DNA from: a virus
IMG/VR virus record: IMGVR_UViG_3300025000_000092
Location: 1 to 64,000 of that record
Length of the DNA: 64,000 nt
Strand: one strand, 5' to 3'
Shown here: in pieces, positions 1-64,000 of the stretch
How positions within the stretch are numbered: position 1 is the stretch's first letter
Layout of the letters: each line of letters starts with the position of its first letter
Notes under the pieces: generated by a model
The model's database searches: none
What the model was told of the DNA's origin: nothing
What the model saw: the letters and a program-made list of their open reading frames with translations, nothing else
Program-made: the position numbers and the translations under genes

Positions 1-100
1 AGGCATGGGTCAATTCTGGCGAGCGGTGAAGCTCCCTCGAAAGATTGACCGCCCGACCCCAAGCACAGCGCGGCCCGAGAGCCGCAGGAGGCAATGGATC

Positions 101-475
101 ATGACACGCGCAGACTTGGGCTTCAAGGGGATCCCTCTCCTCATCATCGTCATCGAGCCGATCGAGAAGGAGGACGAGCGGTCGCGCTTCGGCAACTTCT
201 GCTGGGTCGTGGCCACGGGCTCCACCGGGGACGACGTGAGCCACGGCGGGGACACGAAGCCCCTGGCAACTGGCCTGACGTACGCCCGGGAGACCGCGGC
301 GATGAACGCCTTCGAGGCGCTCGAGGGGTACCGGGCCGACCTCGTCGACTCCGCGGCGCACCTGGACGCCCTCGAGTCCCGGCGCGACCGGTCGAAGGAG
401 CGGGAGGCCGAGCGGCGGCGCGGACAGCGGAAGAGCGCCCGGACGCGCCAGCGGGAGGTGAACCATGGGGCGTGA
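101..475 (+). CDS. hypothetical protein
   Basis: I do not recognise the family. The start is the ATG at 101 because an AGGAGG lies about 9 bases upstream; the frame is open further upstream but that part looks non-coding. The 124-residue product has a hydrophobic beta-like N-terminal stretch (GIPLLIIVIEPIEKEDE), a central region resembling a small alpha/beta fold, and a C-terminal third very rich in Arg, Lys and Glu that may be a helix binding nucleic acid. It is one of only two plus-strand genes left of the attachment site, so it is not in the leftward operon that begins at 7072. Confidence 0.6.
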   Translation: MTRADLGFKGIPLLIIVIEPIEKEDERSRFGNFCWVVATGSTGDDVSHGGDTKPLATGLTYARETAAMNAFEALEGYRADLVDSAAHLDALESRRDRSKEREAERRRGQRKSARTRQREVNHGA

Positions 476-479
476 CCTC

Positions 480-651
480 TGTGTCGTGCGGGAGTTCGAG
501 GGGCGGCGGCCAGCCACCGACGCAGTCGCTTCCCCGCCGGCTTCCTGGACAGCATCAGCGCCAGGTGCAGGCCGGATTCGTAGAGGACCACCGCGGAGGG
601 GGCGAAGCGGTGGATCGGGGTCGTGGCGGATTCCGCCACGACCTCCCGCAA
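480..651 (-). pseudogene. Bro-N (phage antirepressor) domain remnant
   Basis: On the minus strand this stretch encodes a segment with VVLYESGLHLALMLSRKP followed by AGKRLRRWL. This resembles the middle of the Bro-N domain of phage antirepressor proteins, where an ESGLY..L..SRKPEAK..RRWV signature is typical. The N-terminal 40 or so residues and everything after the RRW motif are missing or out of frame, and no ribosome binding site is evident. I read it as a remnant, not a working gene. It lies between two plus-strand genes and overlaps the inverted repeat at 620-642. The family assignment rests on one motif only. Confidence 0.35.
620..642. repeat. perfect 11-bp inverted repeat
   Basis: Two perfectly complementary 11-base arms (GTCGTGGCGGA and its complement) are separated by a single base. 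In RNA this gives a GC-rich hairpin of 9 to 10 pairs with a small loop. It lies 24 bases upstream of the gene at 666. There is no T-tract, so a classical intrinsic terminator is not supported; a protein-binding palindrome or RNA hairpin fits equally well. Confidence 0.5.
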
Positions 652-665
652 GTCGGCGGTTCATC

Positions 666-1307
666 ATGCAGGAGTGCGTCCGCGGGCCCGACCTGGCGGT
701 GTCCGCGGACTTCCTGTACGCCCGCTACGACGCATGGTGCCGGGAGCACGGGTGCCGGCCGCTGCAGAAGACGAAGGCGTTCATGGTCGCGATGACCGGG
801 CTCGGGTTCCACGAGTTCTTTGAGGACGGCCAGCGGGTTCGGAGAGGGCTGGGGGTGAAGACGGGCCGGGGCGAGAACGTGGCGCCGCCCGCGCCCGTGC
901 TTCAGGCGGCCGACCGCGAGGGGCTGGCCTGGAAGTTCCTGCGCCTGCTTCGGGCCGCACTGGACGCCCAGCACTGCCACGTGGCGTCCCGGTACGGCGG
1001 CCGGCCGGGCACCTCGAACGCCTGGGGATGGGACGACCGGGGTTCCCGCGGGCTCGTGGTCGGCTGGCTGGACGACGAGCACCTGTACCTGGCGCCCGCG
1101 GCCGCGGTTCGGGTGGCGGCCGCGGAGGCAAAGATCCTGGGCGAGTCGTTCGGGGGCACGAAGTCCATGGTCTCGAAGGCCCTGCGGACGGCTGGCCTGC
1201 TGGTCGAGTTCGACAACCCGACCCGCGGGACCTACATGGTGCGGCGGACCATCGCGGGGAAGGTTTCGTCGTCGGTGTGGTCGCTTGTACCTGGGGACGT
1301 GCGTTGA
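666..1307 (+). CDS. primase-helicase C-terminal fragment (D5-like plus winged helix)
   Basis: The first 70 residues (VRGPDLAVSADFLYARYDAW and on) match the pattern of the C-terminal DNA-binding domain of P4/D5-type phage primase-helicases: GP..V....LYA.Y..WC...G. The last 120 residues resemble the C-terminal domain of the big primase-helicase at 33894: both share HVA...., a GW motif, LYL.P..A, a KALR..GLL-type helix and a VW.L ending. The catalytic primase and helicase parts are absent. The start at 666 has only a weak ribosome binding site, which fits a truncated gene. It may still work as a small DNA-binding protein. Fold assignment is by eye. Confidence 0.5.
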   Translation: MQECVRGPDLAVSADFLYARYDAWCREHGCRPLQKTKAFMVAMTGLGFHEFFEDGQRVRRGLGVKTGRGENVAPPAPVLQAADREGLAWKFLRLLRAALDAQHCHVASRYGGRPGTSNAWGWDDRGSRGLVVGWLDDEHLYLAPAAAVRVAAAEAKILGESFGGTKSMVSKALRTAGLLVEFDNPTRGTYMVRRTIAGKVSSSVWSLVPGDVR

Positions 1308-1344
1308 AGGGCACTGACGTTGACGTGGCTGCTGTGGCGCGGTT

Positions 1345-1542
1345 TCAGGTAGTCGGCACCGGGCTGATATCGCAGACCCGATAGCGGCGCGTGGGGAACT
1401 TCTTGCGGTAGGACTCGGCCAGCGCCTCGGCGTCGTCGCGGTGGATCCGCCGAGCGACGATCTTCCAGTGCAGCTCGTTGTCCACCGATTCCTCGACGGA
1501 CCACTGGGTGGTGACCGGGTCCAGGCTCTTGGGGTCGATCAT
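1345..1542 (-). CDS. hypothetical protein
   Basis: A 65-residue product, starting at the ATG at 1542, which overlaps the stop of the upstream gene (1539-1793) by four bases (ATGA), a sign of translational coupling. It holds a predicted beta-strand region (ELHWKIVARRI) followed by an alpha helix (DDAEALAESYRKKF). No family recognised. It is the last gene of the leftward operon that begins at 7072. Confidence 0.65.
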   Translation of the reverse strand: MIDPKSLDPVTTQWSVEESVDNELHWKIVARRIHRDDAEALAESYRKKFPTRRYRVCDISPVPTT

Positions 1543-1793
1543 GTCGGGCGCCCCAAAGACTCGTGCCCCATCACCCTGGGATTGCTCACGACGACCTTCC
1601 CGTCCTCCATCGTGAGCCAGGTCTGACGCATCCGGAATCCGGCCTCGGTGGTCCAGGAGGCGTAGCGCTTCTTCGGACCGACGCGGCGCAACCGGAAGTC
1701 CGGGCGCGAGGTCGCGTAGTGCGCCCACTCGACTGCGGTCATGCTGGGGATCTCGGTCGGGCCCGGTCCAGCAGGGAGCGTGTAGATGGGCAT
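1539..1793 (-). CDS. hypothetical protein
   Basis: An 84-residue product starting MPIYTLPAGPGPTEIP. A GGAG lies six bases before the ATG. The C-terminal half (AGFRMRQTWLTMEDGKVVV) looks like a beta-rich small domain. There is no recognisable motif, signal peptide or membrane segment. It sits between unknown genes in the leftward operon and overlaps the next gene by four bases. Confidence 0.65.
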   Translation of the reverse strand: MPIYTLPAGPGPTEIPSMTAVEWAHYATSRPDFRLRRVGPKKRYASWTTEAGFRMRQTWLTMEDGKVVVSNPRVMGHESLGRPT

Positions 1794-1825
1794 CGGCTAC
1801 TCCTTCCGCTTTGCGTCAGGAAAAG

Positions 1826-2350
1826 TTAGGGAAAGGTAGGAATTGTCGCCCACGGCACCTTTCCTGCATCCTTCCTGCGGATAAACCTTCCACAGTTTGG
1901 GCAGGCGAGATGGCGGACCGCGCCGCGGGGTCCACGAACCACGGTCATCTTGGCGGCGCACTCCGTGCATGCCTCGGCGTACATCTCTGCGTCGGAGAGG
2001 GCCGTGCCCGAGAACACTTCAACCGCCTTCGGGCGCGGCTCCGAGAGCCGGACCTTCCGGTAGTTCCCACGAGCGTGGGGCCACCGCTGCATCGCGAAGC
2101 GGACCACCTTCTCGGGGGTGTCCAGCGCGGTGCACCCGAAGTCCGCGAAGTACGGGGCCAGCACCCTGGCGAATTCCTCCACCACTTCCACTTCGATGTC
2201 ATCCCATCCCGTCAGGGACCGGATGAACGACACGACGTACCAGGTCCAGTCGAGCCTGCTCAAGTGGGTAGCCCATTGCAAGCGCGCCAGGGGATCGAGG
2301 TTGCGCACCATCCAGTTGTTGCGCTCGGCAGCACGTTCTTCGGCGGTCAT
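1826..2350 (-). CDS. hypothetical protein with C-terminal zinc ribbon
   Basis: A 174-residue soluble protein. Residues 1-90 are helical and rich in Trp and aromatic residues (LDWTWYVVSFIRSLTGWDD). The C-terminal 50 residues carry paired cysteines, CTEC then CPNC, spaced like a zinc ribbon. The ribbon suggests binding to nucleic acid or a protein partner, but I do not recognise the family. It follows the gene at 2357-3043 by six bases in the same operon. Confidence 0.7.
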   Translation of the reverse strand: MTAEERAAERNNWMVRNLDPLARLQWATHLSRLDWTWYVVSFIRSLTGWDDIEVEVVEEFARVLAPYFADFGCTALDTPEKVVRFAMQRWPHARGNYRKVRLSEPRPKAVEVFSGTALSDAEMYAEACTECAAKMTVVRGPRGAVRHLACPNCGRFIRRKDAGKVPWATIPTFP

Positions 2351-2356
2351 GATCTT

Positions 2357-3043
2357 CTACTCCTTCCCGGGCTTCCCCGGCCTCTTCGTCTCCCTTGCCA
2401 CCTGGGCCTGCCACTTGTCGGCGACGACCTGGGCGGGGGTCAGAGCGAACCCTCGCGCGAAGTAGTCGAGGTTCAAGGCATGGGCGTCCAGGCAGCGCAC
2501 GCAGTTCGCGTCGTTGATGTCGCGCACGTGCGAGAACCCGCCGCTCCGATGCTCCTCCGCCTTGCGCCCCACCGGGCACTCCCCCGCGACGGCGTCCCAG
2601 GGGTCGGCGTCCCGCCAGCCGTTCCGGTCTGCGATCTGGACCGTCTCCCCGGCGGCCATGGCATCGCGGACCGCCCGCCGGTGCGCCCAAGTCTTGCCGC
2701 CGCCGCCCGGGGCCGGTCGCAGGTCCGCGTCCAGTCCGATGGCCTTGTTCTCGATGGTCCTGGCGATGTTGCTGGCGAGCCTCTCGACCATGGCTTCTTC
2801 GGCGCGGTTCCATTCCGAGACAACGATCCCCCAGGGGTCCGCTTCCTGAAAGCGCATCTTGCCACCGCGCCCACGCCCGCACAGTTCCTCAGCAAGATGG
2901 TGCATGGCGACACGCGCAGACGGGCCGCTCCCCACGATCTCGATTCCCTCGGCCGTCCTGGTGACCTTCAATCCATCGCCGACACGCAGGTTACCGATGA
3001 CACAAAGCACGCCATCGGTACGGTCTTCGGGGTGGTCAGACAT
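2357..3043 (-). CDS. hypothetical protein
   Basis: A 228-residue product beginning MSDHPEDRTDGVLCV. It has a small beta-rich N-terminal part, a middle with several Trp-containing loops (ADPWGIVV, ADPWDAV), a CVRC pair, and a basic C-terminus ending RPGKPGKE. No catalytic motif is visible. It overlaps the upstream gene (3036-3464) by eight bases. Confidence 0.65.
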   Translation of the reverse strand: MSDHPEDRTDGVLCVIGNLRVGDGLKVTRTAEGIEIVGSGPSARVAMHHLAEELCGRGRGGKMRFQEADPWGIVVSEWNRAEEAMVERLASNIARTIENKAIGLDADLRPAPGGGGKTWAHRRAVRDAMAAGETVQIADRNGWRDADPWDAVAGECPVGRKAEEHRSGGFSHVRDINDANCVRCLDAHALNLDYFARGFALTPAQVVADKWQAQVARETKRPGKPGKE

Positions 3044-3464
3044 CGGTCTTCTCCTTCAGCAGCCCCAGGGCCCGGAGCTGCGCGTCGTACGCGTCCTTGC
3101 TGCAGTCGCACTGTTCGCTGCCCAACTCGCGGGCGCACTGCCCGGATGCGGGGCACGAGTACCACGGGTCCTCGCACTCGTAATGCCCCGCCGGCCGCAG
3201 ATCGGCCAACGCTCGCTCCAATTCGTCGACGCGATCCAGGAGCCGATCTCGCTGCTGCTGCAAGGTGGTCATGGTCATGACGATCCCGCCGCGAGCTCGC
3301 AGGGTCTCGAGGGGAGGGAGCGGTTCGCCCTCGGCCGTTGGCCTGTACGCAGTGGCCGCGACACGATAGGCTTCGCTGGACGGCTTCCCGCTCTCGTCGT
3401 AGTACCGCGGTTCGGCCCGCAGCGCATCCCGCCCTTCCTTCGTGGTCACGTTGTAGTCAGGCAT
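3036..3464 (-). CDS. hypothetical protein with PRYYDESG motif
   Basis: The start is the ATG at 3464, which has AAGGAGG six bases upstream; an ATG 27 bases further up lacks this. The 142-residue product opens with a segment holding PRYYDESGKP, then a helical coiled-coil stretch (LQQQRDRLLDRVDELERAL) and a cysteine-rich tail (six Cys in about 30 residues) that may bind zinc. The PRYYDE motif recurs in the otherwise different protein at 14638-15165, which suggests a shared module of unknown role. Confidence 0.65.
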   Translation of the reverse strand: MPDYNVTTKEGRDALRAEPRYYDESGKPSSEAYRVAATAYRPTAEGEPLPPLETLRARGGIVMTMTTLQQQRDRLLDRVDELERALADLRPAGHYECEDPWYSCPASGQCARELGSEQCDCSKDAYDAQLRALGLLKEKTDV

Positions 3465-3726
3465 CCTGGCCTCCTTCGCCCGCAGGCGCATTTAATACCA
3501 CGTCCTCCACCGTGATCCCCGCCAGGCGGCAGAGCGTCACGGCCTCGGCAAGCGAGGGCTCTACGGTCGCCCCCGGCGCGAGCAAGCGGGACAGGCGCCA
3601 GTCCGGGATCTTCGAGTCGGTCGCCAAGCGGGCCAGGTCAAAGCGCTCGCGCCCCTTGCCGCCCCAAGAGGCATCCCGGTAGCGGGTCAGGAGGGCCACG
3701 CGGAGAATGGCGGGGGTGTAGGTCAT
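3457..3726 (-). CDS. small helix-turn-helix protein
   Basis: Starts at the ATG at 3726 with AAGGAG upstream, giving 89 residues. Residues 30-75 (LARLATDSKIPDWRLSRLLA, then SLAEAVTLCRLAGITVEDV) fit a Cro/CI-type five-helix DNA-binding fold: the ..L...S.I....LSR... region would be the helix-turn-helix. It is probably a regulator of a phage promoter. It overlaps the genes on both sides by a few bases and belongs to the leftward operon from 7072. Confidence 0.6.
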   Translation of the reverse strand: MTYTPAILRVALLTRYRDASWGGKGRERFDLARLATDSKIPDWRLSRLLAPGATVEPSLAEAVTLCRLAGITVEDVVLNAPAGEGGQDA

Positions 3727-4181
3727 CACGAACTCCTTTCGGGTGTCTCTTCCCAGGGCTTCAGGCACGGGATCCGCGGCACCACGCGGAAGCCCGCTCG
3801 CCACTCCAACGCCTTCACGGGTTGGCCCTTGCCGCCCCGGATCCAGACCGAGCACGCCAGGTCACGCCGGCCGCTGTCCTGCAGCCCGGGCAGTCGGTCG
3901 ATCTGCCCAGGGCTCAGGTGCAGGGCAAAAGGCGAGACCGTACCGTCGTCGAACAGGACCTCGATGGCGTCCAGCATCCCCTGGTCCGGCCACGGCCCCC
4001 GGAACACGATGACCTCGCGGACCGGCCCGAAGTCCGACAACTCGAACCCGCGGGGGACAAGGATCCGGAAGGTCCGGGCGTTGACCGACACGTACACCAG
4101 CCCGCGACCCGGGAGCGGCGTCTCCCAGTAGTTGGTCGCGATGATCTCGGGGCCGTCGTTGCTGATCTGGATGGTGCCCAT
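3726..4181 (-). CDS. hypothetical protein
   Basis: A 151-residue protein that looks beta-rich (GLVYVSVNARTFRILVPRGF, IEVLFDDGTVSPFALHL). It has neither a membrane segment nor cysteine pairs. Its stop shares one base with the start of the helix-turn-helix gene at 3726, so the two are likely coupled. Family unknown. Confidence 0.65.
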   Translation of the reverse strand: MGTIQISNDGPEIIATNYWETPLPGRGLVYVSVNARTFRILVPRGFELSDFGPVREVIVFRGPWPDQGMLDAIEVLFDDGTVSPFALHLSPGQIDRLPGLQDSGRRDLACSVWIRGGKGQPVKALEWRAGFRVVPRIPCLKPWEETPERSS

Positions 4182-4226
4182 GGGTCCTCCGATGCGTCAG
4201 GGGAAGCCGATTGTACCCCTCACGCG

Positions 4227-4550
4227 TCAGCCGGGGGGGGCGTCTTCGGGCGCCGGCTCCGCTTCCAGCCAGAGCTGGGCCGACCCGTCAAGGCTTCCGA
4301 ACTTCCGCAGGTCGCTCATGGCCCGCGTCCGCACCGCGATGTACGGGTTCTCGATGGGCGCCCCGGTCCGCGGGTGGAAGACGATCTCGCCGTTCCTCCG
4401 GATGTTGTCCGCCGCCTCCTGGTAGCTGACGAACGAGTCCGCGTACATCGCGATCTGGTCTGGACGGAACAGTCCTCCGGTGCAGCCCGCCGACTTCCGG
4501 GCCGCCGCGGTAAGGACCTCGACGACCCGTTCCCTCGTCACTTTGCCCAT
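4227..4550 (-). CDS. P27-like phage terminase small subunit (orphan)
   Basis: Starts at ATG 4550, inside the end of the PLD-type gene. The 107 residues are helical and carry the order seen in P27-family small terminases: a helix with Y..S...Y, then AADNIRRNGEIV, a Gly-rich turn, an NPYIAVRTRAMSDL helix and a short C-terminal tail. In P27 phages this protein recognises DNA for packaging beside the large subunit. Here no large subunit is near; the terminase pair of this phage is at 45.1-47.0 kb and its small subunit is different. It may be a relic of another packaging module or a DNA-binding protein with another job. Confidence 0.45.
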   Translation of the reverse strand: MGKVTRERVVEVLTAAARKSAGCTGGLFRPDQIAMYADSFVSYQEAADNIRRNGEIVFHPRTGAPIENPYIAVRTRAMSDLRKFGSLDGSAQLWLEAEPAPEDAPPG

Positions 4551-5194
4551 ACCTTCACCCCGCTGAACATTTCCAGAGTGGACGCATCGAACGCCTCCGT
4601 GGTCCGTGTGGCCCGGTGGGCGTCCTCTTTCGTGCACGTGTCCGGAAGGATCGGAAGCTCGGCTTCGATCTCGCGGACCAGGTCGAAGTCCGGGCCGCCC
4701 TCGGTCAAGTCGAACTGCTCGAACCGCGGGTTGAAATTCAGGTTCATGGACCCCCGGCACAATACCCGTAGCCCCGACGCGGATTCGATGGTCGCGATCT
4801 TGGCGTGGCAGCGGACGTACCGGACCGAGTCGGGCCCGAAGATGTCCTTCCACTGGCGGACAATCCCGACGCTACAATCGTGAGCGGTGGCGCGCGACAG
4901 GTTTTTTTCGCGGACCGACTGGTCGATGACCAGGGTCGCGCCCGTCAGCCGCGAATCGAGCATCAGGCGCTGCAAGACCTGGACCTCGTACTCGGCGATC
5001 GTCCAGGTCCAGATTGTGAGGCGGGCGGCCCCGACCTGGTCCAGGACGTGCAGGATGGCATCAATCATACTCCACTGCCCGCGGGTGATCGCGAACAGGG
5101 ACATTCCGGGTTCCACGGCGCCGATGCACTCGGCAGCGTTCCCGAAGGACTCTGCGGCGCGGGTGCGGCGCGTGGCTGCTGCGGAACTGCGCAT
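4538..5194 (-). CDS. phospholipase D-like nuclease-family protein
   Basis: Starts at ATG 5194 with TAGGAGA upstream, 218 residues. It has one HxK-type core, RCHAKIATIES, followed by GSMNLNFNPRFEQ; in the PLD superfamily His, Lys and the downstream GS.N form half an active site. A single copy suggests it works as a dimer, as in Nuc-type nucleases. The classical D six residues after K is not obvious, so activity is uncertain. The N-terminal half (LTIWTWTIAEYEVQVLQRLM) fits the strand-helix lead-in of the fold. Its end overlaps the P27-like gene. Confidence 0.6.
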   Translation of the reverse strand: MRSSAAATRRTRAAESFGNAAECIGAVEPGMSLFAITRGQWSMIDAILHVLDQVGAARLTIWTWTIAEYEVQVLQRLMLDSRLTGATLVIDQSVREKNLSRATAHDCSVGIVRQWKDIFGPDSVRYVRCHAKIATIESASGLRVLCRGSMNLNFNPRFEQFDLTEGGPDFDLVREIEAELPILPDTCTKEDAHRATRTTEAFDASTLEMFSGVKVWAK

Positions 5195-5209
5195 CGTGTC
5201 TCCTACCTT

Positions 5210-5269
5210 CCGGCCTCCACTCCGGCCCGCCACCGGCATCGGGTGACGGGCTCAGGTGGGGGTCGGCTA
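5210..5269. repeat. duplicated intergenic cassette, copy 1
   Basis: The gap between the genes at 4538-5194 and 5267-6127 carries CCGGCCTCC.CTCCGGCCC at 5210-5228 and GTGGGGGTCGGCTA at 5256-5269. Both blocks recur in the same order and spacing at 6168-6220. On the minus strand the cassette follows a TAG stop and ends in a GGAGG-containing palindrome just before the next gene. Confidence 0.6.
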
Positions 5270-6127
5270 CTCGGCGTCCAGTAGCCAGGGAGAAGTACCA
5301 GGAATGCAGTGCGCGGCTCGCAGGGTAGCCTCGCCGCACCCCGACACAGTGCCGAAGCCGTCGCCCTTGGCCGCGGCGAGCGCGACCAAGACCTCGTTAT
5401 CGCGGTGCCACTGTCCGACGAGCCCCGCACGATCCTGCTCTCGCAGGGTCAGCTTTCGCCAACCCGCCTGACGCGCAGCCTCGTACAGCAGACGGGACAC
5501 GCCTCGATTGATCTCGGCGAGGGTTGCGCCCGCCGGCACAAACGCGGGCGCCTCCGTCGCAACCCGCTCCACATCCGCCAAATCCAGGAACGGGTAGTAC
5601 CGCGTTGCGTGCCACTGCACGACCCGGACGATCTGCGTGTCGGTGGACGGACACCAGCGCAGCGCGCCCCAGTCTTTGGACCATTCCGATCCGCTTGCGC
5701 CGATGCGCATCCGGACGGACGGCCCCTCGGGACCGTCGTGGCGGTCGACGCCAAGCGGGAATACGGCGTCCCCACCCAGGATCAGGCCCATGCGCCGGGC
5801 CTGCTGTGCCGCCGTTACGGGCTCCTCGTGCCGGTACGACACGATCCCGTCACCGTCCCGGATGGCAATGCGGTCGCGAATCGCGCCGTCGAACCGCCCA
5901 TGCCGGCGGCTGACTTCGACGAGGATGGTGCCGCTATCGAGGTCCAGTCCCTGTTGGACGAGCAGATCGACGCGCTTTGCCGGGACACCGCGAAGGGTGT
6001 AGCGGTCGCACCGGCAGGACGCGGACAAAAACACCACGTCCGCTGTCGCCTCCAGCTCCAGTGCTAGTGTCCCGTCGCTGTAGCAGATCCACCGCCCCAA
6101 GACCTCCGGTCTGTCGTTCATCGTCAT
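5267..6127 (-). CDS. hypothetical protein
   Basis: A 286-residue soluble protein. The N-terminal two thirds look like alternating strands (RWICYSDGTLALELEATADV, GIVSYRHEEPVTAAQ); a central part has DWGALRWCPSTDTQIVRVVQ. There are six scattered cysteines but no zinc-binding pairs. No family recognised. It is flanked on both sides by copies of a repeated intergenic cassette, so it may have been acquired as a unit with one of them. Confidence 0.65.
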   Translation of the reverse strand: MTMNDRPEVLGRWICYSDGTLALELEATADVVFLSASCRCDRYTLRGVPAKRVDLLVQQGLDLDSGTILVEVSRRHGRFDGAIRDRIAIRDGDGIVSYRHEEPVTAAQQARRMGLILGGDAVFPLGVDRHDGPEGPSVRMRIGASGSEWSKDWGALRWCPSTDTQIVRVVQWHATRYYPFLDLADVERVATEAPAFVPAGATLAEINRGVSRLLYEAARQAGWRKLTLREQDRAGLVGQWHRDNEVLVALAAAKGDGFGTVSGCGEATLRAAHCIPGTSPWLLDAE

Positions 6128-6167
6128 TTCTCCCGGCCCGGGGTCTGATTCCCGGGCTCAAATGGGT

Positions 6168-6220
6168 CCGGCCTCCCTCCGGCCCCCGAGTCGCCTCGGG
6201 AGTCGGGTGGGGGTCGGCTA
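6168..6220. repeat. duplicated intergenic cassette, copy 2
   Basis: CCGGCCTCCCTCCGGCCC at 6168-6185 and GTGGGGGTCGGCTA at 6207-6220 match the blocks at 5210-5269. Between them a perfect 6-bp hairpin (CCCGAG, loop TCGC, CTCGGG) lies at 6185-6200. On the minus strand this follows directly on the TAG stop of the gene at 6218-7072. Confidence 0.6.
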
Positions 6221-7072
6221 GTACCCCCGGCGAAGGTCCTCTGCCCGCTCGGCCTCGGCGCGGGCGGCCTCAGTCGCCGCGTCCTGCCGTGCCTCGCGCA
6301 CGATGTCCAGGATGTCCTGCGCCGCGCAGTCCGGATCGTCCGCGAGAGCCTGGCGGACGATGATCCCCAGGTCGTCGGTCCCGTCGCTGGCATCCGGGTC
6401 CAGGGCGCAGACCTCTGCCAGGAGATCCACGACCCGGGTTGCACCGCGATCGGCGGTCACCCTCAGGCCCACGCGCGCCGCCGGGGCGCCGCACTTGTAG
6501 CAGCCGCCGTCCCACTCGGCCAGCGCGTCGCTGTCGTTGACCGGGTCCAGGTGGGCGCCGCACGCGGAGCAGTCGGCCCACTCGGTCACGCCGTCATGGG
6601 CGCGGAAGCCGGCGGGGAGAACGTCGTCCCGCTCCACGAGCGCCAGATCATCCGCGCACGTCCCGACGATTTTGCGCGTCGCGTCCCAGCTCCACACCTC
6701 GCCCGTTTCGACCACGTCCGCGCCGCCGAACGTCGGCAGGTCGTCCGTGATCTCCATGGCCCCGGCCTTCAGCGCGCTGAACAGGTCGGTCAGGGACTCG
6801 ACGGTGCCGATATCGTCCGCCGTGATCCGGAGTCCGCAGGCGAACAGCCCGCCCAGCGCTTCGGCCTGGCCCAAGCGGACCGCGCGCAGCAGGGCGGACC
6901 GGGTGTCGTCCCAGACCTCGGCCTCACACTCGTCCTGACCAAGCCCTTCGATCTCGTCCTGGGGCAGGTCCGCGTCCACGAACGCAACCGCCGCCTCGTG
7001 CGTCGGGAACCGGACCAGCATGTGCGAGTCGAACATCACCACGCCGTTGACCACGTTGAAGCTGCTGTTCAT
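6218..7072 (-). CDS. hypothetical protein with zinc-ribbon pair
   Basis: The start at ATG 7072 gives 284 residues (MNSSFNVVNGVVMFDSHMLV). The frame is open upstream, but that part covers the promoter and contains no sensible protein. The N-terminal half looks like a small alpha/beta domain acting on phage-specific partners; at about residues 185-215 CSACGAH and CYKCGAP form a likely zinc ribbon. The C-terminus is a long charged helix. It is the first gene of the leftward operon driven from the promoter at 7131-7159 and is therefore expected to be under the CI-like repressor. Confidence 0.65.
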   Translation of the reverse strand: MNSSFNVVNGVVMFDSHMLVRFPTHEAAVAFVDADLPQDEIEGLGQDECEAEVWDDTRSALLRAVRLGQAEALGGLFACGLRITADDIGTVESLTDLFSALKAGAMEITDDLPTFGGADVVETGEVWSWDATRKIVGTCADDLALVERDDVLPAGFRAHDGVTEWADCSACGAHLDPVNDSDALAEWDGGCYKCGAPAARVGLRVTADRGATRVVDLLAEVCALDPDASDGTDDLGIIVRQALADDPDCAAQDILDIVREARQDAATEAARAEAERAEDLRRGY

Positions 7073-7130
7073 CTTCTTGTCTCCCCGTTTTTCACCCCAG
7101 GCCCGAGGCCCCCGCCTCAACCCGATGACC

Positions 7131-7159
7131 CATTCTACCATCGTTGCGGGGAGAGTCAA
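7131..7159 (-). promoter_or_regulatory. minus-strand promoter for the 7072-1345 operon
   Basis: On the minus strand TTGACT (7159-7154) and TAGAAT (7137-7132) are separated by 16 bases, a good sigma-70-type match. Transcription would start about 50 bases before the gene at 7072. A copy of the putative operator TTGCGNAA lies seven bases upstream of the -35 box. The 331-bp gap 7073-7403 holds this promoter, the operator and the attachment-site candidate, and I see no gene in it. Confidence 0.65.
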
Positions 7160-7165
7160 GACTTT

Positions 7166-7173
7166 TTTCGCAA
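7166..7173. promoter_or_regulatory. putative CI/Cro operator next to the 7.1-kb promoter
   Basis: TTTCGCAA on the plus strand (TTGCGAAA on the other) matches the motif TTGCGNAA found four times in the CI/Cro region at 31.0-31.9 kb. Its position immediately upstream of the -35 box is suitable for repression or activation. Assignment is by motif only. Confidence 0.5.
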
Positions 7174-7342
7174 GCACGTGGAAGTCGGTGGAGAGACTGA
7201 CAAAGATCATGATCGGCGCCGGAGGTCCAGGCCTGGCGCCGCGTGCCTCGAAAAGCGCACCCGATCCCCCCAACGATTCCAAGTACCTCCCCGATCCGGT
7301 TGCGGTTGCAGGCGGCCAAGTTCGCGATTACCCTAGATCGAT

Positions 7343-7374
7343 GGGGTTTCGGGTTCGAATCCCGTCTCCCCGAC
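7343..7374 (+). other. attP candidate: 3' end of tRNA-Pro-like gene
   Basis: The sequence CGGGTTCGAATCCCG is a perfect T-arm and is followed by TCTCCCCGAC, which equals the acceptor 3' strand and discriminator of bacterial tRNA-Pro genes of the CGGGGAG class. There is no matching 5' half upstream, so this is not a whole tRNA. A tRNA 3' end 30 bases from the stop of a tyrosine integrase is the usual look of a phage attP core: integration would restore the host tRNA gene. Confidence 0.6.
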
Positions 7375-7403
7375 TTTCACTTTTCAAATCGGCCGGTTCC
7401 ACG

Positions 7404-8594
7404 TCAGGCCCGGCGCGACGTCGCAGCGTTGGTTGCAGCCTCGCGCGCCGCCTCCAGCGCGTCCAGCCTCCCGGCCGCAGCCGAGAGCTGGTGCTGGAAG
7501 ACGTGGATGTACCTGCCTTCCGTGATCTTCGTGTTCGCGTGCCCCAGGATCCGGGACACCGTGACCAGGTCCACACCAGCCTCGATGAGGCGGGACCCGT
7601 AGGTGTGCCGCAGCGCGTGGACGGGAGCGTGGTCGACGCCCGCCGTTCGGCACGCCTGCGCCATCTGCACCTCGAAGCGGTCCGGTCCGCAGAACCGCTC
7701 GCCGCCGACCGTCCGCAGGATCCACCCCGTCTTCGGCTGGCCCGCCCGCATCCATGCCTCGGTCAGCAGCCGCGACAGGCCCGCGGTCAGAGGCACCGCT
7801 CGCGCCCGCCGGCCCTTGGGGCGGTAGCCGATCTCGGGCACGTCCCCGATGGTCAGCATCCCGAGGGTCCGATCCCAGTCCTGCCACCGCCTTGTGATGG
7901 CCTCCCCGATCCGCAGCCCGGCGGACAGGCAGGCCTCGAACCCGAGCCGGAACACGTCGCTCATGGGCGTGGCCCGGAGCGCGTCCGTTTCCTCGTGGGA
8001 CAGCGCTCGCCTCGAGGTCCCCGACCCGATGCCCAGGTCCCGCAGCAGTTCCGCCGGGTCCTGCCCCTGCCACCATCCCCGCCGGCGCGCCCAGGACAGC
8101 ACCATCCCCAGGATCTGCACTTCGTGGGCGATGGTGGGCGGCTTCACGGTCCGCCGCCGGTCCTGGACGTAGCGGATCATCGTCGCCCGGGACAGGGTGT
8201 AGAGTGGCGCCTCGCCCAGGACTCTCGCCAAGGCCCGGGTCGCCCGCCGATAGTTGGCCTGCGTGCATGATGCCAGCCTCGTGTCCTCCGCTCGTTCCAG
8301 GCGCCAGGCCTCCAGGAGCGGGCCCAGCCGGGTCGGCGTCGGCCCCGACTCCGTGTCCAGGAGCGCCCCCGCCTGGATATCGACGATCAGCCGCCCCGCG
8401 AGCGCTTCGGCGTCGGTTTCTGTCGGAGCCTCGACAAAGCGCCGGCCGCCCGGGATGCTGTCTCCCGAGAGGACCACGCCCCATCGCGGGCGCCCGTTGC
8501 GGGTGCCCCACTTCGCGACCCGGATCTGGACGGGGGCGCTGCCCCCGGAAACACCGTGATCTGGCCCATGTCGCTCTCCCCTCTTTCCTCGCAC
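7404..8594 (-). CDS. int: tyrosine-type site-specific integrase
   Basis: Catalyses integration and excision between attP and the host attachment site. Catalytic signs are LSAGLRIGE (first Arg), HALRHTYGS (HxxR), and LGHANTKITEGRYIHV (H and the nucleophile Tyr). The N-terminal part has the SAM-like core-binding domain (ANYRRATRALARVL). I take GTG 8594 as the start, with GGAGG a few bases upstream, giving 396 residues. An ATG at 8569 with an even better GGGGAG site opens a different frame (MGQITVFPGAAP) that would join the integrase by a -1 shift at a run of five C, so the true N-terminus is uncertain. The gene ends 30 bases from the attP candidate. Confidence 0.9.
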   Translation of the reverse strand: MRGKRGERHGPDHGVSGGSAPVQIRVAKWGTRNGRPRWGVVLSGDSIPGGRRFVEAPTETDAEALAGRLIVDIQAGALLDTESGPTPTRLGPLLEAWRLERAEDTRLASCTQANYRRATRALARVLGEAPLYTLSRATMIRYVQDRRRTVKPPTIAHEVQILGMVLSWARRRGWWQGQDPAELLRDLGIGSGTSRRALSHEETDALRATPMSDVFRLGFEACLSAGLRIGEAITRRWQDWDRTLGMLTIGDVPEIGYRPKGRRARAVPLTAGLSRLLTEAWMRAGQPKTGWILRTVGGERFCGPDRFEVQMAQACRTAGVDHAPVHALRHTYGSRLIEAGVDLVTVSRILGHANTKITEGRYIHVFQHQLSAAAGRLDALEAAREAATNAATSRRA

Positions 8595-8734
8595 GGAACC
8601 TCCTCCCTGGCCGCCTGCAACCGCTGCACCGGGGCGATGTCCTCTCCGCGCTCGAGGACAACGACGGCGAGTGTAGCGCCTTCCGGCAGTGCGTGCCCGC
8701 AGCACGGGCAGCGGTGATGCTTGCGGGTGGTCAT
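8387..8734 (-). CDS. small zinc-ribbon ORF overlapping integrase start
   Basis: A 115-codon frame starting MTTRKHHRCPCCGHALPEG. Only the first 55 codons look like protein: a CPCC pair and a helix (GEDIAPVQRLQAAREEV). The remainder lies inside the integrase gene in another frame and is arginine and serine rich, as expected for a shadow. Either it is a short zinc protein that happens to read into integrase, or the real product shifts frame near 8535 and continues as integrase. The four-base gap to the upstream gene at 8738 supports a real start here. Confidence 0.4.
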   Translation of the reverse strand: MTTRKHHRCPCCGHALPEGATLAVVVLERGEDIAPVQRLQAAREEVPCEERGESDMGQITVFPGAAPPSRSGSRSGAPATGARDGAWSSRETASRAAGALSRLRQKPTPKRSRGG

Positions 8735-8737
8735 CCC

Positions 8738-8974
8738 CTAGACTCCCTCGAACGCGCGGCCGTCCAGTGCGCCGTTCAGGCTCTCGACCAGGCGCTCCGC
8801 CTCGTCCAGCGACCGCTTCACGGCGGCCGGCTGGCACAGGCGCAGCTTCCCGCCCCGGGCGTCACGGACGCCGACCCAGGCGCCGGGCCCGCGGGACTCG
8901 GCGACGGTCCCGAGCCGGATCACCCACCCCTCGCCCTCGCGGACCACGATGCAGACCGGCGTGCCCTCGTTCAC
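8738..8974 (-). CDS. hypothetical protein
   Basis: Starts at GTG 8974, with GGGAGG six bases upstream and the GTGA overlapping the stop of the previous gene. The 78 residues form a compact beta domain (GTPVCIVVREGEGWVIRLGT, AWVGVRDARGGKLRLCQP) followed by one helix (RSLDEAERLVESL). Family unknown; the small beta barrel might bind nucleic acid or protein. Confidence 0.6.
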   Translation of the reverse strand: MNEGTPVCIVVREGEGWVIRLGTVAESRGPGAWVGVRDARGGKLRLCQPAAVKRSLDEAERLVESLNGALDGRAFEGV

Positions 8975-9219
8975 AGCAGCCTCCCCTGCCGCCCCTGCAC
9001 GACCCGAAGATCGCCGGGGCAAGCGTTCACGATCCGGCCGGAGTCCAGCCGCACCAGGTGGTTCTTCTTCGACGCGTCGGGGCGCGGCGTCCACAGGATC
9101 TCGCCGTACTGGTCCATCAGGGGGAACATCCACGCAAGCGAGCCCCGGGCCCGACGCGAGACATCCGGGTACGCGAACTGGACGGTCGCGCCGCGGGCGA
9201 TGATCCACTGCGTGCTCAT
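8971..9219 (-). CDS. hypothetical protein
   Basis: Starts at ATG 9219 (MSTQWIIARGATVQF) behind GGGAGGGG, 82 residues, beta-rich with several aromatic residues (AWMFPLMDQYGEILWTPR). No motif recognised. It overlaps both neighbours by four bases and is part of the long leftward operon. Confidence 0.6.
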   Translation of the reverse strand: MSTQWIIARGATVQFAYPDVSRRARGSLAWMFPLMDQYGEILWTPRPDASKKNHLVRLDSGRIVNACPGDLRVVQGRQGRLL

Positions 9220-9506
9220 GGAGTGGTCCCCTCCCCCATCGCCGCCCGCCGCTTCGCCAACGCCGCCGGGGACCAGGTGCACCAGAAGCCCGGCTCCGGG
9301 GCGACGGACGCGGCACCGTCCCGGGGGTCGGGCGCCAGGCGCATGGTCATCCCCGAGTGCGCGCGGTAGTCATCCGCCCACGCCGGGAGGCCGTCGTTGC
9401 ACCGCCAGGCCTCGGCGTGGTCGGTGTAGACCTCGGTGCGGACCATGCCCGGGGCCTCGGGGTCGTGCCAGTGCAGGACGTAGACGGTGGGGGTGGGGTC
9501 ACGCAT
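9216..9506 (-). CDS. hypothetical protein
   Basis: A 96-residue protein starting MRDPTPTVYVLHWHDPEAPG. The first half could form three strands with a conserved-looking W-HD-E pattern; the C-terminal end has a helix AALAKRRAAMG. It overlaps the ASCH-like gene upstream by eight bases. No family recognised. Confidence 0.6.
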   Translation of the reverse strand: MRDPTPTVYVLHWHDPEAPGMVRTEVYTDHAEAWRCNDGLPAWADDYRAHSGMTMRLAPDPRDGAASVAPEPGFWCTWSPAALAKRRAAMGEGTTP

Positions 9507-10338
9507 CGCCGACCCTCCGAAACGTCACCGCCCACACCCACGGGTTGCTCGCCCAGGGGAAGCCGCGGGCGGCGTTGATGCGGTTCCATAGGATGGCGAA
9601 CTTGTAGGTCGGGCTGAATACGTGAGTCTCGCTCGGCTTCGGATTCTCGTCGCCGATCTTGAGCGCCCCCTTGATCACGAGCGCCTCTTCCGGCACCCCC
9701 TCCGCCCGCGCGTCCTCTTCGGTGATGTCCTGGAGGCGCTGGACGCGGACCTCGGCGACCTCCAAGGCCAGGCGGGACAGGTCGCGACGCATGTGGACGG
9801 AAGGGAACCAGGGGAACCCCTCGCCTCGCGGCCAGAGCTTCACGTTGCTGGGACGCGCTTCATCTGGGTTGGTGGTGAAGTACGGCGCTTCCGGGGACGT
9901 GGGGCGCCAAATGGGCGGGATTTCGCCGTCTGCGCGGTAGACGACTCGATACCGAACCTCGCATCCTCCGAGCCTCGTTTGATTCCCCGGGATGCCGGCG
10001 CGGCCCGGGATTGAGTAGCGACCCGACGCGATCTGACACGGGTGCGCTTCGGTGAACGTCTCCTTGACCCACAGCCGATCGCCCGGGGCGCCGTAGGGGC
10101 ACAGTTGCAGCATTTCGTGTCCGGGGTTAGCGTTGGCGGCGTCACCATCGCCGAAATCATGCTGCTTCCAAACCCACCCTCGGGATTCGCAGTCGCGCAC
10201 GACCACGCTATTCCACTTGTGTACCTGCGCAAATTCGGGCTGCGGCCAGACCACCCGCCGCGTCTGCGTCTTCCTGCCGTCCAGGATCGCCCGCACGGAC
10301 TCCCCGGACATGATGATCGGTCGTTCACGCATCGCCAT
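9499..10338 (-). CDS. ASCH/PUA-like phage protein
   Basis: The N-terminus RERPIIMSGESVRAILDG followed by RKTQTRRVV is the signature of a common phage family with an ASCH (PUA-like) fold, in which a small beta barrel binds RNA or modified nucleotides. The middle has GDRLWVKETF, the usual W.RE/KT motif of this family. The protein is 279 residues, within the usual range. Role in the phage is unknown; it has been linked by annotation to morphogenesis in some phages. A second ASCH-like protein lies at 15211-15708. Confidence 0.7.
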   Translation of the reverse strand: MAMRERPIIMSGESVRAILDGRKTQTRRVVWPQPEFAQVHKWNSVVVRDCESRGWVWKQHDFGDGDAANANPGHEMLQLCPYGAPGDRLWVKETFTEAHPCQIASGRYSIPGRAGIPGNQTRLGGCEVRYRVVYRADGEIPPIWRPTSPEAPYFTTNPDEARPSNVKLWPRGEGFPWFPSVHMRRDLSRLALEVAEVRVQRLQDITEEDARAEGVPEEALVIKGALKIGDENPKPSETHVFSPTYKFAILWNRINAARGFPWASNPWVWAVTFRRVGDA

Positions 10339-10642
10339 CCTCCATCTTCGCGTCCCAAGCCCGATCCGCCTCCTCCATCGTCGCCCCGGACGCGATCACG
10401 CCACGGCGGCAGATGTGGACCTGGGTGCCGTCGTCCTCGTAAATCGTAAACGCGCGCCCCGGCGCACAGGCGGACTTGAGGAAGCGGCGCGCGGCGTCCA
10501 GTTCCGCTTCCAACCCTGCGATCAGTTCGTCCCGCTTCCGGAGCGCGGCGAACACCACGGACTGCGCGTGTCCGGGGCAGCGGTCCGCGGGCAGGGTGCA
10601 GAGCGGGCAGTGGTCACGGTCGGTCTTCACGCGGTCAGACAT
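10325..10642 (-). CDS. hypothetical protein with N-terminal zinc motif
   Basis: Starts at ATG 10642, 105 residues. Residues 10-22 hold CPLCTLPADRCPGH, a likely single zinc site. A helix follows (RKRDELIAGLEAELDAARRF), then a beta-rich tail with ICRRGVIA. It belongs to a run of small cysteine-containing proteins of unknown role in the early leftward operon and overlaps neighbours on both sides. Confidence 0.6.
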   Translation of the reverse strand: MSDRVKTDRDHCPLCTLPADRCPGHAQSVVFAALRKRDELIAGLEAELDAARRFLKSACAPGRAFTIYEDDGTQVHICRRGVIASGATMEEADRAWDAKMEDGDA

Positions 10643-11132
10643 TGGCGTCCTCCAACCGCCCGGCGGCTTCGAGGGCGTCGGCAGCGGCATTGAGGGCGGC
10701 GGGCACGTCAAGGAAGTCGTTCTGATCCTCTCCGATGGCATCTCGCCAATCGTCCATCGCTTCGATGATCTCGCGGTCGGCAGCATCCCAATCGAGTCGC
10801 CACCCGTCCCCGGTCGGAACGGCGTTGACCCCCAGGCTCAGCACCGCCTCCCGCCGCCGGCACGCCCGCAGCTCCCCCTCCAACTCCACGATCCGTCCCT
10901 GGCACTCCCGCATCCCCTCGCACGAGGGGCAGCAACACGCCTCGCTGTGGGGCGCGTGCAAGAGGGCGTCGTGGGCGGATTCCAACTCCACGATCCTCCC
11001 CTGCATGGACATCAGAGTGGGGGCGGCGTTACGAAGGGCGGCGATGTAGCGCCACGGCCCCCTCGTCGCCCGCGCTTCCAACTCGCTCAGCTCCGCGATC
11101 TGCTCCGGGCCCAGTGCGTCAGTCGTTTCCAC
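10635..11132 (-). CDS. hypothetical coiled-coil protein
   Basis: Starts at GTG 11132, with AAGGAGG six bases upstream, giving 165 residues. It contains GRIVELESAHDALL and GRIVELEGELRAC, two copies of a short coiled-coil segment on either side of a cysteine cluster (CCCPSC). The pair suggests internal duplication. The start lies within the C-terminal codons of the upstream gene, whose AAG GAG GCC GAC CGT GG also serves as ribosome binding site. Confidence 0.6.
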   Translation of the reverse strand: METTDALGPEQIAELSELEARATRGPWRYIAALRNAAPTLMSMQGRIVELESAHDALLHAPHSEACCCPSCEGMRECQGRIVELEGELRACRRREAVLSLGVNAVPTGDGWRLDWDAADREIIEAMDDWRDAIGEDQNDFLDVPAALNAAADALEAAGRLEDANV

Positions 11133-11463
11133 GGTCGGCCTCCTTCTTCCCAAACCACTTGCACTCCCCGGCGAAGTCGTCGGCGCGGCACAGTAGGGTT
11201 TCGTCGCGCATCGGACCTTCCGGCACGCACTGTCCGCGCGTCCAAGCGGGGCCGTCGCAACCACGGAACAGGGGCTCGCCCGGTTTCCAGTCCACGTCAT
11301 CGCGCCCGAGTGCGGTGTGGTAGCAGCCGAAGCAGTCGGCACGCTGCGCGTAGCGGCTGCACCACTTCCCACCCCTCAGGAACCGCGCACACTCCCCGCA
11401 CCGAACCTCGCACTTCTTCGCCCGCCGCTTCGGGGCACCGTCCGGGTCGAATCGCTCAGCCAC
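11119..11463 (-). CDS. cysteine-rich hypothetical protein
   Basis: Starts at GTG 11463 behind AAGGAGG, 114 residues. Nine cysteines are spaced as CGEC, C, CFGC, C, C, C, like several small zinc knuckles. The C-terminal KKEADRGND repeats the KEADRG ending of the upstream gene because the same 17-base start cassette is used at both junctions. Function unknown; zinc-dependent binding is an inference. Confidence 0.6.
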   Translation of the reverse strand: MAERFDPDGAPKRRAKKCEVRCGECARFLRGGKWCSRYAQRADCFGCYHTALGRDDVDWKPGEPLFRGCDGPAWTRGQCVPEGPMRDETLLCRADDFAGECKWFGKKEADRGND

Positions 11464-12622
11464 GGTCGGCCTCCTTGCTGGCTTCCATCGCGGCGCGGTT
11501 CGCGCATTCGACGGCCGCCACTCCGACCGCGGCGCACTGCGCCATCTCGGCCAGGTAGCGGTCCATGGTCGCGGGGCCGGCGCGGAGCAGGTCCGGAGCG
11601 CGGAACGCCGGGCCCATTTCAAGGACCGTCTTGCAGTTCCGTCCCGCGTCAACAAGGTCTTTCAAGGCCGACCGGATCATCGGGTTGAACGTGCCGGTTC
11701 CGCGCTTGACCGCGACCCGCACGACCTCTGCAACTTCCCCGACCTCTTCCCCGAGAATCAGCGCCCACACGGCCGGGTGATGGTCCTGCACGCCCCACTT
11801 GACATCCTGGCGGGCGCGCTCGGCAAGAATGGGGGCGGTTCGCTCCACCGCCTCCCGCCCGGCCTTGGCCGCTTCCATGACCTCGTCCGGGGTGGCGTCG
11901 GGGGGAAGGTTGAGGGCCGAGCGGACGGCGTACCCCTCGTCAGCAAGCACGCCCCGGCCAGCGCAAAACGCGAAGTCCACCTCCATCGCCCGATTCGCAA
12001 GCCTGTTCAAAAACACATTCGACTTTCGGTTGTCTCCCACCCCACAGGCTCGAAAATCACAGTCCCGCTCGTTCACTGCGTCTCGATACTGGCGCGCGGC
12101 GCGTACAAGAGCCGCGACACCAGCCGCATTTACGTTCCGCTTCGCCTCGCGCCCCGCCTTGGCCGCCTCCAGGACCGCCTCGTGGGGCGCGTCTGCGTTT
12201 CCGGTCAGGGCGAGGGCGAGGGACTGCCGTTCGTCCTGCATCCGGTCCACATCGCCGTTCGCCGCCACCCGCTCGTCTTCGGACTTGCGAAACTTGGACG
12301 CCATGGCGTCAAGCGCCAGGGTCATCATTTCCGGTGTCCAGTCCGTGAGGTGGTACTGGATGTCCAAGACGCCCCGCAAGCGGTCGGCGGCGTGCAGGAT
12401 GTCCGAGAATCGGCGATACATCCCGCCATGTTCCTTTTCCATGCGCGTGATCCGAGCGGCCATCGCGGACACGGCGGGCTTGCACACCGCGTCAGGGCGC
12501 ATCCCGAGAATCACGCACCGCTTTCCGTCGTAGTTCTCGCACCGCTCCTGGTCGCACATCGGCACGCCGTCGTACTCAGTGGGCAGCGGAGTGCGCGGAA
12601 TCCTGTCACTATTATTACCCAT
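11456..12622 (-). CDS. MazG-like pyrophosphohydrolase-domain protein
   Basis: Starts at ATG 12622, 388 residues. The C-terminal third (ARQDVKWGVQDHHPAVWALI, LGEEVGEVAEVVRVAVKRG) has the EExGE helix and the upstream KWG..DH...W pattern of all-alpha MazG/DUF550-type nucleotide pyrophosphohydrolases, which hydrolyse dNTPs and may clear alarmones or non-canonical nucleotides in infection. The N-terminal part has CDQERC zinc-like cysteines and two repeats of the segment EAAKAGREA. The helical second half of the MazG domain ends at a Lys- and Asp-rich helix. The long N-terminal extension is unlike single-domain MazG. Confidence 0.6.
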   Translation of the reverse strand: MGNNSDRIPRTPLPTEYDGVPMCDQERCENYDGKRCVILGMRPDAVCKPAVSAMAARITRMEKEHGGMYRRFSDILHAADRLRGVLDIQYHLTDWTPEMMTLALDAMASKFRKSEDERVAANGDVDRMQDERQSLALALTGNADAPHEAVLEAAKAGREAKRNVNAAGVAALVRAARQYRDAVNERDCDFRACGVGDNRKSNVFLNRLANRAMEVDFAFCAGRGVLADEGYAVRSALNLPPDATPDEVMEAAKAGREAVERTAPILAERARQDVKWGVQDHHPAVWALILGEEVGEVAEVVRVAVKRGTGTFNPMIRSALKDLVDAGRNCKTVLEMGPAFRAPDLLRAGPATMDRYLAEMAQCAAVGVAAVECANRAAMEASKEADRG

Positions 12623-12623
12623 C

Positions 12624-13313
12624 CTACCCCTCCCCGTCCTGCGCCCCGTCCGTGGGCGCGTGTTGCGGCACCGACGCGAGGTACAGATTGTCCTCGTGCT
12701 GACAGTGCTTGCAGGGCCGCGCCTCCCGGTATCCCGGCCACTTGCAGCGGCCATGCATGTGAGGACACGGCGGCGGGCACGGGTCCGGGTGCTGACACGG
12801 GTTGCAGGAGTCGCCGCAGCCCAGTTTGGCGTCCGTCGCCACCGCCAAAAGCGCGCCCCGCGTCTCAGGGTCGGCCGCGTTCGACGCAAGGGCCGCGGCA
12901 GCGCTTGCAACCGCTCTGTGGTAGGTGGCGCTTTCCCCGTCCGTGGGCGCATTGGTGGCCTGGGTCGGGGGCTTCGCCAGCTTTGCACCACGCCACGTCT
13001 CGATACTGCGCCACTGCGCATCGGACATGATCATCGTGACAGGGAAGCAGCCCCCCTTGCCCTTGACCGGCAGGTCCTCGAAAAACGACGAGGGGCCATC
13101 CCATCCGTTGCCCACGGTCCATCGGGCGTAGGCGTGCAAGACGGGCGACCACTTCTGATGCATGACTCCAGCATCGAAGTCGCCGCGCGTGATGTCCGTA
13201 GCGCGCTCGACATCGGCATAGAACTCTTCCTCGGTGACGTGCCCGCGGACGTGGTAGGCGTCCGGGGTGTCCTCCCAATTGAGGACGATGCACTGCCCGT
13301 GTACGGTCTTCAT
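12624..13313 (-). CDS. hypothetical protein with cysteine-rich tail
   Basis: Starts at ATG 13313 (MKTVHGQCIVLNWEDTPDAY), 229 residues. The N-terminal 110 residues look like a folded alpha/beta domain with many aromatics; the C-terminal 60 residues hold about ten Cys and five His (CGDSCNPCQHPDPCPPPCPH), so probably several zinc sites. The ending abuts the MazG-like gene. No family recognised. Confidence 0.6.
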   Translation of the reverse strand: MKTVHGQCIVLNWEDTPDAYHVRGHVTEEEFYADVERATDITRGDFDAGVMHQKWSPVLHAYARWTVGNGWDGPSSFFEDLPVKGKGGCFPVTMIMSDAQWRSIETWRGAKLAKPPTQATNAPTDGESATYHRAVASAAAALASNAADPETRGALLAVATDAKLGCGDSCNPCQHPDPCPPPCPHMHGRCKWPGYREARPCKHCQHEDNLYLASVPQHAPTDGAQDGEG

Positions 13314-13597
13314 CGATCGTCCTCCTGGTTGGTGGCCTTGGGTCGGGGCACGTCCCCGCACGCCGCGAGGGCGCGCACGATGATGATCTCCATGCGGTTG
13401 ACCTGGACATCCCAGATCGGATCGCGTGCCGCAAAGGGCTCGCTCAGGATCGCGGCAACCTTCGTCAACCGCTCCCGCAGGTCATCCGCCGCCGCCCGTG
13501 CGCAGAGGGCGTCCTGCACCGCGGCCGCGCACCGCGGCGCACCCACGCACTCACATCTTCGGCTCGGTGCATTGTTCCAGTCGTTGTCGTTAGCCAT
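13310..13597 (-). CDS. hypothetical protein
   Basis: A 95-residue helical protein with an N-terminal cysteine cluster (CECVGAPRCAAAV) and a helix that could dimerise (DDLRERLTKVAAILSEPF). Coupled on both sides: four-base overlap downstream, one-base overlap with the upstream gene. Family unknown. Confidence 0.6.
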   Translation of the reverse strand: MANDNDWNNAPSRRCECVGAPRCAAAVQDALCARAAADDLRERLTKVAAILSEPFAARDPIWDVQVNRMEIIIVRALAACGDVPRPKATNQEDDR

Positions 13598-14184
13598 TAC
13601 CCCGCCTCCCGCGCCACCGCCGCATCAAACGCGGCCTCGGGCGTGTCACCGTCCTCCCACGTCCGCCGATTGTCAGGCCACACGCTCGTCCAGCCCCCGT
13701 GCGTGCGTTCCAGGTGCATCCGCAGCGTCATTGCCTGCTGCCAGCGGTTGCGCATCCGGTCCCGTTCCACAGTCAGGGAGGCGACCTGGGCGCGGAGGGC
13801 AACAGCCTCATCCTCGGCCCGGATTACGGCCCTTTCCTGCTCCACCGCGACCTGACCGTGCGCCTCCAGGCACGCCAGGAGGTTGTCCCGCTTGCGCGTC
13901 AGGTCCGCGACCTGGGTACGGAGGGTGGACAGGCCCCGGACTGCGGACGCCTCAGACTCCGACCAAGCCCGGCACGCCCGCACCGCTTCGTCCCGCTCCC
14001 CCTCCGCCTTCTCCCGCGCCGTACGTTCAGTGGCAAGGGCGGCGGTCAGGCGGACGATCTCACCCGCGGGGATGACCGCGTGACTCCTGTCCATGGCACC
14101 CGCGCGGGCCTTGATCTTGCACGATTCGATGTTGGCGCCCCGGAGCGTACATGCCGCCCGGTCGCACTCGTTACAGACGTTCAT
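13597..14184 (-). CDS. hypothetical coiled-coil protein
   Basis: Starts at ATG 14184, 195 residues. Residues 1-30 carry CNECDRAACTLRG with a further Cys, a possible zinc site. Residues 45-150 are one long heptad-like helix (LTAALATERTAREKAEGERD and later segments), so the protein is mostly an extended coiled coil. The last 40 residues are a small acidic domain. Likely a structural or scaffolding partner; no family recognised. Confidence 0.6.
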   Translation of the reverse strand: MNVCNECDRAACTLRGANIESCKIKARAGAMDRSHAVIPAGEIVRLTAALATERTAREKAEGERDEAVRACRAWSESEASAVRGLSTLRTQVADLTRKRDNLLACLEAHGQVAVEQERAVIRAEDEAVALRAQVASLTVERDRMRNRWQQAMTLRMHLERTHGGWTSVWPDNRRTWEDGDTPEAAFDAAVAREAG

Positions 14185-14429
14185 CCCTCCCCCTCCCCCT
14201 TCTTCGTCTTCCGCCCCGTCCACACGACGCACGCCGTCCCGAACGGGCATTCGACGTGCCGGCCGTACCGCGGGATCATCCCCTGGCCGTAGTCCACGGT
14301 CTGCACGCCCGCGCCCATCTCCGCGGACCCTTCGACGCCCCAACACTCGCCGGTCGCGTTGTCGAGGTACGCGCACACACCGGCGGTGGATTCGCAGTAG
14401 GGCGATTCGATGGTGATGGTGTGGGTCAT
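14181..14429 (-). CDS. hypothetical protein
   Basis: Starts at ATG 14429 (MTHTITIESPYCEST), 82 residues, with five Cys spread through a beta-rich sequence and a basic tail ending KTKKGEGEG. The regular spacing of Cys suggests a metal site or disulphides. Four-base overlaps link it to both neighbours. Confidence 0.6.
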   Translation of the reverse strand: MTHTITIESPYCESTAGVCAYLDNATGECWGVEGSAEMGAGVQTVDYGQGMIPRYGRHVECPFGTACVVWTGRKTKKGEGEG

Positions 14430-14641
14430 CGCTCCACCCCCGGCTTCCAATTCCAATCGCAGGACACCCCGCCCTTGCTGTGCCCAAGGGCGACAACGCA
14501 CGGCCGCCCGTCCGGCATCTGGACGTACTTCAGGCTGGTGTAGTAGCCATCGACTCCCACCTTCTTGAAGTCTCGCGGCGGCACGCGCGTAACGCCGTCG
14601 CACGCGCCGAACAGGAACAGAAACGGAATCAGATACCTCAT
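14426..14641 (-). CDS. small predicted lipoprotein
   Basis: Starts at ATG 14641, 71 residues. The N-terminus MRYLIPFLFLFGACDG is a short signal peptide with a lipobox-like FGAC, so the mature protein would begin at Cys 14 anchored to the membrane. The rest is a small beta-rich domain (GYYTSLKYVQMPDGRPCVVA). Exported phage lipoproteins sometimes block superinfection, but that is only an inference here. It lies in the early leftward operon. Confidence 0.65.
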   Translation of the reverse strand: MRYLIPFLFLFGACDGVTRVPPRDFKKVGVDGYYTSLKYVQMPDGRPCVVALGHSKGGVSCDWNWKPGVER

Positions 14642-15165
14642 CGCCCTTCCTCCGGATGCGCCTTGCCCCAGGCTTCGATTGCCTCGCGGGCGGTGGGGTA
14701 CCTGTCGTCTGCCGGGTTGTCCGGATTGACGCGATGCAACAAATACGTCCCGTCGCCGCGGTCCAGAATCATCCGTTCCAGCGTCGCCAGGACCGCCAGG
14801 GCTTCGTCGCGATCGCGCTGAAGGCGAGCGAGCGTCACGCACACGAAGGCCGTGCCAGAGACAGCCTCGTCGTACGCCGCACGGTTCGGCTCGCCCGTCT
14901 CGTCGTAGTACCTCGGCTCCATCCGCGTGCACGAACCCGCGTTGAACCCCTGCACAAAGCAGAAGTACCCCACTCCCGCCTCAGGATGCTTGCACGGATG
15001 CACGCCGTTATCGCTCCACGCCAGGTGCTTGCAGAACGGTCCGGGACGACGGACGAATCCGGGACACGCCCGCGCCCACTCGGGCTCGCATCGGGGCGTG
15101 TCGCTGTCGCCGCACTCGTGCCAGCCCAGGCCGTTGGGATGGGATCGGTTACAGGGATGCTCCAT
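14638..15165 (-). CDS. hypothetical protein with PRYYDETG motif
   Basis: Starts at ATG 15165 with AAAGGAG seven bases upstream, 175 residues. The N-terminal 80 residues contain about ten Cys and six His and resemble serial zinc sites. PRYYDETGEP follows, the same motif as in the protein at 3036-3464, and then a helical C-terminal half (ARLQRDRDEALAVLATLERM). Shared motif in two otherwise different phage proteins suggests a common binding partner. Confidence 0.65.
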   Translation of the reverse strand: MEHPCNRSHPNGLGWHECGDSDTPRCEPEWARACPGFVRRPGPFCKHLAWSDNGVHPCKHPEAGVGYFCFVQGFNAGSCTRMEPRYYDETGEPNRAAYDEAVSGTAFVCVTLARLQRDRDEALAVLATLERMILDRGDGTYLLHRVNPDNPADDRYPTAREAIEAWGKAHPEEGR

Positions 15166-15210
15166 GGTCGACTCCTTTCTGTTACGCCTTCCGCACGAAA
15201 TCCTGCCGGT

Positions 15211-15708
15211 TCATTCGCCACCGGCCACCTCCCCGAGCTGGGCCCGGACCAGGGCCTCGACTTCCGGCGGCAGTCGCCAGAACCCCTGCGCCCCCTTGCA
15301 CGGGACCGGGGTCGCGAGCGAGCGCGCGCGATCCATCATCCAGGCGTGCGGGTCCCCGCCGGACGGGCGCTCGAGGTTGCCCATCCACCACCAGTCGGCC
15401 TGGCCGGGCGGACAGAACTGGCGGACCCGGAGGGGCGGGACGCACGCGGTGAACTGGAACACGCCCACCACGCCCGTAGGCTGCGGGGTGTCCGGGAGCA
15501 GGTAGCCCGCCCGGACCATCATGGCCAGGGACTCCCGGTCCGTCGTCAGCCCGGCGTGCATGGCGACGTCCACTCCGATCGCCCAGGCGGGCAGCGGCCA
15601 CCCGCGGTTCTCCAGCAGCTTCTGCGGGATGCGCTCCGGGTTCGGCCCGGTCGGTCCCTGGATGATCGACGGCCACGGACGCCAGAACGTCAGCGCGAGC
15701 ATGCTCAT
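15211..15708 (-). CDS. ASCH-domain protein
   Basis: A 165-residue protein with the ASCH pattern near the N-terminus: LALTFWRPWPSII, then ENRGWPLPAWAIGV and a further strand VVGVFQFTACVPP. ASCH domains are PUA-like barrels that bind RNA or act on modified nucleosides. Here the protein is little more than the single domain. It follows the DnaJ-zinc-finger-like gene by two bases. Substrate unknown. Confidence 0.65.
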   Translation of the reverse strand: MSMLALTFWRPWPSIIQGPTGPNPERIPQKLLENRGWPLPAWAIGVDVAMHAGLTTDRESLAMMVRAGYLLPDTPQPTGVVGVFQFTACVPPLRVRQFCPPGQADWWWMGNLERPSGGDPHAWMMDRARSLATPVPCKGAQGFWRLPPEVEALVRAQLGEVAGGE

Positions 15709-15711
15709 GGC

Positions 15712-16140
15712 TCAGTACCTCCCGCCGGAGCGCTGGCCTCGCCGATGCAGCTCGCGGACCCGCGCCTTCCTGGCCCGGTTCTCGGCCCGGCGGCGCCGCC
15801 GGCGCGCCCCTTTGTTCATCCCGGCGCAGGCGCTGCACAGGTCGTCCTCGACCCAGTGGCAGGGCACGCGGCGAACCACGCACGCGTGCATGTCGTCGCA
15901 GCCGCACACTCGGCAGGTCGGGCCGAGGAACTCCAGGAACCCGGGCCGGCCCAGGGGGTCGTCGTCGAAGTCGTCCCCGTCGTCGTAGTCGTCGCCGATC
16001 CCGTCGTCCGAGTCGTCCCCGTGGCACTCCGGGCACACGACCATGTCCCCGTGGATGCACTCGCCGAGCCCGTGGCACAGGTCGTCACAGCAGCCGACGA
16101 TCTCGCCGGTGCCGTTGCAGGTCTGGCAGAGGTCAGGCAT
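15712..16140 (-). CDS. DnaJ-type zinc-finger protein
   Basis: Starts at ATG 16140, 142 residues. CQTCNGTGEIVGCCDDLC and the later CPECHG repeat the CxxCxGxG spacing of the DnaJ cysteine-rich domain, but no J domain is present. A very acidic stretch (Asp-rich, about 25 residues) is followed by a second cysteine group (CRVCGCDD) and a strongly basic tail. It probably binds zinc; the partner is unknown. Confidence 0.6.
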   Translation of the reverse strand: MPDLCQTCNGTGEIVGCCDDLCHGLGECIHGDMVVCPECHGDDSDDGIGDDYDDGDDFDDDPLGRPGFLEFLGPTCRVCGCDDMHACVVRRVPCHWVEDDLCSACAGMNKGARRRRRRAENRARKARVRELHRRGQRSGGRY

Positions 16141-16540
16141 GGGACACCTCCGCCTCGCACTCCTCAACCACGTTCCGGGCCGTCTCTTCGTCGTACTGCG
16201 CGCCCATCCTCGCGCGCAGGCAGACCGACACGTCCTGCCAGCCCATCCGGCGCACCGCCCGCGCCTGGGCGAGGCACTTCCACACCGGCACGTCCGGGCA
16301 GTCGTCGTTGGTCTGGTCGCAATGCTCGCACTCCGGGTTGTAGTGCGCCTGCGAACTCGCGACCGTCCGCAAGTGCGCGCGATGGCTCTCGGTCCTGGCG
16401 TCGTCCAGCGACCGCAGCCGGGACAGCCGATCCGCAGCCTCGAGCCGTGCGATGCAGTCGTCGCAGTAGAACAGGATCCCGTACTGACGCACGGGCGAGC
16501 CGCTCCCGCAGGCGTTGGCGCAGTCGTCTTTCATCCCCAT
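16133..16540 (-). CDS. hypothetical cysteine-rich protein
   Basis: A 135-residue protein beginning MGMKDDCANACGSG. Two zinc-like pairs are visible, FYCDDC and CEHC..T..DC, with a helical stretch between them. It overlaps the DnaJ-zinc-finger-like gene by eight bases. Family unknown; many neighbours have the same small zinc-protein character. Confidence 0.6.
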   Translation of the reverse strand: MGMKDDCANACGSGSPVRQYGILFYCDDCIARLEAADRLSRLRSLDDARTESHRAHLRTVASSQAHYNPECEHCDQTNDDCPDVPVWKCLAQARAVRRMGWQDVSVCLRARMGAQYDEETARNVVEECEAEVSHA

Positions 16541-16561
16541 CCTCCCGCGGGTTTCCCCGCT

Positions 16562-17431
16562 TCACAGCGCTCCGGTCCCGCGAGTGGCCAGCATTTCGCC
16601 CACAGCCTCGCGGTCCCCATCGCAAGAGATCCGTCGCGGCGCCTGCACCGTCTGGATCGCGAACCCGAGCCCCTCGTACAGCGCCAGGATCCGGGGCGTC
16701 GCCGCGTTGGACGTGACCACCGGACCGTCATGGCGGGCGAGCCAGGCCGCGAGGCGCTCCTGTGCGCACCAGTCGAATCCCCCGGCGGCGTAGTCGGTGA
16801 ACGTGCCGTCGTAGGGCGGGTCCGCGTACAGGTAGTCGCCGGGCAAAACCGGGACCGCAGAGAAGTCGCCGCACACGATCTCCCACCGCGACAGGACCGG
16901 CGCGTAGGCCGTGAAGTCGCGGCGGTAGTTGATGCTGGCGTACTTCCCGAACGGCACGTTGTACCCGCCGCTCCGGTTGAAGCGGCACAGCCCGTTGAAG
17001 CCGGTCCGGTTCAGGTAGTAGAACAGCCCCGCCGCTTCCGCCGACACGCCCGTCTGCAAGCGCAGGGCGTTGAACCGCTCCCGGTTGGCGTAGTAGGTCG
17101 TGGCGTCGTTCAGGAGCGGGACCGCGCCGGGGACCGTGAAGCCCAACGCCATGTGGCGGTACAGCCCGACGAGGTACGGGTTCGCGTCGTTCAGCAGGGC
17201 CCGCGACGGCTGCAACCCCAGGGCCACAGCCATTCCGCCCACGAAGGGCTCGACCAGCCGGCAATCCCGGTGCGGGGCGTAGAGGTCGCGCAGGGTCGGG
17301 ACCAGCCACCGCTTGCCGCCCGCCCACTTCAGGACAGGGTCGAGCGGGGCGGCTGGCGGCTGGTTGGCCGCTGGCCTGGGGGCGGGCGCTGCCACCGCGG
17401 GGACGCCGAAGAGGTCCATCTGGGCGTTCAT
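16562..17431 (-). CDS. dam: Dam-type adenine-N6 DNA methyltransferase
   Basis: Transfers a methyl group from SAM to adenine in DNA. The D12-class order is clear: KWAGGKRWLVP near residue 36 (SAM binding), EPFVGG near 62, LLNDANPYLVGLY, and the catalytic DPPYDGTF near 200. At 289 residues it has the usual length. The likely purpose is protection from host restriction or timing of phage promoters. No restriction partner is nearby. It overlaps the C5 methyltransferase upstream by four bases. Confidence 0.9.
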   Translation of the reverse strand: MNAQMDLFGVPAVAAPAPRPAANQPPAAPLDPVLKWAGGKRWLVPTLRDLYAPHRDCRLVEPFVGGMAVALGLQPSRALLNDANPYLVGLYRHMALGFTVPGAVPLLNDATTYYANRERFNALRLQTGVSAEAAGLFYYLNRTGFNGLCRFNRSGGYNVPFGKYASINYRRDFTAYAPVLSRWEIVCGDFSAVPVLPGDYLYADPPYDGTFTDYAAGGFDWCAQERLAAWLARHDGPVVTSNAATPRILALYEGLGFAIQTVQAPRRISCDGDREAVGEMLATRGTGAL

Positions 17432-18639
17432 GCGACCTCCATCGTGGTCCGGACCACGGCCTCAGCAACGTCCGGACACACCGCGTTTCCCAGCAGATCC
17501 ATGTACGCCCCTACAAATTCGGCAGCGAGCGGGGGAACAATGGCGTTTCCGGCTCCGCGCAGAACGCCCACGCGCTCGGCGGAAAGCCCATCAACCAGAG
17601 GGGAAAAAGCGGGTTCAAGCGGTACACGACGGGGCTTGCCGTCTGCGCATAGGACGGCGCCTGATAGCGCCCAGTGACCTGGTTTGTCAGGCTCGTTTGG
17701 CTCGGCCCGACCGCCGCTTCGCAGTCCGTCGCGTTCGGCGTCGCCCAGCCGGCTACAGCAAGAACCTGGAAGGACAGCGGGTTGCCCTTCGATCGAGCGG
17801 TCCGCGACTTGACCCATTCCTCCGACCCCGAATCGCTCCTCCAGTCCCGCGCCGCAGGGGTCGCCCAGCCGGTCATGGCTTCTATCAGCCCCGCACCCCG
17901 CTTCCCGTCGTTCGGCATTCTGCCCCGGTCCGCTTCCGAGACTGTCGGGGTCAACCATCCCGCCGTCAGGGCGAAGTCCTGTAGGTTCCGACGCGCGCCC
18001 TGCGTTCGTTCCAGCATCCCGCCTCGTTCCGCATTCGTAACTGCGGGCGTTGGCCATCCGACCAACCTCGCGGCACTCGTCAATGTGTCCGGTGCGCCCC
18101 GGTGCGCCCCCGTCGATTCCGAGTCCTCGGCTCGCGCTGTCGGCCACCCAGTAGAGCCGCTGTCGGATGTGCGGCGCCCCAATGCCCGCAGCGCACAGAT
18201 CGGCGGCCCCGAACCGATATCCCACTCCCGCCAGGTCAGCACGTACTCCGGCGAGCCAAAGGCGCCCATCCGCGCTCGCAACCTGCTCGCCAAAGACCGT
18301 TGCAGGTCGTCCGTCCCTGATGAGGCGAAAGAACTCGGGCCAGAGGTGCCGGGGGTCGTCTTCGCCCGCGCCCGCGCCCGCCACGCTGAAGGGCTGGCAG
18401 GGACAGGAACCGGTCCAGACGGGCCGGTCGTCGGGCCATTTCGCGAGTCGGAGGGCGTAGGACCAGCCGCCGATCCCGGCGAAGAAATGGGCTTGGGCGT
18501 ATCCTCGAACATCGTCAACTGTGACATCCGTGATGCTCCGTTCGTCAACGTCCCCGGCGGCAATCAGTCCCTCGCGCACCAGACCACGCAGCCACGCCGC
18601 AGCGAAGGGATCGTGCTCGTTGTAGTACGCGCCGATCAC
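17428..18639 (-). CDS. C5-cytosine DNA methyltransferase
   Basis: Methylates cytosine at C5 using SAM. FFAGIGGWSYALRLA is motif I, GSCPCQPFS holds the catalytic Cys (motif IV), FGEQV stands where motif VI normally reads ENV, RQRLYWVAD is motif VIII and GNAIVPPLAAEF is motif X. The start is GTG 18639, which overlaps the stop of the small gene upstream (GTGA) and gives YYNEHDP near the N-terminus as in phage homologues. The middle (residues 180-330) is low complexity, made of loosely repeated (A/G)D-x4-G units; there another long frame overlaps (17511-18527). Confidence 0.85.
   Translation of the reverse strand: MIGAYYNEHDPFAAAWLRGLVREGLIAAGDVDERSITDVTVDDVRGYAQAHFFAGIGGWSYALRLAKWPDDRPVWTGSCPCQPFSVAGAGAGEDDPRHLWPEFFRLIRDGRPATVFGEQVASADGRLWLAGVRADLAGVGYRFGAADLCAAGIGAPHIRQRLYWVADSASRGLGIDGGAPGRTGHIDECREVGRMANARSYECGTRRDAGTNAGRASEPTGLRPDGGMVDPDSLGSGPGQNAERREAGCGADRSHDRLGDPCGAGLEERFGVGGMGQVADRSIEGQPAVLPGSCCSRLGDAERDGLRSGGRAEPNEPDKPGHWALSGAVLCADGKPRRVPLEPAFSPLVDGLSAERVGVLRGAGNAIVPPLAAEFVGAYMDLLGNAVCPDVAEAVVRTTMEVA
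17511..18527 (-). CDS. overlapping frame inside C5 methyltransferase, GW-x-TP repeats
   Basis: A second frame on the same strand runs 338 codons, almost the whole length of the methyltransferase gene. It starts with an ATG (MSQLTMFEDTPKPI) that has GGAG eight bases upstream. Signs that it may be a protein: five units of the type GW(P/A/L)T(P/A) spaced through it (GWPTARAED, GWPTPAVTN, GWLTPTVSE, GWATPAARD, GWATPNATD), SRLRARMGAFGSPEYVLTW, and an ending NPLFPLWLMGFPPSAW. From memory, phage proteins with this layout are annotated in other genomes. It could also be a by-product of conserved coding in the other frame. Function unknown. Confidence 0.5.
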   Translation of the reverse strand: MSQLTMFEDTPKPISSPGSAAGPTPSDSRNGPTTGPSGPVPVPASPSAWRARARAKTTPGTSGPSSFASSGTDDLQRSLASRLRARMGAFGSPEYVLTWREWDIGSGPPICALRALGRRTSDSGSTGWPTARAEDSESTGAHRGAPDTLTSAARLVGWPTPAVTNAERGGMLERTQGARRNLQDFALTAGWLTPTVSEADRGRMPNDGKRGAGLIEAMTGWATPAARDWRSDSGSEEWVKSRTARSKGNPLSFQVLAVAGWATPNATDCEAAVGPSQTSLTNQVTGRYQAPSYAQTASPVVYRLNPLFPLWLMGFPPSAWAFCAEPETPLFPRSLPNL

Positions 18640-18815
18640 GACTGCACGCTCCGCCGCCCCCTCGCCATCATGCCCCGCACCCGCTTCGCCAGCTCCCGCC
18701 ACCCGTCGGGGCGGACGGCCTCCAGGACCCGCAGCACGTCGGCGCGGCGGTACACCGGGAAGACCGTCTCGTCGTCCGAGTGCGAACGTTTGAAGTAGGG
18801 GGCGCCGACACGCAC
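18636..18815 (-). CDS. small gene coupled to C5 methyltransferase, frame broken at its start
   Basis: This frame encodes GVRVGAPYFKRSHSDDETVF and on to ARGRRSVQS, ends with TGA overlapping the methyltransferase start, and looks like genuine protein. Its only in-frame start is GTG 18815 without a ribosome binding site. An ATG at 18871 with GAGGAG upstream reads MPAMTKTPFK in another frame and would continue into this one if a single base were added near 18848. I therefore think the real gene is 18636-18871 with a one-base deletion, either in the phage or in the sequence. Helical C-terminus (DVLRVLEAV); family unknown. Confidence 0.5.
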   Translation of the reverse strand: MRVGAPYFKRSHSDDETVFPVYRRADVLRVLEAVRPDGWRELAKRVRGMMARGRRSVQS

Positions 18816-18875
18816 GCCCAGGGCGGCGAGGGCGGCCGGCTCTTGAACGGGGTCTTGGTCATGGCGGGCATGGTT

Positions 18876-19241
18876 CTACTCCTCGTCCTTTGCGGCCTGG
18901 GCCACGTCGACCACCTGGGCCTCCATCGCGGTCAGGACCTGGTCTGCGGTCTCCAGGACGCGCCACGTGTCGTCCTCGGTTCTGGCTTGGGAGACCCAAC
19001 ACCCCGGCACCGCTCCGGGGAACTTAGGGCACGGCTGCACCCGGAGGATCGACCGGGGCGCCAGAAAGACGGGGCGTCCGTCCTGGCAGGTCAACTTCAG
19101 CAGCCTCGGGCTGGTTGAAGCGGCGAGTCGCAGTCGGTCGAGGGCGTGCGCAAGGTCTTCAGGCGACAGTCGGTTCAAGCAGTCGCCAAGATCCCGCATG
19201 CCGTCGGCCACTGTTCCCAGAGTTTGCAAAAGTGTCTCCAT
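18876..19241 (-). CDS. hypothetical protein
   Basis: A 121-residue protein. The first half is helical (LLQTLGTVADGMRDLGDCL, LAHALDRLRLAAS), the second half beta-rich (LLKLTCQDGRPVFLAPRSIL) ending in a helix and KDEE. No catalytic motif is visible. It follows the upstream gene by four bases within the leftward operon. Confidence 0.65.
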   Translation of the reverse strand: METLLQTLGTVADGMRDLGDCLNRLSPEDLAHALDRLRLAASTSPRLLKLTCQDGRPVFLAPRSILRVQPCPKFPGAVPGCWVSQARTEDDTWRVLETADQVLTAMEAQVVDVAQAAKDEE

Positions 19242-19245
19242 CGCC

Positions 19246-19575
19246 CTACTCCTCCCCCTGGCTCGCGGCCAGGTCCTTCCCGCACACCATCCGGACCCGC
19301 GCCTGGAACCCGTTGCGGCAGCAGCGCGCCGCGTCCGCAGGCGACACCGGGCACAGGCGCAACCGCTGGCCCGACCGGCAGTCCAGGACCGGGCGCGCGC
19401 CCATCAGGTGACCGCCCCACCGGGCGTGCGTGCACGGGTGCTGCTCCTCGAGGTGACGACCCGCCGCCTCAACCTCGTGTCGCAGGGCAACCCCGGACCT
19501 GTCGTGCGCGATGCGCTGCGGGTCTGCCGGGACAGCCTCCTGCGTGCACGGGATCGAGGCGGCGGGCGTTCTCAT
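19246..19575 (-). CDS. hypothetical protein
   Basis: A 109-residue protein with seven His and six Cys scattered through it (HLEEQHPCTHARWGGH, CPVSPADAARCCRNGF). This may be a zinc-binding fold, but pairs are not canonical. Family unknown; it belongs to the leftward operon, with two to four bases to each neighbour. Confidence 0.6.
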   Translation of the reverse strand: MRTPAASIPCTQEAVPADPQRIAHDRSGVALRHEVEAAGRHLEEQHPCTHARWGGHLMGARPVLDCRSGQRLRLCPVSPADAARCCRNGFQARVRMVCGKDLAASQGEE

Positions 19576-19578
19576 GGC

Positions 19579-20670
19579 CTACGCCTCCACCGTCGGCTCG
19601 GCCTTCGGGTCGGTCCAGCAGACGCAGGCCTTCCCGGTCGGCTTCGTGTCCGCGGCACCGCCGCCGCACGTGCAGGTGCCGTTCTCGCCGTCGTCCGGGG
19701 TGAACGTGCCGCAGGTCGCGCAGGTCGCGTCCGAGGGGATGCCCTGGGGCTCGGCGGCGGCGACCTCCGGGGCGGCATCGGGCATCCGCAGCACGTAGAG
19801 GAGGTCGAAGCCGCGGAGGACCTTGACCACGCCGGCGCCTTCCCAGGTCCGCAGGTGCAGCTCCTGGTCGGCCTCGAACTCAGCCCGCGCCTTCGCCAGG
19901 TCCACCGTCGCCCCGCTGCGGTCGGTGGCGCTGATGGCGTTGGCCAGGGCGTTCACGGCCTTGCGGGTCCCGCGGCGGATGGTCTTCTCTTTGGCGCCCT
20001 CGGGGGCCGCGCCGGGCCCGGTGGCCAGGGGGAGCTCGCCCTGCTGGGCGCCCGCGGGGCGGAGCAGGTACAGGGTCCCGCGAAGGCCGCCCATGTTGCC
20101 GGCGGCCAGGTACAGGTCCTCGTCCAGGATCTCGGCGTCCTCGATGGGGTCGCCGGTCAGCTCGCGGATCATCCCGCCGCCGCCCCGGCGCACCGCCATC
20201 TCGACCACGACCTTGCAGACCGGGCGGGCGTCGCCGCCGAGGCCCAGGACGTTGACGACGGTGACCTTGGCGTCGAGCGCCTTGTCGTGGATGTCCAGGA
20301 GCTGGTAGGTCGTCGGATCGAACTCGCCCGCGGGAAGGCCGTCGGGTCCCACGGCGACGCCGTTCTCGGCGAACCGCAGGACGTCGATCTTCCACGGCCC
20401 GGCCACCGGCTTTCCGGCGGGCTCGCCGTCGGCGAATGAGGCCAGGAAGCACCGGGGCCCCTGGCCCTGGAACTCCATGACGTAGCGGTCAGACCCGGAC
20501 CCGCGGATCTTGTAGCCGGCGCCGGTGAAGTCGCACTCCTCGAACAGGTACGTGGTGGGGGTGGCGCCCGTGATGATCTCGGCGATGCGCTCCGCGGCGC
20601 GCTCCATGTCGCCCTCGCGCAGCGTCACGCTGTGCCCCCCGGTCTCGATGGTCATGGTGTTCTCGCTCAT
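19579..20670 (-). CDS. hypothetical protein with C-terminal cysteine cluster
   Basis: A 363-residue soluble protein. An N-terminal alpha/beta region (residues 1-190) contains RYVMEFQGQGPRCFLASFAD; a helical part with KTIRRGTRKAVNALANAIS follows. The last 60 residues hold CATC..F and CTCGGG plus two more Cys, a zinc-ribbon-like end. It lies next to the HD hydrolase and helicase genes, so a role with nucleic acids is possible, but I recognise no family. Confidence 0.65.
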   Translation of the reverse strand: MSENTMTIETGGHSVTLREGDMERAAERIAEIITGATPTTYLFEECDFTGAGYKIRGSGSDRYVMEFQGQGPRCFLASFADGEPAGKPVAGPWKIDVLRFAENGVAVGPDGLPAGEFDPTTYQLLDIHDKALDAKVTVVNVLGLGGDARPVCKVVVEMAVRRGGGGMIRELTGDPIEDAEILDEDLYLAAGNMGGLRGTLYLLRPAGAQQGELPLATGPGAAPEGAKEKTIRRGTRKAVNALANAISATDRSGATVDLAKARAEFEADQELHLRTWEGAGVVKVLRGFDLLYVLRMPDAAPEVAAAEPQGIPSDATCATCGTFTPDDGENGTCTCGGGAADTKPTGKACVCWTDPKAEPTVEA

Positions 20671-20674
20671 AGCC

Positions 20675-21346
20675 CTACACCTCCAGGTCCGGGAGGATCC
20701 CGGCGTCCATCAGTTCGACCTCGGCCGTACGTGCCAGGGTCTTCGCGTCCTCGCCCTGGTACGTGTCCATGAGCTCCGCGGCCTGGGTCAGGATGACCAG
20801 CGGGGACAGCGCCATGGCGTCCGAAAGGCGGGTGAGCCCCTCGCCCGGGGCGGCGTCGTACGCGCCCATGTGGAAGCGGATCGCCATGGCCTCGGCCGGG
20901 ACCAGGTCGCCGAGGATGCGCATCGCCAGGAACAAGGACGTGTCGCCGTGCCCCAGGACCAAGTCCTTCGCGGGGGCGTATTCGAAGCCGGGGACAGGAT
21001 CCCAGATGACCTTCCCGTTGTAGTCGGTGGCGTACCGTTGACCGTCCTGGGTCTTCCGCTTCTCCGACTTCACGGTCTGCTGGTACCGCCCGACCTTGCA
21101 GAGGTCGTGGCACAGCGCGATGCGCGCCAGCGGCGCCGCGTCGGCGGCCTGGAACCCGCAGAACGACAGCCGCCGGAGGTAAAGGAACACCCCCAGGCAG
21201 TGGTCGGCGAGCCCGCCCGCGTAGCAGCGGTGGAACCGGGTGCTGGCCGGGTCCTGGCAGAACGAAGTCCCCGCTAGGTGCGCGGCCAGGTCCCCCAACG
21301 GGTCGGCCACGTGGGCCAGCCGATGAATGATCTCGCGACTCGTCAT
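20675..21346 (-). CDS. HD-domain phosphohydrolase
   Basis: A 223-residue HD-superfamily protein: H39, ADH at 47-49, the metal-binding HD at 80-81 (ALCHDLCKVGRY), LGHGDTSLFLA and a distal helix with a conserved Asp (AAELMDTYQ). Such proteins hydrolyse phosphate esters, commonly of nucleotides or nucleic acid ends. The 'H..HD..K' pattern is complete, so it should be active. It is coupled to the helicase gene by a four-base overlap, which suggests a shared role in DNA or nucleotide metabolism in infection. Confidence 0.75.
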   Translation of the reverse strand: MTSREIIHRLAHVADPLGDLAAHLAGTSFCQDPASTRFHRCYAGGLADHCLGVFLYLRRLSFCGFQAADAAPLARIALCHDLCKVGRYQQTVKSEKRKTQDGQRYATDYNGKVIWDPVPGFEYAPAKDLVLGHGDTSLFLAMRILGDLVPAEAMAIRFHMGAYDAAPGEGLTRLSDAMALSPLVILTQAAELMDTYQGEDAKTLARTAEVELMDAGILPDLEV

Positions 21347-22824
21347 GCTGTCCTCCCGAGCGGCAGCTCGCTGGCCCCGCCCTTCCTCTCGAACGTCCGG
21401 TACACCCGGTCCCGCTCCGCGCCGTGGTAGCGGAGGAGCGGCACCCCGTCGTCCCTGAAATCCACCATCCGGCCGCGTACCTTGCCCTTGGAGGGGCGAA
21501 GCACGCGGCCGAGGACTTGGGTCGTCTCGGTCTTGTTTCCGCCGGCCACCGTCCAGAAGACGGTGTCGATCGTCGGCAGGTCGAATCCCTCGCCGACGAG
21601 GCTGGGAGTGGACACCAAAACCGGGAGGGTCCCGGCCTTCAGCGCCCCGAGGATCTCCACCCGCTTCCGCTGCGGGATGTCGCCGGTCAGGAATTCAGCC
21701 CGCAGCCCCCGGCCGCTCAGCGCCGCAGCCAGCGCCTTGGCGTGGCCGACGCGCTTGGACAGGACCAGGGACAGCCCGCTGTGCATGTCCAGGATCGTGT
21801 CGACGAGGAACTGGTTGCGCTCCGGGTCCTCGACGAGCATCCCGATCAGCTTCGTGTGGTCGACGGAATCCCGGACCTGCTGGCCCGCCTGCTTCAGGAG
21901 GTGGGCCTGGTAGGGAGACTTCTTCTGCATCGGAATCGCCCGGGGCGTCCAGCCGGTCTGCACGCGCACGATTTCGGCGGGGACGATGGAGCCGAGGTCG
22001 ATCATCACGTCGGCGTTGATGCTGTGAACGATCGGGCCGATCACGTCAAAGAGCATCTGCTCCATGCCGTCGGCGCGCGTCGGGGTAGCCGTGAGGCCCA
22101 CCCGGTACCGGGCCGGGAAGCTGCCGAGCATGGACCGGAACGAATCGGCGGGGCAGTGGTGCGCCTCGTCCAGGATCACCAGGCCGAAACGCCTCGTCAG
22201 GTCGCGGAGCGCTAGAGCACTCATGGCCGAGAGGGACTGGACCATCGCGATCGTCACGTCCTTGACGACGCACACCCCGTTCCCAATGACTCCCGGAGAG
22301 ATCCCCAACATCGCCCGCATGCTCGCCGCGGTCTGATCGACGAGAACCTGGCGATGCACCAGGAACAGAGCGGGGGTGTTCATCGCCGCGATGATCCCGA
22401 GACCGATGACCGTCTTCCCAGACCCGGTCGGCGCCTGGATGACCCCCTGCTCCTCGTCTTCGATGGTCGAGACGGCGGCGCGCTGGTAGGGGCGGAGCTT
22501 GAACGTCGGGGCCAGCGTCACGGTCATCGGCGGGCAGATCCGGGCGTCCCGCAGCTGGGGCCGAAGGCGGTCTTCAACCTCCGCCAGCAGCCCGCGGGGG
22601 AGGGTCAACGCCTCGTTGCCGAGGCCGTCGTCGGCGAGGCGCCAGAGCCGGAGCTTTTCCGGAATGCCCTCGGGATTTGCTCTGCTGGGCTGTGTCGGCC
22701 TACCCGACCGCCGGGCCTCGGCGTACTCCGGATTCGCGTACGTACACCGGTTCTGCCAGGCGCGGACCTGGTCCGGGGACGCCCCGATAACCAGCAGATC
22801 GGTGCCCACGTAGACGGTTGCCAT
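21343..22824 (-). CDS. SF2 DEAH-box DNA helicase (XPB/UvsW-like)
   Basis: ATP-driven helicase of 493 residues, starting at ATG 22824. Motif I APTGSGKT (131-138), Ia LVHRQVLVDQ, motif II DEAH (219-222), motif III GLTATPTR, motif V GEGFDLPTID and motif VI QVLGRVLRPSKGK are all present and in order. The layout resembles UvsW/XPB-like helicases that remodel recombination and replication intermediates. The first 100 residues are a small extra domain. It sits in one block with the HD protein and SbcCD. Confidence 0.85.
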   Translation of the reverse strand: MATVYVGTDLLVIGASPDQVRAWQNRCTYANPEYAEARRSGRPTQPSRANPEGIPEKLRLWRLADDGLGNEALTLPRGLLAEVEDRLRPQLRDARICPPMTVTLAPTFKLRPYQRAAVSTIEDEEQGVIQAPTGSGKTVIGLGIIAAMNTPALFLVHRQVLVDQTAASMRAMLGISPGVIGNGVCVVKDVTIAMVQSLSAMSALALRDLTRRFGLVILDEAHHCPADSFRSMLGSFPARYRVGLTATPTRADGMEQMLFDVIGPIVHSINADVMIDLGSIVPAEIVRVQTGWTPRAIPMQKKSPYQAHLLKQAGQQVRDSVDHTKLIGMLVEDPERNQFLVDTILDMHSGLSLVLSKRVGHAKALAAALSGRGLRAEFLTGDIPQRKRVEILGALKAGTLPVLVSTPSLVGEGFDLPTIDTVFWTVAGGNKTETTQVLGRVLRPSKGKVRGRMVDFRDDGVPLLRYHGAERDRVYRTFERKGGASELPLGRTA

Positions 22825-23588
22825 CACGCCCTCGCCTTCGCGGCCTGGGTCTCGCGCTCGGCCTTCAGCTTCCGCTTCTGGTACCCGCTCAGGGGCTTCT
22901 TCTTCGTGGGGACCGGGCAGCCGTCCGGACGCGTGGTGAACGCCGACTCCGCGCAGTTCAGCCCCTTGGCGTCGCAGTCCTTGCACGCATGCTTCGCCTT
23001 CGCGGCCTTCCGCTTCGCCAGCAGTTCCTTCGCCAGTTCCTCGCCGCGTCGGCCGACCGCCTCGGGGTCATAGCCGGCGGCCCGCAGCTCGGCGCGGACC
23101 TGCTCGATGGGGGTGTCGGGGTTCAGCGGACCGCCCGGGCAGGTGTCGCAGTGGTCGGCGGCGCAGTCGGCGCAGGACGTGGGCGCAGGCGGGCATGCGG
23201 CCCCGGCCTCGCGGGTGCCTTCGATGCAGGTCGGGGAGTCGTCGCAGGTCCCGCAGTCGGCCTGGTCCTGGGTCTCGCCCGGAAGCCCGACGGGAGGCTC
23301 GCGGCCCAACTCCGGGCTGCGGTCGTCCCGGGGGAGCGAAGCCGGCAGGTACACCGACGACAGCATCACGCCATCAACGGTCTTCTCCGCTCGGATGCGC
23401 GGCGGGTTCCGCAGGTCCGCGGGCGTCAGGTGGACGGTCCCGCCGACCCGGTCCACGACGGCCCGCAGCAGCAGGTCCGCCATCTCCAGATAGGCGATTC
23501 GCTTCCGCATGCCCTGGATCTCTTCGATCTGCGGCAGCTTCTCCCGGGCGATCTTCTGTGCGCGCTTCCGATTCACCGTGTCCTCCAT
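22824..23588 (-). CDS. hypothetical protein with cysteine-rich centre
   Basis: A 254-residue protein. The N-terminal third is helical and basic (NRKRAQKIAREKLPQIEEIQ) and continues into a strand region (GGTVHLTPADL). The centre has a dozen Cys in pairs (CGTCDD, CADCAADHCDTC), and the C-terminal third is highly basic with CKDCDAKGLNC. It may bind zinc and nucleic acids. Its stop shares a base with the helicase start, so they are translated together. Confidence 0.65.
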   Translation of the reverse strand: MEDTVNRKRAQKIAREKLPQIEEIQGMRKRIAYLEMADLLLRAVVDRVGGTVHLTPADLRNPPRIRAEKTVDGVMLSSVYLPASLPRDDRSPELGREPPVGLPGETQDQADCGTCDDSPTCIEGTREAGAACPPAPTSCADCAADHCDTCPGGPLNPDTPIEQVRAELRAAGYDPEAVGRRGEELAKELLAKRKAAKAKHACKDCDAKGLNCAESAFTTRPDGCPVPTKKKPLSGYQKRKLKAERETQAAKARA

Positions 23589-23626
23589 CGCCCTCGCGGG
23601 GCGTTCATCTCACTGGCCCAGGCGAC

Positions 23627-23685
23627 GGCAGCCACGCCGCCCGGGTGTCACAACTCCGCCGGCGACTGCGGGAGCCGTGGCTGCC
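23627..23685. repeat. 10-bp inverted repeat between SbcC and the gene downstream
   Basis: GGCAGCCACG at 23627-23636 and its exact complement CGTGGCTGCC at 23676-23685 flank a 39-base GC-rich spacer. In RNA this could close a large stem-loop; there is no T-tract. It lies in the 191-bp stretch 23589-23779 that has no long gene. Confidence 0.45.
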
Positions 23686-23776
23686 ACCCCCACGCGCACC
23701 GATCGGGCTGCGTGCCGGGCGAGGGTTTCGGCCGCACCGGGTGTGGAGCCCGGGCGGCAGGAAGGCAGCGATTCAT
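23648..23776 (-). CDS. possible 42-residue protein
   Basis: An ATG at 23776 with GGTGGAG six bases upstream opens 42 codons, proline rich with two Cys (MNRCLPAARAPHPVRP, then DRCAWGWQPRLP). It lies directly behind SbcC and its start region overlaps the SbcC stop. The ribosome binding site and position favour translation; composition alone does not, and it has no recognised motif. Confidence 0.35.
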   Translation of the reverse strand: MNRCLPAARAPHPVRPKPSPGTQPDRCAWGWQPRLPQSPAEL

Positions 23777-23779
23777 CGG

Positions 23780-26662
23780 CTACTCCACCCACCGGGCCAC
23801 GGACCCGTCCGCGCCCTTGCTGACCACCAACCGGCGCGCCAGCGAGTCCGCCATCTCCGGGACGTGGCTGATCACCAGGCAGAGCCCGACCATCTCGGCC
23901 ATGACCGACAGCGTGCTGGTGAATGCGGCGATCCCGGGAGCGTCCAGCGAGCCGAACCCCTCGTCGACCACCAGGGTCTCCAGCGCGACCCCGGCCCGGG
24001 CGGACAGGACCGCGGCCAGGGCGAAGCGCAGTGCGAGGTCCACCCGGAAGCGCTCGCCCCCGGACAGGGTTTCGTACGGCCGTTCGCCGACTGCGTCCCG
24101 GACCACGAGGTCCAGGGTCTCCGCCAGCCGGTCCTTCTCGCTCTTCAGCACCCGCTGCGTCCGGATGCTGATGGACAGCCCCGTCTGCGACACCCGCGCC
24201 AGGAGGCGGTTGGCCTGGTCCTCGATGTCGGGAACCACGGTCTCGACGACGAGCTGGGGGATGTCCGCGTACGCCTGGGCGAGCGTCACGTAGTCGGCGG
24301 CCCGGGCGCGGATGGTGGCGATCTCCGCGTCCAGCGCGGCCAGGTCGGCCGCGGCCTTCTCGGCCTCGGCGACGAGCCGTCCGGCGTCGCGGGCCTGGGC
24401 CTCGGCCTGGGCGACCGCCCGCACCGCGGCGTCCTTCGACGCCCGGGCGGCGGCGGGCTCGGCCTCTGCGGCGGTCGCCTCCTGGGCGAGATCCCGGTCG
24501 AACCGGCACGCGGCGGCCATGCCGTCCCGCTCGGCGGTGATCCGGGCGACCTCGGCGGCGAGCGTCAGGACGTCCTTCTCGGCGACGCCGACGGTGGCCC
24601 GGGCCGCGTTCATCTTCTGGACCGTCGCCTCGGCCGCGGCGCGCTTCGCCTCGAGGCGCTGGACCTCCGCCCTGGCGCTCGCCTGGCGACCCTTCGCTGC
24701 GCTGTACTGGTCGGCGAGGGACTGGCGGGCCTGGGCGGCCCGGGCGGACTCGGCCCGGGCGGCGTCCACGGCGGCCTGAAGCGGGGCGAGGATGGCGGCG
24801 TCGGCCGACGGGGGCGTGGCGCCCAGGAATGCGACCCCGCGCTTCGTCGCGTCGACATCCTGCCGCGCGATCAGGAGGCCGTCCTGGGCGGCCTTCACCC
24901 GGGACTGCAACGGATCAAGGACCTCGGCGGGAAGCGGCGGGACCTGCAGGCCGAGGGCGTCCAGGGCGGCCTCGGCCCGAGCCTTTGCCTCGCCGGCGGT
25001 GTCCACCGCGTCCTTCGCAGACTGGATGGTGGACTGCAGGGAGTGCAGGACATCCGCAGCAGGAGGGGGCGCGGCGTTGCCCAAGGCCGCGCGGTCCCGA
25101 GCCGCCTCGGAGTGGGCGGTGTGCGCCGCGTCGCTCGCGGTCCCGAGGTTCTGCAGCGAGTCCCGGCGGGCGATGGCGTTTGCCAGGAACTGGCAGCCTG
25201 TGAACTCCGGCCGGCCCCCGCAGGGAACCCCATCCAGCAGTCCGGCGTCCCGGCGGGCGTCCGCGAGTGCCTGGGCAGCGAGGTTCTTCGCGGCCTCGGC
25301 GCGGACCATGGCGCCGTCCGCCTGGACCACCGCGTTGCGCCAGCGGTCCGCGGCGTCTCGTGTCGCCCGATCGATCGCGTCGGTGGCCTCGCGGACCTTC
25401 GCTTGGGCGTCCGCGAGCTGGCGCTCCGCGACACGGACGGCGTCCACGGCCTCGCCACGGCGCGTCTGCCACGCGGTACGGTGCTGCGCCTCGGCGTCAG
25501 CGACCGCGCGGCCGGTGTCCAGCGTGGACTGGCGGGCCAGCGTCTCGGCGGTCTCCGCCTCGTGGACCTTCCGGGTCGCGGCTGCGACCTGGTCCCGCCA
25601 CAGGTCCGCGGCCCGGGCGTTGGCGTCCCGGACGGCCTGCTCGGCGTCTCGCACCCGCCCGTTCGCGGCCTCGAGGGCGTCCCGGGCGGCCTCGCCCCGA
25701 GCCTGGACGCTCTCCATATCGGTGGTCGCGGTCCGCTCGACGCCCCGGGACTGCGTCAGGAGGCCGTCGTCCCAGTTCGTCCAGGACCCGTCGGCCATCT
25801 CCAGCGCCTCGACCAGGTCCCGGGCGTCCGTCAGCTCGCGGTCCCGGGCGGCCCGGCGCCCCTCGGCGGCCCGGACCTCGTCGGCCTTCGCGGCGTACCG
25901 GGACCGGGCGTCCCGGATCGTGGTGTGGACGGCGGCCAACTCGGCGAGCCGGTCGGTCGCGGCCTTCACGGCCTGCTCCGCCTGGGACTCGGCGGCCCGG
26001 GCGGCACCGCATTCCTCCGTCGCCGCGTCCCGGGCCGTCCGCCGATCCGCCAGCGTACCCACGAGGTCGACCAGGGGGGCGCCCGCCGCCGCCTTCGCCT
26101 CGGCCTTCGCGGTCTCCTTCCTGGACAACTCCAGTGCCGCGGTGCGCAGGCCGGCGAACCGGTCCAGGCGGAGCAGCCGGGACAGGACCTGCCGGCGCTC
26201 CCCGGGGGTGGCGCGGGCGAACTGGTCGGCCTGGCCCTGGCGGGACAGCCACGTGGCGCAGGCGAGGTCGAAGGGGCCCACGAGCGCCTCGATGCGCGCC
26301 TCGGTGTCCCGGATGTTGGCGCCGTCGAGTGCCCGCCAGCCCGACGGCTGCAAGACGTCCTCGGTCTCGAAGTCCAGGGTGGAGGACCCGCGGCCGTTCA
26401 GCTTCCGCGTCCGGGCGAACCGGTAGGCCTGCCCGTTGATGCGGGCCACGACCTCGCCGGAGCAGTCGGACTGGCCGAGGCGGACCACGTCGTCCGTGCC
26501 GGCCCGGGTCTGCCCCCAGATCACCCAGGACACGAGGTCCAGCAGGGTGGACTTCCCGGCCCCGTTCTGGCCGGTGATGATCGCGCTCAGGATGCCCCAG
26601 AAGTCGAGGTCCAAGGCGCCGTAGCTCATGAAGTTGCGCGCCTTCGCGCTCTGCAGCAGCAT
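23780..26662 (-). CDS. sbcC: SbcC/Rad50-type nuclease-complex ATPase
   Basis: Partner of SbcD in the complex that opens and trims DNA ends and hairpins. Starts at ATG 26662, 960 residues. Walker A GQNGAGKST is near residue 33, the signature YETLSGGERFRVDLALR and the Walker B VVDEGFGSLD lie near the C-terminus, and two very long alanine-rich coiled coils separate them. At the middle, where Rad50 has a CxxC zinc hook, this protein has VPCGGRPEFTGCQF, i.e. two Cys eight residues apart. It follows SbcD by two bases. Confidence 0.85.
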   Translation of the reverse strand: MLLQSAKARNFMSYGALDLDFWGILSAIITGQNGAGKSTLLDLVSWVIWGQTRAGTDDVVRLGQSDCSGEVVARINGQAYRFARTRKLNGRGSSTLDFETEDVLQPSGWRALDGANIRDTEARIEALVGPFDLACATWLSRQGQADQFARATPGERRQVLSRLLRLDRFAGLRTAALELSRKETAKAEAKAAAGAPLVDLVGTLADRRTARDAATEECGAARAAESQAEQAVKAATDRLAELAAVHTTIRDARSRYAAKADEVRAAEGRRAARDRELTDARDLVEALEMADGSWTNWDDGLLTQSRGVERTATTDMESVQARGEAARDALEAANGRVRDAEQAVRDANARAADLWRDQVAAATRKVHEAETAETLARQSTLDTGRAVADAEAQHRTAWQTRRGEAVDAVRVAERQLADAQAKVREATDAIDRATRDAADRWRNAVVQADGAMVRAEAAKNLAAQALADARRDAGLLDGVPCGGRPEFTGCQFLANAIARRDSLQNLGTASDAAHTAHSEAARDRAALGNAAPPPAADVLHSLQSTIQSAKDAVDTAGEAKARAEAALDALGLQVPPLPAEVLDPLQSRVKAAQDGLLIARQDVDATKRGVAFLGATPPSADAAILAPLQAAVDAARAESARAAQARQSLADQYSAAKGRQASARAEVQRLEAKRAAAEATVQKMNAARATVGVAEKDVLTLAAEVARITAERDGMAAACRFDRDLAQEATAAEAEPAAARASKDAAVRAVAQAEAQARDAGRLVAEAEKAAADLAALDAEIATIRARAADYVTLAQAYADIPQLVVETVVPDIEDQANRLLARVSQTGLSISIRTQRVLKSEKDRLAETLDLVVRDAVGERPYETLSGGERFRVDLALRFALAAVLSARAGVALETLVVDEGFGSLDAPGIAAFTSTLSVMAEMVGLCLVISHVPEMADSLARRLVVSKGADGSVARWVE

Positions 26663-26664
26663 CG

Positions 26665-27804
26665 TCACACCCCCTGCTGCACGTGGCTGTGCAGCTCCAC
26701 CAGCCGACCGTGATCTCCCTCGGGGACCTGGCGCGACGCGAGCGCCCGGCGGACCAGTTCGGCGTCGTCCAGCCCGGTCTGCCCCATCTCGCGGTCGCGG
26801 ACCCGGTCCTCGCAGAGCAGCCGGAGCTCGTCCTGGACGAACGCGCCGCCGGCGCGCGAAGTGGCGAGGTCGCGACGGGTGGCCGCCAGCATGTCGTGGG
26901 ACATCTCGCCCCGGATGCGGTGCACGCCCCCGGGCGTCAGGTGGTCCAGGTCGGGCTCGGTCATGGAGATCGCCGCCCCCAGGTCGATGGTCTTCCACGT
27001 GCGGCCCGGGGCCTGGACGGGCGACCGGAGGAACTCGCCGTCGCCGATGGTCCACAGCAGCCCGCCCTTGTGCTCGCCCTCTTCCCCGAAGTCCTGGACG
27101 GTCGGGGAGCCGGAGTACCCGCACTGCCGGATGATCTGCTGCTGGTGGATGTGCCCGAGCAGGACCGCCGGGAACACGTCCAGCGCGTCCCGGCTGATCT
27201 CGATGTCGCCCTCGAGGGTCCGGGGCTGGGCCCCGACCGTCGCTCCGCCGATGGAGGCGTGCGCCAGCAGGACCTCGGCGCCGGAGGCCCGCAGGCCGAG
27301 GGCGATCGACGTGAGGGCCGACGACAGCAGCGCCGTCGCGTCGCCGACGGCATCGGCCGGCAGGCTCTCCCGCAGGGCGGCCCGGCGGGGGTACGGCAGG
27401 CAGCCGATCCGCAGGCCGGCGTAGTCGACGGTCCGGGGCTCCTCGACCAGGAGCACCCGGGGGTGCCAGCCCGCCGGCGTGCAGGCCGTGGCCTCGGAGG
27501 TGCTCCGGGGCTCGTCGTGGTTCCCGGGAATCACCAGGACGTTCGGGATCCCGGCCGCGCCGCAGATCCACTCCAGCAGGGAGGTCCCGACGCGTAATTC
27601 CGTCGGCGTCGGCCGCGGGCGGTCGAACAGGTCGCCGGCGATGACCACGCCGTCCAGCGGAAGAGCCGCCCGGACGACGGCATGGACGGCCTGGACAGTG
27701 TCCAGGAGCGCCAGGTTCATGCCGGAGGGGTCCAGGACGACGGCCCCCGCGATCGTCGCGGTCTCGCTCAGGTGCAGATCGCCGAGGTGGAGGATGCGCT
27801 TCAT
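26665..27804 (-). CDS. sbcD: SbcD/Mre11-type nuclease
   Basis: Metal-dependent nuclease subunit of the SbcCD complex. Of 379 residues, the phosphoesterase motifs are HLGDLHL (6-12), GDLFDR (57-62), PGNHDE (93-98) and LLGHIHQ near 215. The C-terminal capping domain follows. It forms an operon pair with SbcC and probably helps phage recombination or replication by processing ends and hairpins. The start ATG 27804 lies 2 bases from the stop of the previous gene. Confidence 0.85.
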   Translation of the reverse strand: MKRILHLGDLHLSETATIAGAVVLDPSGMNLALLDTVQAVHAVVRAALPLDGVVIAGDLFDRPRPTPTELRVGTSLLEWICGAAGIPNVLVIPGNHDEPRSTSEATACTPAGWHPRVLLVEEPRTVDYAGLRIGCLPYPRRAALRESLPADAVGDATALLSSALTSIALGLRASGAEVLLAHASIGGATVGAQPRTLEGDIEISRDALDVFPAVLLGHIHQQQIIRQCGYSGSPTVQDFGEEGEHKGGLLWTIGDGEFLRSPVQAPGRTWKTIDLGAAISMTEPDLDHLTPGGVHRIRGEMSHDMLAATRRDLATSRAGGAFVQDELRLLCEDRVRDREMGQTGLDDAELVRRALASRQVPEGDHGRLVELHSHVQQGV

Positions 27805-27806
27805 GG

Positions 27807-29168
27807 CTACTTCACCTCCTTCAGCGGGGCCTTGATCAGGGAGTCAAACCAGGCAGCCCGCATCGCGGGGGAGACCTCGGACGCCTTCTTGCTCGGCGCC
27901 TTCGTCAGGACGCGGGTCCGCAGCATCTCCTCGAGGACGGCGACCTGGTCGGTCTCCCCGAGCGCGGCGAACGCATCGGCGGTCTCCGGGATCTTGACGG
28001 CGGCCGGGGCGGCCACGGGCTCGTCCTCGGGCAGCGTGCCGGCGACCTCGGGCTGGGAGACCGGATGGACGGACTCCTCGGCGGCCGCCCACTGCTCGGG
28101 CGTCCAGGTGTCCGACGAGGCGCCGGGCGTCGCGCCCATCCGCACGGCGGCGTCGCGGGCGCGGGCCTCGGCGTCGGCCTTGGCGATCCCGGCCTTGGTG
28201 GCATCGCCGTAGATCGTCCGCCAGTGCGCCGCCTTCTCGGCCTTGGCCTTCTTCGCGCCGTCGTCCGCCGGCGGGGGATCCTTCGGCTTCTCGGTGGTGG
28301 GGCCGGCGGGCTCGTCGTCGTCCTGGTCCACGAAGGTCTCGGCGACCGGCGCGGCCAGTTGGGCCATTGGAGCGGGGGCGAAAAGCGCCTCCCGGCGCGG
28401 GGCTCCGAACGCGAGTCGCTGGGCACCGAACACCGCATCGGCGAAAGCTGTGCGGCCCTCCGGGAACGACAGCATCACGGTCATCGCGGCGCCCTTGTCG
28501 AGGATCATCCGGGGCACCAGCAGGTGAGCCGCGAAGTCCATCTCGAACCACTTCCGCCGGAGCTTCCCGTAGTGCGCCTTGACGGCGGCCCGCTGGGCGC
28601 CCGTGATGGCCCGCTGGGCGCTCGACTCGCGGAGGATGAGCCGGTACCGATCGAGTTCGGCGTCGCTCTTGCCGCCCTTCGCCCGCTCGGCCTCGACCTT
28701 CGTCTCGATGTCCAGCACGTACACGCCGGTCTTGAGCTGCGGCTGGCCGGCCAGATCGATACGCAGGGAGCCCACCTTCGCGACCACCCGGTCCGGGAAG
28801 CGCGAGGCGGCCATGTCGATGCCGGAGGCCTCGTCCGGGAAGCTGATGCCGCCGGCCCCGGCCACCGCCAGGTACACCTGGGCGCCGAGCCCGAGCTGGT
28901 TCCCGGGGAGGGGGAAGACCTGCCCGGCGTCCTTGTGGGTGTTCACCTTGACGGCACCCAGGACGATCTTGTGCATGGGCGGGATCTCCTGGATGACCTG
29001 GTCGTCCAGCATGATCCCGCGCGGCATCCCGGTCTGGGGCTCGCACTCCTCCCAGTACGCCAGGATCGTCGTGTACTCCTTGATCGTCCGAGATTCGTTC
29101 GTCGGCGCGGGCCGCCTCATGAACTCGTTGAAGGCATCCCAGTTGATCTCCGGCTGATTCGCGTTCAT
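27807..29168 (-). CDS. conserved-looking phage protein, possible recombination or annealing factor
   Basis: Starts at ATG 29168 (MNANQPEINWDAFNEFM), 453 residues. The first 250 residues are an alpha/beta domain with a strand-rich core (QVYLAVAGAGGISFPDEASG, LKTGVYVLDIETKVEAERA) and then a helix rich in Arg and Ala (RESSAQRAITGAQRAAVKAH) ending in a LLVPRMI motif. Similar strand-then-Arg-helix layouts occur in phage single-strand annealing proteins, but I cannot confirm the family. The second half is acidic and alanine rich, like a flexible tail. It is just upstream of SbcCD. Confidence 0.55.
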   Translation of the reverse strand: MNANQPEINWDAFNEFMRRPAPTNESRTIKEYTTILAYWEECEPQTGMPRGIMLDDQVIQEIPPMHKIVLGAVKVNTHKDAGQVFPLPGNQLGLGAQVYLAVAGAGGISFPDEASGIDMAASRFPDRVVAKVGSLRIDLAGQPQLKTGVYVLDIETKVEAERAKGGKSDAELDRYRLILRESSAQRAITGAQRAAVKAHYGKLRRKWFEMDFAAHLLVPRMILDKGAAMTVMLSFPEGRTAFADAVFGAQRLAFGAPRREALFAPAPMAQLAAPVAETFVDQDDDEPAGPTTEKPKDPPPADDGAKKAKAEKAAHWRTIYGDATKAGIAKADAEARARDAAVRMGATPGASSDTWTPEQWAAAEESVHPVSQPEVAGTLPEDEPVAAPAAVKIPETADAFAALGETDQVAVLEEMLRTRVLTKAPSKKASEVSPAMRAAWFDSLIKAPLKEVK

Positions 29169-29170
29169 GG

Positions 29171-29611
29171 TCACACTCCTGCGTTGGCGGGCCGCAGCCC
29201 GACGGTGTTGATGCTGACTTCCCCGGGCGTCCCGCCCCGGGGCCAGGGCGCTTCCGCATGACAGGCGTCGCACGCGGACGGCGCCCGGTCCGTGCACTCG
29301 GGGCAGCCGAACGGGAACGACATCCGCCGGATCGTCGTGGCGGCAACGCGGAGCTCCGGGGCGGTCGTCTGAGGCATCTGGCGGATCCACGCCCGCATAG
29401 CCTGGGCCTCGGCGGTCCGGGCGGCGCGCTCCCGGGCGAGCGCGGTCTCGGCGTCCCGGGTGCGGCGGTCCGCGTCCCGGGCGGCCTGGCCGAGCGCCAG
29501 GACGTACAGCCGCAGTTCGCCGATGGTCATCCGCGTCACGTCCAGGGCGACCATGCCCTGGGCGACCTGGCGGGCCTGCAGGTCCAGGATCGCGCTCGTG
29601 TCCTTCGTCAT
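29171..29611 (-). CDS. hypothetical protein with zinc-ribbon tail
   Basis: Starts at ATG 29611, 146 residues. The N-terminal 80 residues are one coiled-coil-like helix (RDADRRTRDAETALARERAA). Two pairs, CPEC and CDAC with a further Cys, follow in 30 residues and likely bind zinc. It separates the gene at 27807 from the small membrane protein by 2 and 4 bases respectively. Confidence 0.6.
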   Translation of the reverse strand: MTKDTSAILDLQARQVAQGMVALDVTRMTIGELRLYVLALGQAARDADRRTRDAETALARERAARTAEAQAMRAWIRQMPQTTAPELRVAATTIRRMSFPFGCPECTDRAPSACDACHAEAPWPRGGTPGEVSINTVGLRPANAGV

Positions 29612-29787
29612 GGCTCCAACCTCATGGCGTTCGCGGCGCAGGCGGCGCCCGCGGCCAGACACGCGGCGCAGGCCACGAACGCGTCTGCTTCGATGGTCGC
29701 GATGGCGAGGACGGCAGCGACGCCCGCAGCGACCCACCAGCGGTCGGCACGGGCGCGGGCCAGGGACGGGGTGCTTCGCAGGGTCAT
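29608..29787 (-). CDS. small predicted membrane protein
   Basis: Starts at ATG 29787, with AGGAGG seven bases before it, 59 residues. Two hydrophobic stretches (WWVAAGVAAVLAIATI and AFVACAACLAAGAACAA) fit a helical hairpin in the membrane. Four small Cys residues are in the second. It starts in the stop of the pentapeptide gene. Function unknown. Confidence 0.6.
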   Translation of the reverse strand: MTLRSTPSLARARADRWWVAAGVAAVLAIATIEADAFVACAACLAAGAACAANAMRLEP

Positions 29788-30563
29788 CGGGTCACCTCCT
29801 GCTCGTTCGCACACGGGGACTCGGCGACAGTCGCGGCGGGTCGCTCGGGCGGCAAGATCCACAGCATCCCGAGGCGCGTCAGGTGCGCGATGTAGTCGGG
29901 ATCCTGGCGGGCGCTGGCGGGGGCCGGGGCCTTGGGCTCGGCCTCGCGGCGGGCCATCTCGGCGGCGATCTCGTCGTCGCGGGCGGTCCGGGGCCACGCC
30001 TCGGCGTGCAGCCGCAACAGCGCCAGGACCGCGCCATACTCCCGGCCGTGGACGTTGTCGCCGTGGGTCTGCGCGACCGCGGCAGCAAACGCGTCCAGCG
30101 TGCCCCAGAAGCAACCGGCCCGGACCCGCGGGCCCTGGTCGGTGATCCAGAGGCGCAGCCAGGCCAAGCGGGACCCGAGGGGCCCGAGCTGCAGGAACGG
30201 GCGGTCGCCGACGAGGACGTAGCGGGTGCCGTCCGCGCCCGTCAGGTCCGCGCCCTTCAGGTACGCGCCCGTCAGGTCCGCGCCCGTCAGGTCCGCGCCC
30301 GTCAGGTCCGCGCCCTTCAGGTACGCGCCCGTCAGGTCCGCGCCCTTCAGGTACGCGCCCGTCAGGTCCGCGCCCGTCAGGTCCGCGCCCGTCAGGTACG
30401 CGCCCGTCAGGTCCGCGCCCGTCAGGTACGCGCCCGTCAGGTCCGCGCCCTCGCGCACCTTCGTCGCGACCAGGTCCGCCAGGGTCTGTCCCGGGCGGCC
30501 CTCGGCGATGATCCGGCCGGTGATCCACGACTTGATCTGCACCGCGTCGTTTGAGGTTGTCAT
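29784..30563 (-). CDS. pentapeptide-repeat protein
   Basis: Starts at ATG 30563, 259 residues. After 38 N-terminal residues come 15 nearly identical pentapeptides of the types GADLT, GAYLT and GAYLK, which would fold as about four coils of a right-handed square beta-helix. The remaining 145 residues are a helical domain with several Trp and Arg. Long pentapeptide proteins can mimic DNA and bind gyrase; with only four coils that is uncertain here. It is the second gene of the leftward early operon. Confidence 0.75.
   Translation of the reverse strand: MTTSNDAVQIKSWITGRIIAEGRPGQTLADLVATKVREGADLTGAYLTGADLTGAYLTGADLTGADLTGAYLKGADLTGAYLKGADLTGADLTGADLTGAYLKGADLTGADGTRYVLVGDRPFLQLGPLGSRLAWLRLWITDQGPRVRAGCFWGTLDAFAAAVAQTHGDNVHGREYGAVLALLRLHAEAWPRTARDDEIAAEMARREAEPKAPAPASARQDPDYIAHLTRLGMLWILPPERPAATVAESPCANEQEVTR
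30225..30449 (-). repeat. 15-bp tandem repeats coding the pentapeptide array
   Basis: Fifteen tandem 15-base units of the type GCGCCCGTCAGGTCC / GCGCCCTTCAGGTAC (plus-strand view) differ by only a few bases. Both DNA and protein are far more uniform than in most pentapeptide genes, pointing to recent expansion or slippage. The number of units could vary between phage isolates. Confidence 0.8.
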
Positions 30564-30919
30564 CGCGGCACCTGCCCTTCGCTGGCGTGTCGGGTCTCGG
30601 CCCGCGCCGCGCTTAGCTCGTCCGTGAGGCGCTCCACCGTGGCCTGGTAGTGCCGGAGCAGCTGGCACAGCACCGCGATTGCGAGCCGCGTCTTGCGCTC
30701 CACCGGCACGCAGGGGAGGTCGAAAAGCGCCGGCCGCCGCCCCGCCGGGATCTCCAGCCAGCGCTCGACCGCGCGGTGAAGCCGGCTGAGCGCTGGGCGA
30801 AAGCGGGCGTTGTCGTCGTCGGACTCGAGGTCCGCGAGCCAGGCCGCTTCATCTGCCGGCCTCGTCGCCTTGCAAGCCGCCAGCGCTTCGTCGACGGCGC
30901 ACTTCGTGCGGGTACTCAT
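30560..30919 (-). CDS. hypothetical protein, first gene of leftward early operon
   Basis: Starts at ATG 30919 behind GGAGGGAAGG, 119 residues, mostly helical with several Leu and Arg (SRLHRAVERWLEIPAG, LAIAVLCQLLRHYQATVERL). It is the first gene downstream of the repressed promoter at 30987-31015, where phages often place anti-terminators, recombination controllers or host-takeover genes. No motif points to any of these. It overlaps the pentapeptide gene by four bases. Confidence 0.65.
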   Translation of the reverse strand: MSTRTKCAVDEALAACKATRPADEAAWLADLESDDDNARFRPALSRLHRAVERWLEIPAGRRPALFDLPCVPVERKTRLAIAVLCQLLRHYQATVERLTDELSAARAETRHASEGQVPR

Positions 30920-30986
30920 GATTGCCTTCCCTCCGTTCGATCCGGGTTCGTCGCCTGGCCTACGCGTTTCGCGTCGACCTAGGGGG

Positions 30987-31015
30987 ATTATTTCGCGGCT
31001 TGCGGAAGGTGTCAA
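30987..31015 (-). promoter_or_regulatory. leftward early promoter
   Basis: On the minus strand TTGACA (31015-31010) and AATAAT (30992-30987) are 17 bases apart, close to the sigma-70 consensus. A copy of TTGCGNAA lies inside the spacer, where a bound repressor would block RNA polymerase, as in lambda PL. It reads into the gene at 30919. Confidence 0.75.
31000..31007. promoter_or_regulatory. putative operator within leftward promoter
   Basis: TTGCGGAA, one of four TTGCGNAA copies within 0.92 kb around the CI/Cro genes. It lies between the -35 and -10 boxes of the leftward promoter. Confidence 0.55.
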
Positions 31016-31046
31016 GAAGTTTTTCGCGCGCCGCGAATCCCGAGGA

Positions 31047-31054
31047 TTGCGTAA
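31047..31054. promoter_or_regulatory. putative second operator upstream of leftward promoter
   Basis: TTGCGTAA, centred 47 bases from the previous copy, so on about the same face of the helix after four to five turns. A pair of sites would allow cooperative binding by repressor dimers. Confidence 0.45.
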
Positions 31055-31147
31055 AGGTTTCGCGTGCTCCGTGGTGGGTGGCCTGAAGGAGTTGAGGGGG
31101 CGCCAGTCGATCGTGGGGGTGAACGAGGGTCCGGGCGAGCCCTGGGG

Positions 31148-31822
31148 CTACTTCTTGAAGAGGTGCAGTTCGTCGATGAGCCAGCGGAAGCGTCCACGCG
31201 CGTTGCGAAGGATGACCTTCACCACCACCCCGTCGATGTGCCAGACCCGGGCGTCGTAGCGGGTCGCCTTGAAGTTGCTCGCGGAGTTCAGGGGCACCAG
31301 GTAGAAGCCGTCGGGGTACCGGACGTACAGCTTGATCGTGTACTCCAGCGTGTCCCGGCGCTGCGCCACGACCATGTCGCAGTCGCCAGCTGGCTCGCGC
31401 GGGTCCACGACGACGCGGTCCCCGGTCCGCAGCATGGGTTCCATGCTCTCGCCCTGGATCTCGAGGGCGTGGAGGCCATCGGCCGGCGAGGCCGCGGGCT
31501 CGTAATCGAGCGGCTCCTCGCCTCGGGTCACCGCCTCGGTCTCCGGGCCCGCGGACACGATCGCGTACACGGGGATCCGATGCCTCGGGCTGCTGGGAGC
31601 GCCCTTCAGTTCGCCGCCTTGCTCGATGGCCAGATCCTCCACGGGGTACCCGAAGAGTACGGCGATCTTCGGCAGCAGGTCGAGACTGATCGGCCGCCGC
31701 CCAGCCTCGAAGTCGCCGATGGCCCCCGGGGAGTTGTACCCCAGGGCCTCGGCCACCTGGAGCAGGGTGAGGCCCTTCTCCTTCCGGTTCTTCCGCAGCC
31801 AGTCGCCGTTGACCTTCTCCAT
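31148..31822 (-). CDS. CI-type repressor with S24 self-cleavage domain
   Basis: Maintains lysogeny by repressing early promoters. Starts at ATG 31822, 224 residues. Residues 1-60 are a CI/LexA-type helix-turn-helix (LTLLQVAEALGYNSPGAIGD). The C-terminal half is a LexA-like peptidase: cleavage would occur at Ala91-Gly92 (IVSAGPE), with Ser126 (QGESMEPML) and Lys164 (YTIKLY) as the catalytic pair. RecA-stimulated cleavage would make the prophage inducible by DNA damage. It faces the Cro-like gene across a 125-bp control region. Confidence 0.85.
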   Translation of the reverse strand: MEKVNGDWLRKNRKEKGLTLLQVAEALGYNSPGAIGDFEAGRRPISLDLLPKIAVLFGYPVEDLAIEQGGELKGAPSSPRHRIPVYAIVSAGPETEAVTRGEEPLDYEPAASPADGLHALEIQGESMEPMLRTGDRVVVDPREPAGDCDMVVAQRRDTLEYTIKLYVRYPDGFYLVPLNSASNFKATRYDARVWHIDGVVVKVILRNARGRFRWLIDELHLFKK

Positions 31823-31829
31823 AGTTTGC

Positions 31830-31858
31830 AGTCTCCCAGGGGCCGAAGTGCTTGTCAA
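31830..31858 (-). promoter_or_regulatory. candidate promoter for the CI-type repressor gene
   Basis: TTGACA on the minus strand at 31858-31853 is a perfect -35 box. The best -10 at 17 bases, GAGACT (31835-31830), is poor, as expected of an activated maintenance promoter. Transcription from it would begin within a few bases of the repressor ATG, so the message could be leaderless. The TTGCGTAA operator abuts the -35 box and could position an activating repressor. Confidence 0.45.
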
Positions 31859-31860
31859 CA

Positions 31861-31868
31861 TTGCGTAA
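31861..31868. promoter_or_regulatory. putative operator next to repressor promoter
   Basis: TTGCGTAA lies two bases upstream of the TTGACA box of the repressor promoter. Confidence 0.5.
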
Positions 31869-31900
31869 TCTCCACACGAACCGACGCGCGAAAAATCTCC

Positions 31901-31929
31901 TTGCCACTTTCGCAAAGCGCGAATACCAT
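31901..31929 (+). promoter_or_regulatory. rightward promoter for the Cro-like gene
   Basis: TTGCCA (31901-31906) and TACCAT (31924-31929) are 17 bases apart. A TTGCGNAA copy (as TTTCGCAA) lies in the spacer at 31908-31915. The Cro-like ATG is 18 bases beyond the -10 box, preceded by GGGAGG. Confidence 0.65.
31908..31915. promoter_or_regulatory. putative operator within rightward promoter
   Basis: TTTCGCAA (TTGCGAAA on the other strand), extended to the palindrome CTTTCGCAAAG. It is between the -35 and -10 boxes of the promoter for the Cro-like gene. Confidence 0.55.
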
Positions 31930-31947
31930 GGGTCCCGGGAGGTGCGG

Positions 31948-32241
31948 ATGCGGCTGATCGACTATTGCAGGCAGAGCAAGGAGACGCAGACGAAGCTCGC
32001 GGCCCGACTGGGCCTCTCGGTTTCGCATCTGAACGAAATCCTGGCGACCGAGGCCGACCCGAACCGGGGTCGCTCGCGCCATCCGTCGCCGGAGCTCGCC
32101 GCCACCATCTCCGCCCGGACGGGCGGTGCCGTATCGGTGCGCGAGCTGCTGTACCCGGACGGTCTCCCCGAGGGGGCCGTTCTCGACGGCGGCGCAGAGG
32201 TGCTCCCGGGCGAGACCGACGGCGACTCTGAGGAGGCGTGA
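31948..32241 (+). CDS. Cro-like regulator
   Basis: Starts at ATG 31948 behind GGGAGGT, 97 residues. Residues 1-40 hold a clear helix-turn-helix (QTKLAARLGLSVSHLNEILA), followed by a region matching the rest of a Cro/CI fold and an acidic tail. It faces the CI-type repressor and is the first rightward gene, the classical position of Cro, which turns off repressor synthesis and favours lytic growth. Confidence 0.75.
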   Translation: MRLIDYCRQSKETQTKLAARLGLSVSHLNEILATEADPNRGRSRHPSPELAATISARTGGAVSVRELLYPDGLPEGAVLDGGAEVLPGETDGDSEEA

Positions 32242-32249
32242 CCCGTGGA

Positions 32250-32474
32250 TCAGACGTCCGCGATCGACTGGCCGAGCGCGAGGTCCCTGTCGGACTTCAG
32301 GTGCTTCAGCAGGTCGAGGTACTCCGCGGCTGCCGCTTCTCGCCAGGGGATGTTCTCCGACTGCGCTCGCTCCCTCACCGCCCCACAGAACAGATCCGGG
32401 CACGCCTGTGTGATGGCGATGGCGGACTGTACGGCGAGGGCTGACACCAGTTTCGGGCCCTTGTGTCCGGGCAT
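32250..32474 (-). CDS. hypothetical protein
   Basis: Starts at ATG 32474 with GGAGG eight bases upstream, 74 residues, helical (KLVSALAVQSAIAITQAC, AAAAEYLDLLKHLKSD). It is a minus-strand gene inside the rightward region, opposite the genes on both sides and with its 3' end nine bases from the end of the Cro-like gene. It probably has its own promoter and may be expressed in the lysogen. Family unknown. Confidence 0.65.
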   Translation of the reverse strand: MPGHKGPKLVSALAVQSAIAITQACPDLFCGAVRERAQSENIPWREAAAAEYLDLLKHLKSDRDLALGQSIADV

Positions 32475-32947
32475 GGATGTTCCTCCGTTCGTGTTCGACC
32501 GCATGAACCAGCCAGTTCGCGATCGTAGCACGCGCGGGGTTCATCCCCTCCCCCGCGGCATCGCCCCGCGTCGGAGGGGGCGTCCCTTGTGGGCGCCTGG
32601 CTCTTCTTCCCTCTTTTCGCCGTCCGGGCCCCCCACTCCCGGGGTTCGGGAGCCGACCTGGACGGCGCCCTCGGTCCGCTGGACCGCCCGTAGGGGCGAG
32701 GCCGGGCACGGGGTTCGAGACCCCGGGGATCGACTGATTGCGGCTTCGAGGGGGAGTCGCGCGGTGCCACCGGCACCAGGCTCGCAGCAGATGGGGAAGA
32801 TTGTGCGAAGGTCGTCCAAGGGCACTCTTGCGTCCGAAGCGCCTCTTGCCCCCCCTGAACTTCATCTGCCGTCCTCCGCTCATCCAGGTCGATCGTGAAT
32901 CGGCCGGATCCCTCGAACAAGCGAATTTGCCAGGGAGGTTTCGCTAG
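32475..32947. other. 473-bp intergenic region without a convincing gene
   Basis: Reading frames here are open on both strands but give proline- and arginine-rich nonsense. Two structured elements are visible: a 6-bp hairpin CTCCCG..CGGGAG near 32634-32650, and CGGGGTTCGAGACCCCG near 32711-32727, which resembles a tRNA T-arm but has no acceptor partner. It separates the immunity genes from the CII-like gene and may carry the promoter or antitermination signals for the right arm, though I see no strong -35/-10 pair. Confidence 0.5.
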
Positions 32948-33454
32948 ATGTGTCGCGCATGCAGGCCGCCCAAGCGCCCGACCCTTCGCCTTCCCCTCTT
33001 CCAGCTGCGGGAGACGGTCCCGTTCCGGGAGCTCGAGGAGGCGTTGCACATCAGCGACGACGTCCTGTACCGGGCCCAGCGGTGCCAGGGGGACCTCGGC
33101 GTCGACCAGATCATCGACATCTCGGAGTACCTGAACGACGACCGTCTCATCGACGCCATCTGCCGGGCCCGCGGGGGGCGGTTTGTTCGGGATGACGAGA
33201 CGGCGGCCGAACTCGACGTGCCGGCCCTGATGCGGCGCCAACTGGAGATCGGCCACGAGGACGGCCTCCAGGACCAGCAGGTCCTCGACGCCGTGGCCGA
33301 TGGCCATCTCTCCGACTCGGAGCTGCAGGCCCTGGACACCGGCTACGCTCGCCAGGAGGCGCAACTCGCCAGGATCCGTGCCGACATCCGGTGCGAGGTG
33401 GACCGCCGGCGCGCCCCCGCCCCCTCGAAGCCGACGCGGAGGGCGAGCAAGTAG
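32948..33454 (+). CDS. CII-like phage regulator
   Basis: A 168-residue protein with GGGAGG nine bases before the ATG. Residues 15-80 (QLRETVPFRELEEALHISDD, then DQIIDISEYLNDDRLIDAIC, then ARGG) fit the phage CII/CP76 regulatory family, in which a helix-turn-helix is followed by a helix carrying a conserved Asp-Asp-R motif. The C-terminal half is a helical tail (LARIRADIRCEVDRRR). It is next to cro on the right arm, the usual place of cII. It may activate repressor or integrase expression. Confidence 0.55.
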   Translation: MCRACRPPKRPTLRLPLFQLRETVPFRELEEALHISDDVLYRAQRCQGDLGVDQIIDISEYLNDDRLIDAICRARGGRFVRDDETAAELDVPALMRRQLEIGHEDGLQDQQVLDAVADGHLSDSELQALDTGYARQEAQLARIRADIRCEVDRRRAPAPSKPTRRASK

Positions 33455-33901
33455 ATGGGAAAAACCAACGGATACCTCCTGGCGCGACATCGCTTTGTCC
33501 CGCACTGGACCCGAATCGTTCGGGCCGACCGGTGGAATGGCGACCCGCCCTCATACATCGAGGTGGTCGCGGCCGCTGACGACCAGAGGTCGCTCCAGGA
33601 TGTTCTTCGCGGCCTAGGGTACGGACTTCCCGCCCAGATCTGGGAGTGCCCGGAGTGCCGCGGCGAGATCCGATACGCAAACCCGGTCGACCTGCAGACC
33701 CACGGCTACGACATGAAGCGGGACCTCTGGGACCGAGGGTTCCGTCGCGGGGACCCGACGATCGAGTCCTTCACGTGCCAGTGCTCGTTCTGGTGTGCGG
33801 TCAGCGACGACTACCACCTGATGCGCAAGCCGCGATGGCGGACGGACGACTGGGTCGCCACCGACCCAACGCTTCGCAGGACGGGAGGCTCTCGTGGCTG
33901 A
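33455..33901 (+). CDS. hypothetical protein with zinc-like cysteines
   Basis: A 148-residue protein. Residues 65-75 read WECPECRGEIRY and later CQCSFWC, so a treble-clef-like zinc site is possible. The N-terminal 60 residues contain strands and one helix. Its stop overlaps the GTG start of the primase gene, so it is co-translated with it and may assist at the origin. Confidence 0.6.
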   Translation: MGKTNGYLLARHRFVPHWTRIVRADRWNGDPPSYIEVVAAADDQRSLQDVLRGLGYGLPAQIWECPECRGEIRYANPVDLQTHGYDMKRDLWDRGFRRGDPTIESFTCQCSFWCAVSDDYHLMRKPRWRTDDWVATDPTLRRTGGSRG

Positions 33902-36900
33902 CTGGTCGGACGTCAAGCGGGAGATCAAGGCCCGGGCCTCGCTGCCAGACATGCTGGCGCGCCTCGGGGTCAAGGTCACGAAGAACGGACGCTCCGGGCA
34001 CGCCACGTGCCTGTGCCCATGGCACGGCGACAAAGACACCCCCAGCCTTCACGTGTACCCCGACCACGTCCACTGCTTCGGCTGCGGCTGCCGCGGCGAC
34101 GTCATCGACGTCTACGCCTACGCGGAGGGACTGGTCTCCGGCGCCCCGCCCTACACCGACCTTGGGGAGGCCTTCCGCCGGCTCGCCGCCGAGCTGGGCG
34201 TCGAGATGCCCGCGGTGTCCAGGGAGTGGTTGGAGCGGGAGACCCGGAGACGGGAGACCGCCAGGCTGTACGGCGACGTAGCGCGGCAGGCGCAGGAGTG
34301 GCTTCAAGACGACTTCGTGGGAGGCGAGGCGGTCGAGTACCTGCGCGGCCGTGGGTTCACCGACGCGACGATCCGGGACGCTGGTCTCGGCTTCTGGCCG
34401 CGGGGTGACTCATCTCGCGTTCTCGCGGACGACGGGTCCGACGCCGTGGCAGCCAAGGACCGGAAGCCGTACACGTTCCAGCAGCTGCGTGACGCCGGCC
34501 TTCGGGCCGAGACCCAGGACGGCCGGGAGTACGACGTCCTGGCGTCCTGCATCGTGTTCCCGGTCGAGATCGGCGGCCACGTCGTGTATCTCACCGGCCG
34601 CACGCTCCCTACCCCGGAGAAGCCGAAGCGCCACGTGAAGCTGTCGAACGTGTACGACGGCGACCGGGTCCGCAACCCGTGCCCGGCACTGTACGGCCTC
34701 GGGGGCCTGCCCCGGGATGCCCGGCGCGTCTTCTGCGTCGAGGGCGAGACTGACACCCTGACGTTGCTGCAGGCGGGGCTTCCGGTCGCCGGTCGCCTCG
34801 GGGTATCGGCCGGCCGCGAAGAGGTTGTCGCCACCCTGGGCCGGTTCCCCGAGGCCGTGGTCATGTTCGACTCGGATCCGCAGCGCGAGGACGGCAAGGA
34901 GGCGGCCTCCGCGCGGGAGTCCCGGGAGTTGGCGCGCGCACTGGTCGGCCGCTCCAGGATCCTTCGCGTCCAGTACCCGGCCCGCCCGGATGGCACCCGC
35001 CCGAAGGACCCGAACGGCTACCTCCAGGACCTGATACGGGCTGGCGCTACCGTGGAGGCCGCCTCGGCCCAGGTCCGGGACCTGATCACGATGCAGGCCG
35101 ATGCGGCGCCCCGGGCCCTGGACTGGCTGCTGGACGAGATCGCCACGGACAAGGATCCGGTCACAAGGGCCCGCAGGGTCGCCTCCGAGATCACGCCCCT
35201 GATGGTGGCGGCTGCGCCTGCGGAGCGCGGCGCGATGGTCGACGTCGTGGCCCGCAAGACCGGGTTGACGAAGGGCTCGCTGCGGGACGGTCTCGACGCC
35301 GCGGTGAAAGCCCAGGCGGCAGAGGAGAAGGCGAAGGCGGCGGGGGTGACGACCGCCTCGGTCTCCGACCTGGTGCCCGGGTCCTACTACGCCGCGAACG
35401 GCCGCATGTACTGGGTCACGTCGGGGCGCGACGGCCCGAAGCCGGTCTGCATCGCCAACTTCGAGGCTCGTATTACCGAGCAGACCTTTCTGGACGAGGG
35501 CGCTGAGGACGAGTCGCCTCAGCGCTCGTTTGTGCTCGAGGGCCGTAGGCATGACGGCCGCCCGCTCCCTTCGGTGACGATCCCGGCGAAGAACTTCAAG
35601 GGGTTGAACTGGCTGGAAGAGGCGTGGGGAGCCGGCTTCTGCATCACCCCGGGACCCGGGATGCAGAGCCACGTCAAGAACTGCATCGAGCAACTCTCTG
35701 GTGTCGTCCCGGAGCGCCGGCGGTACCGGCATCTCGGTTGGCGGCAGATCGACGGCGAGTGGGTCTACCTGCACGCCGGCGGGGGCATCGGTGCCGACGG
35801 ACCGGTCCCGGGCATCGAGGTCGAGATGCAGGGGGCGTTCCGCCGGTACGCGCTGTCGGACCCGCTCATCGGTGCGGAGCTGGTGAACGCGATCCGGACG
35901 CACTTGCAGATGCTCGAGGTGGCACGACTCACGGTCTCGGCCCCACTTTTCTGCGCCACCTGGCGGGCGCCCCTGGGCCCCTGCGACTTCTCCGTCTTCG
36001 TGGTCGGGCGAGGCGGCAAGGGCAAGAGCACCATGGCCGCCCTGTTCCAGAACGCCTGGGGTCCGGAGTGGGACTTCGAGCACTTCCCGGCGAACTGGTC
36101 CAGCACCGAGAACATCCTGGAGAAACTGACGTTCGCCGCCAAGGACTGCGGCATGGTCATCGACGACTTCGCGCCGTCGGGGGCCCGCAACGACCGCGAG
36201 AAATTCGGGGCCAAGGCCGAGCGCATCTTTCGGGCGGTCGGCAACCAGGCGGGCCGCCAGCGCATGAACCAGGACAAGACCTCGGCGGCGACCTACTTCC
36301 CCCGGGGACTCGTCGTTGCCACAGGCGAGGACCTGCCCGAGGGCCTTGGCTCCATGCTCGCCCGCATGCTCATCGTGCGAGTCGAGCCGGGCTCCGTGCA
36401 CATCGCCTTCGAGGGGCCGCTGGCCGAGGCCCAGGCCGAGGCGGCCGCGGGCACGTACGCCAGGGTGATGGCGTCCTACGTGAAGTGGTTGGCTCCGCAG
36501 ATGGACGACTTGGGAGCGACCCGGCGAGAGCGCAGGGACAGGATCGCCAGGACTTGGTCCGAGACTGCCTCTCACCTCCGGATTCCGCGCATCCTGGGCG
36601 ATCTGGCCCTCGGCCTCGAGCAGTTCCTTCACTTCGCCCAGGCCGCGGGCGCCATCGATTCCGAGCAGTGGCAAAGGCTCTGGACGGACTGCTGTGCTGC
36701 CCTCACGGAATCCGCAATGACTCAGGCCGCCGACCTGTACCACCGCGACGCCGAGCACCGGTTCCTGGAGTTGATCGGAGCCGCCTTGGCCTCGGGAAAG
36801 GCCCACGTCGCCCGGGTCGACGGGACGGTACCACCCCCGGAGATCGCGGGCTCCTGGGGCTGGCGCCACAAGTTCCTGGGCACGTCGAGGTACGGGGGGA

Positions 36901-37256
36901 CCCCGGACGAGGACTGGCAGGCCCTCGGCGAACGGATCGGCTGGCGGGCCGGCGGGAACCTGTACTTGCTGCCCGCGGTCGCCTACGCGGTCGCTCAGGA
37001 CATGGGGAAGCGAGGGGGAGACGGACTGGCGGTGACCCAGACGACCCTTGGCAAGCGAATGAGCGAGGCGAAGCTCCTCCTCAGCCGCGACGTGACCCGC
37101 GAGACCCTGACCGTCCGAAGGATCTGCGAAGGGGAACAGCGCTCCGTCTGGCACCTGGACTGCTCTCGCCTGTCAGGACTTCCGGAAGGTGTCGGGGGTC
37201 CCGACATTTCAGAAACCGAACGAATCCCGGAAGGTGGGGACGAGAATGTCGGATAG
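33894..37256 (+). CDS. phage primase-helicase fusion
   Basis: Large replication protein, 1120 residues, starting GTG 33894 with GGGAGG upstream. Domains in order: CHC2-type zinc finger (C41, H44, C61, C64), primase core, a Toprim domain with FCVEGETDTLTLLQAG near residue 280 and a downstream MFDSDP acidic motif, a DUF927-like region (residues 500-650), a AAA-type P-loop GRGGKGKST near 705 with DCGMVIDDF as Walker B, and a winged-helix C-terminal domain. It should make primers and unwind DNA at the replication fork. Its C-terminal domain is related to the fragment at 666-1307. Confidence 0.85.
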   Translation: MADWSDVKREIKARASLPDMLARLGVKVTKNGRSGHATCLCPWHGDKDTPSLHVYPDHVHCFGCGCRGDVIDVYAYAEGLVSGAPPYTDLGEAFRRLAAELGVEMPAVSREWLERETRRRETARLYGDVARQAQEWLQDDFVGGEAVEYLRGRGFTDATIRDAGLGFWPRGDSSRVLADDGSDAVAAKDRKPYTFQQLRDAGLRAETQDGREYDVLASCIVFPVEIGGHVVYLTGRTLPTPEKPKRHVKLSNVYDGDRVRNPCPALYGLGGLPRDARRVFCVEGETDTLTLLQAGLPVAGRLGVSAGREEVVATLGRFPEAVVMFDSDPQREDGKEAASARESRELARALVGRSRILRVQYPARPDGTRPKDPNGYLQDLIRAGATVEAASAQVRDLITMQADAAPRALDWLLDEIATDKDPVTRARRVASEITPLMVAAAPAERGAMVDVVARKTGLTKGSLRDGLDAAVKAQAAEEKAKAAGVTTASVSDLVPGSYYAANGRMYWVTSGRDGPKPVCIANFEARITEQTFLDEGAEDESPQRSFVLEGRRHDGRPLPSVTIPAKNFKGLNWLEEAWGAGFCITPGPGMQSHVKNCIEQLSGVVPERRRYRHLGWRQIDGEWVYLHAGGGIGADGPVPGIEVEMQGAFRRYALSDPLIGAELVNAIRTHLQMLEVARLTVSAPLFCATWRAPLGPCDFSVFVVGRGGKGKSTMAALFQNAWGPEWDFEHFPANWSSTENILEKLTFAAKDCGMVIDDFAPSGARNDREKFGAKAERIFRAVGNQAGRQRMNQDKTSAATYFPRGLVVATGEDLPEGLGSMLARMLIVRVEPGSVHIAFEGPLAEAQAEAAAGTYARVMASYVKWLAPQMDDLGATRRERRDRIARTWSETASHLRIPRILGDLALGLEQFLHFAQAAGAIDSEQWQRLWTDCCAALTESAMTQAADLYHRDAEHRFLELIGAALASGKAHVARVDGTVPPPEIAGSWGWRHKFLGTSRYGGTPDEDWQALGERIGWRAGGNLYLLPAVAYAVAQDMGKRGGDGLAVTQTTLGKRMSEAKLLLSRDVTRETLTVRRICEGEQRSVWHLDCSRLSGLPEGVGGPDISETERIPEGGDENVG
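37190..37206. repeat. TGTCGGG-CCCGACA palindrome, copy 1
   Basis: A 7-bp perfect palindrome with a three-base loop lies within the last codons of the primase-helicase gene. A related, longer palindrome GTTGTCGGG-CCCGACAAC is at 37431-37452. Confidence 0.5.
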
Positions 37257-37430
37257 TCGGAAATGTCGTGTCTTGTCTACTACTACTACTATAGGCGTTC
37301 AGACCCCCCATGTCCGATCCGATCGAGTACGTGATCCTCGCGTACATGTAGGGGTGTCTCATCCGGCGACCCGACACCCGACTTTCCCGGCAATTTCGGC
37401 CGCAACACCTAGCAATTGCAATGAAACTTC

Positions 37431-37452
37431 GTTGTCGGGTGGTCCCGACAAC
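37431..37452. repeat. GTTGTCGGG-CCCGACAAC palindrome, copy 2
   Basis: Nine-base arms with a TGGT loop, in the 237-bp gap 37257-37493 between the primase and the next gene. The gap also holds a (TAC)5 run near 37279 and a CCCGACACCCGAC stretch near 37369. No T-tract follows, so a protein-binding site or RNA processing hairpin is as likely as a terminator. Confidence 0.55.
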
Positions 37453-37493
37453 GTCACCTCCGGGAATACCCCGGGCTTCGACAGGAGGACCCC

Positions 37494-37817
37494 ATGACCC
37501 CCGAGACCCAGACCCAGGCTCAGGACCGCACCCGCGGGCGCCACGCCATCGTCGGACGACTCGTTGCCCTTGACGAGCTCGCCGGCGAGGCCGTCGTCCG
37601 CACCGACCAGGGCCGCAAGATCACCGCCACGCACCTGACCCCGCCCCTCGTGGAGGTCCTGGCCGGCCGCATGCTCCGCCCCGTCCTCCTCGTCGGCTTC
37701 GCCACCTGGGGCGGCAACGGAGGACTCAGCGATTTCCGGCCCTTCCAGGTGCTGGAGTTCGACGAGGGTGCCGGCGATCCCGGGATCGTCGACGCCTTGT
37801 ACGAGGAGCAGGTCTGA
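37494..37817 (+). CDS. hypothetical protein
   Basis: A 107-residue protein with CAGGAGG five bases before ATG 37494. It looks like a small beta barrel (RHAIVGRLVALDELAGEAVV and MLRPVLLVGFATWGG), perhaps an OB or SH3-like fold, with an acidic C-terminus (LEFDEGAGDPGIVDAL). It lies between replication and resolvase genes. No family recognised. Confidence 0.65.
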   Translation: MTPETQTQAQDRTRGRHAIVGRLVALDELAGEAVVRTDQGRKITATHLTPPLVEVLAGRMLRPVLLVGFATWGGNGGLSDFRPFQVLEFDEGAGDPGIVDALYEEQV

Positions 37818-37909
37818 TGAACGGGGCGTACACGCAGTTGAGCGAGGTGATCGTCTCGCGTACGCAGCGCGCGCACGAGGTCCCCGCCCGGACCGGGGGT
37901 CGCCGATGA
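37817..37909 (+). CDS. 30-residue coupled protein
   Basis: The ATG at 37817 overlaps the preceding stop (ATGA) and its own TGA overlaps the start of the resolvase gene (ATGA). The 30 codons read MNGAYTQLSEVIVSRTQRAH and a basic end. A GAGGAG is nine bases upstream. Perfect overlaps on both sides favour a real microprotein or leader that couples translation to the resolvase. Confidence 0.55.
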   Translation: MNGAYTQLSEVIVSRTQRAHEVPARTGGRR

Positions 37910-38544
37910 TCGAGCGCTTCTGCCTGGCCATCGATCCCGCGGACCACGCTACCGGTCTCTGCGTCTACGCGGACCGGGACGGGGGACGGGGCTCGATCGG
38001 CGGGTACCGCATCCAGGGCGCCATGGCCGTCCGGGTCGCCGACCAGGTCGAGGCCATCGACGCGGTGCGCCAGCTCTGCGCCGGAACGGACCTGCCCGCC
38101 CCCTCCCTGGGGGTCGAGTGGGACGTGGTCACCGAGACCTGGACCAACCCGAACTTCGAGAAGGCGAAGCAGTCCCTGGCCGCGTCCCGGGCGCTCTGGG
38201 AGTCGGCGGTCCTGCGGATGGGCGTGCCCAAGCCGCGGGTCTACAGGGTCAACAGCTCGACGTGGCAGGGGGCGTGCGGGCTCCTGGGTCGTACCGCCCG
38301 GGGCGCCCTCGGGGACACGAAGCGGGGGGCGAAGGTCCTGGCCGCCCAGGTCCTCGGGGTCACCTCGGAGGAACTGGAGGACGACGCCGCGGACGCCGTG
38401 CTGCTGGGGGAGTACTGGCTGCGCGCCGGCGGGGCCGAAGCGCACGCGCGGCGGGAGGAGGCCCGGAAGGCTCGGCGGGCGGGGAAGGCGTCCGCCGGGG
38501 CGCAGTGGGCCGACTACGCGAAGAGGGAGGGACTGGTCCGATGA
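37906..38544 (+). CDS. RuvC-like Holliday junction resolvase
   Basis: Cleaves branched DNA during packaging or recombination. Starts at ATG 37906, 212 residues. The RNase H-fold acidic residues are seen as FCLAIDPADHATG (first Asp), a Glu in LGVEWDVV, and DDAADAVLLGEYWL (last two Asp). The C-terminal tail is basic (RREEARKARRAGK). The phage has SbcCD and a helicase, and this completes a recombination set. Length fits phage RuvC-like proteins. Confidence 0.75.
   Translation: MIERFCLAIDPADHATGLCVYADRDGGRGSIGGYRIQGAMAVRVADQVEAIDAVRQLCAGTDLPAPSLGVEWDVVTETWTNPNFEKAKQSLAASRALWESAVLRMGVPKPRVYRVNSSTWQGACGLLGRTARGALGDTKRGAKVLAAQVLGVTSEELEDDAADAVLLGEYWLRAGGAEAHARREEARKARRAGKASAGAQWADYAKREGLVR
38464..38502. 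repeat. 39-bp direct repeat, copy 1
   Basis: Identical over 39 bases to 38626-38664 (CGGAAGGCTCGGCGGGCGGG and on). This copy codes the basic tail of the resolvase. Confidence 0.75.
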
Positions 38545-38625
38545 AGACAGGATGTCAGTTCGTGGGCAGCGCGCTGAAGACCGTGGGGCAGGTGGCGCGG
38601 GGCGTCAGCCGCCTGGTGCTGGGAG

Positions 38626-38664
38626 CGGAAGGCTCGGCGGGCGGGGAAGGCGTCCGCCGGGGCG
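38626..38664. repeat. 39-bp direct repeat, copy 2
   Basis: Second copy, 162 bases downstream of the first. It lies in the start of the next gene, where the frame later breaks. A local duplication or a recombination scar. Confidence 0.75.
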
Positions 38665-38721
38665 GCTTGGCGAAGTTGCTGACGGCAGACGTCGACCACG
38701 GACCTCCTGGAGCGCTGGGGC

Positions 38722-39573
38722 ATGACCCGGCGCGGGACTCTCAATCGCTTGCGCCGTGCCGGCATCGAGCCGGCCGGCTTCGCCGGGTCGGAGCGCGGTG
38801 CCCCGGTGCAACTGTGGGCGCTGGAGGCCATAGAGGCGCTGGAGGCCTTGCGGCCCTGGGAAGCCTCCCGAGGCAGACCCGCGAAGCCGGCTGGCGAGGC
38901 CTCGGCCAAGCCCGCACGCGAGCCCCGTCGCTCGCGCCTCTCGGTGGTCCACGTGGACGACGACGGCGTGCGCCACGAGAAGCCGGTTCAAGCCGGGGCG
39001 GCCCCGGCAGCGGCCACGACGGCCCCGGCTCCGGTGGCCGGGCCCGGGTTCCGCCGGAAGCCCCGGAGGCCTGCGACGACGGCAACGCCTGCACCGGGCC
39101 CCGTAGGGTCCCCGGATACAACGACTGCGACCGCAGGCACGTGCGACCCGGAACCCAGCGTCGCACCTGGTCCGGCGGCGACTGCGACCGACCCGGCCTG
39201 CGACGACGGCAACGCCTGCGCCGGGTCCGCCGCGCCGGCGCCGTCGTCCGACCCCGCACCCGCCCCGGCCACATCGATCCCCGAGGTCTGGGTCTCCGAG
39301 CTGGCGGCCCGCATCTACCTCGGCGCCTCGCTGACGGACCTGTACGTCCTCCGCGGCAAGTCCCTGCGCACCCGCCCGGGCGCCCGGGGACGGGAGTACC
39401 TCCAGGCGGACCTCCAGGTGGTGAAGCGGACGCGGATCCCGGCGAAGGCCCGGGAGCTAGCGCCGCCGAAGCGCGCCGTGTTCGAGGCCGACCGCGAGGA
39501 GGTGCCGGAGCGCCTGCGCATCGACGGCGACCCCGAGGAACTCGTCTTCGGAATCGAGGAGGTCTACCGGTGA
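38722..39573 (+). CDS. helix-turn-helix protein with Ala/Pro-rich linker
   Basis: From the ATG at 38722 the 283-residue product has an N-terminal DNA-binding helix pair (RRGTLNRLRRAGIEPAGF), a 130-residue Ala/Pro/Thr linker, and a C-terminal domain with VWVSELAARIYLGAS and a basic patch. The coding-like sequence continues upstream as TDLLERWG in the same frame, but there is no start there. A second ATG at 38541, overlapping the resolvase stop and with GGGAGG upstream, reads MKTGCQFVG in another frame and ends LAKLLTADV, which looks like the missing beginning. I suspect one gene, 38541-39573, with a single-base frame change near 38700. Confidence 0.55.
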   Translation: MTRRGTLNRLRRAGIEPAGFAGSERGAPVQLWALEAIEALEALRPWEASRGRPAKPAGEASAKPAREPRRSRLSVVHVDDDGVRHEKPVQAGAAPAAATTAPAPVAGPGFRRKPRRPATTATPAPGPVGSPDTTTATAGTCDPEPSVAPGPAATATDPACDDGNACAGSAAPAPSSDPAPAPATSIPEVWVSELAARIYLGASLTDLYVLRGKSLRTRPGARGREYLQADLQVVKRTRIPAKARELAPPKRAVFEADREEVPERLRIDGDPEELVFGIEEVYR

Positions 39574-40022
39574 CCGCGCAGACCGTGTTGAGCACGATCG
39601 TTCTCGTCGGCTGCAGTGCCGCGAAGGCCGCTGGGCCCCGTCCCGCCCGGGACCTGTACCTGTCCCACATGTTCTTCCTGGCCCGGGCCTACGCGGAACG
39701 GCACGGCGACCAGTGGTTCATCCTGTCCGCCCAGTACGGACTCGTGGAACCGGACGAGCGCCTCGAACCCTACGACCGCAGGCTGCAGGACCTGGACCGG
39801 GCGGACCGTCGGGAGTGGGGCGAGGTCATCGCCGACGAGCTGGGCCGGCGCACCCAGCGGGGCGACCGGCTGATCGTCCTGGCGGGCCGCTCGTACGTGG
39901 ACCCGTGGCGCGACCTGGTCGGCCGGACCCTGGCGCTGACGGTCGAGGAGCCCTTGGCCGGCCTGGGCGTCGGGCAGCGGCTGCACTGGTTGAAGGCGGC
40001 GCTGGCCGCGAGGAGGGCATGA
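39570..40022 (+). CDS. DUF6884/YaaA-like protein
   Basis: Starts at GTG 39570, overlapping the previous stop (GTGA), 150 residues. LVGCSAAKAAG, RDLYLSHMFFLARAYA, and WFILSAQYGLVEPDE with PYD are the conserved blocks of a family of YaaA-like proteins (DUF6884) common in phages and defence islands. Their reaction is not known; the fold is shared with the DNA-binding/peroxide-stress protein YaaA. It heads a small cluster that leads to RtcB. Confidence 0.65.
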   Translation: MTAQTVLSTIVLVGCSAAKAAGPRPARDLYLSHMFFLARAYAERHGDQWFILSAQYGLVEPDERLEPYDRRLQDLDRADRREWGEVIADELGRRTQRGDRLIVLAGRSYVDPWRDLVGRTLALTVEEPLAGLGVGQRLHWLKAALAARRA

Positions 40023-40351
40023 CGATGGGCTGGGCGAGCTGCGGGACGGACAGCGAGGGGCGGCCGATCGGGTACGCGCACGCCGCGACCTGTGACCACC
40101 CGGGGTGCACGGCGGGGATCCACCGGGGGATCGACTACGCCTGCGGTGGGATGCACGGCGGCGACGACGTGTCCTGCGACCGGTACTTCTGCAGCGACCA
40201 CCGATTGACGTTCGTGCAGCGCCAGGACGGCGCCGGGGAGCACCAGGTCCGCGTGTGCGACGAGTGCGCGGACGCCCTCCTGGCGGCCGGATGGACCTGG
40301 GGCGAGGGTGCCGACGAGGACGTGCTGATGCCGCCCCGGGAGGCGCCCTGA
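40019..40351 (+). CDS. cysteine-rich zinc-finger-like protein
   Basis: Starts at ATG 40019 with AGGAGG two to three bases upstream and overlapping the previous stop, 110 residues. Seven Cys and five His in order (C, CDHPGC, C, C, C, H, CDEC) fit a treble-clef or AN1-like zinc finger (YFCSDHRL, VCDECADALLAAG). Partner unknown. Confidence 0.6.
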   Translation: MTMGWASCGTDSEGRPIGYAHAATCDHPGCTAGIHRGIDYACGGMHGGDDVSCDRYFCSDHRLTFVQRQDGAGEHQVRVCDECADALLAAGWTWGEGADEDVLMPPREAP

Positions 40352-41061
40352 TGCCCGACAACCCCGATCGCGTCATCACCGCCTTGCGGGGTGCGAACGC
40401 CCTGCTGGAGACCCGGCTCGCCGCGGCCGAGAAGAGCCTCGCGAAGGTCCGCGACGCCGCGAAGCGCACCGACCCGGCCCGGGCGCTTGACGCCATGCGC
40501 ATCGAGCGGGACCGGGCCGTGCGGGAGCGGGACCAGGCGCGCGAGCAGGCGACCGACCTGCAGCGCCGGCTCTCCGCGACCCAGGGCGCGCCCGCCGAGC
40601 TGGCGCCCGTCGGTGACCGCGAGGCCGTCCGCAGCCAGTTGAAGCAGCGCCTCGCGGTGTCGAACGCCCAGCGCGACGACGCCCGGCGACTCGCCACCCG
40701 CCTCATCGAGCGCCTGAAGCTGGTCTACCGCGTCGGCACCCTCGGGGACGAACTGGCGGGCGAGGTCACGAAGGCGTTGCCGCGGGGGTGGCGGGACCTG
40801 GACACGGGCCTCCTGGTGGCCCGGCACCCAGGCGCCTGCGCAGCGGTCGGCCGCGTCTTCCTGGAATGGTGCCGGCGCCGCTACCTGGCCCGCCTGGGCT
40901 GGGACGACAAGGCCGAGCCGGAGGTCCCGGGCGACTTGCGGCAGCTGGTGCGCGAGGGGTTGTTGACCGTCGAGCAGTACCGGCAGCAGCTCGCGCGGAT
41001 CTTCGACGTGGGGAATGAGGAGAGCGGCGCGGCCGCCGGGGGTGGTGAGTGGAAGCGTTGA
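40351..41061 (+). CDS. hypothetical coiled-coil protein
   Basis: A 236-residue protein starting at ATG 40351 next to the previous stop. Residues 15-120 are a coiled coil rich in Arg and Glu (AMRIERDRAVRERDQAREQA). The C-terminal half is a helical globular part with several Trp and Leu (VFLEWCRRRYLARLGW, LRQLVREGLLTVEQYRQQLA). Likely a structural or adaptor protein. It overlaps rtcB by 13 bases. Confidence 0.6.
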   Translation: MPDNPDRVITALRGANALLETRLAAAEKSLAKVRDAAKRTDPARALDAMRIERDRAVRERDQAREQATDLQRRLSATQGAPAELAPVGDREAVRSQLKQRLAVSNAQRDDARRLATRLIERLKLVYRVGTLGDELAGEVTKALPRGWRDLDTGLLVARHPGACAAVGRVFLEWCRRRYLARLGWDDKAEPEVPGDLRQLVREGLLTVEQYRQQLARIFDVGNEESGAAAGGGEWKR

Positions 41062-42173
41062 AATTCACAGGTTCGCAGGCGTCTTGCAAGGTTTTCACGG
41101 ACGAACTGGAAGCGACCGCCGAGACGCAGATCCACACGTTCCTGGACTGCCCGGCGTTCGCGGGTTGCCAGATTCGCATCATGCCCGACGTGCACGCCGG
41201 CGCTGGCGCCGTCATCGGCTTCACGTCGCCTGTCGGGCCCGGCATCTGCCCCAACGTCATCGGCGTGGACATCGGGTGCGGCGTGCTGTCCGTCAACCTG
41301 GGTATCCAGGAAGCGGACTTCCCGAAGCTCGACGCCTACATTCGGGGTCACATCCCGTCCGGGTTCGCGAGTCGGCAAACGCCGCACTGGCTGACCGACG
41401 AAGCGGCGGAGCTGCTGGCGGCAACCGACGAGATTGCCACCCGCATCGGCGCCGACCCCGCGAAGGTGCGCCGGTCCGCGGGAACGCTCGGGGGCGGCAA
41501 CCACTTCATCGAGGTAGGGCGGGCGGACTTCGGCGGGCGCCTCTGGCTGACCATCCACAGCGGCTCCCGGAACTTCGGGTTGCGCGTCGCGAACCACCAT
41601 CAGAAGATCGCCCAGGCGCAGCGCCCGGAGTTCGGGCAACTCGCGTACCTGACTGGCGACGATGCGGAATCCTACCTGCGGGACATGCGGCGCGCGCAGC
41701 GGTTCGCGTCCCTGAACCGCCACATCATGGCGGCCGAGATCGTGGGGTTCTGGGACCAGGGGCTCCCCGCGAAGGTCGACCTTGTCGAGTCGGTCCACAA
41801 TTTCATCGGCGACGACAACATCATCCGAAAGGGCGCGATTTCTGCGATGGCAGGCGAGTCTGTGGTCATCCCCTGGAACATGCGGGACGGGATCGTGCTG
41901 GGCGTCGGCCTCGGGAATGAGGACTGGAACCAGAGCGCCCCCCATGGCGCGGGCCGGCGGATGGGCCGGAAGGAGGCCAAGCGGACCCTGAGTGTTGACG
42001 ACTTCCGCGCGACCATGGCGGGCGTGTGGTCTTCCTGCGTCGGCGTCGACACGTTGGACGAGGCCCCCGCGGCGTACAAGCCTGCGGCCGAAGTCGAAGC
42101 GTGGTTGGGTGAGACGGTCCACATCACGAACCGGCTGCGCCCCGTCTACAACTTCAAGGCGACGGGGGAATGA
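41049..42173 (+). CDS. rtcB: RtcB-type RNA ligase
   Basis: RtcB joins RNA 2',3'-cyclic-phosphate or 3'-phosphate ends to 5'-OH ends in a GTP- and Mn-dependent reaction. The family motifs are clear: RIMPDVHAGAGAVIGFTS, GVDIGCGVLSV (metal Cys), GTLGGGNHFIEV, HSGSRNFGLRVA and SVHNFIGDDN, with GLGNEDWNQSAPHGAGRRM near the C-terminus holding the guanylylated His. The length, 374 residues, is typical. Starting GTG 41049 is inside the previous gene's end. A phage would use it to mend tRNAs or other RNAs cut by host anticodon nucleases or toxins. Confidence 0.9.
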   Translation: MEALKFTGSQASCKVFTDELEATAETQIHTFLDCPAFAGCQIRIMPDVHAGAGAVIGFTSPVGPGICPNVIGVDIGCGVLSVNLGIQEADFPKLDAYIRGHIPSGFASRQTPHWLTDEAAELLAATDEIATRIGADPAKVRRSAGTLGGGNHFIEVGRADFGGRLWLTIHSGSRNFGLRVANHHQKIAQAQRPEFGQLAYLTGDDAESYLRDMRRAQRFASLNRHIMAAEIVGFWDQGLPAKVDLVESVHNFIGDDNIIRKGAISAMAGESVVIPWNMRDGIVLGVGLGNEDWNQSAPHGAGRRMGRKEAKRTLSVDDFRATMAGVWSSCVGVDTLDEAPAAYKPAAEVEAWLGETVHITNRLRPVYNFKATGE

Positions 42174-42466
42174 TGCATTACCGAACCGAATCCGAAGCCG
42201 GGGAGGCCGCAGAGCACCGGGCCGCGTTCCTGCTCCTGGTGTCCCGGGCCGTCCCGTCGTCCTACCGCGAGTGCATCGGATGCCCGCACGACCTGCCCGT
42301 GCGGCGGTGCGCGGACGTGCGCCTGGCCGAGTGCCAGATCGTGCAGGGGTTCATGAAGGGAGCGGACCGCCAACGCCTCCTGGACGGGATGCGGAAGTTG
42401 CTCGGGGGCAGGTACAGCCACGCGGCGGCGTGTCGCGTGATGGAGGGGGCGTCATGTCCGACCTGA
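42170..42466 (+). CDS. hypothetical protein
   Basis: A 98-residue helical protein that starts in the last codon of rtcB (AATGATG). It carries CIGCPHDLPVRRCADVRLAEC, a four-Cys group that could bind zinc or an iron-sulphur cluster. The rest is basic helices (RLLDGMRKLLGGRYS). It is close to RtcB by position and may act with it, but no family is recognised. Confidence 0.6.
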   Translation: MMHYRTESEAGEAAEHRAAFLLLVSRAVPSSYRECIGCPHDLPVRRCADVRLAECQIVQGFMKGADRQRLLDGMRKLLGGRYSHAAACRVMEGASCPT

Positions 42467-42693
42467 CGACGGAGAACCAGGAGCGGTCCCTCGCGGCCCG
42501 AGTCGAGGCGTTGGAGCGGGTCGTCGCGGAGTTCCAGGCCCGGGAGGTGGCGCGGCGCGAGGAAGAGGCGCGGCGGTTGGCAGTGCTGCGGGCGCAGGTT
42601 GCGGGGTGGTTCGCGAAAAAGCCGCAGGCCCAGCAGGACCCAGGCGTCCAAGTCATCCACGTGGCCGGATCCCCGTACGGAGGTCCTCGATGA
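42454..42693 (+). CDS. hypothetical coiled-coil protein
   Basis: Starts at ATG 42454, 79 residues. Residues 8-60 form one amphipathic helix (RSLAARVEALERVVAEFQAR, then REEEARRLAVLRAQVAGWF), the remainder is a Pro/Gly tail. Coupled to both neighbours by overlap. Possibly a small oligomerising adaptor. Confidence 0.6.
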   Translation: MSDLTTENQERSLAARVEALERVVAEFQAREVARREEEARRLAVLRAQVAGWFAKKPQAQQDPGVQVIHVAGSPYGGPR

Positions 42694-43004
42694 ACCGCAG
42701 CAGACGCAAGGCCGGGAGCATCCGTGCCGTCGCCGACGCGCTCCGCCGCGTCCGGGAACTGCCGCCCGGGCAGCAGGACGGCGCCGAGTCCCTGGTGGCG
42801 CTGTCCAACGCGGTCCGCGCCGCCGCGCTTCCCGCCCACGACCTGGCGGTCCTGGTGGTCGACCGGGCCGTGCTGGCCAAGCTGCCCGAGGACGAGCGCC
42901 TCCGGTCTGTCGGCATGCTGCTGGCCGGGCTGCAAGGCCACCTGTTTCCCGAGTTCGAATTCGCTGCCCGGCGCCGCCCGAGTGCGCCTGCGGAGGTCCA
43001 ATGA
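42690..43004 (+). CDS. hypothetical protein
   Basis: A 104-residue helical protein from ATG 42690 (GGAGG nine bases upstream). Its sequence, AGSIRAVADALRRVRELPPG and AVLVVDRAVLAKLPEDERL, suggests a compact helical bundle with a positive surface. It overlaps the stop of the previous gene (ATGA). Family unknown. Confidence 0.55.
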   Translation: MNRSRRKAGSIRAVADALRRVRELPPGQQDGAESLVALSNAVRAAALPAHDLAVLVVDRAVLAKLPEDERLRSVGMLLAGLQGHLFPEFEFAARRRPSAPAEVQ

Positions 43005-43216
43005 ACGCGACGTGGCTCAAGGCTGCGAAGGTCCAGGCTCGCCCGGGACAGGCCCGGTGTCCGGCGTGCACGCACCTCCTCATGGTCCTGGTCTCGGTCC
43101 AGGGAGGCGGCGCCCGCGTCGAGACGAAGTGCTCGTCGTGCGGCGCCGCCCTGGCGATCCGTCTCACCCCCTCGGGCCCGCAGGTTTTCTTGCGCAACGT
43201 GGGGGGCAAGGAGTAG
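43001..43216 (+). CDS. Com-like zinc-ribbon protein
   Basis: Starts at ATG 43001, with CGGAGG five bases upstream, 71 residues. CPAC and CSSC separated by 29 residues with a strand pair between them match the size and spacing of Com-type zinc ribbons; Mu Com is a small zinc protein that binds mRNA to let the mom methyltransferase-like gene be translated. Here a DNA methyltransferase gene follows a little downstream, so a similar regulatory role is possible but unproven. Confidence 0.5.
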   Translation: MNATWLKAAKVQARPGQARCPACTHLLMVLVSVQGGGARVETKCSSCGAALAIRLTPSGPQVFLRNVGGKE

Positions 43217-43314
43217 CATTCGACCGATCGCCGTCCCCTCGTGAGGGCATGACCCCGGGACGTGCGGTAGGCCAGGCACATAGGTGCTGCAGGCTTGCCG
43301 CCGCCAGGAGAGTC

Positions 43315-43410
43315 ATGCGCACGCTGGGGCACCACCACAACCGCATCCCCCACAGCGACCGCAGGCACCTTCCGGTTCGGCAGCTCGCCCGGCATTTCGT
43401 GCGCCCGTGA
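43315..43410 (+). CDS. 31-residue basic protein
   Basis: ATG 43315 has CAGGAGAG five to six bases upstream and opens 31 codons, basic and histidine rich (MRTLGHHHNRIPHSDRRH), ending 11 bases before the next gene. The strong ribosome binding site argues for translation. The gap from 43217 to 43314 contains nothing else that I can identify. Confidence 0.45.
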   Translation: MRTLGHHHNRIPHSDRRHLPVRQLARHFVRP

Positions 43411-43421
43411 CGAGGAGTCCC

Positions 43422-45110
43422 ATGGGACCGGGAACGGCAGCGTGCAAGCCGACGGTGCTGGTGGGCTGGAAGGCCGTGGCGGGGTGGTTCGGCCTGACGA
43501 TCGCGGCCGTGAAGCGCAGGAACGCCCGCCGCCCGCTCCCCCTCTGCCAGGAGTCGCCTCGCGAGCAGCCTATGGCCTTGGTGTCGGACCTCGAGCAGTG
43601 GGTCCGTGAGGGATGCACCTGCCGGCGGGGGGCGCATGACGTCACGGCTGGCAGGCGGCGGCCCGGTTCTCCGCGCGCACCAGGCCGTGACCTTTTTCCG
43701 CCTGCGGGACATCCAGGCGGATTCTCACAACGGACAGGTGGCTCCATGACCCAAGCTCTGACCCTTGAGCAGTGGCCCGTCTCCCGACTCGTTCCCTACG
43801 CCGGGAACCCCCGGAAAAACGACGACGTCGTGGACCGGATGTGCGCCTCGATCCGGGAGTTCGGCTTCCGGATTCCCGTGCTGGCTCTGTCGAACGGGAC
43901 GGTGGTCGACGGCCACCTCCGTCTGAAGGCCGCACTGAAGCTGGGCCTGGAGGATCTCCCCGTCCTCCTCGCCGATGACCTGTCCGAGGCCCAGGTCCGG
44001 GCCTTCCGGATCATGGTCAACCAGTCGGCGTCGTGGGCGGCCTGGGACAACGACCTGCTGCGGACGGAACTCACCGCCCTGCAATCGTTCGGCTACGACC
44101 TGTCGTTCACGGGCTTCGAAATCGACCGCATCAGCAGCCTGATCCCCGGCGTCCTGGCCACCGGCCTGACGGACGAGGACTCGATCCCGGAGCCGCCCGA
44201 GAAGCCCACGACCCACCCGGGCGACCTGTGGGTTCTGGGCGACCACCGGCTGCTGTGCGGCAACTCGGGCAACCCCGTGGACCTTGACCGGCTCCTCGGC
44301 GGGCAGCCGATCCACCTGGTCAACATGGACCCGCCGTACAACGTGAAGGTCGAGCCCCGTTCGAACAACGCCATCGCCGCCGGCCTGTCGTCGTTCGCTC
44401 CGCAGGCCCAGACTTACCACCAGGCGCTGGACGTGGCGCTGCGCCCCGGGAAGGCGAAGGGCACCACGAAGCAGATGCGGGCGAAGGACCGGCCCCTGGC
44501 CAACGACTTCGTGACGGACCAGGCCTTCGACGAGATGCTCCGGGCCTGGTTCGGGAACGCCTCTCGGGTCCTGCTGCCCGGTCGGGGGTTCTACATCTGG
44601 GGCGGGTACGCGAACCTCGCCAACTACCCCTCGGCGCTGAAGGAGGTGGGGTTCTACTTCAGCCAGGCGATCGTCTGGGACAAGCAGCACCCCGTCCTGA
44701 CCCGGAAGGACTTCATGGGCGCCTTCGAGCTCGCCTTCTACGGGTGGAAGGAGGGCGCCGCCCACCAGTTCCTGGGCCCGAACAACGCGCAGGACCTCTG
44801 GCACGTCAAGAAGGTCAACCCGCAGTCGATGGTCCACCTGACCGAGAAGCCGGTCGAGCTGGCCCGCCTGGCGATGGAGTACTCGTCCCGGCGCGGCGAG
44901 AACGTCCTGGACCTCTTCGGCGGGTCGGGCTCGACCCTGATCGGCGCCCAGGAGACCGGCCGTCACGCGTTTTTGATGGAGCTCGACATGCCGTACTGCG
45001 ACGTGATCGTCACGCGCTGGCAAAAGTTCACGGGGCTGGCTGCCGTCCTCGAGGGCGACGGCCGGACGTTCGCGGAGATCGCGGCCGAGCGGACCGCGCC
45101 CACGGAGTAG
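43422..45110 (+). CDS. HTH-ParB-DNA methyltransferase fusion
   Basis: From ATG 43422 (AGGAG four to five bases upstream) one frame runs 562 codons. Residues 10-70 (VLVGWKAVAGWFGLTIAAVK and SDLEQWV) resemble a Nu1/MerR-type helix-turn-helix; 70-108 is a linker; 109-210 is a ParB-like domain (PYAGNPRKNDDVVDRM, VDGHLRLKAAL); the rest is an adenine/cytosine-N4 methyltransferase with DPPYN near 303 and LDLFGGSGST near 496. ParB-methyltransferases are common in phages, but usually start at the internal ATG 43746, which has only a weak site. Thus the fusion is probable but not certain. It should modify DNA against restriction. Confidence 0.75.
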   Translation: MGPGTAACKPTVLVGWKAVAGWFGLTIAAVKRRNARRPLPLCQESPREQPMALVSDLEQWVREGCTCRRGAHDVTAGRRRPGSPRAPGRDLFPPAGHPGGFSQRTGGSMTQALTLEQWPVSRLVPYAGNPRKNDDVVDRMCASIREFGFRIPVLALSNGTVVDGHLRLKAALKLGLEDLPVLLADDLSEAQVRAFRIMVNQSASWAAWDNDLLRTELTALQSFGYDLSFTGFEIDRISSLIPGVLATGLTDEDSIPEPPEKPTTHPGDLWVLGDHRLLCGNSGNPVDLDRLLGGQPIHLVNMDPPYNVKVEPRSNNAIAAGLSSFAPQAQTYHQALDVALRPGKAKGTTKQMRAKDRPLANDFVTDQAFDEMLRAWFGNASRVLLPGRGFYIWGGYANLANYPSALKEVGFYFSQAIVWDKQHPVLTRKDFMGAFELAFYGWKEGAAHQFLGPNNAQDLWHVKKVNPQSMVHLTEKPVELARLAMEYSSRRGENVLDLFGGSGSTLIGAQETGRHAFLMELDMPYCDVIVTRWQKFTGLAAVLEGDGRTFAEIAAERTAPTE

Positions 45111-45113
45111 GCC

Positions 45114-45578
45114 ATGCCTCGCGGCGTGAAATGGGTGCCGCCCGACCTCCGGGAGATCGAGACGATCGCCGAGCGAGGCGTCACATTCGACTACATCTGC
45201 CAGGGACTCGGCATCACAGTCGCCGCTCTACGGCGCCGCCGGAAAGACCTGACGGCCGTGGACGAGGCCATCGCCCGCGGCCGGGCCCGGGGCGGCATCG
45301 CCCTGGCGAACAAGGCCTACGAGGTCGCGATGGTCGATCGTGACCCCTCGATGATCCGCTTCCTCTGCCGCGCCACCGGCGTCATCGACGACCGGATCCG
45401 CGTCGAGCTCACCGGCAAGGACGGCGCGCCGATCGTGGTCCAGGCCGACATCAAAGCCGAGATCGACGTGAAGGTGGACCCTGCGGTCCAGAAGCTGATG
45501 GAGTCCTATGCGAGCGTCGCGCGCGCAGCTATTGCGGGCGCTGCTGACGCCGGGGATGTGGCCGGGGAGCCCGGTTGA
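45114..45578 (+). CDS. terminase small subunit
   Basis: Recognises phage DNA and brings it to the large terminase. A 154-residue protein with an N-terminal helix-turn-helix (GVTFDYICQGLGITVAALRR), a helical oligomerisation part (GGIALANKAYEVAMVDRD), and a C-terminal tail that would contact the large subunit. It is immediately followed, with a 70-base overlap, by the large terminase gene. Confidence 0.75.
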   Translation: MPRGVKWVPPDLREIETIAERGVTFDYICQGLGITVAALRRRRKDLTAVDEAIARGRARGGIALANKAYEVAMVDRDPSMIRFLCRATGVIDDRIRVELTGKDGAPIVVQADIKAEIDVKVDPAVQKLMESYASVARAAIAGAADAGDVAGEPG

Positions 45579-46983
45579 GCGGGCGCTCACGCTCCTCCGG
45601 GTAGCAGTGCTCGAAAACCCGTGGATCCCGGACGGCACTCCTGGCTGGGCCGACAGCCGGAACCACCGGAAGCCTACGGAACCGCAGGCGCTGCTCTACA
45701 TGTGCGGCAAGCGGCACGTTCTCTTCGGGGGCAGCCGCGGTGGCGCCAAGTCGGAGGGCATCCTGGTGGGTGGGCTGATGTTCGCGGACCTCCCGGGCCA
45801 CGCAGGCCTGATCGTCCGACGCCACTACACCGATTTGACGAAGTCCAACGCGTTGATCAACCGGTCCAAGAAGTGGCTCTGGGGCCGCGGCGCCAAGTGG
45901 AACGAACAGACCCACTGCTGGACGTTCCCGTCCGGGTACGAGCTGTTCTTCGGCGCTCTGGACCGCCCCGAGGATTTCGAGCACCACCGCGGCTCCGAGG
46001 TCCAGTACCTGGGCACCGACGAGTCCGGGCAGTTCGACGCCGAGGAGATGGCGCTGCTGACCAGCTGCCTCCGAAAGTCGCCCGACAACATCGTCCCGAT
46101 CCGGGATTGGCGGTCCGCGAACCCGGACGGGCCCGGTGAGGAGACGCTGTACCACGAGTTTGTGGAGCCCTGGGAGCTGGGCCGCCAGGAGCCGGACCAC
46201 CTCTTCATCCCGGCCGACGTGTACTCCAACCCGAACGTGGACCCGGAGTACGTGGCGATGCTCGAGCGCCTCCCGCCCCTGCTGCGCCAGAAGCACCTCG
46301 AGGGCAAGTGGATGCTGAAGTCGGAGGGGAAGTACTTCCAGGCGAAGAAGTTCCGGGAGGTCCCGCTGGCGGACATGCCGGAGGACTGGGACGCGCTCTT
46401 GCGCTGCTGGGACCTGGCGGCCACGGAGCCCTCCGAAGACAACAAGGATCCCGACTGGACGCGTGGCGGCCTCCTCGGCATCCGCGACGGCAAGTGGTCC
46501 ATCCTCGATGTCGAGGGCTGCCGGAAGCGCCACCACGACGTGAAGCAGCTCATCAAGACCACCGCGGACAAGGACGGCGCCGAGGTCCTCATCGTGATCC
46601 CCCAGGACCCGGGCCAGGCAGGCAAGAGCCAGCACAGCGAATACCGGGATCTGCTGGCCGGCTTCGAGGTCCGTCGCTACATCCCTCCGTCGAACAAGGA
46701 GGTCATGGCGCGCCCGGTGTCCGCTTCCGTGGACGCCGGCGACGTGTCCGTCGTGAAGGACGCGGCATGGCTGCGGCCTTTCTACAACGAGATCTGTCCG
46801 TTCCCCGCCCGGGGCATCCACGACGACCAGGTCGACATCCTGTCCATGGCCTGGGTCTGGGGTCCTTGGCTGGTGAAGCGCAATGCCGGGGCCCGGGTTC
46901 GGCTCGGGGTCAAGAGGGTCGAAGAAGCGGCGCCGAGAGGCGGTCGTCCGAGCATGAGCCGGCCGACGATGCACAGGACGTAA
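45508..46983 (+). CDS. terminase large subunit
   Basis: ATP-driven DNA packaging motor and nuclease. Starts at ATG 45508, 491 residues. Walker A is GGSRGGAKS (74-82), the Walker B region contains VQYLGTDESGQF, and the C-terminal RNase H-type nuclease shows WDLAATEP, IPQDPGQAGKSQ and HDDQVDILSMAW. The tail is basic (MSRPTMHRT). The start lies inside the small-subunit gene; an alternative ATG is at 45556. Belongs to the family used with P22/SPP1-like small subunits. Confidence 0.9.
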   Translation: MRASRAQLLRALLTPGMWPGSPVERALTLLRVAVLENPWIPDGTPGWADSRNHRKPTEPQALLYMCGKRHVLFGGSRGGAKSEGILVGGLMFADLPGHAGLIVRRHYTDLTKSNALINRSKKWLWGRGAKWNEQTHCWTFPSGYELFFGALDRPEDFEHHRGSEVQYLGTDESGQFDAEEMALLTSCLRKSPDNIVPIRDWRSANPDGPGEETLYHEFVEPWELGRQEPDHLFIPADVYSNPNVDPEYVAMLERLPPLLRQKHLEGKWMLKSEGKYFQAKKFREVPLADMPEDWDALLRCWDLAATEPSEDNKDPDWTRGGLLGIRDGKWSILDVEGCRKRHHDVKQLIKTTADKDGAEVLIVIPQDPGQAGKSQHSEYRDLLAGFEVRRYIPPSNKEVMARPVSASVDAGDVSVVKDAAWLRPFYNEICPFPARGIHDDQVDILSMAWVWGPWLVKRNAGARVRLGVKRVEEAAPRGGRPSMSRPTMHRT

Positions 46984-46999
46984 CGCAGGAGCGATTGAA

Positions 47000-48745
47000 A
47001 TGGGCACTACCAGGACCAAATCGCAGAGGACGCAGAACAACGATTCAAGCGGGGCGGGCCGCATGCACGTCACGGTCGTGCAGCGAGCCAGGAAGGCCCC
47101 TGCCGGCGCCATCTCGAAGGCGCTGCCAGAGAGCGGCTTCCAGTACGGGATCGGGCCGTACGCGATCCTGGAGCCCCGAGCGTCCCCTGACCTGCTGGCC
47201 GACCAGCCGAACAAGACGCAGGCGCTGAAGCCCTGCATCAAGGCCCACGCCACCGCGGTGCATGGCCTCGGCCACACCTGGGAGCCCAGGCGGACGCCGG
47301 ACGGGGAGGCCGAGGAGCGGGAGGCGAAGGAGGAGCAGGACGACCTCGAGGAGTTCCTGGAGTACTCGTCCCGGGAGTGCTCCTGGACCGAGACCTGCAC
47401 TCGCTTCGGCGAGGACCGTAAGACGGTCGGCTACGGGATCCTCGAGGTCCTCCGCGACGAGAGCACGGGCGACATCGCCGGTCTCGTGCATCACCCGGCC
47501 AGGCTCTTCCGGATGACGGAGATCGACCTGGATCCGGTGACCGAGACGTTCAAGAAGTGGGACCGGAAGAAGGGCGACTGGACCGAGGGCAAGGCGGAGC
47601 GGCGCTTCCGCCGGTTCGTGCAGATGGTCGACGGCGGCAAGCGGCGCTACTTCAAGGAGCTCGGCGACCCCCGCAACCTCGACATGGACACGGGCGAGTT
47701 TGAAAAGACGGAGGGCTCGCTGCCGGAAGCGCGTTGGGCGAACGAGCTGATCTTCTCGTGCAATTACGACTCGACGACCCCCTACGGCCTGCCCGACTGG
47801 GTGGGACTCTGGGATGACACGAAGTCCGACGAGCATGCCTCCGGGTCCACACGGGACTATTTCGAGGACGGTGCGATCCCGAAGCTGTGGATCGGCTTCT
47901 TGAACGCCGTCCCCTACGACGAGGATCGCAAGGCCCTGGAGGCGGCCCTCGAGGGGACCAAGGGCAGCTACGCGATGAACCGCGTCATCGTCACTTCGGC
48001 GTCGACTCCCCCCGACGAGAGCAACCCCGTCGGCGGCGGCCCCGCGAAGACCGCGTCCTGCACCGTGACGAAGCTGAACGACCTGCAGCAGGGCGACGCG
48101 CTCTTCGCGGCGTTCCGCAAGGACCACCACCGGCGCGTCCGCGTGTCGATGCGCATGCCCGGGCTGTTCGTCGGCGAGGAGGAGGCCGCGAACTTCGCGA
48201 CCGCGAACGTGCTGATGCAGACCTACGTGTCGATGAACGTGGCCCCGGACCAGTCCGCCTTCGACTACATCATGAACACGAAGATCCTGCCGGCCCGGGG
48301 CGCCAAGTGGTGGCGGTACAAGTCCAAGGGACCGGCGCTCGAGGACAACCAGACCTGGCTGCAGGCGGTCGACCTCGGCAGCAGGCTCGGCGCCATCCCC
48401 GATTTTCCGACGTTGCGGAACATCCTTTCCGAGGTCCTCGGCTTCAAGCTGCGGTCGGGCGACGACAAGGGCGTGCTGGCGACCTGGGAAAAGATGCCCC
48501 CCGGCTTCGTGTCGTACCTGGTCCAGAGCTTCCGGGCCCTCCCGGTCTGGGGCGACATCAGCGAGGCGCTGGGCGGGTTCGGTGGCGGGGATGACGCGGC
48601 GCCGGTGGAGCGCTCTCGGGACGGCGGACGTCACAGCGCCTTCGAGCGGTTCTCGGAGCGTCTCGCCGACGCGGTGGCGTCCGGCCTCTTGAAGGGGCGC
48701 CAGAAGTTGGTGCAGGCCATGGGTGCCAGCAGGGAGGTGGTGTGA
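47000..48745 (+). CDS. portal protein
   Basis: Dodecameric ring at the head vertex through which DNA enters. The 581 residues have N-terminal strands and an alpha/beta body (KPCIKAHATAVHGLGHTWEP), then a helical stem and wing. It lies directly downstream of the terminase and upstream of head genes, the standard position. AGGAG lies eight bases before the ATG. PBSX/Mu-type portals share this order; the assignment rests on position, size and fold pattern. Confidence 0.75.
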   Translation: MGTTRTKSQRTQNNDSSGAGRMHVTVVQRARKAPAGAISKALPESGFQYGIGPYAILEPRASPDLLADQPNKTQALKPCIKAHATAVHGLGHTWEPRRTPDGEAEEREAKEEQDDLEEFLEYSSRECSWTETCTRFGEDRKTVGYGILEVLRDESTGDIAGLVHHPARLFRMTEIDLDPVTETFKKWDRKKGDWTEGKAERRFRRFVQMVDGGKRRYFKELGDPRNLDMDTGEFEKTEGSLPEARWANELIFSCNYDSTTPYGLPDWVGLWDDTKSDEHASGSTRDYFEDGAIPKLWIGFLNAVPYDEDRKALEAALEGTKGSYAMNRVIVTSASTPPDESNPVGGGPAKTASCTVTKLNDLQQGDALFAAFRKDHHRRVRVSMRMPGLFVGEEEAANFATANVLMQTYVSMNVAPDQSAFDYIMNTKILPARGAKWWRYKSKGPALEDNQTWLQAVDLGSRLGAIPDFPTLRNILSEVLGFKLRSGDDKGVLATWEKMPPGFVSYLVQSFRALPVWGDISEALGGFGGGDDAAPVERSRDGGRHSAFERFSERLADAVASGLLKGRQKLVQAMGASREVV

Positions 48746-49341
48746 TGCTGGACCAGTTGCTGCAGCCCGAGGTGGGCGGGAACCTGGTGGGCGCCGCCGC
48801 GGCCCTGGCGGTCGCCCTGGTCATCGTGGTGCTGAGGATCCGGGCGGCCCGGGCCAAGCGCCGCGTGCAGGCCCGACAGGAGGCTGAGCGCCTGCGGGAA
48901 CTGGAGTCCCGCGAGGCGTACGTCCGGGACAACCCCATCGTGGATTGCCCGGAGTGCAGGGTGCGGGCGCGGCACCTGCCCCGGGACCCCGAGCACGCGC
49001 CCATGAACCTCCACCTGAGCCCGGCGTACGTGGCGCGTCTCAAGACGACCGACCCCACGGGACTGCGGGGCTTCTCTCCATGCACGCCCCGCTGCCGGCG
49101 GGAGCATCGCGGCCGGGAGCATCGGCACTTCTGGTGCAGGTCCTGCCAGGCGGAGTTCTCCCTCGCGGAGGGGTTTGTCCAGGACGAGATCCTCGCCGAG
49201 TTGGCCCGGCACGCCGAGGCTGACAAGCTGCGGAACGGCACGTGGACCTTGCCCATCCGCGAGGGGTCGGAGCGGTCGAACGTCAAGGACAACCGGCAGT
49301 CGCCGCCGCGGCCGAGCCGGGGGCCGGGAGGTGCCGCTTGA
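48745..49341 (+). CDS. hypothetical membrane protein with zinc ribbon
   Basis: Starts at ATG 48745 (TGATG with the portal stop), 198 residues. Residues 15-33 (LVGAAAALAVALVIVVLRI) are a single membrane helix; a basic coiled stretch follows. Cysteine pairs CPEC..R and C..RC..H, then CRSC suggest a zinc ribbon facing the cytoplasm. Such a protein inside a head operon is unusual and its role is unclear. Confidence 0.55.
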   Translation: MLDQLLQPEVGGNLVGAAAALAVALVIVVLRIRAARAKRRVQARQEAERLRELESREAYVRDNPIVDCPECRVRARHLPRDPEHAPMNLHLSPAYVARLKTTDPTGLRGFSPCTPRCRREHRGREHRHFWCRSCQAEFSLAEGFVQDEILAELARHAEADKLRNGTWTLPIREGSERSNVKDNRQSPPRPSRGPGGAA

Positions 49342-49895
49342 GCGACAACCCGAACGTCCGGCGCGTCGGTCTCGACGTGCTGTTCTACGACGAGATCACC
49401 CCGCACACCGCGGTCGAGTTCGCGGTACACCTGGACGCTGCCGCCGACGAGTCCATCGCCAGAGCACTCCGGGAGAACCGAGAGCGGCCCCCGGTGAACG
49501 TCCGGATCAACTCGCATGGTGGCGGCTGCTACTCCAGCCTGGCCATGATCGACGCCATTCGCGGCTACCAGGCTCGGGGCCTGCAGATCAACGGGTGCGT
49601 CGAGGGGTACGCGGCCAGCGCGGCCACGGCGGTCCTGCAGGCCTGCGACACGAGGCGCATGGGTCGCACGGCCGTCATGCTGATCCACCAAGTCCGGGTG
49701 TGGGGCCTTGGGGGCAAGACCACGGACATCGCCGACGAGGCCAAGACGATGCAGGCGCTGGAGCGCATCTACAAGGGCCTGTACCTGCGGCGCTGGAAGG
49801 CTGGTCCGAAGAAGCTGGACGCGATCCTGGGGCGGGAGCACCTGCTCCTGGCCGACGAGTGCTTGAAGCTCGGCCTCGTGGACGAGGTGGTGTAG
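49338..49895 (+). CDS. ClpP/S14-type prohead protease
   Basis: Starts at TTG 49338 (TTGA overlap with the previous stop, GGGAGG six bases upstream), 185 residues. It has the ClpP fold: INSHGGGCYSSLAMIDAIRG, the nucleophile Ser94 in GYAASAATAV, and His117 in MLIHQ. The third catalytic residue is probably a downstream Asp. In phages S14 proteases process scaffold and capsid. This genome has a second, XkdF-type protease, so the two might divide the work. Confidence 0.8.
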   Translation: MSDNPNVRRVGLDVLFYDEITPHTAVEFAVHLDAAADESIARALRENRERPPVNVRINSHGGGCYSSLAMIDAIRGYQARGLQINGCVEGYAASAATAVLQACDTRRMGRTAVMLIHQVRVWGLGGKTTDIADEAKTMQALERIYKGLYLRRWKAGPKKLDAILGREHLLLADECLKLGLVDEVV

Positions 49896-50066
49896 ATGCC
49901 GGACTGGCTGTTGGTGCTCGGAATCCTGGCGTTCATGGTCTACGTCGTAGGCGGATCGGGCGGCGGACGTGGCGGACACAACGGCCCGCCACCGAAGAAC
50001 CAGCCGCGGCCTACCAGCTTCCCGCCTCCGCCCCCGCCGAAGACCGGAGGTGCCTCATGCGGATGA
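49896..50066 (+). CDS. small proline-rich membrane protein
   Basis: Starts at ATG 49896 next to the protease stop, 56 residues: a membrane helix (WLLVLGILAFMVYVVGG), a Gly-rich hinge, then a proline-rich tail (TSFPPPPPPKTGG). Its stop lies inside the next gene. Small exported or virion membrane proteins of this form occur in phages; function unknown. Confidence 0.5.
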   Translation: MPDWLLVLGILAFMVYVVGGSGGGRGGHNGPPPKNQPRPTSFPPPPPPKTGGASCG

Positions 50067-50278
50067 CCTGCGGCGCGTGCGGCAGCGCGAACGTTCGGGC
50101 CAGAACGCGGGGGCGGAACCCCACCGGGGAGACCAAGGACGCGTACGTCGAGGTACTGGTCACGTGCCTGGACTGCACGACGGAGCGGGACGCCAGCGCC
50201 GAGATCGCACAAGCTGAGGCGTCCGGCGACGAGGTGGTGATCGGCGCGCAGCGGTTGCGGCGCACCGTGGTGAGGTAG
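50057..50278 (+). CDS. zinc-ribbon protein
   Basis: Starts at ATG 50057 with CCGGAGG six bases upstream, 73 residues. CGACGS near the start and CLDC at residue 37 are about 30 residues apart, with beta strands between (TKDAYVEVLVTCLDCTTERD), matching a zinc ribbon. The tail is a helix and a basic end. Role unknown. Confidence 0.6.
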   Translation: MRMTCGACGSANVRARTRGRNPTGETKDAYVEVLVTCLDCTTERDASAEIAQAEASGDEVVIGAQRLRRTVVR

Positions 50279-50305
50279 CCGGCCCCAGCCGGCGAGGAGG
50301 TCGAC

Positions 50306-51268
50306 GTGGTGGACATGTTCAAGGTCATCAAGGCGCGGGACAAGTTCGTCAAGGCGTACTGCGCGGGCAAGGGATGGGACCTGCTGGCGCTCACGACCGA
50401 GCAGCTCCTGGAGATCCGCGCGCAGCCCGAGTGGATCAGCGCGGGCAAGTCCCCGGAGCAGCCCGAGCCGCCCCAAGAAGATCCGCCCTGGCTTTGGTTC
50501 GACGGCCAGCCCCGGACGCGCGGGCGGTTCCAGTACACGAACATCGGCGCCGACGCCGACTGCCGGATGTTCCACGTCGGGAAGTGCTTCCGCATCACCC
50601 AGGGCTACCCCGAAGGCGCCCGCGTCGTGGCGTCGCGGTACGAAAGCGGTGGGCACGCCCTCGGGATCCTCGTCGAGCACGAGAGCTTCGACGAGTGCGA
50701 CGTCGCCCAGGTGCCGAAGATGCCAGTGCCCACGTGCATCGTCTGGGACCCGAGCGAGGCCGAAAAGTCGATGGCGGCGAAGGAGGCTGAGGCTTGGTGG
50801 CGCCGCCTGCAGGGCGTCGAGGTCGTGGACGGCTTCGGCGTCGAGCCGAAGACCAGCACGCTCGCCGATCGCCTGGCCGAGTCCTTCCCGGGCTTCGCGG
50901 GCCTGACCGACGACCAGAAGACCGTGACGCTCGGGGGCGCCATTGCGGCCCGGTCGGGGCGCCCGGTCGAGGCCGCCGCCGAGGCGTGCCTGGACGAGAA
51001 CCTTCTGCCCTTCTGGGTCCAGGGGTGGAACTTCGGCCACGGCGAGATCAAGTTCGAGGAGATGACCTCGCTGCTGACCACTAAGTTCCCGGGCTGGTGC
51101 GACCTGAAGGACGTCCCGGGCACGGCGGTCATGGCCGGATACGTCTGCGCGCGGGACGGGCAGTCCCGCGACGTGGGACCGGGTCACGGGTGGCGCGGCG
51201 ACCAGGAGGAGTACTTCGTTCGCGGGTGGGACTTCTGGCGCAACACTCACGCCCCGGAGGCCACCTGA
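50306..51268 (+). CDS. hypothetical head-region protein
   Basis: Starts at GTG 50306 with GAGGAGG upstream, 320 residues. The first 90 residues look helical; later parts alternate (YTNIGADADCRMFHVGKCF, GGHALGILVEHESFDECDVA). From residue 175 there are helices with FPGFAGLTDDQKTV. No known domain. It lies between small genes and the gpF-like protein in the head operon, but its presence in virions cannot be inferred from sequence. Confidence 0.55.
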   Translation: MVDMFKVIKARDKFVKAYCAGKGWDLLALTTEQLLEIRAQPEWISAGKSPEQPEPPQEDPPWLWFDGQPRTRGRFQYTNIGADADCRMFHVGKCFRITQGYPEGARVVASRYESGGHALGILVEHESFDECDVAQVPKMPVPTCIVWDPSEAEKSMAAKEAEAWWRRLQGVEVVDGFGVEPKTSTLADRLAESFPGFAGLTDDQKTVTLGGAIAARSGRPVEAAAEACLDENLLPFWVQGWNFGHGEIKFEEMTSLLTTKFPGWCDLKDVPGTAVMAGYVCARDGQSRDVGPGHGWRGDQEEYFVRGWDFWRNTHAPEAT

Positions 51269-51561
51269 TGTTGACCTTCGCCCTCGACTTTCTCGCGGGC
51301 GTGCGGGCCTGGTTCGCCCGCTGCTTTCCTGCCCGGACCGCAGACCCGAACGTCGCAGTCGAGCGCCTCGGGGACGGGTCGGTGGTCCTGGGCCTGGACC
51401 TTCCCCGCGGCGTTCGCGTCGGGGTCGAGGACCTGCCGCCGGCGAACGCCAGCGGAAAGCGGGTGCGGTTCTACGTCCGCGATCACCACGACGTGCCCGA
51501 GGTTCGTGCCCGGCTGCGGGAGGCTGCGGCCCGCCTGGCCGGCGCCCAGGAGGCCCCATGA
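51268..51561 (+). CDS. hypothetical protein
   Basis: A 97-residue protein starting at the ATG that overlaps the previous stop. An N-terminal hydrophobic stretch (LTFALDFLAGVRAWFARCF) could be a membrane anchor or buried helix. The following part is beta-rich (VVLGLDLPRGVRVGVEDLPP), then a helix. No family recognised. Confidence 0.6.
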   Translation: MLTFALDFLAGVRAWFARCFPARTADPNVAVERLGDGSVVLGLDLPRGVRVGVEDLPPANASGKRVRFYVRDHHDVPEVRARLREAAARLAGAQEAP

Positions 51562-52589
51562 CCCTGCAGACCTACACCCCCGCGGAGGCCTGCGAGGCCC
51601 TGCGGACGTTCGATCACCTGCTCGGCCTCGACATCGTCTCGGCGTACGACGAGCGCGTGCGTCGCTGCTACGAATCCCGGGGCTACGACCTGAGCCACGC
51701 CTGGGTGCTGGAGGAGCGGAAGAAGAAGCCGAAGAAGCCCAAGCCCGGATTGACCCCCGAGGCAGAGCGGGCCCGGCTGGCCGAACTGGAGGCCGCCCTT
51801 CAGCAGTCCCTGGTCGACGCCTGGATGGCGGGCGGCATGCAGGCGGTGGACGACGTCCTGGGCGCATTCGCTGCCGGCGAGGGTGCCGTGACAGCCGCCG
51901 AGGTCGACGCCGTGCTGGCCACCTTCTCGTCGCGCATGGGCCCCGGCCTCGTCTCGTCCGTCTCGTCGTCGGTCCAGGAGGTCGCCGCCGCGACCTACGA
52001 CGTGGGGCGCCTCACGCTGGTCGAGTCCCCGAAGTTCAACCTGATCGACGTGCGAGCGCGGGACTGGCTGGCCCAGGACCAGCTCTACTGGATCGGGGAG
52101 CACTACAACGCCGACATCGGGTCGGCTGTGTCCCGGGTGGTGCAGTCGGAGGTCATCGAAGCCGGCCTGTCGCGCGTCGATGCTGCGCAGACGCTGCGCG
52201 GGATCTTCGAGCCGCAGTTCGGCCCGAAGTCGGACGCCTACTGGGAGACTGTCACGTCGTCCGCCGTCGGTCGCTCCCGCAACTTTGGTGCCGTGGGGTC
52301 GATGGAGGAGGCGGGGTTCGAGAAGCTCATCCCGGTCAACCCGCGGGACGAGGCCACCTCGCCGATCTGCGAGTACCTGACGACCGGCTCCATCGTCTTC
52401 GAGGTGTCCTGGGCAGTGGCCCAGCGCGACACGATGCTCGCCTCGAAAACCCCGGCGGCCGCTCGGGTGGCGTCGCCCTGGCTGAAACCGGACCAAATCA
52501 TCGGCCTGAGCGCGAAGCAGCTGCAGGCCAAGGGCGTCGTCATGGCCCCCTACCACGCGCACTGCCGCACCATCATGGTCGTCGCCTGA
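51558..52589 (+). CDS. Mu gpF-like minor head protein
   Basis: A 343-residue protein overlapping the previous gene by four bases. The C-terminal part carries SAVGRSRNFGAVGSMEEAGF, KLIPVNPRDEATSPICEYL, and APYHAHCRTIMVV. This is the signature of the Mu gpF/SPP1 gp7 family (phage head morphogenesis), which is located inside the prohead near the portal and is injected or helps assembly. It stands after the portal as usual. Residues 60-70 are unusually rich in Lys. Confidence 0.75.
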   Translation: MTLQTYTPAEACEALRTFDHLLGLDIVSAYDERVRRCYESRGYDLSHAWVLEERKKKPKKPKPGLTPEAERARLAELEAALQQSLVDAWMAGGMQAVDDVLGAFAAGEGAVTAAEVDAVLATFSSRMGPGLVSSVSSSVQEVAAATYDVGRLTLVESPKFNLIDVRARDWLAQDQLYWIGEHYNADIGSAVSRVVQSEVIEAGLSRVDAAQTLRGIFEPQFGPKSDAYWETVTSSAVGRSRNFGAVGSMEEAGFEKLIPVNPRDEATSPICEYLTTGSIVFEVSWAVAQRDTMLASKTPAAARVASPWLKPDQIIGLSAKQLQAKGVVMAPYHAHCRTIMVVA

Positions 52590-52742
52590 GGCTCGCGAAA
52601 CAGTACAGGATCGCGTCAAGATGACCCCAGGATAGATCGATTTCGACCGGCGTTCGTATAGGTTGGAACGGTCCGGAATCGTTGACGTTCGCCGCCGCAT
52701 GTCGTTCGATTGCCCCAGGCCGCCGCGCCTGGGAGTCACCGC

Positions 52743-54365
52743 ATGATCGGCCTCCATCGCGAATTCACCCGCTCCGCGACCCTCGTCCGTCGGGACGAGG
52801 CGCTGCGCCAGGTGTTCGGGATGGTCGGCGTCCCCCTCACCCGCTACTCGGTCGGCCAGGTCGTTCCACGGTCCGAGATCGAGCGGGCCCGGGCCGAGGG
52901 CCGCATCCACTACGACAACCGCTGCTTCACGGCGGAGGAACTCCAGATCCTGGGTCACCGCTTCCTGGCCCACGGTCGCGGCATCGACGAGGAGCACGAC
53001 TATCAGGTCGACGGCAGCCTGCAGCCGATCGAGTCGTACTTCCCGCCCGTCGACGAGCACGGCTACTTCGCGGGCTCCTGGGTTCTCGGCACCCACATCG
53101 GCGACGACGACGCCTGGACGGGCGTTCTGACGAGCGAGTTCAACGGCTACTCGGTCTCCCTCCTGGCTGTCGAGGAGGAGGCCGAGATCGTCGTCGAGGA
53201 CGATCAGCCCGGCGCCGACGGCCAGAAGGCCCGCGAGCGCATCGTGCTGATCTACTTCACGGACTGCGTCCCGATCACGGTCAGCCTGGTCGGCAAGCCC
53301 GCCACCCGGCTGCCGTTCGTCGTCGTTCGATGCGTCCAAGAGCCGCACGACAAGTGCAAGCACGCCTGTGGCGGCGCCTGTCTTTCCAAGCACGGGGGCT
53401 GCGGCGCGCACGCGGGCACCGAAGACTCGGCCGCCGGCACCAGCGCGCCGGCCGCACCCCACATCGTCGAGAGAAGCGAGGAGCGCAAGATGGCGAACAC
53501 CAAGAGCGCCTGGGCCCTGATCCTGCGCGCGCTGAGCCCCCTCGCCAAGGAGGAGGGTGTCGAGCTGCCGCAGCTGGCCGAGCGGTCGGCGCCCGACTTC
53601 GCGACCGCGTGGGCCGCCCAGCAGTCGCAGCAGGACCTCTCGGAGGCGTGGTGGGCCTTCCGCGACGTGCTTTCGGCCATCATGACCGACGCCGAGATCA
53701 TCGACAAGCCGGCCGCGATCCAGGTCTCCGCTGACCAGTTCATCAGCCTGCTGAAGTCGACGCTCGGCAAGGTCGTCGTCACCCGCGCGGAAGGCGGCGA
53801 GGTTTCGCCGGCCGACGATCTGCCCCCCGTGGAGCAGTCGGTCGGGTCGCTCGCGTCGTACATCGGCCGGCGCCTGCACGAGCGGGTCGGCAAGAAGATC
53901 AGCACCGAGCGCATGAAGAAGCTGCAGGACTGCCTGCAGGACATCCAGGCGGGCGCCTCCAAGCTGGAGGGGCTGCTCACGGAAGTGGCAGAGGAGGCCC
54001 AGGGCGTCGAGCGCAGCTCGGAGACCCGCGGCGAGGAGGAATCCATGGACCCGAAGTTCCAGCAGGTGATCGACGGACTGAAGGCGGACAACGCGAAGCT
54101 GATCGAGCGGCTGGAGAAGCTGGAGAAGCCGGCCGAGGGCGAGGTCGTCGAGCCCGTCGCCGAGGTCCCCGCCGAGGTCAAGGCCGAGATGGACGGCCTC
54201 AAGGCCGAGAACCAGAAGCTGGTCGAGCGCATGGAGGCCCTGGAGAAGCGGCGGCCCGCTCCGAAGGGCGCGGACACCCACCAGGTCGAGACGCGCAACG
54301 ACAAGCCGAACGTCATGAAGAACTTCTTCCGGTCCCAGCTCGGGTACCCCGAGACGGACGCGTAG
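52743..54365 (+). CDS. XkdF-like prohead protease fused to scaffold
   Basis: Starts at ATG 52743 (GGGAG upstream), 540 residues. Residues 1-190 match the XkdF-type putative protease: FTAEELQILGHRFLA, DEEHDYQVDG, IESYFPPV, GSWVLGTHIGDDDAW and GYSVSLLA. A Cys/His-rich insert (CKHACGGACLSKHGGCGAH) then leads to a helical, acidic coiled-coil half (ending near KLIERLEKLEKPAEG) typical of scaffolding proteins. Such fusions let the protease enter the prohead with the scaffold. The 153-bp gap before it (52590-52742) has no gene. Confidence 0.7.
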   Translation: MIGLHREFTRSATLVRRDEALRQVFGMVGVPLTRYSVGQVVPRSEIERARAEGRIHYDNRCFTAEELQILGHRFLAHGRGIDEEHDYQVDGSLQPIESYFPPVDEHGYFAGSWVLGTHIGDDDAWTGVLTSEFNGYSVSLLAVEEEAEIVVEDDQPGADGQKARERIVLIYFTDCVPITVSLVGKPATRLPFVVVRCVQEPHDKCKHACGGACLSKHGGCGAHAGTEDSAAGTSAPAAPHIVERSEERKMANTKSAWALILRALSPLAKEEGVELPQLAERSAPDFATAWAAQQSQQDLSEAWWAFRDVLSAIMTDAEIIDKPAAIQVSADQFISLLKSTLGKVVVTRAEGGEVSPADDLPPVEQSVGSLASYIGRRLHERVGKKISTERMKKLQDCLQDIQAGASKLEGLLTEVAEEAQGVERSSETRGEEESMDPKFQQVIDGLKADNAKLIERLEKLEKPAEGEVVEPVAEVPAEVKAEMDGLKAENQKLVERMEALEKRRPAPKGADTHQVETRNDKPNVMKNFFRSQLGYPETDA

Positions 54366-54376
54366 CGAGGGCGTTG

Positions 54377-54397
54377 CGTCGGCCTCTGGGGCCGACG
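54377..54397. terminator. hairpin before the major capsid gene
   Basis: Perfect 8-bp stem (CGTCGGCC, loop TCTGG, GGCCGACG), 12 bases after the scaffold stop. No T-tract. It could act as a weak terminator or as an mRNA-stabilising hairpin that raises capsid expression relative to the genes upstream. Confidence 0.4.
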
Positions 54398-54426
54398 GCA
54401 CAAGGCATCAACGAGGAGACGCAACC

Positions 54427-55386
54427 ATGAACCCGAACATCGGACGCGGCCGGCTGCTGACGGAACGCAGCGGCGAGATCACCTCCGGCTCCACCATCGG
54501 CTCGGTCGGCCGCCTGCTCCCCGAGCAGGAGGACCGGTTTATCCGGCAGGGTGTCGACCAGAGCGCGCCGCTGCGCGCCGTGACGCCCTACATGATGAAC
54601 TCCGACAAGCGGTACCTCGAGACGTTCGCCCTCGGGAGCCGCCTGCTGCGGGCGCCCGGCGAAGTGACCGCGGCCGGGAACACTTCGCTCACCCCCTCGA
54701 AGCGTGAGCTGTCGGTCGGGGAGGTCGTCCTGACCTACTCGCCCAGCTACATGTTCTTCGAGGACAACATCGAGCGCGAGGGCGGCGAGCAGACCCTGGC
54801 CGACGAGTTCGCCATCGCTTTCTTCAACGACGTGACGGACCTGGGCTTCAACGGCGACGAGGCCGCGGTCGATGGCGACGCCGGCATCCAGGCCTTCCTG
54901 CGCCTGAACAACGGCTGGCCGAAGCTGATGAAGGCCGAGTCCACGGTCCACAAGTTTGACCTGACCGCGGCCGTCTACGCCGCCGCCGACTTCGACGACG
55001 TGATCTTCCCCGGCGTCTACGAGACGCTGCCGGCGAAGTTCCGGGCGATCAAGCAGCAGTTCGAGCTGTGGGTCAGCGTCGACGACGCCGAGAAGTGGCT
55101 CAAGCAGCTGCGCGCCCGCGGCACTCCCCTGGGCGACAAGGTCACCGTCGACGGCGAGCTGCCCCGGTGGAACGGCGTCAAGGTCGTTCCGCAGGCCTTC
55201 ATGCCGAACGGCCAGGTCACGATCCAGCGCCCGAAGAACCTGGCGTTCGGCGTCCGTCGCGGCATGACGATGGAGACCCAGCGGCAGCCGAAGCAGCGCC
55301 TGGTCGAGGTCACGATCTCCGCCCGCGTGGACTTCGAGTTCGCGCTCGCCGACGAGATCGGCATCGGCTACGACATCACGCCGTAG
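54427..55386 (+). CDS. major capsid protein
   Basis: Forms the icosahedral shell. A 319-residue protein with an expected HK97-type order: N-terminal helix and arm, then RFIRQGVDQSAPLRAVTPYM, a spine helix (EQTLADEFAIAFFNDVTDLG), a P-domain and A-domain (GELPRWNGVKVVPQAFM, AFGVRRGMTMETQRQPKQRL). The place after protease and scaffold and the terminator that follows support it. GAGGAG lies about nine bases before the ATG. Confidence 0.8.
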   Translation: MNPNIGRGRLLTERSGEITSGSTIGSVGRLLPEQEDRFIRQGVDQSAPLRAVTPYMMNSDKRYLETFALGSRLLRAPGEVTAAGNTSLTPSKRELSVGEVVLTYSPSYMFFEDNIEREGGEQTLADEFAIAFFNDVTDLGFNGDEAAVDGDAGIQAFLRLNNGWPKLMKAESTVHKFDLTAAVYAAADFDDVIFPGVYETLPAKFRAIKQQFELWVSVDDAEKWLKQLRARGTPLGDKVTVDGELPRWNGVKVVPQAFMPNGQVTIQRPKNLAFGVRRGMTMETQRQPKQRLVEVTISARVDFEFALADEIGIGYDITP

Positions 55387-55406
55387 CGGCGCGGCGCCCG
55401 GGCATC

Positions 55407-55443
55407 GCCGGCGGTCGCAGGCCACGCGCTTGCGACCGCCGGC
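55407..55443 (+). terminator. strong hairpin terminator behind the capsid gene
   Basis: A perfect 13-bp stem (GCCGGCGGTCGCA and its complement) with an 11-base loop, followed by TTCCTGCTCTCTC, a weak T/C-rich tract. It lies 20 bases after the capsid stop and should end or attenuate transcription. Confidence 0.65.
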
Positions 55444-55476
55444 TTCCTGCTCTCTCGCATCACGAGGAGACCGATC

Positions 55477-57075
55477 GTGAAGACCACCAGCGAAATCGAG
55501 GCCAGCGGCGAGGCCGCCGACCCCACCACCGAGATCAAGAAGGCCACCAAGAAGCCGCAGGTGCTGGAGTACCTGCACAACGGTCGCTTCAACGCCGCCT
55601 ACCTGAAGCAGGCGATCACGAAGGGCGACCAGGTCTCCGAGGCGGACGTGCCCCCCGACGCGTTCAAGCGCCTGAAGGGCTCCGGCTTCTTCAAGGTGGT
55701 GGCCACCCTCGTGCTGGCGATGGCGATGCTTGCTTCGTCGCCGGCGACCGCCCAGACCTCGGGCACGAACTTCACGTACCCCTCGAAGATCGGCTGGGCC
55801 GGGAGCAAGGTCGACCAGCTCCCGACCATCTTCGCAGCCCAGGACACCCTGTTCACCGGGGTCCGGGCGGGGGTGCACAGCCCCGTCGCCGACGTGACCG
55901 CCCTGAAGGCCATCGCGGCGACCGGCGCCACGGCGCGCACGGACAAGCAGCTCTGCTACGTCGAGAGCCTGCACGCGGTTGCGGCCTTCGACGCGCAGTC
56001 CAGCACGGCCGGGAACGACACGACCGTGTTCGCCCCGGCGTCCGGGACCGGCCGCTGGTTCCTGCTGGATGGGACGGCCTCCGGAGCCAACGTGTCCATC
56101 GCGGACGCGGGCGAATACTTCACCGGGACGACCGCGGAGACGGTGCTCCAGGAGGTCGGTCTGGGGTACGCCCGCCGGGCCGGCACCCCGACCGCGGGCC
56201 ACGTCTGCACCCTGGACGCCGACGGCGACCCCACGGACTCTGGGACCGCCTCGACCGACATGGCCCTGTACAGCGTCCTCATCGCAGTCGCGAACGGAAT
56301 GGGGGCGAGCCTGGTCGGCGTCGAGGACGTGGCGACCAAGATCGCGGCGACCACTGTCGAGGGCGCCCTGGCCGAGATCGCCGCGGACGGGTGGGTCACC
56401 GCCTCGCGCCTGGCTTCCGACGCCGTCACCGGGGTCAAGATCCTGAACGGTGAGATCAGCGCCGCGAAGCTGGCAGGGTCGTCCGTGTCCAACATCAAGC
56501 TGGCGTCGGACGCCGTCACCACGGACAAGATCCTGGACGCGACGATCCTGTTCGGCGACCTAGCCCTGAACAGCTGCATCGCCGGCCAGGTCCCCGTGGT
56601 CAACGCCGGGGCGACCGCCTGGGAATGTGGAGCGGGCGGCGGGACGGCCCTGGCGGGTGCCGAACGGGTGCACACGGGCGCGCAGACCCTCGCGGACAAC
56701 ACCGAGACGCCGGTGATCTATGCGACCTCGGTCACCACCTCGGCGGCCATCGCCTACGACGCGGTCACGTACGACTACACGGTGACGGACGCAGGGACCT
56801 ACACGATTGCGGCCGGGGTGACGTTCGCGCCCAACGCGACCGGCAGCACCCGTCAGGTCGACATCCAGTACGAGGTCGCCGCGGACACGTGGATCACCCT
56901 GGCGCGCGGTACGGGGGCTGCCTCGGGCGAGTTCCCGGCCACCGTCACGGTCGCCACGTCGGTCCGTCTGCCCGCCACGGGGGCGGTCCGGGTAACCGCG
57001 AAGCACGACGGCGGCGCTCCGGTGGACATCACGACCGCGTGGCCGGACGGGATCACGATCCAGCGCATCAAGTAG
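55477..57075 (+). CDS. fibre-like structural protein with internal signal-peptide-like segment
   Basis: Starts at GTG 55477 (GAGGAGA upstream), 532 residues. Residues 1-70 are a charged helical domain. Residues 72-95 (FFKVVATLVLAMAMLASSPA, then TAQ) look exactly like a Sec signal peptide with an AxA cleavage site, but inside the protein. After this come repeats typical of head or tail fibres (SDAVTGVKILNGEISAAKLA) and a C-terminal beta domain with AGTYTIAAGVTFAP. Its position after the capsid gene suits a head fibre or decoration protein. GTG 55648 could start a shorter protein with the signal near its N-terminus. Confidence 0.6.
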   Translation: MKTTSEIEASGEAADPTTEIKKATKKPQVLEYLHNGRFNAAYLKQAITKGDQVSEADVPPDAFKRLKGSGFFKVVATLVLAMAMLASSPATAQTSGTNFTYPSKIGWAGSKVDQLPTIFAAQDTLFTGVRAGVHSPVADVTALKAIAATGATARTDKQLCYVESLHAVAAFDAQSSTAGNDTTVFAPASGTGRWFLLDGTASGANVSIADAGEYFTGTTAETVLQEVGLGYARRAGTPTAGHVCTLDADGDPTDSGTASTDMALYSVLIAVANGMGASLVGVEDVATKIAATTVEGALAEIAADGWVTASRLASDAVTGVKILNGEISAAKLAGSSVSNIKLASDAVTTDKILDATILFGDLALNSCIAGQVPVVNAGATAWECGAGGGTALAGAERVHTGAQTLADNTETPVIYATSVTTSAAIAYDAVTYDYTVTDAGTYTIAAGVTFAPNATGSTRQVDIQYEVAADTWITLARGTGAASGEFPATVTVATSVRLPATGAVRVTAKHDGGAPVDITTAWPDGITIQRIK

Positions 57076-57109
57076 TGCGACGCCCCTCCGGGGGACGCGG
57101 GGCGAGACC

Positions 57110-57700
57110 ATGGGCCGGTACGTGACGGTAGCCGACATCAGGGCCGAGGGTGGCAGCACCTTCGTCGAGCCCGACGACTCCCGCGTGGAGTCCCGGATCG
57201 CCCTGGTCGAGGACAAGGCCGAGCGGGACACCGGCACCTGGTGGGAGTCCCGGCCGAAGACCTACCGGCTCGACGGCCTGGGCGGATTCACGCTGCCCCT
57301 CCCGCAGTGGGTCATCAGCATCACGTCCGTGTCGGTCGACGGTTCGGCGCTGGCCGCCGCCGACTACGTGCTCGAGGACGGGTTCATGCTGGACCGGGTC
57401 GCCGGACGGTTCACCCGCGGCCATCGGAACGTCGTGGTCGTGGGCGCGTTCGGCCTGCTCAGCAACGGCGTCTGCCCGCCGGCCGTCAAGCGGGCCCTGA
57501 TCCAGCGGGTGATCGACCTGCTGCCGAAGGCGGGAGACGCGGACGCGGCCCTCGATCGCAGAACCGCGACTGCGACATCCATCAGCGTAGCTGGCCGAAC
57601 GACGGGCCTTGCCTCGGTGTCGGCCCCCTGGAGCGGCAACCCCGAGGTCGACAGCGTCCTGGCCATGTACCGACGGCCCGCCGGCGCGGCCGTCTTGTGA
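57110..57700 (+). CDS. head-tail connector protein (gp6-like)
   Basis: A 196-residue protein starting ATG 57110. TVADIRAEGGSTFVEPDDSR and VESRIALVEDKAERDTG at the start are the helices of the HK97 gp6 / SPP1 gp15 connector family, and CPPAVKRALIQRVIDLL near residue 130 is its other helix. Between them is a beta region. It should join the portal to the neck. It lies after the capsid genes in the standard place. Confidence 0.65.
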   Translation: MGRYVTVADIRAEGGSTFVEPDDSRVESRIALVEDKAERDTGTWWESRPKTYRLDGLGGFTLPLPQWVISITSVSVDGSALAAADYVLEDGFMLDRVAGRFTRGHRNVVVVGAFGLLSNGVCPPAVKRALIQRVIDLLPKAGDADAALDRRTATATSISVAGRTTGLASVSAPWSGNPEVDSVLAMYRRPAGAAVL

Positions 57701-57708
57701 GGTTGACG

Positions 57709-57960
57709 ATGGCGAGCAAGCCTGTTGGAACGATCCTGGTGCTGGACGGGCCGACGCACTACAACGTGCATCTGCCCGAGCTCGGCAAGATCAACTTCGT
57801 GTCCGGCGACACCATCCTGCTGTACGCCGAGGCCGACATCGCGGCCGCACGTGCCCTCCCCTTCAAGGTCCAGATCCGGATCAACGAGTTCTCCAAGGTC
57901 GTGACGCCCGAGGCTCCGGCGCCCATCGCGGCTGCCAGGAAGGACGGGAAGCGTGGCTGA
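57709..57960 (+). CDS. hypothetical small head-tail region protein
   Basis: Starts at ATG 57709 (GAGG six bases upstream), 83 residues, beta-rich (SKPVGTILVLDGPTHYNVHL, KINFVSGDTILLYAEADI) with a C-terminal Lys/Gly end. By position it could be a connector or head decoration component. No family recognised. Confidence 0.55.
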   Translation: MASKPVGTILVLDGPTHYNVHLPELGKINFVSGDTILLYAEADIAAARALPFKVQIRINEFSKVVTPEAPAPIAAARKDGKRG

Positions 57961-58367
57961 TGGCTGGGCCGGCGCTCATCGGGTGGGTGTGGGCGAACAT
58001 CGCCACGTTGCCCACTGATGCTCCCAAGGATGCCCGGTCCCGGGAAGTCCTCGGCACGCTCTCTCGTCGTCGCTTCAGCATCCGCTGCCAGTACACCGAC
58101 GGTCTCGGCATGCGCCGGAGCGGACCGGGCGGCGGGGTGCCCGACGTGACCTGCAGTCTGGTGTTCCGCGTCGCCGATCTCCAGGCCAACTCGTGGACCC
58201 CGGCTATCGGGGACCTCCTGGAGAGCGTGGTTGACCGTCAGGGCGCTGTCCTCGAAAGCCGGAACCTCTACCTCGTGGGCGCCGGCGCAAGCGCCATGGG
58301 CATCGCACGTCGGGTCATGAGCGCCTACAGCTTCCACACCGACATGCCGGCCCGGAGGGACGACTGA
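57960..58367 (+). CDS. putative head-tail joining protein
   Basis: A 135-residue protein from ATG 57960 in an overlap with the previous gene. VPDVTCSLVFRVADLQANSW, LESVVDRQGAVLESRNLYLV suggest strands around a small barrel, as in neck/stopper proteins. Its location between connector and neck genes fits. Evidence is context and secondary structure only. Confidence 0.5.
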   Translation: MAGPALIGWVWANIATLPTDAPKDARSREVLGTLSRRRFSIRCQYTDGLGMRRSGPGGGVPDVTCSLVFRVADLQANSWTPAIGDLLESVVDRQGAVLESRNLYLVGAGASAMGIARRVMSAYSFHTDMPARRDD

Positions 58368-59095
58368 TGGTCACGGGCGGCAGCTTCGGGGCGTGGAGCG
58401 AGACGATCGCGGCCTTCGAGTCGGACGCCCTCCGCTCGGCGCTGAAAGACGAGGGCGGCAAGGCCCTGAGCCGCATCGGCCTTCGTGCCTCCGGCATGGC
58501 CAAGCGCCTGATCTCTGCGAAGAAGTACGCCCCCAACAGCGATGTGACGATCGCCCTCAAGGGCACGTCGACGCCGCTGGTGGGCGGTGGCCGGGGCAGC
58601 GACCTGATCGCCGCGATCACGTCCCAGGTCACGGATGGGGGGCTTACCCTGTGGTTCGGGGTGAGGCGCACCGCCCGTGGTGCGGACGGAAAACCGCTCG
58701 TCAACATCGCGGCCGCCCTGCACGAGGGGGCGGTCATCGATCTGCGCAAGCACCCCGGGGTACGACGGGCGGTCATGGCCCGGTTGCAGCGGGTCGCGAA
58801 GGGCAAAGAACCGGGGGACAGCGCGAAGGCTCAAGCCATCCTGGACAAGTTGCAGGCGCCGTTCAAGAAGGGCGGCAAGGACGCGGCCATGGAGCAGGGC
58901 GGCTGGGCCACGAAGTTCCTGTGGATCATCCCGCCCCGGCCTTTCCTCCGCCAGGTCCTGGAGTCCCCCGAGTTCCGCGACTTCACCAAGGCCGAGCTGA
59001 CCGACGCAGTCTCGCGCTCGCTGAATCGTCAGGCCAAGAGCGCGCTGCGGTACGAGGGGTTGGTCCAGCGGCGGTTCGGCGGAGGTGCGTCATGA
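58367..59095 (+). CDS. putative neck or virion morphogenesis protein
   Basis: A 242-residue protein that shares its first base with the previous stop. Residues 20-120 have helices and strands (SALKDEGGKALSRIGLRASG), then RPFLRQVLESPEFRDFTKAEL near residue 195. The I.PRPFL motif and helix are seen in Mu-type virion morphogenesis and HK97 gp10-type neck proteins, which set the tail attachment. The assignment is moderate. Confidence 0.5.
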   Translation: MVTGGSFGAWSETIAAFESDALRSALKDEGGKALSRIGLRASGMAKRLISAKKYAPNSDVTIALKGTSTPLVGGGRGSDLIAAITSQVTDGGLTLWFGVRRTARGADGKPLVNIAAALHEGAVIDLRKHPGVRRAVMARLQRVAKGKEPGDSAKAQAILDKLQAPFKKGGKDAAMEQGGWATKFLWIIPPRPFLRQVLESPEFRDFTKAELTDAVSRSLNRQAKSALRYEGLVQRRFGGGAS

Positions 59096-59769
59096 CCCTG
59101 GTGCAGCAATTCCAGGCTCGCCTCCAGTCGTACGGCCTGTACCTCGGCCCCATCGACGACGATCCCGGCCCGTCCACCGCACTCGCCTACGCCCGCGCCC
59201 TCCAGTCCGGTCCGGTCACGCCCGGAGAGGAGGCGGTTGCCGCGGTCCGCGAGACGGTCCGGCGCCGCACCCCGAAGCAGTCCAGCCTCCGGATGGTGTA
59301 CGGCCCTGGCGACTCCATCATCGCCGACGATCCCGCCCGGCCCGGCGCCTGCGTGTTCACCGACGGCGGAGCGTGGCGGACTCGGAACATCCGTTCGTTC
59401 GAGGTCCCACTGGTCGGCCAACTCGCGCTTCACCGCCGGGCTGCCGGCGCGTTCATCTCCGCGCTCGCCGACGTGCGGGCGCTGACCACGTACCGCCCCG
59501 GTCGCGCCTCGTCCTACTGCCTCAGGCACATGAACTGGAACCCCGCCCAGCCGTTGACGACGCACGCCACTGGATTCGCCGTGGACTTCGACCTGGACCA
59601 GGACGGGCGGTGGGAGCGGGTGGAGCAGGACCGCGCGACCTGGTGGCGGGAGTCGCCAGCCGCCGCCCAGGTCATCGACCTGATGGAGGCGTGGGGGTTG
59701 GTGTGGGGCGGAACGTGGGGCGGGAAGTCCCGCGACGACATGCACTTTCAGTACGCCCGGGTGGGTTGA
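59092..59769 (+). CDS. endolysin, M15-type D-Ala-D-Ala carboxypeptidase
   Basis: Hydrolyses peptide bonds of peptidoglycan to release progeny. Starts at ATG 59092, with GGAGG six to seven bases upstream, 225 residues. Zinc ligands of the M15/VanY fold are H158 and D165 (THATGFAVDFD) and H218 (DDMHFQY), with a RPGRASSYC region before. Residues 1-40 look like a short helix pair seen in peptidoglycan-binding modules. No signal peptide, so it needs a holin. Confidence 0.75.
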   Translation: MTLVQQFQARLQSYGLYLGPIDDDPGPSTALAYARALQSGPVTPGEEAVAAVRETVRRRTPKQSSLRMVYGPGDSIIADDPARPGACVFTDGGAWRTRNIRSFEVPLVGQLALHRRAAGAFISALADVRALTTYRPGRASSYCLRHMNWNPAQPLTTHATGFAVDFDLDQDGRWERVEQDRATWWRESPAAAQVIDLMEAWGLVWGGTWGGKSRDDMHFQYARVG

Positions 59770-59778
59770 GGGGGATCC

Positions 59779-60144
59779 GTGAGCACCGACGACGTTGGCC
59801 GGCTGTACGCGTCTCTCGAGGTTATCCACGCGGACATCAAGCGGATCCTGGAGATGCAGGGCACCCAGGCGGCCCGCATCGAGCGACACGACGAGGCACT
59901 GGCGCACGGGGCCCGGACGCTCACCGACCTGCGGGAGCGCGTCCGGATCCTGGAGTCCCAGGCCGTGCTGGTACCCGCGTGCACGGAGACGCACCGCCAG
60001 CTTCGCGAGGCTGAGGCGCAGTCGACGGCGAACCGCCGGGACACGTCCATGCGCTGGGCGTCCATCGTGGTGCCGCTTCTGATCGGCCCTGCCCTGACGC
60101 TGGGCGTCGGGTGGCTGCTGCTGCGCTGGCAGGGACTGGTGTAG
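59779..60144 (+). CDS. XhlA-like holin-accessory protein
   Basis: Starts at GTG 59779, 121 residues. An N-terminal coiled coil (DIKRILEMQGTQAARIERHD) and a single C-terminal membrane helix (WASIVVPLLIGPALTLGVGW) match the XhlA/haemolysin-type class of small lysis proteins. It lies 9 bases after the endolysin gene. It may assist a holin or be a holin itself. Confidence 0.6.
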   Translation: MSTDDVGRLYASLEVIHADIKRILEMQGTQAARIERHDEALAHGARTLTDLRERVRILESQAVLVPACTETHRQLREAEAQSTANRRDTSMRWASIVVPLLIGPALTLGVGWLLLRWQGLV

Positions 60145-60182
60145 CGCGCGAAAGGTCGGGCCCCGGGCCCGGAGGAGGATCG

Positions 60183-60989
60183 ATGTTTCGCCTGATGCTG
60201 CTCGTTCTGATGCTGGCCGCCCTGCCCCTCGTCGCCATGGCCCAGGACCTGGTCGCCGTGCCGGCGGACCCTGGGGCGATGATCCCGATCGCATTCGCCA
60301 CTCTCGCGGGCGCGCTGGCGTACGCGGCCTTCGAGCTGCTGAAGCGTGTCCCCGCGGTCGCCGCCCTGGGCGCCTGGCCGAAGCGGCTGGTGGTCGCCGC
60401 GCTGGGCGGGCTGTTCGGCGGGCTGCTGACCCTGATCCCTGGGGGGCCGTTCGGCACCTGGGTGGGCATCGTGGCCGGGCTCGGCGCCGCCGGTGGGTTC
60501 TCCCTGTTCCGCGCCGCGGGCACTGCGGGGCGTTCCGGGGGCTCCACCATCACGACGGAGGTGACGGGGTTTGACCCGGATTCGAGGGTCCGACTGCGCA
60601 CGCCTCCGCCCGGCTCCAGCCTCGTGGTCCTGGCCGGCCTGTTGGGCGCCCTGTCCATGACGAGCTGCGCGGCCTGGTACCAGGCGCTGACGCCCACCGA
60701 GCGTGCCGCGGTGGATGCCACGGAAACCTGCCTGGCGTCCCTGTCGGCGACGGCGCTGCCGTGCGTCTCGACGTGCCTCAGGACGTCGGAGCGGGATTGC
60801 GAGGCGGTGTGCGTCGCCAAGGTCGCCGGCGTCGCCGGGGCGGACTGCGCGGAGGCGTACGGCTCCATGCACTCCGCGGCCCTGGCGTCCGCCGCTCGTC
60901 GCGCCGTGGGCGCCGCGATGGACCTCTACCTCGCCCTCAGGGCGACTGGGCCGGCCCCGGGTGGGCCGGCTGGGGGTGCGGGGCTGTAG
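60183..60989 (+). CDS. membrane protein with C-terminal lipobox-like segment (holin candidate)
   Basis: Starts at ATG 60183 (GGAGG upstream), 268 residues. A signal peptide (MFRLMLLVLMLAALPLVAMA) is followed by three hydrophobic segments (IAFATLAGALAYAAFELL, LVVAALGGLFGGLLTLIPGG, VGIVAGLGAAGGFSLF). At residues 140-165 comes VVLAGLLGALSMTSCAAW, which resembles a lipoprotein signal with a lipobox, then a Cys-rich helical domain with eight Cys. It may be a holin joined to a Rz1-like spanin, as it follows the endolysin. No internal ribosome binding site is visible. Confidence 0.55.
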   Translation: MFRLMLLVLMLAALPLVAMAQDLVAVPADPGAMIPIAFATLAGALAYAAFELLKRVPAVAALGAWPKRLVVAALGGLFGGLLTLIPGGPFGTWVGIVAGLGAAGGFSLFRAAGTAGRSGGSTITTEVTGFDPDSRVRLRTPPPGSSLVVLAGLLGALSMTSCAAWYQALTPTERAAVDATETCLASLSATALPCVSTCLRTSERDCEAVCVAKVAGVAGADCAEAYGSMHSAALASAARRAVGAAMDLYLALRATGPAPGGPAGGAGL

Positions 60990-61007
60990 CAGGTCCGACC
61001 CCCGAGT

Positions 61008-61042
61008 CCCCGCCCGAGTTACTGGGGAGTGCTCGGACGGGG
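61008..61042 (+). terminator. terminator-like hairpin after lysis genes
   Basis: CCCCG-C-CCGAG pairs with CTCGG-A-CGGGG around a 13-base loop, 19 bases after the stop at 60989. There is one mismatch and no T-tract. It could separate lysis from tail transcription. Confidence 0.4.
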
Positions 61043-61069
61043 CATCGGTGGCCGGAACAGGAGAGAACG

Positions 61070-61390
61070 ATGCGTCAGGGCTTCACGAGCAACCAGTTCA
61101 CGGACGCCGACGGCGCTCCCGAGGGCGGACAGACCTTTGGACCCGGGTTCGCCATCGCGTGGCAGCGCGGTCCCTTGGGTCGCGGCGAGGACCGCAAGGA
61201 GCCGAACGGCGCCTTCGTGTCGACCGTCATCGCGGCCGTCGTCGACCGCCTGGAGTTCTACCAGCGCGGCAAGTTCGCGTGCCAGCCGAACGCCGAGGCG
61301 ATCGAACTGCTGAACGCCGCGCTGGAGATCCTGGACTGGCGCACCAAGGACCGCGAGGCCCGGGGTGTCGAGGGGACGCTGGAGAAGTAG
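61070..61390 (+). CDS. hypothetical protein
   Basis: A 106-residue protein from ATG 61070 (AGGAGAG upstream). It reads as a helical middle (VSTVIAAVVDRLEFYQRGKF, NAEAIELLNAALEILDWRTK) with charged ends. The region fits a small Acb-type or baseplate-associated helical protein only loosely. Its function is unknown. Confidence 0.6.
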   Translation: MRQGFTSNQFTDADGAPEGGQTFGPGFAIAWQRGPLGRGEDRKEPNGAFVSTVIAAVVDRLEFYQRGKFACQPNAEAIELLNAALEILDWRTKDREARGVEGTLEK

Positions 61391-61405
61391 CGCCGGAGGT
61401 GCGGA

Positions 61406-61777
61406 ATGGACTGGACGCGTGAGGACACGGTGAAGGCGGCAGCGATCGGAGCCTGGGTCCTGGGGGTGGTGGCGACGCTCGCCCTGGTGACCGCCCTGTC
61501 GGGCTGCGGCCACACGTTCCAGGCCCGCGAGAAGGCGACGCTGACGTTCGACGCCGGCGCCCACCGCATCGCGGCCACGGCGGACGGCGACGAGGTCTGC
61601 ACGGTCCATTCCCCCGCGCCCATCCCCTTCACGGTTCGGTGCGGCGCCGGCGCGGTGCCCTGGTACACGGACGCCGGGCAGGTCACCTGCATCCCGACCC
61701 CGTGCGCGGCCGGGCAGGTACTGCACTACCAGGCGGACGGGACGACGGCATGCGGGCCCGCGGGAGGTGCGCGGTGA
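61406..61777 (+). CDS. predicted lipoprotein
   Basis: A 123-residue protein. The N-terminal helix (AAIGAWVLGVVATLALVTAL, then SGCGHTF) has a lipobox-like LSGC, so it is probably exported and lipid-anchored. The mature part is beta-rich with six Cys that could form disulphides. In this position it could be an Rz1-like spanin, but it lacks the usual proline-rich tail. Confidence 0.6.
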   Translation: MDWTREDTVKAAAIGAWVLGVVATLALVTALSGCGHTFQAREKATLTFDAGAHRIAATADGDEVCTVHSPAPIPFTVRCGAGAVPWYTDAGQVTCIPTPCAAGQVLHYQADGTTACGPAGGAR

Positions 61778-62079
61778 TTCGCGAGTCCATCACGATCGAC
61801 GAGGCGCTGGAGGTCTTGAACCGGCTGGCGAAGGCGGACTCCAAGGCCGCGTACCGCCTCATCTGCGCCCGCGTCGAGTGCAACCAGGTGGTCGCCGACG
61901 ACCCGACGATTCAGGTCGGGCATGTGGACGACGACCCGGGCAAGCCGTTCGAGGTCGGCGTCCTCGGCCTTTTGAACGGTCTGTTCGGCATCGACGATCG
62001 CGGGTGGGGCGCCATCACGGCCGTAGTCGATGGCGAGCGGGTGCCTGTCTTCACGCGGGCTGGAGGTGCCTCGTGCTGA
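61774..62079 (+). CDS. hypothetical protein
   Basis: Starts at GTG 61774, overlapping the previous stop (GTGA), with GGGAGG upstream, 101 residues. Helical N-terminal half (SITIDEALEVLNRLAKADSK) and a beta-rich C-terminal half (GWGAITAVVDGERVPVF). Family unknown; co-translated with both neighbours. Confidence 0.6.
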   Translation: MIRESITIDEALEVLNRLAKADSKAAYRLICARVECNQVVADDPTIQVGHVDDDPGKPFEVGVLGLLNGLFGIDDRGWGAITAVVDGERVPVFTRAGGASC

Positions 62080-62300
62080 CGGTCGAGACCACCCAGGACC
62101 TGGCTCGGGTGCGCGGCCTGCTGCGGGTCATCCTGGCCGCGATCCCGCAGACCGCGAGCATGGCAGGGCTCGCCGACGAGCTGACCGACGACCGCCTGGC
62201 CGCCGCGTGCCGGCTGGTCGGCATCAAGGAAAGCGTGCTGGTCCAGGTCCAGCCCGGGGCCCAGGTCGAGGCGGTCGCGGACATGAGCGGGGGCGCGTAG
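62073..62300 (+). CDS. hypothetical protein
   Basis: Starts at GTG 62073, overlapping the previous stop, 75 residues, mostly helical (VETTQDLARVRGLLRVILAA, ELTDDRLAAACRLVGIKES). It lies directly in front of the large protein at 62301 with no gap. No motif is recognisable. Confidence 0.6.
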   Translation: MLTVETTQDLARVRGLLRVILAAIPQTASMAGLADELTDDRLAAACRLVGIKESVLVQVQPGAQVEAVADMSGGA

Positions 62301-63587
62301 ATGGCGGTCCGGACGGACAGCGTGGTGCTCTATTGGGGGCCCGACTTCGACGGGGACCCGTGGGGTGCCTCCACCTGTACCGGCATCGAAACGGCTCCGG
62401 TGCTGCGCATCGACCGTGCGCGTGGCGGGGAGTACGAGCAGGCGATGCAACTGCAGTCCGGCCTCACCTCGGGGACCTACCGGACGTCCGTGCGACGGGT
62501 CGGCGCGCTGCACGCCTGGGGTTCGGGTTCCGTGGTGACCGGCGCCGGCCGCTCCGGCGTCGGCATTCGGCTGACCGACGGCGTCGCGGAGTACCGCTGG
62601 GATGCCACTACGTCCGCCTGGATCGTGGCCGCGGCCGGGGAGTGGACCAGCCCGGATGAATTGTACGCCCACCTGGTGGCCTGGGCCCGGCCCGCCCTGG
62701 GCTTCGTGGTCCGCCTCCAGCGCGCGAAAGCCTCCGACGCTTCCCCGGTCTTCCTGGCCGTGGCTGCGGTGGCACGCCTGCTGTTCGACCAGGTCGGCAA
62801 CGACCCCGACCGCGCGTCCTCCTGGATGGATGACCTGCTGCACCGGGTGCTGATCCCGGCGTGCGAGGCGCATGCAGCCGTAGCCGGCGCCCAGGAGTTC
62901 GTGGCCGGGGGCGACGGTCCCAAGAACCGCGACGCCCTGCGCTTCGCCGGTGGACTCCCCGAGGTCCCCTACAACATCCTGGGCGTCGACGGCGTCCACG
63001 ATACGACGACGGACACCCGGCTGGGCGTCCCCGTGTCCGGTGCCTGGGACGCCGCGGCGCGCACCTGGACGCCGACGAGCGACTGGACGAACGGCCACCG
63101 GTACCACGTCCGCTACCAGTGGACGCCGTGGATGGAGCACAGCGGCGACCGCGAGCACTTCACGGACCGGCTGCCCGCAGTCGTTTTCGAGGGGGTCTCG
63201 ACGCTTCGTCGCCGGGCCTCGTCGGGCTTCGTGACGCTTCCGGCCCCGGATGGCAGCGGCGCCGTTTCGGTGCGGGCGCCCACGGTCATCGACGGTCAGG
63301 TCTCCTGCCAGATCCTGGCGGCACGGACCACGGACCGGGATCGGATCTGGCAGGCGATCGGGCGGTGGGTGGAGCAGGGGCGGGTCCTGGCGTCTCCCTC
63401 CACATCGCTGTGTGTCTTCATCGACCTGCTGTCGGACGAGGGGCCATCTCCCGTCACGGGCGGCGGTGCGGCTGCCCGACGCTTCACGATCTTTGCCCAG
63501 TGGCAGGAATGGCCCGGGGATGAGACCTCGGACACGGTTCTTCAGCCCGGCGGCTTCGCGCCGGAAATCCATTCGCAGGAGGCGTGA
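62301..63587 (+). CDS. putative tail-associated structural protein
   Basis: A 428-residue protein between the lysis and sheath-like genes. The N-terminal part is beta-rich (SVVLYWGPDFDGDPWGASTC), followed by mixed segments with many aromatics (VHDTTTDTRLGVPVSGAWDA) and a final domain with strand pairs (VIDGQVSCQILAART, FTIFAQWQEWPG). The family is not recognised. By position it may be a neck or tail-completion protein. It is separated from the next gene by one base. Confidence 0.55.
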   Translation: MAVRTDSVVLYWGPDFDGDPWGASTCTGIETAPVLRIDRARGGEYEQAMQLQSGLTSGTYRTSVRRVGALHAWGSGSVVTGAGRSGVGIRLTDGVAEYRWDATTSAWIVAAAGEWTSPDELYAHLVAWARPALGFVVRLQRAKASDASPVFLAVAAVARLLFDQVGNDPDRASSWMDDLLHRVLIPACEAHAAVAGAQEFVAGGDGPKNRDALRFAGGLPEVPYNILGVDGVHDTTTDTRLGVPVSGAWDAAARTWTPTSDWTNGHRYHVRYQWTPWMEHSGDREHFTDRLPAVVFEGVSTLRRRASSGFVTLPAPDGSGAVSVRAPTVIDGQVSCQILAARTTDRDRIWQAIGRWVEQGRVLASPSTSLCVFIDLLSDEGPSPVTGGGAAARRFTIFAQWQEWPGDETSDTVLQPGGFAPEIHSQEA

Positions 63588-63588
63588 C

Positions 63589-64000
63589 ATGGAGCAGGTA
63601 TTCGAGTACGGCGCGACTGGGCAGAAGGCAGGCACGCTGGTCCGCGTGCGCACCGGGGACCGGCCGGCGAAGCTGTCGCCGAACGGGGTGGCGCTGCACG
63701 GCGGGGCCTACCCCCGCGGCTTCGTCCGGGACTCCGAGGGCAACCCCCGCATCATGGGTCCCCTGACCCGCGACATGGCGGAGCGCCTGATCGGCACCGA
63801 GGACAAGTTCGGCGGGTTCACGGCGGACCTGCAGGCGACCCTGGCGGCCGGACACTTCTTCAAGAAGGCGGACGGCGGCGGGCAGCTCTACGCGATCCGC
63901 GTCACCGACGGCAACGAGCGGGTGGCGGTCGCGTACCTCTTCGACCGCGACGTGGACACGTCCTACGCCGCGGGCCGGGTGGCCGCGAAGGTGGCCGCTC
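63589..64000 (+). CDS. tail-sheath-like protein, start only
   Basis: Starts at ATG 63589 (CAGGAGG upstream) and is open to the edge of the window, 137 codons seen. FVRDSEGNPRIMGPLTRDMA, EDKFGGFTADLQATLAAGHF, and GGGQLYAIRVTDGNERVAV resemble the N-terminal domain of contractile-tail sheath proteins, where a strand with LYAVRV precedes a variable region. If right, the phage is a myovirus. Assignment depends on the missing C-terminus. Confidence 0.5.
   Translation, partial: MEQVFEYGATGQKAGTLVRVRTGDRPAKLSPNGVALHGGAYPRGFVRDSEGNPRIMGPLTRDMAERLIGTEDKFGGFTADLQATLAAGHFFKKADGGGQLYAIRVTDGNERVAVAYLFDRDVDTSYAAGRVAAKVAA

Follow-up and report, generated by a model that had tools for sequence, protein, structure and literature searches.

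Two overlapping genes that together specify a C5-cytosine methyltransferase are reportedly known from M.EcoHK31I: Lee et al. are said to have found in 1995 that the gene of the large polypeptide contains, in another frame, the coding sequence of the small one, and that both are needed in vitro. In this two-polypeptide enzyme (YGGCCR), the larger subunit carries motifs I-VIII and X together with a predicted recognition domain, and the smaller one carries motif IX (PMC3404938). M.AquI, a two-subunit C5 methyltransferase, places motifs IX and X together on its smaller subunit (PMC3404938). C5 methyltransferases usually hold the recognition domain and motif IX between motifs VIII and X (PMC3404938). 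In phages, a second protein in another frame inside a DNA methylase gene is represented by ShiLan, a mobile insertion with sporadic distribution and an HNH nuclease.

The locus described here lies on the minus strand of a viral sequence of 64,000 nucleotides (IMG/VR record IMGVR_UViG_3300025000_000092, positions 1 to 64,000), referred to below as the window. Two reading frames overlap there: frame A, that of the C5 methyltransferase, and frame 2, which is +1 relative to it. Together, the two overlapping frames of this single DNA segment probably encode a two-subunit C5-cytosine methyltransferase. As in M.EcoHK31I, motifs I-VIII and X fall to one frame (frame A) and a motif IX-like segment to the other (frame 2), the likeness being one of motif layout. 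As in systems of that type, the second polypeptide would be read in another frame inside the first gene, here through a 338-codon +1 overlap that is under selection in homologues. Unlike M.EcoHK31I, the candidate recognition cassette lies in frame 2, which has W-x-T-P repeats and is found across several phyla, in prophages as well as phages. The beta subunit of M.EcoHK31I is reportedly shorter than frame 2, which has 338 codons here and up to 509 in relatives. The separation of catalytic motifs and recognition end onto two polypeptides is shared with M.AquI; unlike in M.AquI, motif X stays with the core, in frame A rather than frame 2. Unlike the ShiLan insertion, frame 2 lacks a nuclease domain, lies across the methyltransferase domain itself and is found almost throughout the family. 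A hidden HNH endonuclease of the ShiLan type was rejected, as no HNH family was found for frame 2 or any of 92 relatives.

A two-frame C5 methyltransferase in phages is apparently unreported. The literature yielded no report of an overlapping or dual-coded phage methyltransferase pair, an absence that weighs little because subscription journals were thinly covered. The GenBank records GU196280 and MT711528 (K1ind2, fTaEco03) annotate both overlapping ORFs without comment. In the PHROG library, families 363 and 1008 are both labelled DNA methyltransferase and correspond to frame A and frame 2 respectively; they are kept separate with their overlap unrecorded, whereas here they are two frames of one DNA stretch.

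Layout of the two frames

Frame A (17428-18702, minus strand) is open up to a GTG at 18702. Judged by sequence, its start is most likely the GTG at 18639, which has GGAG 9 bases upstream and gives a coding region of 17428-18639. The preliminary description had called this frame a good member of the methyltransferase family, an assignment now borne out by matches to PF00145 (E 5e-14, above the cut-off) and PHROG_363 (E 3e-72). Catalytic motifs I, IV, VI and VIII are all present: FFAGIGGW (18463-18486), GSCPCQPFS with its PCQ (18385-18411), FGEQV, in which GEQV is a variant of ENV, and PHIRQRLYWVA with its QRLYWVA (18142-18174). The core matches M.HhaI in a PDB profile search. Motif X, GAGNAIVPP (17530-17556), lies in a stretch under selection downstream of the frame 2 repeats. 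The structural model shows a confident catalytic core, with pLDDT about 85-96 over most of residues 1-170, followed by a disordered segment (residues 174-327, pLDDT below 50 nearly throughout) and a C-terminal helix. Foldseek searches with this model returned M.HhaI and M.HaeIII as the best PDB matches, over about 170-190 columns, mainly in the core. Frame A thus reads as the catalytic, alpha-like subunit of a C5-cytosine methyltransferase. The model contains no folded recognition domain, and a target-recognition domain with motif IX in the same chain is not found in frame A, where the part from motif VIII towards the 3' end is unconstrained and disordered.

Frame 2 (17511-18527) begins with the ATG at 18527 and comprises 338 codons, its stop lying at 17513-17511. 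A Shine-Dalgarno-like GGAG (18536-18539) stands 8 bases before the ATG, within frame A codons, in the context CGGAG-CATCACGG-ATG; the sequence here agrees with the start, spacing and length given in the preliminary description. That description had also noted five regular GW(P/A/L)T(P/A) units and a WLMGFPP end, and both are found. The repeats (17736-18149) start at 18149, 18059, 17960, 17870 and 17750, which correspond to residues 127, 157, 190, 220 and 260 and a spacing of 30-40 residues. Upstream of them, a conserved helix, SLASRLRARMGAFGSPEYVLTWREW (18222-18296), is marked by omega values, model and permutation scores and falls inside a stretch selected in both frames. Near the end, LNPLFPLWLMGFPPSAW (17568-17618) forms a motif IX-like segment, as suggested by selection and by alignment with single-chain enzymes; frame A reads EPAFSPLVDGLSAERVGVL from the same bases.

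The gene neighborhood includes a D12-class N6-adenine methyltransferase (16562-17431, minus strand; PF02086, E 7e-36). Its ATG overlaps the stop codon of frame A (ATGA), so that the phage has adenine and cytosine methyltransferases in tandem. A ResIII/DEAD-type helicase (PF04851, E 3e-26) is encoded at 21343-22986, also on the minus strand.

Conservation and selection along the overlap

The window has a GC content of 70%, and chance long ORFs are common there, so the length of frame 2 by itself proves little. Permutation gives a more informative picture. Synonymous recoding of the methyltransferase introduces a mean of 3.6 stops into frame 2, and 0.5% of permutations preserve it as an open frame. 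The match of frame 2 to its family profile reaches 265 bits, against 96 +/- 14 (maximum 136) when frame A is synonymously permuted 200 times, a lead of about 12 standard deviations; the window was excluded from the profiles used in these tests. Conversely, frame A scores 410 bits against its family profile, and synonymous permutation of frame 2 yields 127 +/- 19. The signal is found in the repeats (65 bits, permuted mean 7), where the family profile of frame A gives the corresponding spacer -0.3 bits, and also in residues 58-125 of frame 2 (87 bits against 30 +/- 11 when permuted). Frame 2 is very probably a real gene.

The two-frame arrangement recurs in hundreds of phages and prophages. Of 80 viral contigs retrieved with the frame A protein of the window, 79 have a +1 frame that stays open inside frame A over 237 codons or more; the exception (L048) has a stop in frame A and an intact frame 2. 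A second viral set, 80 contigs retrieved with the frame A protein of epsilon15, has a GC content of 56-61% and a +1 frame of at least 276 codons in 79 cases, the remaining one (L133) having 187. Overall, nearly all 160 loci retrieved by frame A have an open +1 frame of about 240-380 codons, against merely 31-151 codons for the +2 frame in both sets. A reverse set of 80 loci from bacterial genomes of several phyla was retrieved with frame 2 alone, and every one of these loci contains the methyltransferase frame. Seventy-five of them have a single ORF per frame, all in the +1 relation, and 72 are complete at both ends. A standalone frame 2 without a methyltransferase was not found in these 80 genome loci; apparent standalone cases, such as L019, L025 and L029, proved to be diverged, truncated or frame-shifted relatives. 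A distant second subfamily displays the +1 overlap in 75 of 80 loci, with 360-490 codons among the loci listed. Both N15 (gp58) and epsilon15 carry the dual-frame arrangement, and one contig (L245:2392-4224) apparently has two tandem copies of the dual-coded locus.

In two different contigs (L014:2596-2598 and L048:2795-2797), one conserved tryptophan codon of frame A (RHL*PxF) is replaced by a stop, TGA or TAG, and frame 2 is unbroken in both. This shared site may reflect coincidence, a deamination hotspot, or a frame 2 that is kept after catalysis has been lost.

Initiation signals of frame 2 were compared across 75 clusters defined at 85% identity. At the site homologous to ATG 18527, a Shine-Dalgarno sequence occurs in 24 of the 42 clusters with the ATG and in 0 of the 33 without it (Fisher p 2e-8), compared with 30 of 555 internal frame 2 ATGs. 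Ten of the 33 clusters that do not have this ATG contain an alternative ATG 18 bases upstream with its own Shine-Dalgarno. Across these clusters, the frame 2 ATG and its putative ribosome-binding sequence co-vary.

Selection was assessed from substitutions between close homologues, each classified as synonymous (S) or not (N) in either frame, with the frame A letter written first. These tests draw on homologues in general; relatives of the window are only about 50% identical in frame A, and near relatives of the window itself were not found. In 40 independent pairs, frame A is constrained before the overlap (NN/SN 0.13) and frame 2 is not (NN/NS 1.14); after the overlap, the values are 0.21 and 1.15. 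The first 45 or so codons of frame 2 (omega 0.90) display no clear amino acid constraint, and nonsense changes alone look depleted. Both frames are constrained in the motif VIII region (frame A 0.31; frame 2 omega 0.50, interval 0.36-0.64) and over the final 50 codons (0.26 and 0.35). Across the repeats, constraint is seen in frame 2 (0.41), with frame A neutral (1.01, 95% interval 0.90-1.12). A retest on 21 pairs with truly orthologous repeat cassettes gave a frame 2 omega of 0.09 (0.05-0.14) and frame A values of 1.16 (0.59-2.64; NN/SN) or 0.81 (NS/SS). The fastest position in the repeats is position 1 of frame A, which is the wobble position of frame 2. The distant subfamily, represented by only 8 pairs, follows the same order of selection.

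Because frame A is neutral and frame 2 constrained in the repeats, the (A/G)D-x4-G repeats of frame A are the shadow, not the GWxTP units. The two patterns do mirror each other, as had been proposed, with the frame A repeats as an unselected by-product. The earlier proposal of a 338-codon dual-coding region holds for the open frames, which extend throughout, and falls short for selection: by substitution pattern, dual selection within the overlap is confined to the motif VIII region and the last 50 or so codons, towards its ends. Neither stop codons nor free synonymous drift, which would have marked frame 2 as non-coding, were seen in close relatives of homologues. The proposal that both frames are coding gains strong support from comparative evidence, namely open frames, selection, start signals and permutation.

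Single-chain relatives and cassette exchange

Frame 2 matches PHROG_1008 (E 4e-19). It has no Pfam family, and its profile found no match in the PDB. A clearer view of its identity comes from actinophages, where C5 methyltransferases occur as single chains. In profile comparisons, the C-terminal half of these enzymes is matched by frame 2 (97% probability, E 1.2e-10; in a second comparison, columns 227-379, E 1.5e-9) and the N-terminal half by frame A (columns 31-194, E 3.9e-17). What frame A lacks is therefore present in frame 2. The matched C-terminal half consists of PTP repeats and a motif IX-like segment, and the end of frame 2 aligns with the in-frame RLxxxFxEWMMGWPAGW that precedes motif X in single-chain enzymes. 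In actinophage RitaG, for example, LLPTP repeats and RLTAAFPEWMMGWPAGW lie between motifs VIII and X in the same frame. The WMMG segment falls on motif IX of M.HhaI in a colinear alignment that is non-significant by itself.

Among 64 classifiable actinophage loci, 50 or 51 are fused, a single frame holding PTP repeats, WMMG and motif X, and 12 have the repeats, IX and X on a separate ORF in the +1 frame. The annotated 'DNA methylase' pairs Arturo gp76/gp75 (L398), RedFox gp42/gp43 (L399) and Getalong gp85/gp86 (L400) each divide one enzyme between two genes. For Arturo and RedFox, the later half is in the +1 frame, a layout like that of M.AquI. Two distant relatives (L044:116-1812 and L029:1945-3436) indicate that PTP repeats move between frames; in L044, they follow the core in its own frame, and some are in the frame of motif X.

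An AlphaFold2 model of frame 2 alone is mostly disordered (mean pLDDT 52.6) and contains no folded recognition domain; its most confident helix is the conserved helix at 18222-18296. Based on this model, the product could be one that folds on its partner only.

Near-identical cores are often paired with unrelated repeat regions and near-identical ends. In one such pair (L118/L120), identity is 99.7% in the core, 55% in the repeats and 96% at the end. Cassette exchange is typical of target-recognition regions in multispecific and phage C5 methyltransferases. The location of the repeats, their homology and their exchange make target reading their most likely function. There is about an even chance that the W-x-T-P repeats, present in 1-6 units per protein, constitute an undescribed target-recognition module that is supplied in trans from an overlapping frame and swapped between phages.

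Frame A is interrupted within the spacer in three relatives (L366, L374 and L377). In L374 (1958-3526), the one of the three read over its whole length, it is naturally split into one ORF with motifs I-VIII and another with motif X, which restarts at a new ATG preceded by GAGG, and a frame 2 of 509 codons runs through unbroken. A split frame A beside a continuous frame 2 indicates that the spacer itself is dispensable.

Proposed enzyme and rival readings

In the proposed enzyme, frame A would provide the catalytic (large) domain with motifs I-VIII and X, joined by an unconstrained linker of about 140 residues that would exist only because frame A must stay open across frame 2. Frame 2, with its own Shine-Dalgarno and ATG, would provide the small-domain half: the W-x-T-P cassette, likely specifying the target sequence, and the motif IX-like LNPxFxxWLMGxPxxW segment. 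Both products would then assemble into an active enzyme. Specificity may evolve through swaps of the frame 2 cassette, and frame A would tolerate the resulting shadow peptide. Translation, subunit assembly with heterodimer activity, and target reading by the cassette are predicted features of this scheme.

Frame 2 might instead be translated into a separate protein, such as a methyltransferase regulator or inhibitor or an anti-defence factor, that merely overlaps the enzyme gene. Its predicted disorder, short conserved motifs and lack of a Pfam family fit such a product, as does the intact frame 2 in the two contigs with a frame A stop codon. This reading is nonetheless unlikely, given the homology between frame 2 and the C-terminal half of single-chain methyltransferases, its constant pairing with the methyltransferase frame in the 80 genome loci, and its swapped cassette at a position typical of target-recognition domains. 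Alternatively, a +1 ribosomal shift after motif VIII could join core, repeats and motif IX into one chain, leaving frame 2 without an independent start. Core and repeats do form one chain in actinophages, and PTP repeats lie in the frame of the core in L044. Such a shift is highly improbable in view of the selection on frame 2 upstream of the repeats (omega in the motif VIII region and the score of residues 58-125), its co-varying Shine-Dalgarno and ATG, and the selection on frame A downstream of the repeats, motif X included.

The least credible reading treats frame 2 as the coding shadow of a GC-rich methyltransferase gene. The abundance of chance ORFs in the window speaks for it, but the +1 frame is kept at 53-60% GC too, frame 2 is under strong constraint in repeats where frame A is neutral, its permutation score is far outside expectation (z about 12), and its initiation signals co-vary. 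Selection and permutation tests led us to reject it on evolutionary grounds.

If the two-subunit enzyme is real, the 'DNA cytosine methyltransferases' that abound in phages and prophages are a misannotated class in which each gene is two. The odd, low-complexity VADxxxxG stretch would result from the other frame, and what determines specificity would have gone unnoticed. The locus would also be among the better documented long same-strand overlaps of double-stranded DNA phages. Its frame boundary would track the boundary between the large and small domains of the enzyme, so that specificity could be swapped with catalysis unbroken. Since N15 gp58 and epsilon15 carry the arrangement, dual coding is testable in laboratory systems. 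If the repeats are a target-recognition module, one DNA stretch would, in this family, evolve its specificity through one frame under a neutral reading of the other.
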